From Vulcanimicrobiota bacterium (GTDB lineage Bacteria > Vulcanimicrobiota > Vulcanimicrobiia > Vulcanimicrobiales > Vulcanimicrobiaceae), in the NCBI GenBank assembly GCA_027307235.1, contig DAHUXH010000009.1, positions 1 through 35,582 on the forward strand: 35,582 nucleotides of DNA, read 5' to 3'. Position 1 is the first letter of the stretch. Every line of letters begins with the position of its first letter. Of the stretch, positions 1 through 35,582 are shown piece after piece. The notes below the pieces were generated by a model. That model was not told where the DNA came from. It ran no database searches and saw only the letters and a program-made list of their open reading frames with translations. The translations under genes were made by a program, and so were the position numbers.

Positions 1-807
1 GTTGACGGTAAACTCGATGCGGCGATCGCGAAGGTGGCGGAGCTCGACGGCACGGTCGATGCCATCGGTCTCGGCGGAATCGACGTGTATCTCTACGCAG
101 GATCGAAACGTTATGCGCTGCGCGACGGATTGCGCTTGCTCAACGCGGCGAAGATCACGCCCGTCGTCGATGGGAGCGGCTTGAAGAACACGCTCGAGCG
201 CGAAGCCGTGCGCTTCATGCAGGAGGAGCTGCACATCGGCCTTCGCGGAATGAAGGTGCTCATGGTGAGCGCGCTCGACCGGTTCGGCATGGCGCAAGCG
301 CTCGTCGATGCGGGTGCCGACGTGCTTTTCGGCGACTTCATCTTTGCGCTCGACAAAGACATCGCGGTGCGCGATCTCAAGACGTTTGAAGAGATGGCGG
401 AGAGGTATCTCCCCGACGCCTGCAAGTTGCCGTTTCAATTCTTTTATCCGACGGGCAAGAAACAAGAGAAACCGCCGCAGCCGAAATACCCGCGCTACTA
501 TGCGGAGGCGGACATCATCGCCGGCGACTTCCATTTCATGCGTCAGTTCATGCCGGATCGTCTCGACGGCAAGATCGTGCTCACGAACACCGTGACGCAA
601 ACGAACATTGACGAATTACGAGATCGCGGCGTGAAGACGCTCATCACCACGACCCCGGATTTCAACGGGCGCTCGTTCGGCACCAACGTGATCGAAGCCG
701 CGCTCTTGGCGCTGCTCGGCAAGAGGTGGGAAGACGTAACCTCGGCGGACTACGAGCGTCTGCTGCGCGAGTTGCATCTGAAACCGCGCGTCATTTCGCT
801 GGATTGA
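1..807 (+). CDS. Quinate 5-dehydrogenase-like protein, 5' partial
   Basis: The reading frame is open from base 1, so the start lies outside the window; an internal GTG at 34 is not needed as a start. About 268 residues are visible. Recognisable stretches are a glycine-rich GLGGIDVYL segment, DGSGLKNTLER, and a Rossmann-like strand-turn (VLMVSALDRFGMAQAL) that would fit an NAD(P)-binding fold. The whole resembles proteins annotated as quinate/shikimate 5-dehydrogenase-like in Firmicutes, a family whose substrate is, to my knowledge, not well established. No neighbouring shikimate or quinate gene is visible. The family call rests on sequence resemblance alone; the enzymatic name should be read as a label. 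Confidence 0.6.
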   Translation, partial: VDGKLDAAIAKVAELDGTVDAIGLGGIDVYLYAGSKRYALRDGLRLLNAAKITPVVDGSGLKNTLEREAVRFMQEELHIGLRGMKVLMVSALDRFGMAQALVDAGADVLFGDFIFALDKDIAVRDLKTFEEMAERYLPDACKLPFQFFYPTGKKQEKPPQPKYPRYYAEADIIAGDFHFMRQFMPDRLDGKIVLTNTVTQTNIDELRDRGVKTLITTTPDFNGRSFGTNVIEAALLALLGKRWEDVTSADYERLLRELHLKPRVISLD

Positions 808-1010
808 TTCTCGGCATCGGCACCGCTCCTCGATCTGGGGCAAATCAGAGGTTCCCTAGATTAGCAGCATCATCGTACTCAAGCTAGGCAGGCTCACGAG
901 CGTTCGCGATCTTGCCGACCTGTTCGAGCGGGCACGATGTCGCCCTGTGTTCACTTGGCGAATCACTCCGATACGTCAACTGCAAGCGGGCGGCTGATGT
1001 TGAATCTGCG

Positions 1011-1041
1011 AAAAAGGAAAAAGCCCGATGGAATCGGGCTT
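1011..1041 (-). terminator. Rho-independent terminator of tRNA-Ile
   Basis: Read on the minus strand, a perfect 9-bp stem (AAGCCCGAT / ATCGGGCTT, 1021-1041, 3-nt loop) is followed by TTTCCTTTTT (1011-1020). It lies 7 bases after the encoded CCA end of the tRNA, as expected for a monocistronic tRNA transcript. Confidence 0.9.
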
Positions 1042-1048
1042 TCCAATA

Positions 1049-1125
1049 TGGTGGGCCATCCTGGGATCGAACCAGGGACCTCATGCTTATCAAGCATGCG
1101 CTCTAACCAGCTGAGCTAACGGCCC
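1049..1125 (-). tRNA. tRNA-Ile (anticodon GAT), CCA encoded
   Basis: The minus strand folds as a complete cloverleaf. The acceptor stem GGGCCGT pairs with ATGGCCC (one G-T pair), the D arm is TTAGCTCAGCTGGTTAGAG, the anticodon stem is CATGC/GCATG with loop TTGATAA (anticodon GAT), and the T arm carries GGTTCGATCCC. Discriminator A is followed by an encoded CCA (1049-1051). The gene sits alone, not in an rRNA spacer, and has its own terminator. GAT reads AUC/AUU isoleucine codons. Confidence 0.97.
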
Positions 1126-1137
1126 GCGCCGGTGGGA

Positions 1138-1143
1138 AGTATA
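1138..1143 (-). promoter_or_regulatory. Probable -10 box of the tRNA-Ile promoter
   Basis: TATACT on the minus strand ends 12 bases before the mature tRNA 5' end, a normal distance for a tRNA promoter. No convincing -35 hexamer is visible at 16-18 bp, so the call rests on the -10 alone. Confidence 0.4.
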
Positions 1144-1167
1144 CCACACGCCGCAAGACCCCTGCAC

Positions 1168-1434
1168 CTACATCAACTCGATCAGCTTGTGCATGAAGTC
1201 GTCGCCGCTCTTGATCTGCGCAAGCGTGAACGACTGCAGGACATCGCGTTCGCGCGCGAGTTCGGCGCGCTCGTCAGCCGCGAAGTCGAAGAGCATCTTC
1301 TCGATCGCGAGCGCGCGATCGTGCGCCGCGCGCTCCTTGTCGATTTCGTCGTCAGCAGCGGTCTTGGTAGCAGCCGCCTTGGTCTTCGCGGGTGAGCGCG
1401 TCTCGCTGCGCGCCCCCGCCGCCGTGATCCGCAT
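1168..1434 (-). CDS. Small Ala/Lys-rich, charged helical protein, function unknown
   Basis: An 88-residue protein I do not recognise. The ATG at 1434 is chosen because it lies 4 nt after the stop of the upstream gene (1439-1741) and has a GGAG at the end of that gene as ribosome site; a longer frame to 1512 would overlap that gene and adds an implausible Arg/Ser-rich N-terminus. Residues 1-28 are basic and Ala/Lys/Thr-rich, residues 29-88 are strongly charged and predicted helical (ERAAHDRALAIEKML, DERAELARERDVL). No signal peptide, cysteine or membrane segment is visible. It is probably made together with the upstream 100-residue protein, so the two may be partners. Confidence 0.6.
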   Translation of the reverse strand: MRITAAGARSETRSPAKTKAAATKTAADDEIDKERAAHDRALAIEKMLFDFAADERAELARERDVLQSFTLAQIKSGDDFMHKLIELM

Positions 1435-1438
1435 CGCG

Positions 1439-1741
1439 CTACTCCGTGATCGTCGCGATGAACTTCTTGGTGATCTCGTTGTCCGCTTTGCGCTGCTGCA
1501 GCGAGATGTCACGCAGCGCGTTGACCTCGCGCATGTTCTCCGAGCGCTCGTCGGTCAGTTCGTCGAAGGCGTTCGATTGCAACTGCATCTGTTCGGAGTG
1601 GCGGGTTTGCTCGGCGTACATGCTGAGTTGGAACGCTTCGTCTTGTTGATTGATCCCCTGCATGGCGCCGTTCTGGATGCCGCCGGAGATACCGTTGAAG
1701 AGCGAGGGAAGGATGCTCGCTGCGATGGGAAGCCATGCCAT
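1439..1741 (-). CDS. Small helical protein with hydrophobic N-terminus, function unknown
   Basis: A 100-residue protein I do not recognise. A strong GGAGGAG ribosome site precedes the ATG by about 8 nt. Residues 1-28 are mostly hydrophobic and Gly-rich (MAWLPIAASILPSLFNGI...), a possible membrane-contacting helix rather than a cleaved signal. Residues 30-100 are polar, Gln/Glu-rich and continuously helical-looking, with many Met and no cysteines, suggesting a coiled coil. It heads a two-gene unit with the 88-residue protein at 1168-1434. The shape recalls small secreted or filament-forming helical proteins, but there is no motif to support that and no secretion gene is near. Confidence 0.6.
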   Translation of the reverse strand: MAWLPIAASILPSLFNGISGGIQNGAMQGINQQDEAFQLSMYAEQTRHSEQMQLQSNAFDELTDERSENMREVNALRDISLQQRKADNEITKKFIATITE

Positions 1742-1834
1742 GGAATGTTCTCCTCCGTGTTGCTTGGGTTCGCCCCTCCATCACGCGCCGAACCCCAGGC
1801 GGCTAGACCCCGGCCGTCGTTTCCGGGCGAGCGT

Positions 1835-1863
1835 TTGACAAGATAGTAGGCGGGGTCTACAAT
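1835..1863 (+). promoter_or_regulatory. Sigma-70-type promoter of the yceD-rpmF-fab operon
   Basis: A perfect -35 TTGACA (1835-1840), a 17-bp spacer and a -10 TACAAT (1858-1863, 5/6 matches) predict a transcript start near 1870. This is the strongest promoter seen in the window and lies at the head of about ten co-directional genes. The first in-frame ATG (1862) falls inside the -10 box and cannot be in the transcript, so the yceD start must lie downstream. Confidence 0.85.
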
Positions 1864-1909
1864 GGCGGAGGTTTTGGGGGCACCGGGCCTGGCTCGGGGT
1901 CCCTCCGCT

Positions 1910-2383
1910 ATGTTTATGGGTCGTTCGCATAAGGTTGATATCGGGGGCTTGCTCTCGGGCGGCCGGCAGGTGCTGGTCGTCGACGACGGCATCCCGATCG
2001 AGTCGTTCGAAGGGATCGAGTTCCCGCACGAGGCGCTCGTTCATCTGGAGGTTCGCTTCCGGGACCAGCTCCTCGACATCGGCGGAACGGTCGACGTGCA
2101 GGCTCGGGGCGAGTGCAGCCGGTGTCTCGAAGACGTCGTCCGCGACGTCCACGTGGACCTCGACGAGCGTTTGAACCTCTCGACGGACGGCGATGCCGAC
2201 CCGTTCGGCGAAAGCAACGTCGTGCACGGGGAGCGGCTGGATGTGGCGGATCTGGCGATGCAACTCGTCTACAGCGCGTTGCCGTTGGGGCTGGTATGTA
2301 AAGAAGATTGCCGCGGACTGTGTGCGGTCTGCGGAAGCAACAGAAACGCGAGCGCGTGCTCGTGCGAGAACGGAGTGACCTAG
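1910..2383 (+). CDS. yceD: YceD/DUF177 family protein with zinc-type cysteine cluster
   Basis: YceD proteins are encoded next to rpmF across bacteria and are linked to 23S rRNA or ribosome assembly; the exact role is not settled. From the ATG at 1910 the protein has 157 residues (ATG 1916 is equally possible). Two conserved features are visible: ECSRCLE near residue 70 and a C-terminal cluster of six cysteines (about residues 130-152, CKEDCRGLC..C..CSC) that could bind zinc. The frame continues up to an ATG at 1862, but that codon overlaps the -10 box of the promoter, so it is rejected. rpmF follows after one base, so the two genes are co-transcribed and probably translationally coupled. Confidence 0.88.
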   Translation: MFMGRSHKVDIGGLLSGGRQVLVVDDGIPIESFEGIEFPHEALVHLEVRFRDQLLDIGGTVDVQARGECSRCLEDVVRDVHVDLDERLNLSTDGDADPFGESNVVHGERLDVADLAMQLVYSALPLGLVCKEDCRGLCAVCGSNRNASACSCENGVT

Positions 2384-2384
2384 A

Positions 2385-2588
2385 GTGGCGAACCTAAAAT
2401 GGAAAACCCCGCGCAGCAAGACGCGCAGCCGGCGTGCGGCCAACTGGAAGTTGAATCCGGTGACGTCGACGGAATGCCCGCAGTGCCACCAGCCCAAGCG
2501 CCCGCACTTCGTGTGCGGCACGTGCGGCACATATGACGGGCGCCAGGTCGTCGAGATCAAAGACGATCACGCGGGCCACGCGCACTAA
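2385..2588 (+). CDS. rpmF: 50S ribosomal protein L32
   Basis: A 67-residue protein with the L32 pattern: a basic N-terminus rich in Lys and Arg (WKTPRSKTRSRRAANWKL) followed by a zinc ribbon with cysteines at 31, 34, 44 and 47 (CPQC...CGTC) and the usual short acidic/His C-terminal tail. This is the zinc-binding (C+) form of L32. It starts with GTG one base after the yceD stop. Family members are 55-65 residues, so length is normal. It links the translation machinery to the fatty-acid genes that follow, as in many bacteria. Confidence 0.97.
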   Translation: MANLKWKTPRSKTRSRRAANWKLNPVTSTECPQCHQPKRPHFVCGTCGTYDGRQVVEIKDDHAGHAH

Positions 2589-2591
2589 CCC

Positions 2592-3581
2592 TTGAAGCCG
2601 ACCGGCGTCAAGATCGTCGCCGTCGGGCGCCATGTGCCCGAGCGCGTGATCACCAACGACGATTTCGCGCAGATTCTCGACACGTCTGACGAGTGGATCA
2701 CGTCGCGTACCGGGATGAAGCGCCGCCATTGGGCGCGGGAAGACGAAGCGACGAGTGACCTCGCGGTGGTCGCCGCGCAACGCGCGCTGGAGAAGGTCGC
2801 CCTCACCCCCAACGACATCGAGTGCTACGTCGTCGCCACCGCGACGCCGGATTATCAATTTCCCGCCACCGCGTCAGTCGTCGCCGCGCGATTGGGCGCC
2901 GCGAACAAGCCGGCGTTCGACGTCGAGATCGGATGCAGCGGTTTCATCTACGGTCTGATCGTCGCGTCGAGCCTGGTGCGCGCGGGGCTCTACAAGCGCG
3001 TCATGCTGATCGGAGCTGAGACGCTGAGCAAGGTGATGGACATCACCGATCGCTCCACCGCCGTGCTGTTCGCCGACGGCGCGGGTGCGGTGATCCTCGA
3101 AGCCTCCGAAGAAGATTCGCTGCTCTCATCGGAGCTGGGTGCGGATGGGAGCCGGCCCGAATTGCTGTACGTCCCGTCCGGCGGGTCACGTAAACCGATG
3201 ACCGCGCAAGGACTCGAAAATCACGAACAATATGCGAAGATGCACGGGCGCGAAGTCTTCAAGTTCGCGGTGACGAAGATGATCGACGCAACCGATATCG
3301 CGCTCAAGAAAGCCAACCTTTCCTACAAAGACATCGACTTCTTGATTCCGCATCAAGCCAACAAGCGTATCATCGACGCGGCCGCCAAGCATCTCGATCT
3401 TCCCTACGAACGTGTGCTCATCAACATTCAAGAGTATGGCAATACCTCGGCAGCGTCGATTCCGATTGCGCTCGGTGAAGCGCTCGACGCCGGCAAGATC
3501 AAGACCGGCGACGTAATCATCTTCGTCGGATTCGGCGCGGGGTTGTCGTGGGGCGCGATTGCTTGGAAGTGGGTGGCATGA
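2592..3581 (+). CDS. fabH: 3-oxoacyl-ACP synthase III (KAS III)
   Basis: FabH condenses acetyl-CoA with malonyl-ACP to start fatty-acid synthesis in the cytoplasm. The 329-residue product carries the catalytic triad: Cys115 (IGCSGF), His254 (LIPHQANKR) and Asn284 (EYGNTSAAS). The TTG start lies 3 nt after the rpmF stop; no ATG or GTG fits the conserved first strand (KIVAVGRHVPERV), so TTG is preferred. No Shine-Dalgarno is evident, suggesting coupling to rpmF translation. In many bacteria plsX lies between rpmF and fabH; here it is absent. Its stop overlaps fabD by 4 nt. Confidence 0.97.
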   Translation: MKPTGVKIVAVGRHVPERVITNDDFAQILDTSDEWITSRTGMKRRHWAREDEATSDLAVVAAQRALEKVALTPNDIECYVVATATPDYQFPATASVVAARLGAANKPAFDVEIGCSGFIYGLIVASSLVRAGLYKRVMLIGAETLSKVMDITDRSTAVLFADGAGAVILEASEEDSLLSSELGADGSRPELLYVPSGGSRKPMTAQGLENHEQYAKMHGREVFKFAVTKMIDATDIALKKANLSYKDIDFLIPHQANKRIIDAAAKHLDLPYERVLINIQEYGNTSAASIPIALGEALDAGKIKTGDVIIFVGFGAGLSWGAIAWKWVA

Positions 3582-4537
3582 GCACGAACGTGCGCGTCGG
3601 CCTTATCTTTCCGGGGCAAGGTTCGCAAAGCGTTGGCATGGGCGTCGACGTCGCGACGCACGCTCCCGCGTCGCGCGATCTTTTCGAGCGAGCCAAACGC
3701 GTTCTCGGGTATGATTTGCTCGAATTGCAGCGCAGCGGGCCGGAAGAAAAGCTGCGCGAAACGCAGTACAGCCAGCCGGCTATTTTCGCTACCAATGTTG
3801 CGCTCTACGCCGCCGTCGGCGACGTGCTGCGTCCGGTCGTCAGTGCCGGACATTCATTTGGCGAGTTTTGCAGTTTGACGGTTGCGAGCGCGATCGACTT
3901 CGAGGCGGCACTGCGCGTCGTCGACGAACGCGGGAAAGCCATGCAGATGGCGGCCGAGCGCGCACCCGGCGGCATGTCGGCCGTGCTTGGACTCGATCCC
4001 GACAAGATTCGCCAGGTCGTCGAAGCGACACGCGCCGAGACCGGAGCGCGCGTCGCGCTTGCGAATTTCAACTCGCCCACGCAGATCGTCATCAGCGGCG
4101 ATATTCGCGGGGTGCAGCATGCCGGCGATCGCATGCTTGAAGCCGGCGCCAAGCGCGTCGTGCCGCTCAACGTTTCCGGAGCGTGGCATAGCGATCTCAT
4201 GGATCTCGCGGTCGAGCGTTTCTCCGCCGCGGTCGAAGCGGCGCCGTTCGTTGCGCCGTCGTTCGACGTGATCAGCAACGTCGACGCACAACCGTATCGC
4301 GACGTGGCTACCATCAAGACGAACCTCGTGCAGTCCATCACCCACGAAGTGCGCTGGCACGAAACCGCGCAGCGTTTGCTCTCGTACGATCTTGATGTGA
4401 TCGTCGAGTTCGGTGCGAGCGCGGTGCTCGGTCCATTGATGAAGCGCATGGACGGGGCACCCGACGTGCTGACGGTCGCCGATTTCAGCGGTGTGCAGAA
4501 GCTGGTGAACAAGCTCAAGGACGTCGTGACCGCATGA
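3578..4537 (+). CDS. fabD: Malonyl-CoA:ACP transacylase
   Basis: FabD moves malonyl groups from CoA to acyl carrier protein, supplying FabH and the elongation enzymes. The 319-residue protein begins [22 protein letters not shown] is the family's oxyanion-region signature. The nucleophile is Ser93 in GHSFGE and the catalytic partner is His204 (SGAWHSDLM). The ATG at 3578 overlaps the fabH stop (ATGA); a GTG at 3548 would push 10 residues into fabH and is rejected. The 3' end overlaps fabG in the same way, so the fab genes are translationally coupled. Confidence 0.97.
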
Positions 4538-5280
4538 TGTTCGCGGAAAAAGTCGCGCTGGTAACCGGCGCCAGTCGCGGCATCGGCCGTGCGATCGCGG
4601 TGGATTTTGCGGTGCACGGCGCCGACGTCGCGCTCGTCGGGCGTGACCGGGCAGCACTCGACGAGACCGTCGCCGAGATAACGGCGCTGGCTCCACAGGC
4701 GCGCGCTCACATCGTCTTGGGCGACGTTGCCGATGCCGCGGCGGTCGAGGCCTTTGTTGCCGAGACGATCGCGCAGTTCGGCCGCATCGACTTCGCGGTT
4801 GCAAACGCCGGGCAATCGGTGGATGCGCTGCTGCTGCGGCTCAAGCCCGAACTGCTGGATCAGCTCCTGGGCGTGAACCTGAAATCCGCATTCTACCTGG
4901 CAGGCGCCGTGGCCAAGCCGATGATGAAGCAGCGCGCGGGGTCGATCGTCTTCATGTCGAGCATCGTCGGCCTCACCGGCAATGCCGGGCAAGCCGCCTA
5001 TGCGGCCGCCAAAGCGGGTCTCCTGGGGCTGACCAAGTCGCTTGCCAAGGAGTTGGGTTCGCGAAACATAAGAGTCAACGCCGTTGCGCCGGGCCTGATT
5101 GAAACGGCGATGACGGAGAAGATGCCTGATGCCGCACGCGAGTACATTTTGAAGCAGACGGCTTTAGGCCGCGCCGGACGTCCACAGGACGTGAGCGGCG
5201 TCGTGCGCTTTCTTTGTTCAGACGCTGCCGCTTACGTCACCGGTCAGACGATCGTGGTCGACGGCGGCGTCGTGATGTAG
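4534..5280 (+). CDS. fabG: 3-oxoacyl-ACP reductase
   Basis: FabG reduces 3-oxoacyl-ACP with NADPH in the elongation cycle. The 248-residue short-chain dehydrogenase has the cofactor motif TGASRGIG (11-18), NAG (91-93), and the catalytic residues Asn115, Ser143, Tyr156 and Lys160 (YAAAK). Starts at 4534 and 4537 (ATGATG) both overlap the fabD stop; the first is given. Place in the operon, between fabD and acpP, supports FabG over the many other members of this superfamily. The C-terminus ([12 protein letters not shown]) is typical. Confidence 0.96.
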
Positions 5281-5315
5281 TACCGACCCCTCACCAACAT
5301 AAGGATAGGAGACGC

Positions 5316-5558
5316 ATGTCTACCACGTTCGATAAAGTCAAGAAGATCATCGTCGAGCAACTCGGCGTCGACGAGTCCGAAGTGACGACCGAAGCCTCGA
5401 TCACCGACGATCTGGGCGCCGACTCACTCGACCAAGTCGAACTCGTCATGGCCTTCGAGCAAGAATTCAACATCGACATCCCTGACGAGGAAGCCGAAAA
5501 GATCAAGACGGTCGGCGACGCCGTCAAGCGCATCGACGAGTCGACGGCGAACGCCTAG
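5316..5558 (+). CDS. acpP: Acyl carrier protein
   Basis: The 80-residue acidic protein carries growing acyl chains on a phosphopantetheine arm attached to Ser37, in the invariant DSL motif ([15 protein letters not shown]). Length and the acidic helix II are standard. The ATG at 5316 has an AGGA ribosome site (5307-5310) at 5 nt; a longer frame from 5214 runs back into fabG with an Arg-rich shadow sequence and is rejected. A short intergenic gap with its own strong ribosome site fits the high expression expected for ACP. Confidence 0.97.
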
Positions 5559-5574
5559 ATGACGCAGCCGTAGG

Positions 5575-6900
5575 GTGTTCGAACAACTCGCGGACCGCCT
5601 GAGCGCGGTCTTCTCGCGGCTTTCGGGACGCGGGCGTATCAGTGAAAGCGACGTCAACGAGGCGATGCGCGAAGTGCGAATCGCCCTGCTTGAGGCCGAT
5701 GTTTCGCTGTCTGCGGCGAAGGCGTTCGTCAACCGCGTCAAAGATCTCGCGCTCGGCGCGGATGTGCTGGCATCGCTCACGCCGGCGCAAACCATCGTCA
5801 AAATCGTCCACGATGAATTGGTCGCGCTCCTCGGTGGTGCGACCGCGCGCCTGCACTTCTCCGACGCGCCCCCGTCGGTGATCTTGCTGGTCGGCCTTCA
5901 AGGTTCGGGTAAGACGACGCAAGCCGGAAAACTTGCGCTGCGGCTCAAAGAGCAGGGCCGGCGTTCGTTGCTGGTTGCCGCCGACGTGTATCGTCCGGCC
6001 GCGATCGCACAACTGCAGACGCTCGGCCGTCAGGTCGACACGCCGGTCTTCGAGCGGGGACAAGGTGATCCGGTCGCGATCGCGCGCGACGGCGTCGCCG
6101 AAGCGCGCCGTCTCGGTCTCTCCACGGTCATCATCGACACCGCCGGCCGCTTGCAGATCGACGATGCGCTGATGGACGAGTTGGCGCGCATCAAAGCGGA
6201 AGTCAAACCGGCTGAGATTCTGTTCGTTGCCGACGCGATGACCGGCCAAGAGGCGACCAACGTCGCCAAAGGTTTCAACGATCGCTTGGGCATCACCGGC
6301 GTGATCTTGACCAAGCTCGACGGCGACACGCGTGGCGGCGCCGCGCTCTCCATCCACAACGTCACCGGCGCGCCGATCAAATTCATCGGCGTCGGCGAGA
6401 AGCTCTCCGCGCTCGAACCGTTCCACCCCGATCGCCTTGCCTCGCGCATCCTCGGCATGGGCGACGTGATGACGCTCATCGAGCGCACGCAGAATCTCTA
6501 TACCGCCGAGCAAGCCAAGTCGCTGGAAGCAAAGATGCGCACGTCGAGCTTCACGCTCGACGACTTCCTCGACCAGATGCGCCAAATGCGCAAGCTCGGT
6601 TCGATGACCGACATTCTCAAGATGATTCCGGGCGTCTCGCGGGCGTTGCCCAAAGACTTCGAGATCCCCGAAAAAGAGCTGAAAAAGATCGAGGCGATCA
6701 TCTGCTCGATGACGCGCCGCGAGCGCTCGAACCCGTCGATTCTCAACGGTTCGCGCCGCAAGCGTATCGCGTTCGGGAGCGGAACTGCGGTTTCCGACGT
6801 CAACCGGCTCATCAAACAATTCGACGCCGCTGCACAAATGATGAAGCAGCTTGGCGGCGGAAAACGGCGTCCGCGGCTTCCCGCGGGGATGTTCAGATAG
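5575..6900 (+). CDS. ffh: Signal recognition particle protein (SRP54 GTPase)
   Basis: Ffh binds the 4.5S/SRP RNA and signal sequences of emerging membrane proteins and docks them to FtsY. The 441-residue product has the N domain, a G domain with P-loop GLQGSGKTT (107-115), DTAGR (188-192) and TKLDG (246-250), and a Met-rich M domain from about residue 300 with the RNA-binding SMTRRER...SRRKRIAFGSG segment and a basic tail. The GTG start lies 16 nt after acpP. No ylxM/p13 gene accompanies it. Placement directly before rpsP is a common arrangement. Confidence 0.97.
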   Translation: MFEQLADRLSAVFSRLSGRGRISESDVNEAMREVRIALLEADVSLSAAKAFVNRVKDLALGADVLASLTPAQTIVKIVHDELVALLGGATARLHFSDAPPSVILLVGLQGSGKTTQAGKLALRLKEQGRRSLLVAADVYRPAAIAQLQTLGRQVDTPVFERGQGDPVAIARDGVAEARRLGLSTVIIDTAGRLQIDDALMDELARIKAEVKPAEILFVADAMTGQEATNVAKGFNDRLGITGVILTKLDGDTRGGAALSIHNVTGAPIKFIGVGEKLSALEPFHPDRLASRILGMGDVMTLIERTQNLYTAEQAKSLEAKMRTSSFTLDDFLDQMRQMRKLGSMTDILKMIPGVSRALPKDFEIPEKELKKIEAIICSMTRRERSNPSILNGSRRKRIAFGSGTAVSDVNRLIKQFDAAAQMMKQLGGGKRRPRLPAGMFR

Positions 6901-6918
6901 GAAACGGATACATACACC

Positions 6919-7215
6919 ATGGTGAAAATCAGACTGCGCCGAATGGGCGCGAAAAAACAACCGACGTATCGCTTCGTCGTCGCCGACGTGCGCTCGCCGC
7001 GTGACGGAAAGTTCATCGAAATCCTCGGTCACTACAATCCGCGCACGGAACCGCGCACGGTGGTGGTCGACGCGGACAAGGCCAAGGAGTGGCTCGCCAA
7101 GGGCGCGCAACCCAGCCCGACCGTGCATCGCCTCTTCGCAGAACAAGGCATCGTCGAGCGCGGGCCGGTTCCCGCGACGAAACGGAAACCGAAGAGCGAA
7201 AAAGGCAGCTCATAA
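6919..7215 (+). CDS. rpsP: 30S ribosomal protein S16
   Basis: A 98-residue protein with the characteristic N-terminus [18 protein letters not shown] and the [11 protein letters not shown] segment of S16, which stabilises the 16S rRNA 5' domain. Length is slightly above the usual 80-90 residues because of a Lys/Arg-rich C-terminal tail ([12 protein letters not shown]). The next gene starts immediately after the stop, as in the widespread rpsP-khpA-rimM cluster. Confidence 0.97.
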
Positions 7216-7743
7216 ATGAGCTCCTTCGACGATGAGTTCGGCCTTTTCAACGAAGAGGCCGACGAAGGGGAACGGCGTTCGACACTCGGCGCGCGCAAGA
7301 TCGCGTCGAACGAGACGATCATCGACGAAATCGAGCCTGAAGAACCTCGCAAGACGCGCCCGGTTCCCGAGCGTCGTTCCTCGGGCGGCATGGGCCGTCA
7401 AGGCGGCGGCGCAGGCACCCGGCGCTACCGTGAACGCGGCCCCTCGACGCAGGATCCGGTCGCGTTGCAACGCCGCGCGAGCGCGCTGCTCGAATTCCTG
7501 GCAAAGAAGCTCGTCACCAAACCCGACGAGGTGACCGTCGATTTGTTCGAGGACGACGAAGGCCAGCCGGTGATCGAGTTGATCGTGGATCCCGAAGATC
7601 TCGGGAAAGTGATCGGACGAAGCGGCCGCGTTGCGCATGCCTTGCGCACCGTCGTTCGCGCGACTGCGGAAAGCCGCATCAGCGTCGATATTCTCGATAG
7701 CGAAGAAGCTGCCGAATCTCCGGATGCCGACACCACCGACTGA
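7216..7743 (+). CDS. khpA: KH-domain RNA-binding protein KhpA with long N-terminal extension
   Basis: KhpA is a small RNA-binding KH protein, usually 75-80 residues, encoded between rpsP and rimM; in Gram-positive bacteria it pairs with KhpB/Jag and affects cell division and RNA metabolism. The KH domain here occupies residues 80-162, with the GRSG RNA-contact loop at 134-137 (KVIGRSGRVAHAL). Ahead of it is an unusual 75-residue extension: acidic (1-50), then Arg/Gly/Ser-rich (50-76), probably disordered. The ATG abuts the rpsP stop, and the frame and context support it, so the extension seems genuine, though a later internal start cannot be excluded. Confidence 0.88.
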   Translation: MSSFDDEFGLFNEEADEGERRSTLGARKIASNETIIDEIEPEEPRKTRPVPERRSSGGMGRQGGGAGTRRYRERGPSTQDPVALQRRASALLEFLAKKLVTKPDEVTVDLFEDDEGQPVIELIVDPEDLGKVIGRSGRVAHALRTVVRATAESRISVDILDSEEAAESPDADTTD

Positions 7744-8245
7744 CGTTTTGCCGGTCGGCCGCATCGCCGGCCCGTTCGGCGTTCACGGAGAACTGAAGTG
7801 CGATCCGACCAGCGCGGGTCGCGCTCTTTTTGTCGAGGGCGCGGAGTTTCTCTGCGAACGCGCGGGAGCGCGGCAAACGATCGTCTTGCACAGCGTTCGC
7901 GAGCACCAAGGACGCTTTCTCGTGCGTATCGAGGGTGCCGGCGACCTGAACACCGCGCAGCCGTTCATCGGTGCGACCTTGCTCGCCGAGCGCGGGCGCA
8001 TCGCATTGAGCGAAGGCGAGTATCTCGATCGCGACTTGGTCGGCTGCGAACTCGTGAGCAACGATGGAACGCCGTACGGACGTGTCGAGCGCGTGGAACA
8101 CTACCCGTCAAGCGACATGCTGGTCGTCAAGGGGCGTCTCGTGCCGATGGTGCGCGCATTTCTGCGCGAGATCGACGTGGAACACAAACGCATCGTGGTA
8201 GACGTGCCCAAAGGCCTCCTCGACGACGAAGCTGAGGAGGCCTAA
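7724..8245 (+). CDS. rimM: 16S rRNA processing protein RimM
   Basis: RimM helps mature the 30S head domain and binds S19. The 173-residue protein starts PTPPTDVLPVGRIAGPFGVHGELK, the typical RimM N-terminal barrel signature, and ends with a PRC-barrel (LDRDLVGCELV..., LVPMVRAFLREID). The ATG at 7724 overlaps the end of khpA by 20 nt; an ATG/GTG further upstream would read deep inside khpA. Usually trmD and rplS follow rimM; here a convergent gene follows at once, so the cluster is broken. Confidence 0.93.
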   Translation: MPTPPTDVLPVGRIAGPFGVHGELKCDPTSAGRALFVEGAEFLCERAGARQTIVLHSVREHQGRFLVRIEGAGDLNTAQPFIGATLLAERGRIALSEGEYLDRDLVGCELVSNDGTPYGRVERVEHYPSSDMLVVKGRLVPMVRAFLREIDVEHKRIVVDVPKGLLDDEAEEA

Positions 8246-8261
8246 GCGCCGGGCTCTTAGG
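8241..8261. repeat. Inverted repeat spanning two convergent stop codons
   Basis: CCTAAG (8241-8246) and CTTAGG (8256-8261) flank a GC-rich 9-nt loop. Each arm includes the stop codon of one of the convergent genes (rimM and the gene at 8257-9291). It could act as a weak bidirectional terminator, but the 6-bp stem is short and no T-run follows, so this is tentative. Confidence 0.3.
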
Positions 8262-9291
8262 AATTTGCCGGGTGTGCGGTTGCGTACGTGTCGACTGCGG
8301 TTTCGATCGCCCGGTTCAGGTTGTCGTTCGTGCTGGTGCCGGTGTAGAGTTTCGCGCCGAAGCAGGTAAAGAGAGTGAGTGTCGCCGTCGTCTTGGGATG
8401 GCGGCCGCCTTGCTGGTCGATCCTTCCGGCTGCGATGGTCGCATCGCGGTCAGTACCGCAGATCGCATCGGCGCCCGCTCCGTCCGCTCCGATCGTCGCC
8501 GCCGTCGAGCGAATGGTGAAGTGGCGGTACAGGTATGCTGAAAGAGCGTTGGTCGCCTCGGTGAGTTGCGCCGGCGCGATACCGCTGCCGCTCATGTGTG
8601 TCACGATGACGATGCGTTTGGGCTTGATCGCCGGGGTCGGACTCGGCGTCGGAGTTGTTTTGACCGTACGCTTGAACAGCGTGAGCAGGTTGCCCAGACC
8701 GACGGCATTCGAGGCCTGCGGCGTCGGCGTCGGGGATCCCGAGACGCCCGCCTGTGCCGCTTCCAAGTCGTTGGTTCCCGAGTACGCAAGCACGGCTTGG
8801 CGGGCCACCACGGCCTCGGCCGCCGCGTCGTTCGCGCCGGTCAATTGTACGGTCTTCGAATAGAGCAACAGTCCGGTTTCGCTGCTGATGACCTGCGCGA
8901 CCATCGAGACGCCATCGCCGAGCGGGGTGAGGTAGCCGGTGACATAGTAGTCCGCATGCGCTTTGCGCGCGAGCGCGAGTTGCAGTTGCGGTGTGGTCCC
9001 GCCGCCCGGAGCGGGAAGAACGTCGATGCCGCCGCTGGTTTGAAAGACGTTGACGTAGATCCCCGCGATGTCGGCGCCCGTTTTCGCGGGGAGGCCGCTG
9101 GAGCTCGTGAATGGGTAAACGATCACCGGAACGCCGGTCGCGGCGGGTGTCGCCGTCGGCGGTGAGGTCGTCTTGGCGCCTGCGCTCGGCCGCGGGCTTG
9201 GGCTTGGGCTTGGGCTTGGGGAGCCCGCCGGTGCGACGGCGAGTGTCAGGGCAAGTGCCGCGAGCGACAGATACGCAAGGGGATAACGCAC
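8257..9291 (-). CDS. Secreted Ser-Pro-repeat protein, function unknown
   Basis: A 344-residue protein with a likely Sec signal peptide (residues 1-21, LAALALTLAVAPA). A (Ser-Pro)5 tract follows at about 24-33, then a folded region of about 50-165 whose pattern (DYYVTGYLTPLGDGVSMVAQV...TGLLLYSKTVQL) resembles the beta-sheet modules of CsgG/FlgO-like lipoproteins, then a second Pro/Thr-rich linker near 185-225 and a C-terminal domain starting KRIVIVTHMSG. The GTG start has a strong AAAGGAG ribosome site 5 nt ahead. It is last in a minus-strand operon after the BrkB-like and hydrolase genes. The domain resemblance is my inference; function is unknown. Confidence 0.72.
   Translation of the reverse strand: MRYPLAYLSLAALALTLAVAPAGSPSPSPSPSPRPSAGAKTTSPPTATPAATGVPVIVYPFTSSSGLPAKTGADIAGIYVNVFQTSGGIDVLPAPGGGTTPQLQLALARKAHADYYVTGYLTPLGDGVSMVAQVISSETGLLLYSKTVQLTGANDAAAEAVVARQAVLAYSGTNDLEAAQAGVSGSPTPTPQASNAVGLGNLLTLFKRTVKTTPTPSPTPAIKPKRIVIVTHMSGSGIAPAQLTEATNALSAYLYRHFTIRSTAATIGADGAGADAICGTDRDATIAAGRIDQQGGRHPKTTATLTLFTCFGAKLYTGTSTNDNLNRAIETAVDTYATAHPANS
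9194..9220 (-). repeat. Hexanucleotide tandem repeat (GGGCTT)4 encoding Ser-Pro
   Basis: Four perfect GGGCTT units plus GGG on the plus strand encode the Ser-Pro linker just after the signal peptide of the secreted protein. The unit is a multiple of three, so slippage would change linker length without a frameshift. Confidence 0.85.
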
Positions 9292-9305
9292 GAAACTCCT
9301 TTGTC

Positions 9306-9992
9306 CTAAACCGACAGAGAAGTAACGTATTCGACGAGAGCCGCGTTCGTCGCTTCCGGTTTCTCGATCATGGCGAGGTGGCCCGCACCCGCGATGACGA
9401 CCACCCGCCCGTTGGGAACCTTAGCGGCGACGAACTCACTATATTTGACCGGGGTGAGCGCGTCCGCTTCGCCTACGAGGGCAAGCAGCGGGACGCCGAT
9501 CTCGCCCAGTTGCGCGGTGACGTCGAAGGCGTTGCATGCGGTGAGGTCGCGGATCATCTGCGCTTGGCCGACGAGCTGCATCATCGCGACGCTGGCATCG
9601 ATGCGTTCGGGCGTGGGATCAGCGAAGAAGTAGCCCGCGAACGTGAGAGCGGTATTGAGAAAATCGTTACGCAACCCATCGATGAACTGCGGCGCGACGC
9701 GCAGTCGCGCGCCCGAGCCGATCAACGCGATTCCGCGCAGATACGACGGTTTGCGCACGGCAAGCGTGAGTGCGATCGCGCCGCCCATCGAACTGCCGCA
9801 CAACACGATGTCATGCATGTTCTCGCTTCTGATGTCTGCGTCGACGGCGTCGGCGAATTCCTCGATGGTGCCCGGCTCGCCTGGAATCCCGTGGCCCGGC
9901 AGTTGCTGGTAGCAAGCGGATGGAAAGACGCCGCGCTGTTGTGCGAAGACATCCGGCAAACATCCGGCGCCGTGAATGAAGAGCAGATTCAT
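9306..9992 (-). CDS. Alpha/beta hydrolase
   Basis: A 228-residue cytoplasmic alpha/beta-hydrolase. The oxyanion motif FIHGAG (5-10), the nucleophile elbow GSSMG (66-70, Ser68), Asp177 (GEADALTP) and His205 (GAGHLAM) make up a complete catalytic triad. The small size and short lid (about 110-160) resemble MhpC/BioH-type carboxylesterases; the substrate cannot be told. Its start overlaps the stop of the BrkB-like gene by 4 nt (ATGA), and the secreted Ser-Pro protein follows after 14 nt, so the three are one operon. Confidence 0.9.
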   Translation of the reverse strand: MNLLFIHGAGCLPDVFAQQRGVFPSACYQQLPGHGIPGEPGTIEEFADAVDADIRSENMHDIVLCGSSMGGAIALTLAVRKPSYLRGIALIGSGARLRVAPQFIDGLRNDFLNTALTFAGYFFADPTPERIDASVAMMQLVGQAQMIRDLTACNAFDVTAQLGEIGVPLLALVGEADALTPVKYSEFVAAKVPNGRVVVIAGAGHLAMIEKPEATNAALVEYVTSLSV

Positions 9993-10801
9993 GCGGCGCT
10001 CACACCGATCGGTTGCGGGTTCTTGCTGTACACGGCGCAGAGTTGACCTCCGTAGAGAAAGATGGAACCGATGATGTAAAACCAGAGCAGCAGCACGAGC
10101 GGTGCCGACAGCGCGCCGTAGATGCGCGTGAAATCAACGCGAACGACGTACTGCGCAAAGGCGTATTGCACGAGCGGCCAGGTGAGCGCGACGAAGGTGG
10201 CCCCAGGAATACCGAACGCCCACGAGAGCTTGCGATTGGGGAGAAACGCATAGAGCGCAATTGAAACGAGGAAGACCAATGCGAGAGAAATCGCGTATGC
10301 TCCCACCTGGGAGACCCAATGGCCGATCGGGATGTCGAAGGCATGACCGATGATCGAGAAGACGATCGGAAGCGCTATGGCAATCAGGAGCAGCAGCCCG
10401 ATTGCCGGCAGCATGACGAGCGAGAGTGCGTAATCGTGGACGAGCGGCCGGTTTCCGATCCCGAGGGCGCGGTTGAGCGCATAGGCGAGCGCGAGAAAGA
10501 GATTCTTTGCCGACCAGATGATGAAGGCGAAGGCGATCAGCGACGAGATGCCGCGCCCGTAGATGTACGTCTGAAGATTGGCGACCAAGAAGGCGCGGAC
10601 CGGCGAAGCGAGCGTGCCGAAGATTCCGAGCACGCGCTGTTCCGCGTTGGGCAGCACGTACGACGTTGCCGTCAGGACCAGCACGACCAGCGGGAAGAGG
10701 GTGAAGAGGGCGTTGAAGGCGATCGCTTGCGCCAGGAAGCCGCAGCCGTCGCGAGAGAAACCGGCGGCGGCATCGCGCAGGCCGAGGAAGAGTCGCTTCA
10801 T
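9989..10801 (-). CDS. YihY/BrkB-type inner membrane protein
   Basis: A 270-residue integral membrane protein with about six transmembrane segments (near 35-60, 90-112, 135-160, 175-200, 210-232, 240-258). The N-terminal AAAGFSRDGCGFLAQAIAFNALFTLFPLV stretch and the GALSAPLVLLLWFYI...LYGGQLCAVY region are hallmarks of the YihY/virulence factor BrkB family. Members were once called ribonuclease BN in error; their physiological role (transport or lipid movement) remains unclear. The gene is first in the operon with the hydrolase. Its start lies only 23 nt from the divergent gene at 10825, leaving almost no room for two separate promoters. Confidence 0.9.
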   Translation of the reverse strand: MKRLFLGLRDAAAGFSRDGCGFLAQAIAFNALFTLFPLVVLVLTATSYVLPNAEQRVLGIFGTLASPVRAFLVANLQTYIYGRGISSLIAFAFIIWSAKNLFLALAYALNRALGIGNRPLVHDYALSLVMLPAIGLLLLIAIALPIVFSIIGHAFDIPIGHWVSQVGAYAISLALVFLVSIALYAFLPNRKLSWAFGIPGATFVALTWPLVQYAFAQYVVRVDFTRIYGALSAPLVLLLWFYIIGSIFLYGGQLCAVYSKNPQPIGVSAA

Positions 10802-10824
10802 CTTTTGCGGTATATCGTGACGTC

Positions 10825-11370
10825 GTGACCATTCTCCCGGTGAGCGCGCCCGCGGTCACCGTCGCCATCGACGGGCGCGAGGTGCGCTCCTACGAACCCG
10901 CCGTGCTCATCGACGATCGCGTGGTCGCCCCGGTCGCGCCATTTGTCACCCAGCTCGCCGATCGCGTCGTCATCGACGGGAGTTGGATCATCATCGAACG
11001 AGCCGGTCGCGTGGCGCGCGTGCGCGTCGATACCGTCGATCCGCGCCGCTACGACGTCGTCTATGTCTCTTTAGCTGCCGCCCTGCGCCCGCTCGGCATC
11101 ACCGTTCACTACGATCCGGGCACACGCCGCCTCACGGTCACCACGCACCCTGCGCCGCTAGTTACCACGCCGGTTCCATCTGCATCCGAGCCGCTCGAAC
11201 CGCAGCCGCACGTGGTGTTCACCCCGACGCCGCAGGCATCGCCGCGCCCGGTCTACACCGGACCGCCGCAACCGCGGCGCACCCCGCTCCCCGCGATCGC
11301 GCCTACGCCGCTTTCACCGTACGGCTCGAAAGCTTCACACGGAGCCGCCTTCGGAGTACGCCGAGAATGA
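10825..11370 (+). CDS. Copper amine oxidase N-terminal-like (stalk) domain protein with Pro-rich tail
   Basis: A 181-residue protein. Residues 10-115 show the repeating pattern of the copper amine oxidase N-terminal-like domain (VLIDDRVVAPVAPF..., VVYVSLAAALRPLGITVHYD...RRLTVTT), a fold used for envelope attachment. Residues 116-170 are Pro/Thr/Gln-rich. No signal peptide is visible after the GTG start, which is odd for an envelope domain; no better start exists in frame. The last 22 codons overlap, tail to tail, the antitoxin gene at 11303, and the final residues (after about 160) look unlike the rest, so the 3' end may have been replaced when the toxin-antitoxin cassette arrived. Confidence 0.65.
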   Translation: MTILPVSAPAVTVAIDGREVRSYEPAVLIDDRVVAPVAPFVTQLADRVVIDGSWIIIERAGRVARVRVDTVDPRRYDVVYVSLAAALRPLGITVHYDPGTRRLTVTTHPAPLVTTPVPSASEPLEPQPHVVFTPTPQASPRPVYTGPPQPRRTPLPAIAPTPLSPYGSKASHGAAFGVRRE

Positions 11371-11626
11371 GCGAGAGATTGTCCATACTCGGATTGCCGT
11401 TGGTTGAAAGCATCCGATGGAGGCTCTTTGCGGGTTTGCCTGTCGCAGCCGATAGCCGCTCAAATCCGACAGTCGCATTCACGAGGTCACGCAGGACGAG
11501 GCGCGCCGTATCCGGCTCTCCGTTGAGAAAGAGCGTGACCGCTTCATCAAGGAGCGCCTTCGCGAACGCGGGGTCGCGCCTCACGCGCTCGACGACCGTG
11601 TCTGTTGATTCGCGATTCAAATCCAT
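11303..11626 (-). CDS. HigA-like antitoxin (XRE-family HTH)
   Basis: A 107-residue protein that should neutralise the adjacent RelE/ParE-type toxin and repress the operon. The C-terminal half holds a helix-turn-helix (about 58-90: RLSAATGKPAKSLHRMLS...PSMDNLSLILGVL), typical of HigA/prophage-type antidotes that follow their toxin gene. The N-terminal half is charged and helical and likely binds the toxin. It starts 4 nt after the toxin stop and overlaps the convergent copper-amine-oxidase-like gene by 68 nt. Confidence 0.88.
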   Translation of the reverse strand: MDLNRESTDTVVERVRRDPAFAKALLDEAVTLFLNGEPDTARLVLRDLVNATVGFERLSAATGKPAKSLHRMLSTNGNPSMDNLSLILGVLRRRLRVKLSSRTVKAA

Positions 11627-11630
11627 ATCC

Positions 11631-11972
11631 TCACTTCCGCCTCGACTTCGAAGTTGACTTGCGCATCTTATATTCAGCCCAGAGAACTCTCGCGCGTTCG
11701 ATGTCCGCTTGTTGTCGCTGCTTTGTGCCGCCGCCGAGTAAGATCACAAGCTCTTCGCCGTCCTTCGCAAAATAAATTCGATAGCCGGGTCCCCAATCGA
11801 TCCGATACTCGCCAACGACGCCGATCCACTTGACGGCCGAAGTATTGTTTAATTCGAGACGCGCTCTTGCAACAGCAACCTTCGCCGCCGCATGGGCGGG
11901 AAGATCGTCAAACCAAGCTTTGTAAGGCCTTGATCCGTCCTCCCGAACATATTCGATAACGGCTAAAGCCAT
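11631..11972 (-). CDS. RelE/ParE superfamily (HigB-like) toxin
   Basis: A 113-residue basic protein of the RelE/ParE superfamily, group often annotated as addiction module killer protein. Typical segments are ALAVIEYVREDGSRPYKAWFDDL at the N-terminus, EYRIDWGPGYRIYFAKDGEELVILLGGG in the central sheet, and the QQADIERARVLWAEY C-terminal helix. HigB-type members cleave mRNA on the ribosome. The toxin-before-antitoxin order fits higBA. A basic tail (KSTSKSRRK) is extra. An operator-like palindrome lies just upstream of its start. Confidence 0.9.
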   Translation of the reverse strand: MALAVIEYVREDGSRPYKAWFDDLPAHAAAKVAVARARLELNNTSAVKWIGVVGEYRIDWGPGYRIYFAKDGEELVILLGGGTKQRQQADIERARVLWAEYKMRKSTSKSRRK

Positions 11973-11982
11973 CTCGTTAACA

Positions 11983-11998
11983 GTAACATATACGTTAC
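11983..11998 (-). promoter_or_regulatory. Operator-like palindrome of the toxin-antitoxin operon
   Basis: GTAAC-ATATAC-GTTAC lies 10 bp upstream of the toxin start in a locally AT-rich stretch. Antitoxins of this type commonly bind such palindromes to repress their own promoter. No clear -35/-10 pair can be assigned around it. Confidence 0.5.
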
Positions 11999-12052
11999 CG
12001 GTGGGTCAAACACGGGCCTGTAGCTGACGCACGACGCTCCACGTCATCGCGC

Positions 12053-12922
12053 CTACATTTCGGGCTGTTGCAATGGGATCGATGGGTTTCGGCGGGAGAT
12101 GGCGGTGAGGTCTTCGGTTCCTAGTCCGTTTGTGATACAGGTGTCGAGCGAACGCGCGATGGCATCGATGACGGGGAGCGGCGCGTGCGCATAAGCTTGC
12201 ATCAGGCGTGCGTCTTTGCGCGCCATCGAGAGTGTCCACGTCACCGTGTCGTCGCCGACGGCCATGCGTTTTCCGCGTCCGTCGATTTGGCCAGCGGGTG
12301 AGAAGAACGAAAACAGTTCGTAGGCGTCTTCGCGCGAGACTCCGCCCGCCTCGCCGATGCGAAACATGTCGTCGAGACCGCCGACGACCGCCAGGATCAT
12401 CGCGTTCCCCATCAGTTTATAGATCGCCGCGAGGTCGATGCGCTCACCGAAATAGCGCAGTTCGCCGGTCATAGCGTCGAGGTGTTCGCTTGCGCGCGTG
12501 AAGGCGTCGTGCGCACCCGAGCACATCATCACGCCGGTCGCGTCGTAGGTGTTGGGTGGTCCCATGAAGACCGGCGCATGCAGAAATGCGCGGTGTGCTT
12601 GCGCGAGCAGATCATGACGCGCCCGCACGCCTTCGGGTGAGACCGTCGTGTGATCGATCACGATGGCATCGCTGCCGATTCCCGGCAGCGCGGCGGCAAG
12701 CGTCGCGTCGACGGCCGCATCGTCGGAGAGACACAACTGCACGTAGTCCGCGCCGCGTGCGGCCTGCGCCGGATCGTCGAATGCGCGTGCGCCGACCGAT
12801 TCGAGCGCTTTCGCTTTCTCGAACGAGCGATTCCATACGTGGACGTCGAGCCCGCGCCCGCGCATCGCGGTGACAAAGCCTGTGCCGAGCATGCCGGCCC
12901 CATAGAAAGCAACAGTCGTCAT
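12053..12922 (-). CDS. NAD(P)-dependent oxidoreductase, 3-hydroxyisobutyrate dehydrogenase family
   Basis: A 289-residue beta-hydroxyacid dehydrogenase. The N-terminal Rossmann motif GAGMLGTGF follows TTVAFY, then VHVWNRS, a DHTTVSPEGV substrate-loop region, and APVFMGPP in place of the usual APVSGG. The conserved catalytic lysine is seen in YKLMGNAMI. The variation in the substrate loop means the true substrate is uncertain (6-phosphogluconate-like, hydroxyisobutyrate or imine reductase). The ATG at 12922 lies 4 nt after the deacetylase stop; the longer frame to 13000 overlaps that gene and is rejected. Confidence 0.85.
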   Translation of the reverse strand: MTTVAFYGAGMLGTGFVTAMRGRGLDVHVWNRSFEKAKALESVGARAFDDPAQAARGADYVQLCLSDDAAVDATLAAALPGIGSDAIVIDHTTVSPEGVRARHDLLAQAHRAFLHAPVFMGPPNTYDATGVMMCSGAHDAFTRASEHLDAMTGELRYFGERIDLAAIYKLMGNAMILAVVGGLDDMFRIGEAGGVSREDAYELFSFFSPAGQIDGRGKRMAVGDDTVTWTLSMARKDARLMQAYAHAPLPVIDAIARSLDTCITNGLGTEDLTAISRRNPSIPLQQPEM

Positions 12923-12926
12923 TCGG

Positions 12927-13874
12927 TCAGGTGTCCTCAGGTAATGGCGTGCTTTGCGCGACGAGATCGCTTGCGAGCACGAATTGAATACCCTCTGCAC
13001 GCAATTCGGGAATCAGCAAACGCACCGCTTCGAGCGTTGTCGGCCGGGGATGGCCGATGGCGATCGCTGACCCGGTGCGCTTGGCGATCGCGGCTGCTTC
13101 CCGCAACTGCTGCTCGCTATACGCGACGTCGGCTTTGTTGTCGAGAAACACGTCGCGCGATGCCGTCGGAATACCGGCATCCAATGCACTCTGCGCGCCG
13201 ACCGTTGCCGCGTTCGTGCGTGAGTCGATGAAGAAGAGGTGATGTTTGGCGAGCACACCGACCACGTCGCGCATGATGCGCGCATCGGCGGTGGCCGCGC
13301 TGCCTTCGTGATTGTTGACGCCGGCTGCGAGCGGAACTTGCGCGATATCGGTCTCGGTCTGCGCGATGACGTCGGCATCGCTCATCGCGGTCGTGATCTC
13401 GCCCGGCCCGGGATAGATGTGCGAAAGCGGCTCCATCGGCAGGTGGAGCATCACGCCCTTTCCGGCTGCGGAGGCTTCGCGCGCGATCAGCGCGGTGTAA
13501 TGAACGCTCGGCAGCACGGACATGGTCAGCGGAATGTCGAGCGCGATGAAACCGCGTTCGGTGTCGAGCCACTGTCCGCAATCGTCGACGATGATCGCGA
13601 GTCTCGGGCCGGTGGGATTCGCCGACGGTGATGCCGATGGCGCTGGTGCGATGGTGGCGCTTGCCGTCGGTTCGGCCGGCGGCGTCTGCGTCGGCTCGGG
13701 AACGGACGTTTGCGCCGTGACGGGCTGCTCGTGCGGGACCCGTGCAAGGTGTTGTGAACGCTGCGCCGGTCGCAGCAGCCAATAGCCGGCCACCGCCGCG
13801 AGCAGCACGAGCGGAAGCAGCGGAAGCCAGTTGCTCCGAGGTGTGCGTTTACCCGATTTCGAGTTTTTCGCCAC
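12927..13874 (-). CDS. Divergent polysaccharide deacetylase family protein, membrane-anchored
   Basis: A 315-residue protein of the divergent polysaccharide deacetylase (YibQ-type) family. A basic N-terminus and one membrane segment (about 17-34, WLPLLPLVLLAAVAGYWLL) anchor it, followed by a Pro/Ala/Thr-rich linker (45-88) and the catalytic-like domain. Family motifs visible are LAIIVDDCGQ, GVMLHLPMEP, AGVNNHEGS and FFIDSRTN, with the metal-type Asp and His residues kept. Homologues act in the envelope, often near septal peptidoglycan genes, but the substrate is not firmly known. Probably co-transcribed with the dehydrogenase downstream. Confidence 0.88.
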   Translation of the reverse strand: MAKNSKSGKRTPRSNWLPLLPLVLLAAVAGYWLLRPAQRSQHLARVPHEQPVTAQTSVPEPTQTPPAEPTASATIAPAPSASPSANPTGPRLAIIVDDCGQWLDTERGFIALDIPLTMSVLPSVHYTALIAREASAAGKGVMLHLPMEPLSHIYPGPGEITTAMSDADVIAQTETDIAQVPLAAGVNNHEGSAATADARIMRDVVGVLAKHHLFFIDSRTNAATVGAQSALDAGIPTASRDVFLDNKADVAYSEQQLREAAAIAKRTGSAIAIGHPRPTTLEAVRLLIPELRAEGIQFVLASDLVAQSTPLPEDT

Positions 13875-13895
13875 GTATGTTCACCGGATAATGGA

Positions 13896-13930
13896 ATCGA
13901 GCTCGCCGGGGATCTCCCGGCGAGCTCGAT
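13896..13930 (-). terminator. Strong hairpin terminator of the M28 peptidase gene
   Basis: A perfect 15-bp inverted repeat (13896-13910 / 13916-13930, 5-nt loop) sits 20 bp past the stop of the peptidase gene. On the minus strand it is followed by TCCATTAT, a modest T-rich run. It separates the peptidase from the deacetylase operon. Confidence 0.7.
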
Positions 13931-13949
13931 ACTCCAACGGCATCCGACC

Positions 13950-16049
13950 TTACTGCAAGGCCGCGGTGGCGTTTTGAACGGCGGTGAGCATCCGTTCGGC
14001 GGCCTTTTGCGCGAGCGCGCGATTATTGCCGGCGAACGTGATCTCCGGGAAGCTCGTGAAGAGGCGGTCGATCGTGTGGTAGTACTTGTTCTCGAGCAGG
14101 CCATCGGGCATGTAGAAGGCATCGCGCGAGGACTGAATCTTGGACGCGAGCGACTGCATCGTCGTCACGTCGCCGGACGCTTCGGCTTGCTGCATCGCGA
14201 CGTCGGTTGCATGCGCGGCCGTCTTGTAGGCGACGAGTGCATCCTGAAGGTCGTTGAGATTCGCCTTGCCGCCGCTCATTTGGAACGTCAGCAGTTGAAT
14301 CGGCATGATGTCCTTGAGCAGTTGCGACGGGACTTCTTCGATGCGAAACGGATCAACCGTGGCGCTTGCGGCGCGCATCGCTTGAATGCCGGTGACTTGC
14401 GCCGTGATCACGGCTTGACGCATGCCGGGGTCATACGTGCGCAGGCCGTCGATGTTGTCTTCGGCGGTGTGGTGCGCCCCGAATGGGCCGTAGTAGCCGT
14501 TGGACGAACTCGGAATGCCGAGCATGTAGGCGAAGTTCTGATGATCGGAACCGCCGCCCATCGGGTTGAGGAGCGGGCGCAGGCGCTGATCCCGGAACCC
14601 GAGCATCTTCCCGTCCAATCCGGGAACGACGTCGGCGATTTGCTTCATGAACGCAAAGAGTCCGGGCGATGCGCTCACCACGAACGGATCACCGGTCGTG
14701 AGCTGGTCGGTGTTGATGTACTGGAACAGTTGCTTGCGCAAGCCGTCGCCGTGCTGGTAGATGTATGCAGCCGAGCCGAAGAGCCCGAGTTCATGCCCGT
14801 CCCACGATGCGAATTCGATCGTGCGTTTCGGCTTCCAGCCGCGCTGCGCGAGGGCGTGGAAGGCATCGGCATCTTGCAGCAGCACCGTCGTGCCGCTTCC
14901 GGGGTCAACCGCGCCGAACGTCATCGCGTCGCGGTGGCTGCCGATCATCACGACTGAGTCGGGTTGCGTGCTTCCCTTCATCTCGCCGAGGACGACCCAG
15001 ATCGTCTTGAGCTTACGCTCGAATTGCACGTGGACGTGCGCACGTTCATTTCCGCCGACATGCTGGACGAATTCGAACATGGGATGCCACGATTGCGGAA
15101 CGACCCACCCGGTCATTCCCGAGAGCAACGTGCGCGCCACGTTGGCGGTGATGCTCAATTCCGGGATGGTCGCATGCGGAATCTCATTGAAGCCCAAATG
15201 CGGAACGCCCGGAAGCGGGGCTTTGCCCGGCAGCGTCGGATCGCCCGGCGCACCGGACAGGAATCCGCGCGGCGCGGGGCCGCCCATGCGTTCGGCCATG
15301 TTGGGATTCTTGAAGTTGCCGTCGGGCCACATCTCGCCGGCGCCGTAGCTGGACGTTGCCGGATCGCTGAATTCGAGAATGGCGGCCGCGCCGCGCTTGC
15401 GCAGTTCGTTATACGAGTTGAAGGTCGGGTCGAAGAGGGCGCCCAGACCGCCACGGCCGGGAGCGCCAAGGCGAATCACAACGATCGCGCCGCGCAAGCT
15501 CACGTGGCGTGCGTCGAGTTCCGTCAGATCCTCTTTGCTCGCGGCATTGACGTAGACGACGGGGCCGGTCACGTCGCCGTCGCCCGAGTTCTCCATGAAC
15601 GCCGGCCCCGCCATCTCTTCCCACTTGGTGTGATGGCCCGGGGTGCCTTCGAGCAAATCGATGACCTGGTGGCGCGGCGAGACCAGTTCCAGGCTCTGCT
15701 GGAGCGGCCCGGTGAAGCCGACTTGATACTCCTGGATGTGCGCCGTGAAGCCGTCCTTCTGCAGACGCTGCTCGACGTAGAGCGCCGTGGCATGGTCGGC
15801 GGCGGAGCCGGCGCGGTGCGGAACCGACGAGATATGGCGCTCGATGTCCATCGCGTTTGCCGCGCTGGGAACAGCCATCAGGGCCTTTTCGAATTGGAAC
15901 TCTTTGGCGACGTCGGGACCGGCGGCCCAGCCGACCAACGCCTTATCCGACGCTGCGGCCGGGGACGCTGCGGCTCCGGCGCCGGTAAACGACGCAAGGA
16001 GCGATGCCGCACAGCAACATGCGACGAAAACGCGTGCGAAAGAAGGCAC
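13950..16049 (-). CDS. Secreted M28-family peptidase, glutamate carboxypeptidase II-like
   Basis: A 699-residue exported protein: signal peptide (1-29, a Cys/Ala-rich core), protease-associated domain (about 110-330), zinc-peptidase core (about 345-560) and a helical transferrin-receptor-like dimerisation domain (565-699). Zinc ligands by comparison with GCPII are His372 (GSHRD), Asp382 (VDPGSG), Glu420, Asp448 (NTDQ) and His527 (HHTAED). The GCPII general-base Glu, first in DAEEFG, is replaced by His419 in DGHELG, so activity may be altered or lost. GCPII-like enzymes trim C-terminal Glu or other residues from peptides. The GTG start has a strong GGAGG site 6 nt ahead. Confidence 0.9.
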   Translation of the reverse strand: MPSFARVFVACCCAASLLASFTGAGAAASPAAASDKALVGWAAGPDVAKEFQFEKALMAVPSAANAMDIERHISSVPHRAGSAADHATALYVEQRLQKDGFTAHIQEYQVGFTGPLQQSLELVSPRHQVIDLLEGTPGHHTKWEEMAGPAFMENSGDGDVTGPVVYVNAASKEDLTELDARHVSLRGAIVVIRLGAPGRGGLGALFDPTFNSYNELRKRGAAAILEFSDPATSSYGAGEMWPDGNFKNPNMAERMGGPAPRGFLSGAPGDPTLPGKAPLPGVPHLGFNEIPHATIPELSITANVARTLLSGMTGWVVPQSWHPMFEFVQHVGGNERAHVHVQFERKLKTIWVVLGEMKGSTQPDSVVMIGSHRDAMTFGAVDPGSGTTVLLQDADAFHALAQRGWKPKRTIEFASWDGHELGLFGSAAYIYQHGDGLRKQLFQYINTDQLTTGDPFVVSASPGLFAFMKQIADVVPGLDGKMLGFRDQRLRPLLNPMGGGSDHQNFAYMLGIPSSSNGYYGPFGAHHTAEDNIDGLRTYDPGMRQAVITAQVTGIQAMRAASATVDPFRIEEVPSQLLKDIMPIQLLTFQMSGGKANLNDLQDALVAYKTAAHATDVAMQQAEASGDVTTMQSLASKIQSSRDAFYMPDGLLENKYYHTIDRLFTSFPEITFAGNNRALAQKAAERMLTAVQNATAALQ

Positions 16050-16185
16050 GAAGAACCTCCACGAAAGCTAGTTCCGTGAACGTTTATACGTGCCGAACGC
16101 GGCTCCCCCCGCCGCGGAGCCGGGAGCGGAACTCTCTTGCCGGTCGCGGTGTCGTACAGTCACAACGCACAGGGAGTTCCAAGCA

Positions 16186-16524
16186 GTGATCACCAGGATA
16201 TGGCGGGGCTGGACCTCGCCGGAGAACGCCGACGCCTACCAGGACGTTCTCCTCAACGAGATATTTCCGGGAATCGCCTCCAAGGCGATCCCCGGTTATC
16301 GCGGCATCTCGCTCGTCCGTCGCGAGGCCGGCTCTGAGGTCGAATTCATGACCATCATGTGGTTCGACACGATCGGCGACGTCGTGGCTTTCGCGGGCGA
16401 GGACTACGAACACGCGGTGGTGCCGCCGAAGCCGCGCACGCTACTCGCGCGATTCGACGCGACGTCACAGCACTACGAAACGATCGTGCCGCCACCCACG
16501 CTGCGCGGGGGCACAGCTTCTTAG
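16186..16524 (+). CDS. Antibiotic biosynthesis monooxygenase-like (dimeric alpha/beta barrel) protein
   Basis: A 112-residue protein with the ferredoxin-like fold pattern of the ABM superfamily (ITRIWRGWTSPENADAYQ..., PGYRGISLVRRE..., VEFMTIMWFDTIGDVVAFAG). Such small proteins are cofactor-free monooxygenases, haem-degrading enzymes or substrate-binding relatives; nothing here tells which. The GTG at 16186 is chosen because AGGGAG (16171-16176) stands 9 nt ahead; the frame continues upstream to 16090 but that segment is compositionally unlike the domain. Convergent with msrA, overlapping by 4 nt. Confidence 0.78.
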   Translation: MITRIWRGWTSPENADAYQDVLLNEIFPGIASKAIPGYRGISLVRREAGSEVEFMTIMWFDTIGDVVAFAGEDYEHAVVPPKPRTLLARFDATSQHYETIVPPPTLRGGTAS

Positions 16525-17117
16525 GCCTTGTAGAGTGCCGGGAAGGCCTCGTGAAGCCGTTCGATTTTCGGAACGTCGTTGTAGACGATGTACTCGTTGT
16601 CGGGGTTCTTTTTCATGAAGTCTTGGTGGTAGTCTTCAGCCGGGTAGAAGGCCCTGAGGGATTCGAGCTTCGTAACCGCCGGAGCCGAGTACACGTGCCG
16701 CCGGTCGAGCTGAGCGATATAGGTCATGGCCTCGCTGCGCTGTGCGTTGCTCGTGTAATAGATCTCCGAGCGGTACTGCGAGCCGTGGTCAGGGCCTTGG
16801 AAATTCAACTCGGTCGGATCGTGCGCGACGAGAAAATAGACGTCCAGAAGCTTCTTGAACGAGATGACCGACGGATCGAAGGTGACGTCGACGGATTCGG
16901 CGTGGCCGGTCATGCCGGTGCTTACCATCTCGTAGTGCGCCGTCGATGCGGCGCCGCCGGAATATCCGGCGACCACATGCGTGACGCCTTTGACGTGTTC
17001 GAAGACGCCCTGCATGCCCCAAAAGCATCCGCCGGCGAGGACCACATGCTCGGTCTGGGCCGCAGCCGGCGCCGAAAACGCGGCAAGCAAAGCGAGAAGA
17101 GAGAAAAATGCTTTCAT
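16521..17117 (-). CDS. msrA: Exported peptide methionine sulfoxide reductase A
   Basis: MsrA reduces the S-epimer of methionine sulfoxide in damaged proteins. The 198-residue product keeps the active site GCFWG (Cys31), GYSGG, HAESVDVTFDP and the FYPAEDYHQDF recycling region. A signal peptide precedes it (MKAFFSLLALLAAFSAPAAA), so this copy works outside the cytoplasm. ATG 17117 is given; GTG 17120 directly before it is also possible. The neighbouring exported Met-rich DUF305 protein gives a plausible link: both deal with an oxidising, metal-exposed periplasm. That link is inference. Confidence 0.95.
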   Translation of the reverse strand: MKAFFSLLALLAAFSAPAAAQTEHVVLAGGCFWGMQGVFEHVKGVTHVVAGYSGGAASTAHYEMVSTGMTGHAESVDVTFDPSVISFKKLLDVYFLVAHDPTELNFQGPDHGSQYRSEIYYTSNAQRSEAMTYIAQLDRRHVYSAPAVTKLESLRAFYPAEDYHQDFMKKNPDNEYIVYNDVPKIERLHEAFPALYKA

Positions 17118-17174
17118 CACAACGCTAGAACGCTTCGGAAGCCGAATCGGTTTTGCCCGCTCGGGTAGCAGTAC

Positions 17175-17567
17175 TTATTTCGCGTTCAGCCAGCCGCGCA
17201 TCTCGCCGATCTCACGCTGCTGCGCCGCGATGATGCGTTGCGCCAGGGCCTTGGCCCTCGCGTCGTGTCCGTATTTCAGTTCGGCATTGGCCATGTCGAT
17301 CGCGGCCTGATGATGCGGGATCATCATCCGCAGAAAGTCGCTGTCCGTGTTGCCCGACATGCGCATCGAGGACATGCTCCGATGCATCGGCATCATGGAC
17401 TGGACGAGCGCGCGGTCGCCCGGCGTCACGGCGCTTGACATCATGCTTTGCATGCCTGGACAGGCTCCGTAGTTCATCATGCCGCCATGCATCGGCGACA
17501 TCATCTGCGCCCCAGCCGGTATCGCACCCGCGAACGCCAGCGCAAGTAAGAGTTTCAAGAAAGTCAT
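17175..17567 (-). CDS. Exported Met/His-rich DUF305 protein
   Basis: A 130-residue protein with a signal peptide (1-20) and a DUF305 domain. The mature N-terminus is very Met-rich (MMSPMHGGMMNYG, MQSMM, VQSMMPMHRSMSSMRM) and the core has the hallmark DFLRMMIPHHQAAIDMA and HDARAKALAQRIIAAQQREI motifs. Family members are linked to copper and other soft-metal handling; the His-His and clustered Met residues are likely ligands. A strong GGAGGAAA ribosome site stands 8-9 nt ahead of the ATG. Confidence 0.88.
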   Translation of the reverse strand: MTFLKLLLALAFAGAIPAGAQMMSPMHGGMMNYGACPGMQSMMSSAVTPGDRALVQSMMPMHRSMSSMRMSGNTDSDFLRMMIPHHQAAIDMANAELKYGHDARAKALAQRIIAAQQREIGEMRGWLNAK

Positions 17568-17599
17568 CCGAAAAATTTCCTCCGGTCCGATTGTGCGCT

Positions 17600-17623
17600 T
17601 TCACCTGTGAAGTTCTCGTGAAG
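17600..17623 (-). promoter_or_regulatory. Candidate response-regulator binding site upstream of the DUF305 gene
   Basis: Two GTGAAG half-sites (17607-17612 and 17618-17623) are spaced with an 11-bp period, and the first is also half of TTCAC-CT-GTGAA (17600-17611). Tandem half-sites one helical turn apart are the usual target of OmpR-family regulators. They lie 33-56 bp upstream of the DUF305 start. No regulator gene is adjacent. Confidence 0.35.
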
Positions 17624-17793
17624 AGGCAAAAACGGAAGGAATAATCCAGCGTCATGTGAAGCGCGCACAAGCGGGTTCGGGAGTAATAGAGTCGCTCGGC
17701 GATTATGATAAACATACGTGCTTGCGATGCCGCGCGGTATGCCGTTTCCAAAGCTGGGAAGCGCCCGGTAGGCGTTGAGAAAAATCCCGCTCG

Positions 17794-19068
17794 ATGATCG
17801 ATTCGGCCCGCTTTCTTTCCGTTTCGGACTTTACGCAAGCGATCGACCACGCGCCCGATGCCATCGGCATCATCGATGCCAAGGTCGGCGGGAGCATGCT
17901 CGATCGGCGCTTTGTCTACGTGAACAAGGCATTCGAGCGCTTATATGATTGCACGCGCGATGAGGTGATCGGCAAGACCGATCTTGAGTTCTTTCGGACG
18001 CGCGCCACGAGTCAGGAGTTCGCGCGAAACAACGCGGCGTTCAGTCGCGGCGACCCATTTCGCTATACACGGCTGCTGCGCCGCGCGTATGGGAACCACT
18101 GGCTCGAAGTCATGTTCCAACCTGTGCCGCTCGGCGATGCGGAGGTGCGGCGCTGGGTCTTCATTTCGCGCGACATCACGGCCACGCGCGCGACCGAAGC
18201 GCGCGAGGCGCAACTGATCTCGGCCGTCGAGCGGGCTAGCGACGCGATCGTCATCTATGCGGTTGACCGCACCGATTGGCGCTTCGAATACGTCAATCAG
18301 GCATTCTTGAAATTGACGGGTTTCGGCCGCGACGAGATCATCGGACGCCCGGCCGAGCAACTGCTCGCGGACACACAGAGCGACGAATCGCGCGAGCGCT
18401 ACCGCGCCGCGGTGCTGCGTGGGCAGACGGTTCGCCGGGAGGTGGAGATCCGGTGCAGCGACGGCCAAACGGTGGTGGTCGAATTCAACACCAAACCGCT
18501 TGTTGACGAATCGAGCGGAATCGTGATGTCCGCCGTGTCGATTCTTCGCGACATCACCGAGCAAAAGCAAGTCACCGCGATGTTGGCGCACGATGCAGAG
18601 CACGACGCACTGACCGGCATGTATAACCGGCGTCATTTTGAAAAAGCGCTCTCCGACTGCATCGCGACCCGTCGCCCCGATGATGAACACGCCGTGCTCT
18701 TCATCGATCTCGACGGATTCAAAGTGATCAACGATACCTTGGGGCACGATGGCGGCGATCGCGCGCTCTGCGCTGCCGCGACCGCGTTCGAGAGCTGCAT
18801 TCTCGGCAGCGACGTGTTCGCGCGCTGGGGCGGCGATGAGTTCGTCGCCCTGCTCTACCATTGCAATCGTCAGAACGCCGAGCACATCGGTCGCCGGATG
18901 ATCGAAGCGCTTGCGCACACCGATTACGGCAGCATCATCGGTGCCGGCGTCGGCGTCTCGGCCCTCAACGGTTTCGACATGACCGAGGTGATTCGGCGCG
19001 CGGATCAAGCGTGTTATGCGGCCAAGAAGGTCGGCCGCAACAACATCTACATCGCGCGCACGCGCTAG
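17794..19068 (+). CDS. PAS-PAS-GGDEF diguanylate cyclase
   Basis: A soluble 424-residue sensor enzyme making cyclic di-GMP from two GTP. Domain order: PAS 1 (about 12-130, ending RRWVFISRDIT), PAS 2 (140-258, ending SAVSILRDITEQK), GGDEF (262-424) with DALTGMYNRRHF, FIDLDGFKVINDTLGH and an intact WGGDEF (346-350), so activity is expected. The product-inhibition I-site (RxxD five residues ahead) reads LGSD, so feedback control is probably missing. The final KKVGRNNIYIA is typical. No membrane segment. The ligand for the PAS domains cannot be told. Confidence 0.93.
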   Translation: MIDSARFLSVSDFTQAIDHAPDAIGIIDAKVGGSMLDRRFVYVNKAFERLYDCTRDEVIGKTDLEFFRTRATSQEFARNNAAFSRGDPFRYTRLLRRAYGNHWLEVMFQPVPLGDAEVRRWVFISRDITATRATEAREAQLISAVERASDAIVIYAVDRTDWRFEYVNQAFLKLTGFGRDEIIGRPAEQLLADTQSDESRERYRAAVLRGQTVRREVEIRCSDGQTVVVEFNTKPLVDESSGIVMSAVSILRDITEQKQVTAMLAHDAEHDALTGMYNRRHFEKALSDCIATRRPDDEHAVLFIDLDGFKVINDTLGHDGGDRALCAAATAFESCILGSDVFARWGGDEFVALLYHCNRQNAEHIGRRMIEALAHTDYGSIIGAGVGVSALNGFDMTEVIRRADQACYAAKKVGRNNIYIARTR

Positions 19069-19086
19069 GCTCCTAGTTCCGAGGAC

Positions 19087-20076
19087 TTACAATTCGAACG
19101 CGCCGGCGAGCAGTTCGTAAGAACGAACGCGCGAGGCCTCATCCGGGGTGATCGTCAAGATCATCACTTCGTCGGCGCCGTGCAGGTCGGCCAGACGTTC
19201 GATCTGCGCGCGGGCCGCGGGCGCGTCGCCGACCACCAGCCGGCGGCGATTGTGCACGACTTCCCCGCGTTCTTGCGGTGTGTATCGATACGTGCGGGCT
19301 TCGGCCAGCGACGGTATGGGCAGATCGATGCGCCGTGCGATGCGATGGCGCAGAAGATCCATGGCAGCGGCGAGCTCCTCGGCTTGCGTTCTGGTGTCGG
19401 CGACGATCGCGGCGAGTGTCAGGATCACGCGCGGCTGCGGACAACGGCCGGAGGCCATGTAGTTCCGCTGATACCGATACGTGATCTCGGGGGCATCGCC
19501 GCCGATGAAATGCGCGTACGCGTATGGAAGGCCGAGTTCCGCCGCGAGCGCCGCACCGTAGTCGGAGGAACCCAATATCCAGATGGGTGGAGCAGCGCTG
19601 CCCTGGGGCATCGCATGGAGCGCCGCGAGTTCGTGCTGCGTGGGCAGCGAGTCGTCGAGAAAACCGATCAGATCGCGCACCTGTTGCGGGAAGGCCTCGA
19701 CGTCGCGCGAGCCGAGCGCCGTGCCGAGCAGACGCGAGCCGCCCGGAGCGCGTCCAACCCCGATGTCGATCCGTCCGGGCGAAAGCGTCTCGAGCAGACG
19801 GAACTGCTCGGCCACTTTGAATGCACTGTAATGCGGCAGAAGCACGCCGCCGCTGCCGATGCGGATGCGGGCTGTTTCCGCAGCCAGACGTGCAATCATG
19901 ATCTCGGGGGCGGGATTGGCCAGCGCGCGCATGGCGTGATGCTCGGCCACCCAATAGCGGGTGTAGCCGAGCACGTCGGCGCGTCGTGCCAATGCGATCG
20001 TCGCGGAGATGGCGTCACGCGCGGTGCGGCCCGAAAGAACCGGCGATTGGTCGAGGATGCTGAGCGCGAGCGGCAC
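19087..20076 (-). CDS. LLM-class flavin-dependent oxidoreductase
   Basis: A 329-residue luciferase-like monooxygenase family protein of the subgroup annotated MsnO8-like. Typical segments: LSILDQSPV at the N-terminus, YTRYWVAEHHAM, IRIGSGGVLLPHYSAFKVAEQF, RIDIGVGRAPGG and the C-terminal LADLHGADEVMILTITPD. Family members use reduced FMN or F420. The GTG at 20076 matches the family's normal N-terminus and leaves 97 bp to the divergent cyclase; the frame runs on upstream to 20631 but that part is antisense to the cyclase gene. Confidence 0.9.
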   Translation of the reverse strand: MPLALSILDQSPVLSGRTARDAISATIALARRADVLGYTRYWVAEHHAMRALANPAPEIMIARLAAETARIRIGSGGVLLPHYSAFKVAEQFRLLETLSPGRIDIGVGRAPGGSRLLGTALGSRDVEAFPQQVRDLIGFLDDSLPTQHELAALHAMPQGSAAPPIWILGSSDYGAALAAELGLPYAYAHFIGGDAPEITYRYQRNYMASGRCPQPRVILTLAAIVADTRTQAEELAAAMDLLRHRIARRIDLPIPSLAEARTYRYTPQERGEVVHNRRRLVVGDAPAARAQIERLADLHGADEVMILTITPDEASRVRSYELLAGAFEL

Positions 20077-20173
20077 GTGGCCTGTTGCGCGGCGCCGGGC
20101 GCTTGCTCCTCGTCGCGAGCCAGGCAGGCCATCGAAGCAAGCGTTCGGAATGTTGCACGCCGAGGAGAGCAAC

Positions 20174-21463
20174 GTGTTGCCGTCTGTGCGGATAGTGCGC
20201 GTCGGCGGAGCCGACGCGGAGAACCAGCTCCTGGCGACACTCTTGCGCGGAGCCGGTCTCCCCGACCCGGATTGTCTGCCGTACCCGATCGCACTCGAGC
20301 GAATCGCCGCGCGAGCGGCTGACGTCATACTGCTCGACGTGATGCTGACCAATGTCGAGATCTTCCAAGTCCTACGTTCGGCGGCTCCCTCACAGAACGC
20401 GCCGGGCATTCCCGTGATCGTCACGGGACCGCCCAGCGCCGCCGAACGCCTGAACGCATGCTTGCAGCACGGCGCGCAAGACTTCATTGCCGAGCGGTTC
20501 GACGAGCGCACGCCGCTGCTGGTCGCGCAGCGCGTGAAGCTCTGCGTCGAGCGAGCCCGGCCCGACGCCGATCGCCGTGCGAAAGACGCCGACGCGACCG
20601 AAGTTCTGCGCGTGCACACGGATGCGTCCAACCGCTTCGTGCCGCGCGAATTTCTGGAGCACCTTCAGCGCAAATCGCTCGCAGACGTGCGGCTCGGCGA
20701 TCACGTGAAGCGCTCGATGACGGTGTTCTTCAGTGATATTCGCGACTTCACCGCGCTTTCGGAACAGATGACGCCGGAACAGAACTTCAATTTTCTCAAC
20801 TCCTACTTAAAGCAGGTCAATCCCATCATCCGGCGCCGCAACGGATTCATCGACAAGTACATCGGCGATGCGATCATGGCGCTCTTTCCACGCTCGCCGT
20901 TCGACGCGCTCGGTGCCTCGGTGGAGTTGCTGCATCAGGTGGTGAAGTACAACAGGGGGCGGCGCGCCGCCGGGTATGTGCCGATTCGCATCGGCATCGG
21001 CTTGCATGTCGGTGATCTCATCTTGGGGACGATCGGAGAAGAAGAACGCATGCAGACGACGGTGATTTCGGATGCGGTGAACCTGGCCTCGCGCATCGAG
21101 GGGATGACCAAGACGTTTCGCGTGCCGCTGTTGGTGAGCGGCGACGTCGTCGCGGGCTTGCCGCCGGGGCATGGCTTCAAGTTACGGCACCTGAGCGGCG
21201 TAAAGGCCAAGGGAAAGAAGAAGAGCATCGAGATCTTTGAGTGCTACGACAACGATCCCGAGGACCTCATGCAGCATAAGAATGAAACAGCCGAGCTGTT
21301 CGAGCGCGGCATGGTCGAGTTTCGCAAAGGCTTGTTCCTGACCGCCGGCGATATATTTGCGCGTATTGCGCAGCGCCACGACGGCGATACGGTGGCCGCG
21401 CATTATCGCGATAGCTGCACGCTCACGGCTGTGAGCGCGCGCCGCGGCGGGCTGGACACATGA
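20174..21463 (+). CDS. Receiver-like domain fused to class III adenylate cyclase
   Basis: A 429-residue signalling protein. Residues 1-125 are receiver-like: the phosphoacceptor position Asp55 (LLDVML) and the Thr in IVTGPP are kept, but the acidic pocket reads GGADAE and the conserved Lys is lost (DFIAERF), so phosphorylation is doubtful. Residues 175-360 are a class III cyclase with metal Asp188 and Asp232 (FSDIRDFT, GDAIMALF), adenine-type Lys228 and Asp300, and Arg307 (NLASRIE). A helical, TPR-like tail follows. GTG 20174 is chosen for GAGGAG 6 nt ahead; ATG 20150 and longer starts are possible. It overlaps doxX by 4 nt. Confidence 0.9.
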   Translation: MLPSVRIVRVGGADAENQLLATLLRGAGLPDPDCLPYPIALERIAARAADVILLDVMLTNVEIFQVLRSAAPSQNAPGIPVIVTGPPSAAERLNACLQHGAQDFIAERFDERTPLLVAQRVKLCVERARPDADRRAKDADATEVLRVHTDASNRFVPREFLEHLQRKSLADVRLGDHVKRSMTVFFSDIRDFTALSEQMTPEQNFNFLNSYLKQVNPIIRRRNGFIDKYIGDAIMALFPRSPFDALGASVELLHQVVKYNRGRRAAGYVPIRIGIGLHVGDLILGTIGEEERMQTTVISDAVNLASRIEGMTKTFRVPLLVSGDVVAGLPPGHGFKLRHLSGVKAKGKKKSIEIFECYDNDPEDLMQHKNETAELFERGMVEFRKGLFLTAGDIFARIAQRHDGDTVAAHYRDSCTLTAVSARRGGLDT

Positions 21464-21954
21464 GCCAGCCGCGAGCGCAGCGTGACGCGAGTGCGGTCGC
21501 GTTAGCCGGGCTACGTATCGCGGTCGGCCTGCTGTTTCTGCTCTTCGCGCAATACAAGGTGTTCGGAACGCAGTTCACGCTGGGCGGCGGATTTCAAATG
21601 TGGATGCACCGCTTCATCGATCAAGGCGGCGCGTATCCGTTCATGATTCCAGTGCTGCGCGACGTGGTCTTGCCGCACGCGACCCCCATCGCGTTCTTGG
21701 CCGCGTACGGGGAACTTGCCATCGGTCTCGCGCTGACGTTCGGCGTTCTCGTGCGCGCGGCCAGCATCGGCGGGATCGTGTACATGCTCACGCTGTTGTT
21801 CTCGGCCAACTATCCCGGTGCGAGCGCACCGCTTTGGGAGTACTTCGGAGCTTCGCTCGAACACCTGGTCTTCGCGCTCTGTTTTCTCGCGTTCGCATAC
21901 GCCAATCCCGACCGCCTGTTCTCGGTTCGCCGCCTCATATCGCGCGCACGCTGA
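21460..21954 (+). CDS. DoxX family membrane protein
   Basis: A 164-residue membrane protein with about four transmembrane segments (15-32, 67-85, 88-108, 128-146) and the DoxX pattern (GLRIAVGLLFLLFAQYK at the start, AYGELAIGLALTFGVLVR in the middle). DoxX relatives include a thiosulfate:quinone oxidoreductase subunit and SURF/SseA-associated MRC proteins, but most members are uncharacterised. The ATG overlaps the stop of the adenylate cyclase gene, so the two are translationally coupled. Its 3' end overlaps the convergent sugar kinase gene by 20 nt. Confidence 0.85.
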   Translation: MSQPRAQRDASAVALAGLRIAVGLLFLLFAQYKVFGTQFTLGGGFQMWMHRFIDQGGAYPFMIPVLRDVVLPHATPIAFLAAYGELAIGLALTFGVLVRAASIGGIVYMLTLLFSANYPGASAPLWEYFGASLEHLVFALCFLAFAYANPDRLFSVRRLISRAR

Positions 21955-22894
21955 CCTGCGGGAGCAAACGCTCGACGTCGCCGGAGTGGCAGAGCTGCGT
22001 GCCGCGCACCATAGCGGTCGCAGCCCCGGCGGCCGTGCCCAAACGCAACCCTTCGGTGAAATCGGCCTCCTCGTCCAATGCAATCGCGAGGCCGGCGACC
22101 ATCGAGTCGCCCGAGCCGACAGTGCTGCGCGCGACAACCGGCGGCGGAACGGCTTTCCAGGCTCCGCTCGGGCCGACGCCGACGGCGCCGTCGGCTCCTT
22201 GAGAGATCACCACGTGTTCCGCGCCCCTGCGGCGCAGTTCATGGGCGGCTCGCAGCGCGTCGTCATCGTTCTCGATGGCGCAGCCAAGAGCGTCGCGCGC
22301 TTCTTCGACGCTCGGTTTGATCAGCGCCGGTTTTGCGCGCAACGCGCCTGCCAGAGCAGCGCCCGACGTGTCGACGATCGATCGAATGCCGCGCGCGCGC
22401 AACCATTCGACGATATCCTCGTAGGTGTTCTCACCGAGCCCCGGCGGGAGGCTGCCGCCCAGCACCACGACGCCGCCGCGCGGCGCCTGTTCGAGATGCA
22501 CGAGCAGATCGGCCAGCCGCGCCTGCTCAACGCGCGCACCGGGCAGATAGAAGCGACTGCGACGTCCGCTGGTGTTTTCGAAGAGCATGATATTCAGCCG
22601 CGTCATCTCCTCGACGTCGTCAAACGCGTGGAGAACGTCCTCGTCGTCGAGCCGCGCGCGAATCATCGCTCCGGTTACGCCGCCGACGAAGCCCAACGCG
22701 ATGGTCTTCTTTCCCAGGCGGTGCATGACGCGGCTTGCGTTGAGACCCTTGCCGCCGGCATCGAGCGAATCGAATCGGCAGCGGTTGACCGCGCCCAGCG
22801 TCAGTTCATCGATGGCGATAGCCTCATCGACAGCGGGGTTGAGGGTGACGGTCACGATCGCGCGACTCGATCGCGCCGGAATGCCGACGTGCAT
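21935..22894 (-). CDS. PfkB-family hexose-phosphate kinase (1-phosphofructokinase type)
   Basis: A 319-residue sugar kinase of the FruK/LacC/PfkB branch: the N-terminal TVTLNPAVDEAI and DAGGKGLNASRVMHRLG signature (46-61), VVVLGGSLPPG, and the catalytic STVGSGDSMVAG with Asp263 as base. Members phosphorylate fructose 1-phosphate, tagatose 6-phosphate or fructose 6-phosphate with ATP. No PTS or aldolase gene is adjacent, so the substrate stays open. The ATG at 22894 has GGAG close ahead; the frame reaches 23062 but that part is antisense to the next gene. Confidence 0.9.
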   Translation of the reverse strand: MHVGIPARSSRAIVTVTLNPAVDEAIAIDELTLGAVNRCRFDSLDAGGKGLNASRVMHRLGKKTIALGFVGGVTGAMIRARLDDEDVLHAFDDVEEMTRLNIMLFENTSGRRSRFYLPGARVEQARLADLLVHLEQAPRGGVVVLGGSLPPGLGENTYEDIVEWLRARGIRSIVDTSGAALAGALRAKPALIKPSVEEARDALGCAIENDDDALRAAHELRRRGAEHVVISQGADGAVGVGPSGAWKAVPPPVVARSTVGSGDSMVAGLAIALDEEADFTEGLRLGTAAGAATAMVRGTQLCHSGDVERLLPQVSVRAI

Positions 22895-22982
22895 AGCTCC
22901 ACGATAGCAACCAGCCGTGAAGAATTCGAGAACAATCGAACACTCCGCCGCAGGCAAGCTCAGAGTTGACGTGGTACCCAGC

Positions 22983-23702
22983 ATGATGCGAGTCGTGTTT
23001 TTCGGCACTCGCGGATACATCGAAGAATCGAGCAGACTCCATCGCCGGCACTCGGCGTGCATGCTGATCAGTCACGGCAAACGTCTGCTGCTCGATGCCG
23101 GTCAGACCTGGAAGGGCAAGCTGCGCACGCTCGCGCCCGACTGGATTGCAATCACGCACGCGCACCCCGATCATGCGTTCGCGCTCGAAGAGGGAACCGA
23201 CGTACCGGTGTATGTTTCCGAGGAGAGCCGCGCGTTACTGGCGCGCTTTCCGGTTCGCCGGTTTCGCGTCTTCGACGACGGTGACGAACTGCGGCTGGGG
23301 CCGTTTCGCGTTCGGCCATACGATGTCGTGCATTCGATTCGCGCGCCCGCCGTCGGCTTTCGCGTGACCGCAGATCGCACGACGGTCGTCTATAATCCCG
23401 ACATCATCTCGATCATTGACGAAGATCGCGTGCTGACCGGCGTCGACGTCTTCATCGGCGACGGCGCGTCGCTCACGCGTCCCATCGTGCGCAGGCGCGG
23501 CACGGCATTGTTCGGTCATACGACGGTTCGCGCGCAGTTGAACTGGTGCAAACGCCACCAGATTCATCGCGCCTACATCGTCCACTGCGGGAAGCAACTG
23601 GTCACCATGAAACCGGCTGAGCTGCAACGCCGCGTTGACGAACTGGCCGGTTCGACGATACGAGCGATTGTCGCGCGCGACGGCCTGGACGTCGAGCTCT
23701 AA
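22983..23702 (+). CDS. MBL-fold metallo-hydrolase
   Basis: A 239-residue metallo-beta-lactamase fold protein. The metal motif HAHPDH (His59, His61, Asp63, His64) and later His117 (VVHSIRAP) and His201 (IVHCGKQ) are in place, and a DAGQTW turn follows the first strands. The TRGYIEESSRLHRRHSACML start resembles the beta-CASP-lacking, ribonuclease Z/phosphodiesterase-like MBL proteins, but no substrate can be assigned. ATG 22983 or 22986 starts the first conserved strand (RVVFFGTRG); a GTG at 22917 would add 22 unstructured residues. Confidence 0.82.
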   Translation: MMRVVFFGTRGYIEESSRLHRRHSACMLISHGKRLLLDAGQTWKGKLRTLAPDWIAITHAHPDHAFALEEGTDVPVYVSEESRALLARFPVRRFRVFDDGDELRLGPFRVRPYDVVHSIRAPAVGFRVTADRTTVVYNPDIISIIDEDRVLTGVDVFIGDGASLTRPIVRRRGTALFGHTTVRAQLNWCKRHQIHRAYIVHCGKQLVTMKPAELQRRVDELAGSTIRAIVARDGLDVEL

Positions 23703-24283
23703 GCCCAGACGATGCGGGCCGGATGGCGTCCGTGGGAGGGCGGTTCTTCGTCGGGAAACCCGACGATCACGGGGAAGACGGGAACGAATTCCTTCGGAAT
23801 TCCAATCTCCAATTTGGTCTCCTCGAGCGCCAACCAGGGCCGCGCGAAGCCGATGGGACACGTGCCGTAACCGGCGGCGAATGCGGCCAGCATCAAATTC
23901 TGCGCAGCCAAACAGCAATCTTCAGCAGCTTGCTGATCGTGCGACGTGGCGCAAAGAACGACCAAGACAGGCGCGCCGTAGAAGATGTTCATGTCTTCGC
24001 CGAGCAGATGTCTTGCCTGCGAAGAGACGCCGTTGGACGTCGCCAGCAGATGCGCTTTTGCTCGATCAGAATAGGTTTGCAATCGATCCGCGCCTGAAAT
24101 GACGACGAATCCCCAGGGCTGGAGATTCATCGCGCTCGGTGCCTGGATGGCCGCTCCGATCAACTGCTCGATTGATGCTCGGTCCATCGGCTCGCTGGTA
24201 TAGCGGCGTATCGCACGGCGCCCATGGATGGCATCCTGCACGTACTTCCATTCGGTCGACCGGTGAGGTATGCGAGATTCCAT
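23699..24283 (-). CDS. Nitroreductase family FMN oxidoreductase
   Basis: A 194-residue nitroreductase-fold protein. FMN-binding segments are RRAIRRYTSEP (22-32), APSAMNLQPWGFVV (48-61) and GYGTCPIGF (about 137-145). Such enzymes reduce nitro-aromatics, flavins or quinones with NAD(P)H; some act in unrelated dehydrogenations. ATG start at 24283. Convergent with the MBL gene, overlapping by 4 nt. Confidence 0.92.
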   Translation of the reverse strand: MESRIPHRSTEWKYVQDAIHGRRAIRRYTSEPMDRASIEQLIGAAIQAPSAMNLQPWGFVVISGADRLQTYSDRAKAHLLATSNGVSSQARHLLGEDMNIFYGAPVLVVLCATSHDQQAAEDCCLAAQNLMLAAFAAGYGTCPIGFARPWLALEETKLEIGIPKEFVPVFPVIVGFPDEEPPSHGRHPARIVWA

Positions 24284-24391
24284 AGCCGCGCCCTCCGGAG
24301 GCTACGCCAATTCTAGACCCAACCTGAGAACCTCCGCGGAAGGTGCCGGGAATAACGAAGGCTCCGAACGAGCGGCCGGTGTTGACGGCTG

Positions 24392-24667
24392 ATGACCGAC
24401 GTGTGGCAGATGTTCTCAGTCTTGGCCGAGGCTCGCAAGCGTCGCGAGATCGACCCAACGCTGACCGTGCTGAGAGAATGCGCGGCGGAGGCAGGCGATC
24501 AGGTCGCTGACCGGTACGTAAAGGCCCGTATTGGCGCCATGTTGGGCCTGTTCGAGACGCTCTCGCCGCTCATCGATGAGTTCGTGAGCATTCCGGTCGC
24601 CACCGTACGCGGCATCGTTGGCTTGCGCGGGCGTCTGCAATCGCTCTTGAAGCGCAACGCCAAGTGA
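24392..24667 (+). CDS. Small helical protein, function unknown
   Basis: A 91-residue product I do not recognise. It looks almost wholly helical: a charged first half (LAEARKRREIDPTL, AAEAGDQVADRYVKAR) and an amphipathic second half (AMLGLFETLSPLIDEFVSIPVATVRGIVGLRGRL) with a basic end. No cysteines, signal peptide or clear ribosome site. Its stop overlaps the GTG of the following decayed gene (GTGA), the overlap style used by real operons here, which favours it being a gene, perhaps itself left over from the operon that decayed. Confidence 0.5.
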   Translation: MTDVWQMFSVLAEARKRREIDPTLTVLRECAAEAGDQVADRYVKARIGAMLGLFETLSPLIDEFVSIPVATVRGIVGLRGRLQSLLKRNAK

Positions 24668-25329
24668 ACCGATTGAGAGCGGCGCTCTCGTTTCGCGGTG
24701 AGATGAGCCGGCTCGGCTATATCGCGATAGCGTGCGTCGGCGTCGTGATGAAGCATGTACTGGACGTGTCCATCGCTGCTGCATTCCATCGGCACTGGGA
24801 TGTCGCGAGTTATCTCATACCCGTCGGCGTGCCCGCAATGGCGGGTCACTTGAGGTTCAACGATATGCGCTTCTTGGCGGTCATGCTCTGCGGTTCGCTG
24901 GCGTTTGCATGGGTGGGTTTGGCGATCACCGCCAGGCGCTTTCGCACCGGGTCATGGGCGCGGAAACAATATCGGGGCGACTCGCACCGCCGTATGCGGT
25001 CACGACGTCCGTGGACATTGCCGCTCCTCCTGAGGTCGTCTGCGCAATGTCGTGAGATTCCCCGACTTGCCGCCACCGACTGAACTGCCGTTTCCCGTAG
25101 GCATCGCCACCTCCACAACTATCTGGTCTCGCGGCACGGCGAATTTATTTTACAGCGGCTTCCGAACGGCGGAACGCGTCTGATCGGGACGACCTGGTAT
25201 CAGCATCACCTTTGGCCGGCCGGGTATTGGAAGCTCTGGTCGGACACCATCATCCACGATATCCACCTGCGCGTCCTCGATCACATCAAGCATCTCTCAG
25301 AAAGCGCGACTCCGCGACGACGTGCTTGA
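24664..25329 (+). pseudogene. Remnant of a membrane/SRPBCC-domain fusion protein
   Basis: Pieces of one protein family appear in three frames. 24664-about 24950 encodes an N-terminal membrane part (RLGYIAIACVGVVMKHVLD..., SLAFAWVGLAITARRFR). About 24955-25040 continues in another frame with APPYAVTTSVDIAAPPEVV. Loss of one G near 25042 (TGGCGC to TGCGC) moves the frame, after which RNVVRFPDLPPPTE can be read. From about 25095 the C-terminal SRPBCC end is read in the first frame (HLHNYLVSRHGEF, LPNGGTRLIGTTWYQHHLWP, WSDTIIHDIHLRVLDHIKHLSE) to a stop at 25327. Relative to intact family members, several membrane helices and about 60 residues of the SRPBCC core are missing. The last bases overlap the -35 of the arsR promoter. 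Confidence 0.82.
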
Positions 25330-25354
25330 CATGAATATTCGAATATCATAATGT
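25326..25354 (+). promoter_or_regulatory. Promoter and ArsR operator of the arsR-hyf operon (leaderless)
   Basis: TTGACA (25326-25331), 17-bp spacer, TAATGT (25349-25354). A perfect 12-bp palindrome ATATTCGAATAT (25335-25346) fills the spacer, so a dimeric repressor bound there would block RNA polymerase. The transcript should start at about 25361-25362, on or next to the GTG start codon at 25362, giving a leaderless mRNA. Confidence 0.82.
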
Positions 25355-25361
25355 AGCCTGT

Positions 25362-25673
25362 GTGCTGCGCCATTTTAAAGCCGAATTTTTCAAAACCCTA
25401 GGCCACCCCACGCGGATTCGCATCCTCGACGCGTTGCGCGATGGGGAGTTGACCGTGGGCGATCTGCAACAACGGCTTAAAGCTGAGCAGTCGGCGGTGT
25501 CGCAACACTTGGCGGCACTGCGTTCCCGCGATTTCGTGCATGCGCGGCGCGTTGGTACGTCAGTTTGGTACTCGGTGGCCGACGCGGCGATTTGGGAGTT
25601 GCTCGATATCGCACGAGATATCTACGAACGGCAGCTCAGCTCCAACCGCGCGATGTTTGAAGCCTTGCAGTAG
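25362..25673 (+). CDS. ArsR-family repressor, likely regulator of the hyf operon
   Basis: A 103-residue winged-helix protein: KTLGHPTRIRILDAL, LTVGDLQQRL and the recognition helix AEQSAVSQHLAAL followed by the wing HARRVGTSVWYSVAD. It has no cysteine at all, so neither the ELCVC arsenic site nor the dithiol of sulfide/redox sensors is present, and no His-rich alpha-5 metal site is evident; the signal it senses is unknown. The GTG start coincides with the predicted transcript start. Its stop overlaps the hyfB start by one base, so it is the first gene of the hydrogenase operon and probably represses it. Confidence 0.92.
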   Translation: MLRHFKAEFFKTLGHPTRIRILDALRDGELTVGDLQQRLKAEQSAVSQHLAALRSRDFVHARRVGTSVWYSVADAAIWELLDIARDIYERQLSSNRAMFEALQ

Positions 25674-27346
25674 TGGCGGCGTTTCCAGAATTACGCGTCG
25701 AGTTCGGGCCCACGCTTCTGGCAGCGCCGTTTTTCGCGCTGCTGGCGCTCGTTGCTCCGGCGGTCATTCTTTCCGTTCTCCGCCGGGAGCGTATCGGGCA
25801 TCTGCCGCTGCTTGTCGTTTTCGTGCTCAGTATGGCGGCGGTGCTGCTCGCGCAAAGCGTGGCCGCGTTTGCATTGGCCTGGGAGGCGATGACACTCGCA
25901 TCCGCGTTCCTGGTTGGGACGTACCACGAGCGGCGCGCCGTGCGGCGGGCCCTATTCTCGTATCTGCTGGTTGGACATATCGGAGCCGCATGTATCATCA
26001 CGTCGCTGGCTCTGCTCGGTGCGCACGCGCACAGCTATCGCTTCGCGGATATTGCTCGCGCTGCGTCGTCGCTGCCCGCCGATCTTCGGGTCGCGGCCGT
26101 GGTGCTCGGCCTGGTGGGCTTCGGCTCGAAAGCCGGTGCGTTGCCCCTTCAGTTTTGGCTGCCGCGCGCGCACCCGGCTGCCCCGGCCTCGGCGTCGGCG
26201 TTGCTTTCCGGCGTCATGTTGAACATCGCTGTCTACGGTTTGCTGCTGCAATGTCTTTTGTTTGCAGCGCCACTCACAATACCGCTCGCACTCACCATCC
26301 TGATCGTCGGCATGATCACGTCGCTGACCGGCGGTCTGTTTGCCGCGGTTGAAACTGATCTCAAACGGCTGCTCGCCTACAGTTCCATTGAAAACATCGG
26401 AATCGTTGTCAGCGTCCTCGGATTCGCGGCGCTTTCCATGGCTTGCGGTATGCCGCGCCTTGCGGCGCTCGCGGTGCTGGCGCTGCTCTTTCACGCGATC
26501 GCGCACGGAGTATTCAAGAGCCTGCTGTTCTTGGCGGCGGGTGACGTGCTGGATGCCGCACACACCAGCGATTTGGAACACTTGGGAGGGCTACTGCAGG
26601 CATTCCGTTTCGGTGCTCCGGCATTCTTTGTCGGCTGTTTGGCAGCCGCGGCATTGCCTCCGCTCAGCGGTTTTGCGGCGGAGTGGCTGATCTTTCAGGC
26701 GTTTCTGCACGGATTGGCCACGGCATCGCTGTTGCTGCAAATGACGAGTGTGCTTGCAATCGCGTGTCTCGCAACGGCAAGCGGCATGGCCTCGATCGCG
26801 TTTATCAAAGCATTCGGAGTCGGCCTGCTCGGTGCGCCGCGATCCACCCACCCACGTGCACCCCAACGATTCAACGTGGCCGCTGTCGCACCGGCGTGGC
26901 TCGCCGTTGTGACGCTTGCCCTCGGCCTAGCCCCGGCGCTGGCGCTGCGCCCGCTTCTCGCCTTGGCGACTACGATCATACCTTCTGCGGGAATGGGGAT
27001 GCCCGATGTGCCGCCGGTGCCGGTGTGGATTGCGGCTTTGCCGGTCGCCGGTGCGATCGGTGCCCTGCTGCTCGCGCGAAGACGCGGTGTTCGGTCGGTA
27101 GAAACCTGGACGTGTGGTTCGCCGGCGACCGCGCGTTCGCAATACACGGCGACGGCCTTTTCCAATCCAGTGCGGATCCTTCTTGGCGCTCTAACGCACT
27201 CGTTCATCGATGATGCGGCACGCAACGTGGCGGCGGTCGTGCAGCGACTCGCGCGGCGCGCGCGTATTCTTCAAGCCGGACATGTGCGCGTGTATCTGGC
27301 GTACATGCTGGTGACACTGGTCGCGGTTCTGGTGATCGCGCGATGA
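25673..27346 (+). CDS. hyfB: Hydrogenase-4-like membrane subunit B (proton antiporter-like)
   Basis: A 557-residue protein with about 14 membrane segments, of the NuoL/MrpA/HycC/HyfB family, expected to pump or translocate H+ or Na+. Key charged residues are kept: Glu71 in helix 5 (AWEAMTLASAFLVG), Lys153 (GFGSKAGALPLQFWLP), Lys231 (DLKRLLAYSSIENIG) and Lys282 (HAIAHGVFKSLLF). The C-terminal ETWTCGSP...QYTATAFSNPVR stretch is specific to HyfB/HycC-type subunits. The GTG start shares one base with the arsR stop and the 3' end overlaps hyfC by 4 nt. Confidence 0.93.
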   Translation: MAAFPELRVEFGPTLLAAPFFALLALVAPAVILSVLRRERIGHLPLLVVFVLSMAAVLLAQSVAAFALAWEAMTLASAFLVGTYHERRAVRRALFSYLLVGHIGAACIITSLALLGAHAHSYRFADIARAASSLPADLRVAAVVLGLVGFGSKAGALPLQFWLPRAHPAAPASASALLSGVMLNIAVYGLLLQCLLFAAPLTIPLALTILIVGMITSLTGGLFAAVETDLKRLLAYSSIENIGIVVSVLGFAALSMACGMPRLAALAVLALLFHAIAHGVFKSLLFLAAGDVLDAAHTSDLEHLGGLLQAFRFGAPAFFVGCLAAAALPPLSGFAAEWLIFQAFLHGLATASLLLQMTSVLAIACLATASGMASIAFIKAFGVGLLGAPRSTHPRAPQRFNVAAVAPAWLAVVTLALGLAPALALRPLLALATTIIPSAGMGMPDVPPVPVWIAALPVAGAIGALLLARRRGVRSVETWTCGSPATARSQYTATAFSNPVRILLGALTHSFIDDAARNVAAVVQRLARRARILQAGHVRVYLAYMLVTLVAVLVIAR

Positions 27347-28170
27347 CCGCGGTGCAGGTTGCGATTCTCATCGTGTTGGCACCGCTGCTGCAAGGATCGA
27401 TGCACTCGCTGCGCGCGCGGCTCAGCGGGCGACCCGGACCGCCGGTGTTACAGCCGTATCGTCAACTTCGGAAACTCGCATCGAAAGAAGCGGTCGTCGC
27501 ATCGAACGCGTCCGCGCTGGTGTCCGCGGCCCCGGGCATCGCAATCGGCGTTTCGCTGACGCTTGCGCTGCTCGTCCCGCCGCTGATTCATCGCGACGCT
27601 GCGGTTGTGGACGTGGTGGCGCTTGCGCTGACCATTGCGCTCGGACGCTTTATGCTCGTCCTCGCGTCGCTCGATACCCGTTCCAGTTTCGCCGGAATGG
27701 CTGCGAGCCGTGAGATGCTTTTCGCGGGACTGACTGAAGCGCCGCTCATCCTCGCACTGGCCGCCACGACCCTCGTTCACGACACGCTGTCCCGGATACT
27801 CGCCGCTGCCGCGATCGTACTGGTCATGCTCTCGGAAACGGCGCGCATTCCGGTCGACAATCAGGAGACGCACTACGAACTGACCATGGTCCACGAAGGT
27901 CTACTTCTCGAATACTCCGGTTGGCAACTCGCGATGCTCCAAGCGGCAGCCTATGTGCGCCAGGCGTCATTCTTCGTACTGGCTGCCACGGCGCTGCCTG
28001 GTCCGCCGATTGCGGTTGCCGCTTGGCTGGCATTCCTTGCCGTGCTCATTCCTGTGGTGGAACGGTGCTACGGGAAGATGCGCTTCTTCGAAGTGCCGCA
28101 ACTCTTCGCATCCGCTACACTACTCGCGGTTGCAGGCCTCGGGTTGCGCATTCTTGGTGTGGCCTTTTGA
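27343..28170 (+). CDS. hyfC: Hydrogenase-4-like membrane subunit C (NuoH-like)
   Basis: A 275-residue subunit homologous to HycD/HyfC/NuoH, which couples the catalytic arm to the antiporter subunits. Typical elements: LLQGSMHSLRARLSGRPGPPVLQPYRQL at the N-terminus and the acidic loop ETARIPVDNQETHYELTMVHEG (165-186) facing the hydrogenase. About eight membrane segments; slightly shorter than HyfC (about 315). The ATG overlaps the hyfB stop, and the next gene starts inside its stop. Confidence 0.93.
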   Translation: MTAVQVAILIVLAPLLQGSMHSLRARLSGRPGPPVLQPYRQLRKLASKEAVVASNASALVSAAPGIAIGVSLTLALLVPPLIHRDAAVVDVVALALTIALGRFMLVLASLDTRSSFAGMAASREMLFAGLTEAPLILALAATTLVHDTLSRILAAAAIVLVMLSETARIPVDNQETHYELTMVHEGLLLEYSGWQLAMLQAAAYVRQASFFVLAATALPGPPIAVAAWLAFLAVLIPVVERCYGKMRFFEVPQLFASATLLAVAGLGLRILGVAF

Positions 28171-28772
28171 CGACCATCGTCGCGGTACTCGCCGCCGCCG
28201 CATTGGTGATCGATTCGCGCTTGCGTTCAACGCTTGCTGCGTACATCGTACTTACCGGCGCAACCCTGTATATGGCGCTCACGCACGTCGCGACGGTGCC
28301 GCAACTCGCATTCTTCGCTCTCATAGCAGTCGTGAAAGTCGTCGCGGGTCCGGCGGCGGTTGTTCTGCTGGCTCGGCAGTACGGTCTTCGCGGCGATCTA
28401 GGACCATCGATAAATATCGCCTGGCGTGGTGCCATCGTTTTGGCCGCCGCATTCGTTGCGTTTGAAGTCGGCAGCATGCCGGCGTTCGCTGCCATACCAT
28501 CGTCGAACGTCGTGCTCTTCTCCGTATTTGCTTCCATCGTCACGATCGTACTCCATCGGAACCTGCTCGCACACGTCATCGGATTACTTGCGTTGGGGAG
28601 TTCGATCAGTCTTGCCGGCGTGCTGTTTGCGCCGGGATTGCCGGGATCGATCGAAGTCGCCGGTACGTTTGATGCAGTGATCGCGACGCTCGTCGCGGTG
28701 GTTGTCGCACGCGCCATTGTTGCCTACGATCCGCGACTGGATGTACGCTCGCTGCGGGATCTGCGCGGATGA
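28167..28772 (+). CDS. hyfE: Hydrogenase-4-like membrane subunit E
   Basis: A 201-residue membrane protein with about six helices, corresponding to HyfE, a NuoK/MrpC-like subunit found in Hyf-type and some other group 4 complexes. The TTG at 28167 (TTGACG) overlaps the hyfC stop (TTGA); the frame extends upstream to 27921 but that part is inside hyfC. The segment NLLAHVIGLLALGSSISLAGVLFAPG and the following helix match HyfE's C-terminal part. Its stop overlaps hyfF by 4 nt. Confidence 0.85.
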   Translation: MTTIVAVLAAAALVIDSRLRSTLAAYIVLTGATLYMALTHVATVPQLAFFALIAVVKVVAGPAAVVLLARQYGLRGDLGPSINIAWRGAIVLAAAFVAFEVGSMPAFAAIPSSNVVLFSVFASIVTIVLHRNLLAHVIGLLALGSSISLAGVLFAPGLPGSIEVAGTFDAVIATLVAVVVARAIVAYDPRLDVRSLRDLRG

Positions 28773-30148
28773 GCACGATGACGCTGCTGGCGGTCGTCGC
28801 GCCGCTGGCCGGCGCCGCCGTTTCCCGCCTGGTCAACCAATCACTGCGCACGGTTGCTCGCGCACTGACCGGAGCGATCGCCGTCGCGCTCACTTGTCTC
28901 GCAGCCGCTCACCTCGATCGCCTATCCGCGGTATTCGCGATCCTCATCTCGGTCGTTAGTTTTGCGGCGACGATCTTTTCCGGCAGTCTCTTTCCCGAAG
29001 CGCCGCATGACGACGCACCCTGGCAACGGCGCTCCATCTATTTCGTGCTTCTCGGCGCGTTCTGGTCGAGCATGCTGTACGCGGTGTGTGCCGGTACCTT
29101 CACGGGCGTGTGGATGGGCATCTCCGGCACGACGCTTGCCACGACATTCCTGGTCGGGTATAGCGGCGGAAAACCGGCGCTTGAAGCTGCATGGAAGTAT
29201 CTGCTCCTGTGTAGCGTCGGCGTTGCCCTGGCGCTCATCGGAATGCTGCTCCTCGGACGCGCCGGTATGGCGGCCGGCATCCCGCCGGCTGACGCACTCT
29301 CTTGGGATGCGCTCGCGCGGCGCGGCTTCGCTCCCCATGGAGAGTTGGTGCGCGTGTCGCTCCTGCTCATGCTGGTCGGCTTCGCGACAAAGGCGGGCCT
29401 TGCACCGATGCACGCATGGTTGCCTGACGCGCACTCGAAGGCTCCCGCGCCGATCAGCGCCTTACTCTCGGGCGTGCTCGTGTCGTCGGCGCTCTACGCC
29501 CTCATGCGCGTACGAAGTGTAGCTACGCTGGGTGACGCATTGCTCTTTGACCGGACCTTGATCGTCATCGGCGCAGCATCGGTGCTTGTAGCCTCGACGC
29601 TGATGCTTGCGCAGCGCGATGTCAAGCGTTTGCTGTCGTATTCGACCATCGAGCACAGCGGACTGATTGCCCTTGCGCTGGGCATCGGAACGCCGCTTGC
29701 GGTGTTCGCAGCACTCTTTCATACACTGAGCCATGCATGTACGAAGTCGACAGCGTTCTTTGCTATCGGCATCGTGCACTACAAACGCGGCAGCACCGCC
29801 ATCGCCTCGCTACGAGGCCTGTGGAACGATCGTGGCGGTAAACTCCTGCTCGCGGCACTCGTGGGGCTGGCCGGGTTTCCGCCGTTTGGAATGTTCCTTT
29901 CGGAGCTACTGATCGTGATCGCCGCCGCCGCGGCACATCAATGGGTCGCGCTTGCCTGCGCGCTCCTCGGCATGACGCTTGGTTTTGCCGCACTAGCTCG
30001 GCTGGCAATCGACACGGAGTCCGGTACATCCGCGTCCCGGCACACGCCACCTGTGCCGAAGATCGCGCTGGCCGCGACAGGTATCATGGCCGCTGTCGCG
30101 GTCGCAATCTCGGTGCTGCCGTTCCTTTCGGTGAACATCCTGCAATGA
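28769..30148 (+). CDS. hyfF: Hydrogenase-4-like membrane subunit F (antiporter-like)
   Basis: A 459-residue NuoL/MrpD-type subunit with about 13-14 helices. The channel lysines are kept: Lys208 (FATKAGLAPMHAWLPDAHSKAP), Lys286 (DVKRLLSYSTIEHSG) and the Lys in SHACTKSTAFF. The helix-5 glutamate that pairs with a channel lysine in this family appears to be Ser119 (WMGISGTTLATTFLVG), unlike HyfB, where it is Glu71. In E. coli HyfF is about 525 residues. The operon uses it as the second pump-like module. Confidence 0.92.
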   Translation: MSTMTLLAVVAPLAGAAVSRLVNQSLRTVARALTGAIAVALTCLAAAHLDRLSAVFAILISVVSFAATIFSGSLFPEAPHDDAPWQRRSIYFVLLGAFWSSMLYAVCAGTFTGVWMGISGTTLATTFLVGYSGGKPALEAAWKYLLLCSVGVALALIGMLLLGRAGMAAGIPPADALSWDALARRGFAPHGELVRVSLLLMLVGFATKAGLAPMHAWLPDAHSKAPAPISALLSGVLVSSALYALMRVRSVATLGDALLFDRTLIVIGAASVLVASTLMLAQRDVKRLLSYSTIEHSGLIALALGIGTPLAVFAALFHTLSHACTKSTAFFAIGIVHYKRGSTAIASLRGLWNDRGGKLLLAALVGLAGFPPFGMFLSELLIVIAAAAAHQWVALACALLGMTLGFAALARLAIDTESGTSASRHTPPVPKIALAATGIMAAVAVAISVLPFLSVNILQ

Positions 30149-31239
30149 CCGCAAGCGGTCGTGGCAGAACGGACATCGTGGTTGGTCCCGTGCACGCGGG
30201 CATCATCGAGCCCGGCCGCTTCACGTTCAATACGTTCGGCGAAACGATCGCATCTCTGGATGTGCAGCTTGGCTTTTCACACCGTGGCATTGAGCACGTT
30301 CTCGCAGGAATGCCTGCGACTGATGCGGCGCCGCGAATCGCCCGAATCTGCGGTGCATGCAGCGTCGCACGGTCGTGGGCGTATGCACGTGCGCTGGAAG
30401 GCTTGGCAGGCGTGCAACTCGATGGCCATAGTGAGTTCGTGCGCTTGATTGTTGCCGAACTCGAACGCATCTATAATCACCTATTCGACATCGGTTCAAC
30501 ATGTGCGGGGGCTGGCTATGGATTCGGACGAACGACGGCACTCGGGTTGAAAGAACGCGTCCATCGTGTCTGCGCCGAACTGAGCGGTCATCGCTTCTTG
30601 TTCGATGCGATCGTGCCCGGCGGCGTTCGCTCAGGCATGTGTATCGAACCTGACCGTGCGCGCCGTGAATTGATGGCAGTTCGCGACGGTGTTGAGCGGT
30701 TGATCGCGGACATTCTCGGCAATTCGTCCGTGTATCATCGTTTTGAGGGGACGGGTCGGGTGACACTGCAGACCGCACGCGAGGTGCGCGCCGTCGGTCC
30801 TGCGTTGCGCGCATCCGGCGATGGGGTCGACACCCGCGTGCAGAATCGATATGGGGCATATGAACACATCACGCCGCAGGTTGTGGTAGAGACCTGCGGT
30901 GACGTCTTAGCCCGGTTCCGTGTGAAGGTCGGCGAGCTACGCGAGTCGCTGCGATTGGCGATGTATGGATTGGAACAGGTGCATTTTTGGCCCTCATATG
31001 GACCGCAACCCCTCCGGCCTGAGGCCGGCACGATGATCGGCATCGTCGAGGGGGCCCGTGGAGTGGAGAGCGTGATCGTCGAGTGTGATGCTCACGGCGT
31101 ACTTCGCAATGTTCGCGTAACATCAGCATCGGCGCGTAATTGGCCGCTGATTGCACGCGCGATGGAAGGCAATATCGTTCCTGATTTTCCGCTGGTGGCG
31201 AAGAGCTTCAATCTTTGCTACGCCTGCGTTGACAAGTAG
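30145..31239 (+). CDS. hyfG: Group 4 [NiFe]-hydrogenase large (catalytic) subunit
   Basis: A 364-residue NuoD/HycE-type large subunit. The four Cys ligands of the NiFe centre are present: Cys69 and Cys72 (RICGACSVARS), Cys358 and Cys361 (NLCYACVDK). GPVHAGIIEPGRFTF and LGFSHRGIEH are family signatures. It lacks the N-terminal NuoC-like domain of HycE/HyfG, and it ends right after the second CxxC, so there is no C-terminal peptide for a maturation protease. ATG 30145 overlaps the hyfF stop; the frame upstream is antisense-like shadow in hyfF. It should reduce protons or oxidise H2 on the cytoplasmic side. Confidence 0.93.
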   Translation: MTASGRGRTDIVVGPVHAGIIEPGRFTFNTFGETIASLDVQLGFSHRGIEHVLAGMPATDAAPRIARICGACSVARSWAYARALEGLAGVQLDGHSEFVRLIVAELERIYNHLFDIGSTCAGAGYGFGRTTALGLKERVHRVCAELSGHRFLFDAIVPGGVRSGMCIEPDRARRELMAVRDGVERLIADILGNSSVYHRFEGTGRVTLQTAREVRAVGPALRASGDGVDTRVQNRYGAYEHITPQVVVETCGDVLARFRVKVGELRESLRLAMYGLEQVHFWPSYGPQPLRPEAGTMIGIVEGARGVESVIVECDAHGVLRNVRVTSASARNWPLIARAMEGNIVPDFPLVAKSFNLCYACVDK

Positions 31240-31242
31240 ACG

Positions 31243-31683
31243 ATGAAGAAATTCACGAACTCGCTTGGCATTCGTCATCTCGTGTGCGGCAGTTGCAATG
31301 CGTGCGAGCACGAGATGAGCGCTCTAGAAGGTCCGCACTATGACCTCACGCAGGATGGGTGGGAGATCGTTGCCTCGCCGCGCCATGCCGATGTGGTTAC
31401 CGTCACCGGGCCGATGACCGACGCCATGCGGGCCGCTGCGGAAGGCACGCTCGAAGCGGTATCACGACCGCGTGTGGTGGTTGCGGTAGGCGATTGCGCC
31501 GTCGGCCATGGTGTATGGAGCGGCGCGCCATACAGCGGCTTAGGCGGCGGCGTCGAGATGCACGCGGAAATTGAGATTCCCGGATGCCCTCCGACGCCTG
31601 CGGACATCAAGCGCGGGCTCCTGCAGGCAGCGAAGCTCCTCGACACGGATGCGGAGAAAGGCGAACGCTCCGACGAGACATAG
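31243..31683 (+). CDS. hyfI: Group 4 [NiFe]-hydrogenase small subunit (NuoB-like)
   Basis: A 146-residue NuoB/HycG/HyfI-type subunit that holds the proximal [4Fe-4S] cluster next to the NiFe site. Likely ligands are Cys18 and Cys21 (CGSCNACEHE), Cys85 (VGDCAVGHGVW) and Cys115 (IPGCPPTP). It is shorter than HycG/HyfI (about 250) and lacks their C-terminal extension. The ATG lies 3 nt after hyfG. It is the last gene of the operon; no ferredoxin-like (HycB/HycF) or hyp gene follows, as a convergent gene ends 8 nt away. Confidence 0.93.
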   Translation: MKKFTNSLGIRHLVCGSCNACEHEMSALEGPHYDLTQDGWEIVASPRHADVVTVTGPMTDAMRAAAEGTLEAVSRPRVVVAVGDCAVGHGVWSGAPYSGLGGGVEMHAEIEIPGCPPTPADIKRGLLQAAKLLDTDAEKGERSDET

Positions 31684-31690
31684 ACGCCGC

Positions 31691-33844
31691 TCAACCGCCC
31701 GGATGATAGGTTCGTTCGGTGTGGCCGATGAGTTGTTCGGGATAGAAGTAGACCGTTCGCAAATGCCCGGTGCTGTAGCGCACCGCTTCGTCGTCAAAGT
31801 GAGCCGAACCCGGATGTCCGCTCTCGCCGCCGGCAGTTACCGCCACCGCTCGCACGTGCGGGCCGAACTCGACCACGGCGACGAAGCTGTTGCCCGCATT
31901 TCCATAGCGCCGCTTGGTGTTTGGTCCGGGCGCTGCGTAGAAGGCCGCAAGCGATCCCCAAATGCCCGAAACGAACGGCACAGGGATGCTCGGCGCGTCA
32001 TCGTTGTAGTGTGCCGTGATGTCGTCGTTCAGGCGCTGAAAGCGGTTGATATTGCCCCACGGCGTGCGCCACGTGCCGAAATCGGCGGTGAGCCGGTCCA
32101 CGGCAACCGAGAGACTCGCCAGTTTTTGCTGTGGCGGCGTCGCAAGCAGTTTTGCTTGATCGACGCTGCGTGCTGCGCGCGCGAGCGATTCCGCCCAGAA
32201 GACCGCGAGTGAGGTGGGAATGGAATCGGGGCCCCACTCGTCATTCCACGTGCGCAGGGCGGCGATCGGACCGGCCAACTTCGCGTCGTGCTGTGGGGCG
32301 GCATCGTACGCGCGCACCAGCGACGGAATCAGCGCCGCGAAGAACGGCAGATGCGAATCGAAAGCTGCCGCGCGCAAACGCTCCAATGTGAAGTCGTGAC
32401 GGCCGGTGAGCAGCATCGCCGCATGCGCTCCACGAGCGTTTTCGCCGGCGGTGTCCATGTAGCGCGGGAAGTCTTCGCGCTTGGGACTGTCGGGTCCGGC
32501 GGTTGAATACGGCCAATCGTTGGTGTTGAAGACCCAGCCGACTGCGGGGTTCAGACTGTGCGGCTCTTCGTCGAGCGAAAGGACACCGCGCCAATCGGTC
32601 GCCGGATTCGATCCGTCGACCGGCTTGGTGTAGTCGAAGCGATCGTCGCGCCGCGGAATGAACTGCGGGTGCATGTACGCAATCTCACCGTGGTCGTCGG
32701 CGAAGATCGTGTTGTTCGACGAATTGGCCGCAAGTTCCGAGATTTTGCGGAACGAAGCAAAGTCGGTGGCCTTCGTGCGCAGATAGGATTGTTCGAGCGC
32801 GCGGACCGGGCGATTCATCAACGCCTCGGCGATCCACTTCCCGTTTGCCGACGCAACGATCGGGCCGTGATGCGTGTGGTACACGGTAAATGATTTTTTC
32901 GCCATCGTGCCGTCCGGCAGGCGATACGGAATGACGACCGTCGATACCGTCACCGGCCGCAGCTCGCTGCCGTACTGATAGAACGGGCGCCCGTTGCGCC
33001 GGACGATCGTTTCTTCGAATTGATCGACGACATCGGCGCCGGTCGAGGTATGCATCCAGCCCGCGTGCGGGTTGAAACCTTGATAGATGAAGAACTGCCC
33101 CCACGTCACCGCGCCATATGCGTCCAGGCCTTCGTCGCTCGACATCTGCAGTTCCGAGCGGAAGTAGAAAGACGTGTGCGGATTGATCAGCAGAAGCGCA
33201 TGGTGATCGACGGTGTTCTTGGGCGCGATCGCGATACCGTTGGAACCGCCGGGATCTGGAATCGGCAGGTTCGCGTCGTCGGCCGGTGGCCGTACCGACA
33301 CGGTACCGCCGCCGTAGAACGCCTGCAATTGGTCGAGTTTTACGCGTTCGATGTCTCCGCCGATGCTGCCCTCGGTGAAACTGAGTGCCATCCAGGGTTC
33401 GAAATGCGTGATGACGAGCGGATGCACCGACGGATGTGTCTGCAGATAGTAATTGAGCCCATCGGCCCAGGCGACCATGAGCTTTCGCAACCAGGGCGGA
33501 CTCGTGCGATACTTCGCTTGCAAGTCGGCAGTGTCGATGAAGAGACGCTCGCGCAAATCCGAATAAATCGCCGATTCACCCTCGGCTTGAGCAAGCCAAC
33601 CCAGTGAATTCAGGTAGTTGGTTTCAACGCGATTGAAGTCGTCTTCAGCTTGCGCGTACGCCATTCCGAAGACGGCATCGGCATCGGTCGCGCCGTGGAC
33701 GTGCGCGATTCCCCAATCATCGCGAACGATGGTGACGCGTTGCGCCTCGTTCGCGAGCTGCGAGGCTCCATATCCGGGCGCGCTCGACGCGGTGACGCTA
33801 CAGCAAAGAAGAGCCCCGGCAAGCAGAAAGCGAGAGATCAGCAT
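31691..33844 (-). CDS. Exported penicillin acylase-family amidohydrolase
   Basis: A 717-residue Ntn-hydrolase precursor. A signal peptide (1-22) is followed by the alpha chain and the autocatalytic cleavage site GG-SNGIAIAP, making Ser201 the N-terminal nucleophile of the beta chain. The beta chain shows TVYHTHHGPI, NTIFADDHGEIAYMHP, NDWPYS and GESGHPGSAHFDD, typical of the group that includes acyl-homoserine-lactone acylases (PvdQ) and aculeacin A acylase. Such enzymes hydrolyse amide-linked acyl chains outside the cytoplasm: quorum signals, beta-lactams or lipopeptides. The substrate cannot be told. It may share a transcript with the arsR-AHSA1 pair upstream (74-bp gap). Confidence 0.92.
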   Translation of the reverse strand: MLISRFLLAGALLCCSVTASSAPGYGASQLANEAQRVTIVRDDWGIAHVHGATDADAVFGMAYAQAEDDFNRVETNYLNSLGWLAQAEGESAIYSDLRERLFIDTADLQAKYRTSPPWLRKLMVAWADGLNYYLQTHPSVHPLVITHFEPWMALSFTEGSIGGDIERVKLDQLQAFYGGGTVSVRPPADDANLPIPDPGGSNGIAIAPKNTVDHHALLLINPHTSFYFRSELQMSSDEGLDAYGAVTWGQFFIYQGFNPHAGWMHTSTGADVVDQFEETIVRRNGRPFYQYGSELRPVTVSTVVIPYRLPDGTMAKKSFTVYHTHHGPIVASANGKWIAEALMNRPVRALEQSYLRTKATDFASFRKISELAANSSNNTIFADDHGEIAYMHPQFIPRRDDRFDYTKPVDGSNPATDWRGVLSLDEEPHSLNPAVGWVFNTNDWPYSTAGPDSPKREDFPRYMDTAGENARGAHAAMLLTGRHDFTLERLRAAAFDSHLPFFAALIPSLVRAYDAAPQHDAKLAGPIAALRTWNDEWGPDSIPTSLAVFWAESLARAARSVDQAKLLATPPQQKLASLSVAVDRLTADFGTWRTPWGNINRFQRLNDDITAHYNDDAPSIPVPFVSGIWGSLAAFYAAPGPNTKRRYGNAGNSFVAVVEFGPHVRAVAVTAGGESGHPGSAHFDDEAVRYSTGHLRTVYFYPEQLIGHTERTYHPGG

Positions 33845-33918
33845 CCGGACGCGTTCGTGCCCTTGCTCGGGGAGCCTCTTCGAATTCGGTCAGCGGCTGG
33901 GTTGGCGGCCCGCCGTGG

Positions 33919-34404
33919 TCATGCGCGCCCCTTGAACCGTTGCGCGTACTGCGGCCTGAGCGATTCGAAAGCAGGCCGGCGTTCGGCCGGCGTGCGTCCG
34001 CTGAGAATAGCCGCGAGACCATCGAGGTGCATATGCCATCCGGCGCCGAGAGAGGCGAGCGCGGGTTCCGGCATGCGTGAATGCGTGAGCGTCAGGCGGA
34101 CCTGATGACCGGATTCCGCGAGCTCCCATCGCACGAGTGCGTTTGGGATCGGCCCGTGCGGCGTCTCTTCCTCGGTCCACGTGTACTCCAAGAGGTGGGG
34201 CGGATCGTAGGCCGTCACTTTGCCCACCGTGCCCATATCGAAGCGCACGTTGCCGCCGACGTGTGCATCGACCACGCCCGCGGAGAACCATTCCGCAAGC
34301 CGATTCGAGTCGGTAAGGTACGACCAGACGCGGTCGATGGGTCCGGGAAGATAGCGTTCAAAATGAACCGCGCTGCGATCGCGAACGGTTCCATAGTCGT
34401 TCAT
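33919..34404 (-). CDS. SRPBCC (AHSA1-like) domain protein
   Basis: A 161-residue START-like, activator-of-Hsp90-ATPase-homologue type protein: AVHFERYLPGPIDRVWSYLTDSNRLAEWF, then a MGTVGKVTAYDPPHLLEYTW strand and GWHMHLDGLAAIL. The fold makes a hydrophobic ligand pocket; ligands of such bacterial proteins are mostly unknown. Its ATG overlaps the stop of the ArsR gene (ATGA). arsR-AHSA1 pairs are common in actinobacteria and other soil bacteria and usually form a self-regulated unit. Confidence 0.92.
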   Translation of the reverse strand: MNDYGTVRDRSAVHFERYLPGPIDRVWSYLTDSNRLAEWFSAGVVDAHVGGNVRFDMGTVGKVTAYDPPHLLEYTWTEEETPHGPIPNALVRWELAESGHQVRLTLTHSRMPEPALASLGAGWHMHLDGLAAILSGRTPAERRPAFESLRPQYAQRFKGRA

Positions 34405-34709
34405 TTCAGGTCTCCCTCATGTAACGCGCGTTCGAGCGCTTCGAGATGTGTGTTCCAGAAGGTCTTGTACCGCGACAGCCAGGCATCGATCTCTGCCAAG
34501 CCGCGCCCGTCAATCGTGTAGATGCGGCGTTGCGCCTCGCGGCGGACGCTAACGAGCCCGGCGTCGAGCAAGGTCCGCAGTTGTTGCGAAACGGCCGGCT
34601 GCGTAATGGTGAACTGCCGAGCGATTTCGGATACGGTTTGTTCACCCTCGGCGAGAATCTCGAGGATCCGTCGTCGCGTCGGGTCCGCGAGTGCCTCAAA
34701 AGCCTTCAT
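34401..34709 (-). CDS. ArsR-family transcriptional repressor
   Basis: A 102-residue winged-helix protein: FEALADPTRRRILEILAEGEQTVSEI, the recognition helix TQPAVSQQLRTLLDAGLV and the wing VRREAQRRIYTID. The C-terminal helix (IDAWLSRYKTFWNTHLEALERAL) is the SdpR-like dimer helix. It has no cysteine, so a metal thiolate site is absent. The start codon coincides with the predicted transcript start. It likely represses itself and the coupled AHSA1 gene. Confidence 0.93.
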   Translation of the reverse strand: MKAFEALADPTRRRILEILAEGEQTVSEIARQFTITQPAVSQQLRTLLDAGLVSVRREAQRRIYTIDGRGLAEIDAWLSRYKTFWNTHLEALERALHEGDLK

Positions 34710-34715
34710 GCGGCC

Positions 34716-34744
34716 ATAATAAAGTAAATACTTATATTAGGCAA
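34716..34744 (-). promoter_or_regulatory. Promoter and operator of the arsR-AHSA1 pair (leaderless)
   Basis: On the minus strand TTGCCT (34739-34744), a 17-bp spacer and TATTAT (34716-34721) predict a transcript start at the A of the ATG (34709). The spacer holds AAGTA-AA-TACTT (34722-34733, plus-strand reading), a likely repressor site. The layout repeats that of the arsR-hyf promoter. Confidence 0.75.
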
Positions 34745-34978
34745 TACGTATATAGTGCGGAAAGAGAAGGGACGGCAATCCGCCCCTCTTGCCTTTAGCC
34801 GCGCTCAGCCGTGGTTTACTGGTAAGGGGTACATATTCCCCAGGCTTGAGTTACTTGTCTCGGGGGAGTCGAGCGGTCGACGCCGCCGATCCATCGAATT
34901 GCGTGTAGTCTATCTAGGCCGGAGTGGGCGCGGTCTACAGCAGCTTGAATCGAGAATCCGCTCGGAGATGTGGGAAAC
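34745..34978. other. Intergenic region without recognised gene
   Basis: This 234-bp stretch between the divergent arsR promoter and the RibD-like gene holds only a short open frame (34755-35003) with no recognisable features and Arg-rich composition. No good promoter, terminator or RNA structure is visible. A GGAG at 34964-34967 may serve the next gene. Confidence 0.4.
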
Positions 34979-35482
34979 ATGGGTAGACTTGTCTTCGGAA
35001 TGATGCAGTCTCTTGATGGCTACGTTGCTGGCGTTGAGGGCGAGTTAGAGCCGCCGCTTCATTCGCCACCGGGCATTGCGCTCTTTCGTTACTGGGTCGA
35101 CTACGTCCGCGACCTCGCGGGCTGCCTGTATGGTCGTCGCATGTACGAGGTGATGCGGTATTGGGACGAGGATCGACCGGAGTGGGACGCGAGTGAACAC
35201 GAATTCGCGGTAGCATGGCGGGCGCAACCGAAATGGGTTGCATCACGCTCGCTAAAGTCGGTCGGCGCTAATGCAACGCTTGTCGGCGACGATCTCGAAG
35301 CCTTCGTTCGCCGGCTGAAGGTGGAAGTTGACGGTGTCATCGCCGTCGCTGGGCCCGATCTAGCGGCGAGTCTTACGGACCTCGGTCTTATCGACGAGTA
35401 TCATCTCTACTTTCGTCCGTTTGTCCTTGGCCGCGGCAAACGACTGCGTCCGGATTTGTGTGTAACTGCGATCGCAGAGTGA
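34979..35482 (+). CDS. Dihydrofolate reductase/RibD C-terminal-family protein, 3' end cut by an insertion element
   Basis: The visible part has the RibD-C/DHFR-like pattern: GRLVFGMMQSLDGYVAG at the N-terminus, LYGRRMYEVMRYW, AVAWRAQPKWVAS, and VAGPDLAASLTDLGLIDEYHLYFRPFVLGRGK. Family members go on for 25-30 residues after LGRGK (the last strand). Here homology stops at about 35440, and the final 13 residues before the stop at 35480-35482 are read from the end of an IS256-type element. The product is probably non-functional or impaired. ATG 34979 is preferred; GTG 34970 is also possible. Confidence 0.78.
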   Translation: MGRLVFGMMQSLDGYVAGVEGELEPPLHSPPGIALFRYWVDYVRDLAGCLYGRRMYEVMRYWDEDRPEWDASEHEFAVAWRAQPKWVASRSLKSVGANATLVGDDLEAFVRRLKVEVDGVIAVAGPDLAASLTDLGLIDEYHLYFRPFVLGRGKRLRPDLCVTAIAE

Positions 35483-35582
35483 TGTGATCGAGTTCATGCT
35501 TGGAGCACCAGCTCCAGGCTCTCGGGGCTCATATATCGTCGTTCCGTCATCCAGTCTTCGCTTTGTTCGATGAGAATCATCG
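35441..35582 (-). mobile_element. One end of an IS256-family insertion sequence, runs off the window
   Basis: The element seems to begin at 35441-35442 with a terminal repeat of the IS256 type: TGCGTCCGGATTTGTGTGTA at 35445-35464 has the family's GTCCG...TTGTGTAA-like core. The transposase reading frame, inward on the minus strand, stops at 35494, about 50 bp from this end, as usual for the 3' side of such elements. The other end and target duplication are outside the window. Confidence 0.72.
35494..35582 (-). CDS. IS256-family transposase, C-terminal fragment (partial)
   Basis: The minus strand reads open from the window edge to a TGA at 35496-35494. The last 28 residues are visible: ILIEQSEDWMTERRYMS followed by PESLELVLQA. 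The E-x-W-x-x-x-RRY pattern near the C-terminus is typical of IS256/Mutator-type transposases. The catalytic DDE part lies beyond the window. Support comes from position inside the terminal repeat and from the truncated host gene next to it. Confidence 0.72.
   Translation of the reverse strand, partial: MILIEQSEDWMTERRYMSPESLELVLQA

Follow-up and report, generated by a model that had tools for sequence, protein, structure and literature searches.

Does an operon that retains all four cysteines of a [NiFe] site encode an enzyme that converts H2? This question is posed by arsR-hyfBCEFGI in the window, the whole stretch of 35,582 bases analyzed here, which is one entire contig of an Eremiobacterota genome (2.41 Mb in 20 contigs, estimated 96.6% complete; named relatives within the same clade are Candidatus Eremiobacterota). 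The original prediction took the locus for a stripped-down group 4 [NiFe] hydrogenase under unusual ArsR regulation. As an observation it is partly confirmed, and its interpretation is partly supported. With a probability of roughly 75%, we favor an ArsR-autorepressed, minimal Ehr-type complex that is predicted to act as a redox-driven proton (or sodium) pump and would neither make nor oxidize H2.

The operon itself is real, and its coordinates and gene calls had been given correctly, as judged from open reading frames and family matches. Seven collinear genes, overlapping or abutting, span positions 25362–31683 of the plus strand. The first, arsR (25362–25673; NF033788, 5e-26), encodes an ArsR/SmtB-family repressor of the Rv0081 type. 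It is followed by hyfB (25673–27346) for an antiporter-like proton-channel subunit (Hydrogenase 4 subunit B, 3.5e-124), hyfC (27343–28170) for a NuoH-like membrane anchor (PF00146, 1.8e-24), and hyfE (about 28167–28772) for a HyfE-like membrane subunit, which presumably starts at a TTG overlapping the hyfC stop. Family matches are as expected for six of the seven genes; hyfE is the exception, its match being weak (NF008556, 1.3e-8, below cut-off), yet its position is the same in relatives. A second antiporter-like subunit is encoded by hyfF (28769–30148; Hydrogenase 4 subunit F, 3.7e-86), the large subunit by hyfG (30145–31239), and a NuoB-like small subunit by hyfI (31243–31683; PF01058, 1.3e-21). 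The pump residues E71, K153, K231, K282, E337, and K379 of HyfB are the same as in the aligned E. coli HyfB, while E139, K208, K326, and E379 are kept in HyfF and the conserved Glu residues in HyfC. Further, HyfI aligned with E. coli HyfI retains the four proximal [4Fe-4S] ligand cysteines and a hydrogenase-type CxxC spacing. The Mrp-antiporter-like and NuoH-like membrane set and the NuoB-like small subunit, for which the Ehr definition asks, are all present. Two small open frames without a Pfam or NCBIfam match lie 5' of the operon (24392–25083), and a penicillin-amidase-family gene lies 3' of it on the opposite strand (31691–33844).

HyfG (364 aa) carries both CxxC pairs, C69/C72 and C358/C361, which are invariant in all 16 clade members aligned. 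Equally invariant are an Arg-Gly loop and E22, which aligns with E21 of MbhL, the catalytic Glu (PMC7684303). The claim of intact metal ligands holds for these four cysteines and the four cluster cysteines of HyfI, but not for the surroundings of the pairs. In the alignment with HycE and MbhL, Arg76 takes the place of the His in CxxCxxxH, and Asn356-Leu357 that of the Asp-Pro ahead of the last CxxC; all three residues are likewise invariant in the 16 members, and the canonical L1 CxxCxxxH and L2 DPCxxC surroundings of group 4 [NiFe] hydrogenases are absent from the clade. The HyfG model, built with 24 related sequences, reaches a pLDDT of 90.8, and its best fold match in the PDB is HycE (7z0s_E, TM 0.93), followed by many 49-kDa subunits of complex I. 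HyfG thus resembles E. coli HycE/HyfG in fold, the four cysteines, and the catalytic Glu; in contrast, the E. coli side has the canonical His and Asp-Pro and a C-terminal extension, whereas HyfG ends three residues past its last cysteine and leaves no extension to cleave. We propose a role for the four cysteines because they are invariant over about 50% sequence identity, which argues for function; they may bind a metal or be a relic.

Such a protein could belong to a true group 4 [NiFe] hydrogenase, in which reduced ferredoxin would dock on HyfI, a Ni-Fe site in HyfG would evolve H2, and protons would be pumped, the maturation proteins having been missed, diverged, or been replaced. The invariance of the ligand cysteines, E22, and the Arg-Gly loop fits this possibility, as does the ranking of HycE as best match by both structure and sequence, and the kept E22 together with the hydrogenase-type CxxC of HyfI counts against a non-hydrogenase. 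Moreover, no protease would be needed for HyfG, because it ends where hydrogenases are normally cleaved. We nevertheless regard a working hydrogenase as unlikely: besides the exchange of His for Arg and of Asp-Pro for Asn-Leu next to the ligands, both the tree and the distribution of maturation genes speak against it.

In a tree of 61 rows and 367 columns, in which the trait columns, about 10, were left in, the window clade comprises 23 rows including the Bacillota sequence L111 (support 99/99) and is nested in an Ehr clade of 56 rows (100/99) from which HycE/HyfG, Mbh, and Ech are excluded. The 56-row clade also takes in cysteine-less Ehr proteins and the pair L087/L139 (Vampirovibrionia/Melainabacteria), and the four-cysteine state requires two changes on the tree. 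A collection scan with the HyfG alignment shows the family to be very large, with 573 confirmed relatives, of which 80 were kept. Nearly all lack both CxxC pairs; cysteine-less relatives read ISGD and FNLSYSG where the window clade has CGxC and FNLCYxC. Exceptions outside the Eremiobacterota are L087, L139, and L111, which have the four cysteines and keep the His. Among the 12 Vampirovibrionia sequences read, the last CxxC is present in every one, and the motif search caught the first in 11.

According to the literature, Ehr complexes do without CxxC metal-binding motifs (PMC10284858), a rule also found in PMC6349859, and the presence of both invariant pairs in the window clade counts against an Ehr assignment. 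HyfG is therefore Ehr by tree position and non-Ehr by the CxxC rule, a cysteine-retaining variant within the Ehr clade. The Ehr systems of Geobacter, Nitrospira, Azospirillum, rhizobia, and others share with it the membrane set, a C-terminal KSFNL motif, and the one tree clade, but lack both CxxC pairs. We found no paper on a four-cysteine, hyp-less Ehr complex, which is weak evidence given limited literature coverage.

That hyp genes are missing, as predicted, applies beyond the immediate neighborhood. None adjoins the operon, and the whole genome, at 96.6% completeness, contains no hypD and neither hypE nor hypF above cut-off. The best hypE match scores 63 bits against a cut-off of 252 and lies in the range of general PurM/SelD-type background, and the better of two hypF fragments reaches 12.6 bits against 466. 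HyfG is the sole NiFe_Hases match in this genome. Of 149 genomes examined for the phylum, 32 carry a member of the HyfG clade, defined by E below 1e-60; the clade genomes are mostly draft MAGs, which counts against a non-hydrogenase reading. Of these, 26 are without hypD, the window's own included; the 6 of 32 with hypD compare with 25 of the 117 other genomes of the phylum (Fisher p = 1). Genome incompleteness was rejected as the cause and cannot explain the pattern, because completeness reaches 90% or more in 15 of the clade genomes without hypD. In the second four-cysteine Ehr lineage, the Vampirovibrionia, hypD is found in none of 12 genomes with a close relative (genome completeness not stated), nor does it occur in the single Bacillota genome carrying L111.

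Additionally, hypE above cut-off tracks hypD exactly in the 25 genomes tested: it is absent from 15 hypD-less clade genomes and 6 Vampirovibrionia genomes, and both genes are present in the canonical Ech genome G005. Matches of 24–27% within the phylum were rejected as extra positive controls; nine that were fetched lack the cysteines and resemble NuoD, so that G005 and E. coli are the only four-cysteine controls with hyp genes. Among the six hypD-bearing clade genomes, G118 consists of a single contig of 3.5 Mb and probably represents Vulcanimicrobium. Its hyp genes would be explained by the group 1h hydrogenase reported for Vulcanimicrobium (PMC9758169). The hypD matches in the other five (G082, G083, G090, G091, and G117) score 365–395 bits, compared with about 430–515 for other full-length ones, and begin later in the profile; they may come from a different hydrogenase type.

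We thus consider it most likely that the complex is not a hydrogenase that converts H2. Because the genes for assembling the metal center are missing from its genome and from most relatives, it probably neither makes nor uses H2, and the designation [NiFe] hydrogenase is probably wrong. The surprising part, which the original prediction missed, is that intact CxxC pairs occur mostly without Hyp machinery, and this in two lineages. In surveys, the two CxxC motifs serve to identify group 4 [NiFe] hydrogenases and to credit organisms with H2 metabolism. Intact motifs do not prove a hydrogenase here, because both four-cysteine lineages mostly lack hypD, and the test fails for the window clade because the pairs, long kept in the two lineages, are found mostly in genomes without cofactor-making genes. 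With ligands present and the Hyp-made cofactor apparently absent, the two lineages provide a test case from nature for the stepwise loss of the Ni-Fe site that has been proposed on the way to complex I. More tentatively, and at somewhat less than even odds, the four-cysteine pocket might bind a cofactor other than Ni-Fe(CN)2CO; it would then be a second kind of catalytic metal site in the complex I/group 4 hydrogenase superfamily, lying between hydrogenase and complex I, with the ligands kept and the Hyp-made cofactor gone. What the four cysteines bind is a direct and answerable question.

The picture of a stripped-down enzyme does not hold for the family. No 2x[4Fe-4S] ferredoxin is encoded in the window, as had been noted, but this is no special trait, since none occurs in about 120 related loci either; the only places where the scan found such a ferredoxin were E. 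coli and L068, the canonical Ech locus. A ferredoxin-less subunit set is the usual one for Ehr. The Rhodococcus plasmid operon has the same six subunits without ferredoxin, and five of the six are annotated in the Azospirillum operon, again without ferredoxin. In contrast, the E. coli HycE/HyfG systems have ferredoxin subunits, a NuoC-like domain, a HyfD subunit, and hyp genes.

The NuoC-like domain was likewise correctly reported as absent from HyfG, but its absence is not a family trait. A stretch of 100–130 aa with an EREM motif is fused N-terminally to HyfG in 31 of 31 fetched Eremiobacterota relatives; of seven scanned, three score above the Pfam 30-kDa cut-off, and the remaining four fall below it or give no match. 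Homologous loci with both ferredoxin and NuoC-like subunits had been named as evidence against the predicted subtype: the relatives carry the NuoC-like part and no ferredoxin. In the window, HyfG starts at 30145 inside the hyfF stop, HyfF is complete, and the NuoC-like stretch is missing. A NuoC-like gene elsewhere in the genome was rejected as a substitute, the sole PF00329 match, a strong one on contig C12, being taken as ordinary complex I. Among the 31 relatives compared, the loss is seen only in the window's genome, and it may reflect genuine reduction, the onset of decay, or a fault in the assembly.

An Ehr operon that functions in relatives and is decaying here appears quite unlikely. 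Besides the missing domain, HyfG departs from the 15 other aligned relatives at six sites where these are invariant, and it sits on a long end branch (0.68 versus a median of 0.35), as decay would predict; against this, the clade member L042 has equally many odd sites with its NuoC-like domain kept. Moreover, none of the seven frames is interrupted, the overlaps between them are tight, no pump, cluster, or cysteine residue has been lost, and HyfG is modeled at high confidence.

For an Ehr operon, control by ArsR is a known arrangement rather than the unusual feature it had been taken for, because the M. tuberculosis operon Rv0081–Rv0087 provides a published precedent (PMC6728331, PMC6177252). 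The window ArsR is indeed free of cysteine, and its best solved match is Rv0081 (6jmi, 1.2e-17), along nearly the whole length of the window's protein (residues 4–102 of 103). Rv0081 has no defined metal site; it represses its own promoter, where an inverted repeat is bound (PMC6177252). It heads an Ehr/hyc operon that was judged to be non-hydrogenase because M. tuberculosis, like the window's genome, lacks [NiFe] assembly genes (PMC6728331). A related operon on a Rhodococcus plasmid differs from the window in that the small-subunit gene comes first and the large subunit carries a NuoC-like domain and none of the cysteines. In Rv0081–Rv0087, too, the order begins with the small-subunit gene. 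The Azospirillum Ehr operon has no adjoining arsR. In the clade of the window, arsR lies directly before hyfB in 20 of the 26 relatives with enough contig; a separate clade with conserved arsR linkage had been anticipated as the mark of a distinct subtype, and both are found.

Just 5' of arsR, a perfect 12-bp palindrome, ATATTCGAATAT (25335–25346), is the probable ArsR operator. Relatives have an AT-rich imperfect dyad with the consensus ATTAGAATATTNGAATATGCTAAT at the same place. A sigma-70 promoter around the palindrome was considered and is not supported, since no candidate passed the consensus scan. A conserved TAATAT-like element lies a few bases before the arsR start (25347–25362) and at the same place in relatives; it would suit a leaderless arsR mRNA, although the consensus promoter scan gave no support.

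The conserved residues suggest how this Ehr-type complex could work. Because there is no ferredoxin arm, a soluble low-potential donor (ferredoxin, flavodoxin, or another reductase) may feed the HyfI cluster directly. A conserved neighboring gene as the electron partner was rejected: none was found across the clade, where synteny is genus-level only. In the HyfG cavity, electrons might be accepted by a small oxidized substrate, a quinone, or a metal on the four cysteines. The loops joining HyfG to HyfC would then drive pumping in HyfB and HyfF, with conformational or electrostatic coupling. An ArsR dimer presumably sits on the dyad 5' of arsR and keeps the operon off, to be released by a non-thiol signal that, as with Rv0081, may be tied to low oxygen. 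An ion-gated or redox-sensing module in place of an energy-conserving pump, with the four cysteines as a structural metal site or redox switch, would accord with the lack of a dedicated donor and conserved neighbor and with cysteines retained without hydrogenase machinery, but is highly improbable, as the conserved pump residues of both antiporter-like subunits and the HyfI cluster would be needless for a switch.

The sulfane reductase MBS of Pyrococcus (6u8y) is hydrogenase-derived and has lost H2 chemistry while keeping ion pumping; it also keeps some cysteines without using them (PMC7684303). Unlike the predicted pump of the window, with four cysteines and four cluster ligands, MBS has two of the four cysteines and a three-cysteine proximal cluster.

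Several related loci show further arrangements. On contig C154 of G090 (L061:258-10546 and L032), two complete six-subunit operons stand head to head around a single arsR, with subunits of both copies about 40–63% identical to those of the window. At L054:12956-13372 (G082:C19:50952-51416), an intact operon is closely followed on its 3' side by an incomplete second copy of hyfG that contains an internal stop, and a second ArsR gene follows the last gene of the operon on the opposite strand at L055:12756-13055 and L057:11140-11451. In public plasmid records, annotations of Ehr-type large subunits (e.g., H1, H13, H21, and H25) vary, the labels being nickel-dependent hydrogenase large subunit, NADH-quinone oxidoreductase subunit C, and hydrogenase expression protein HypE.
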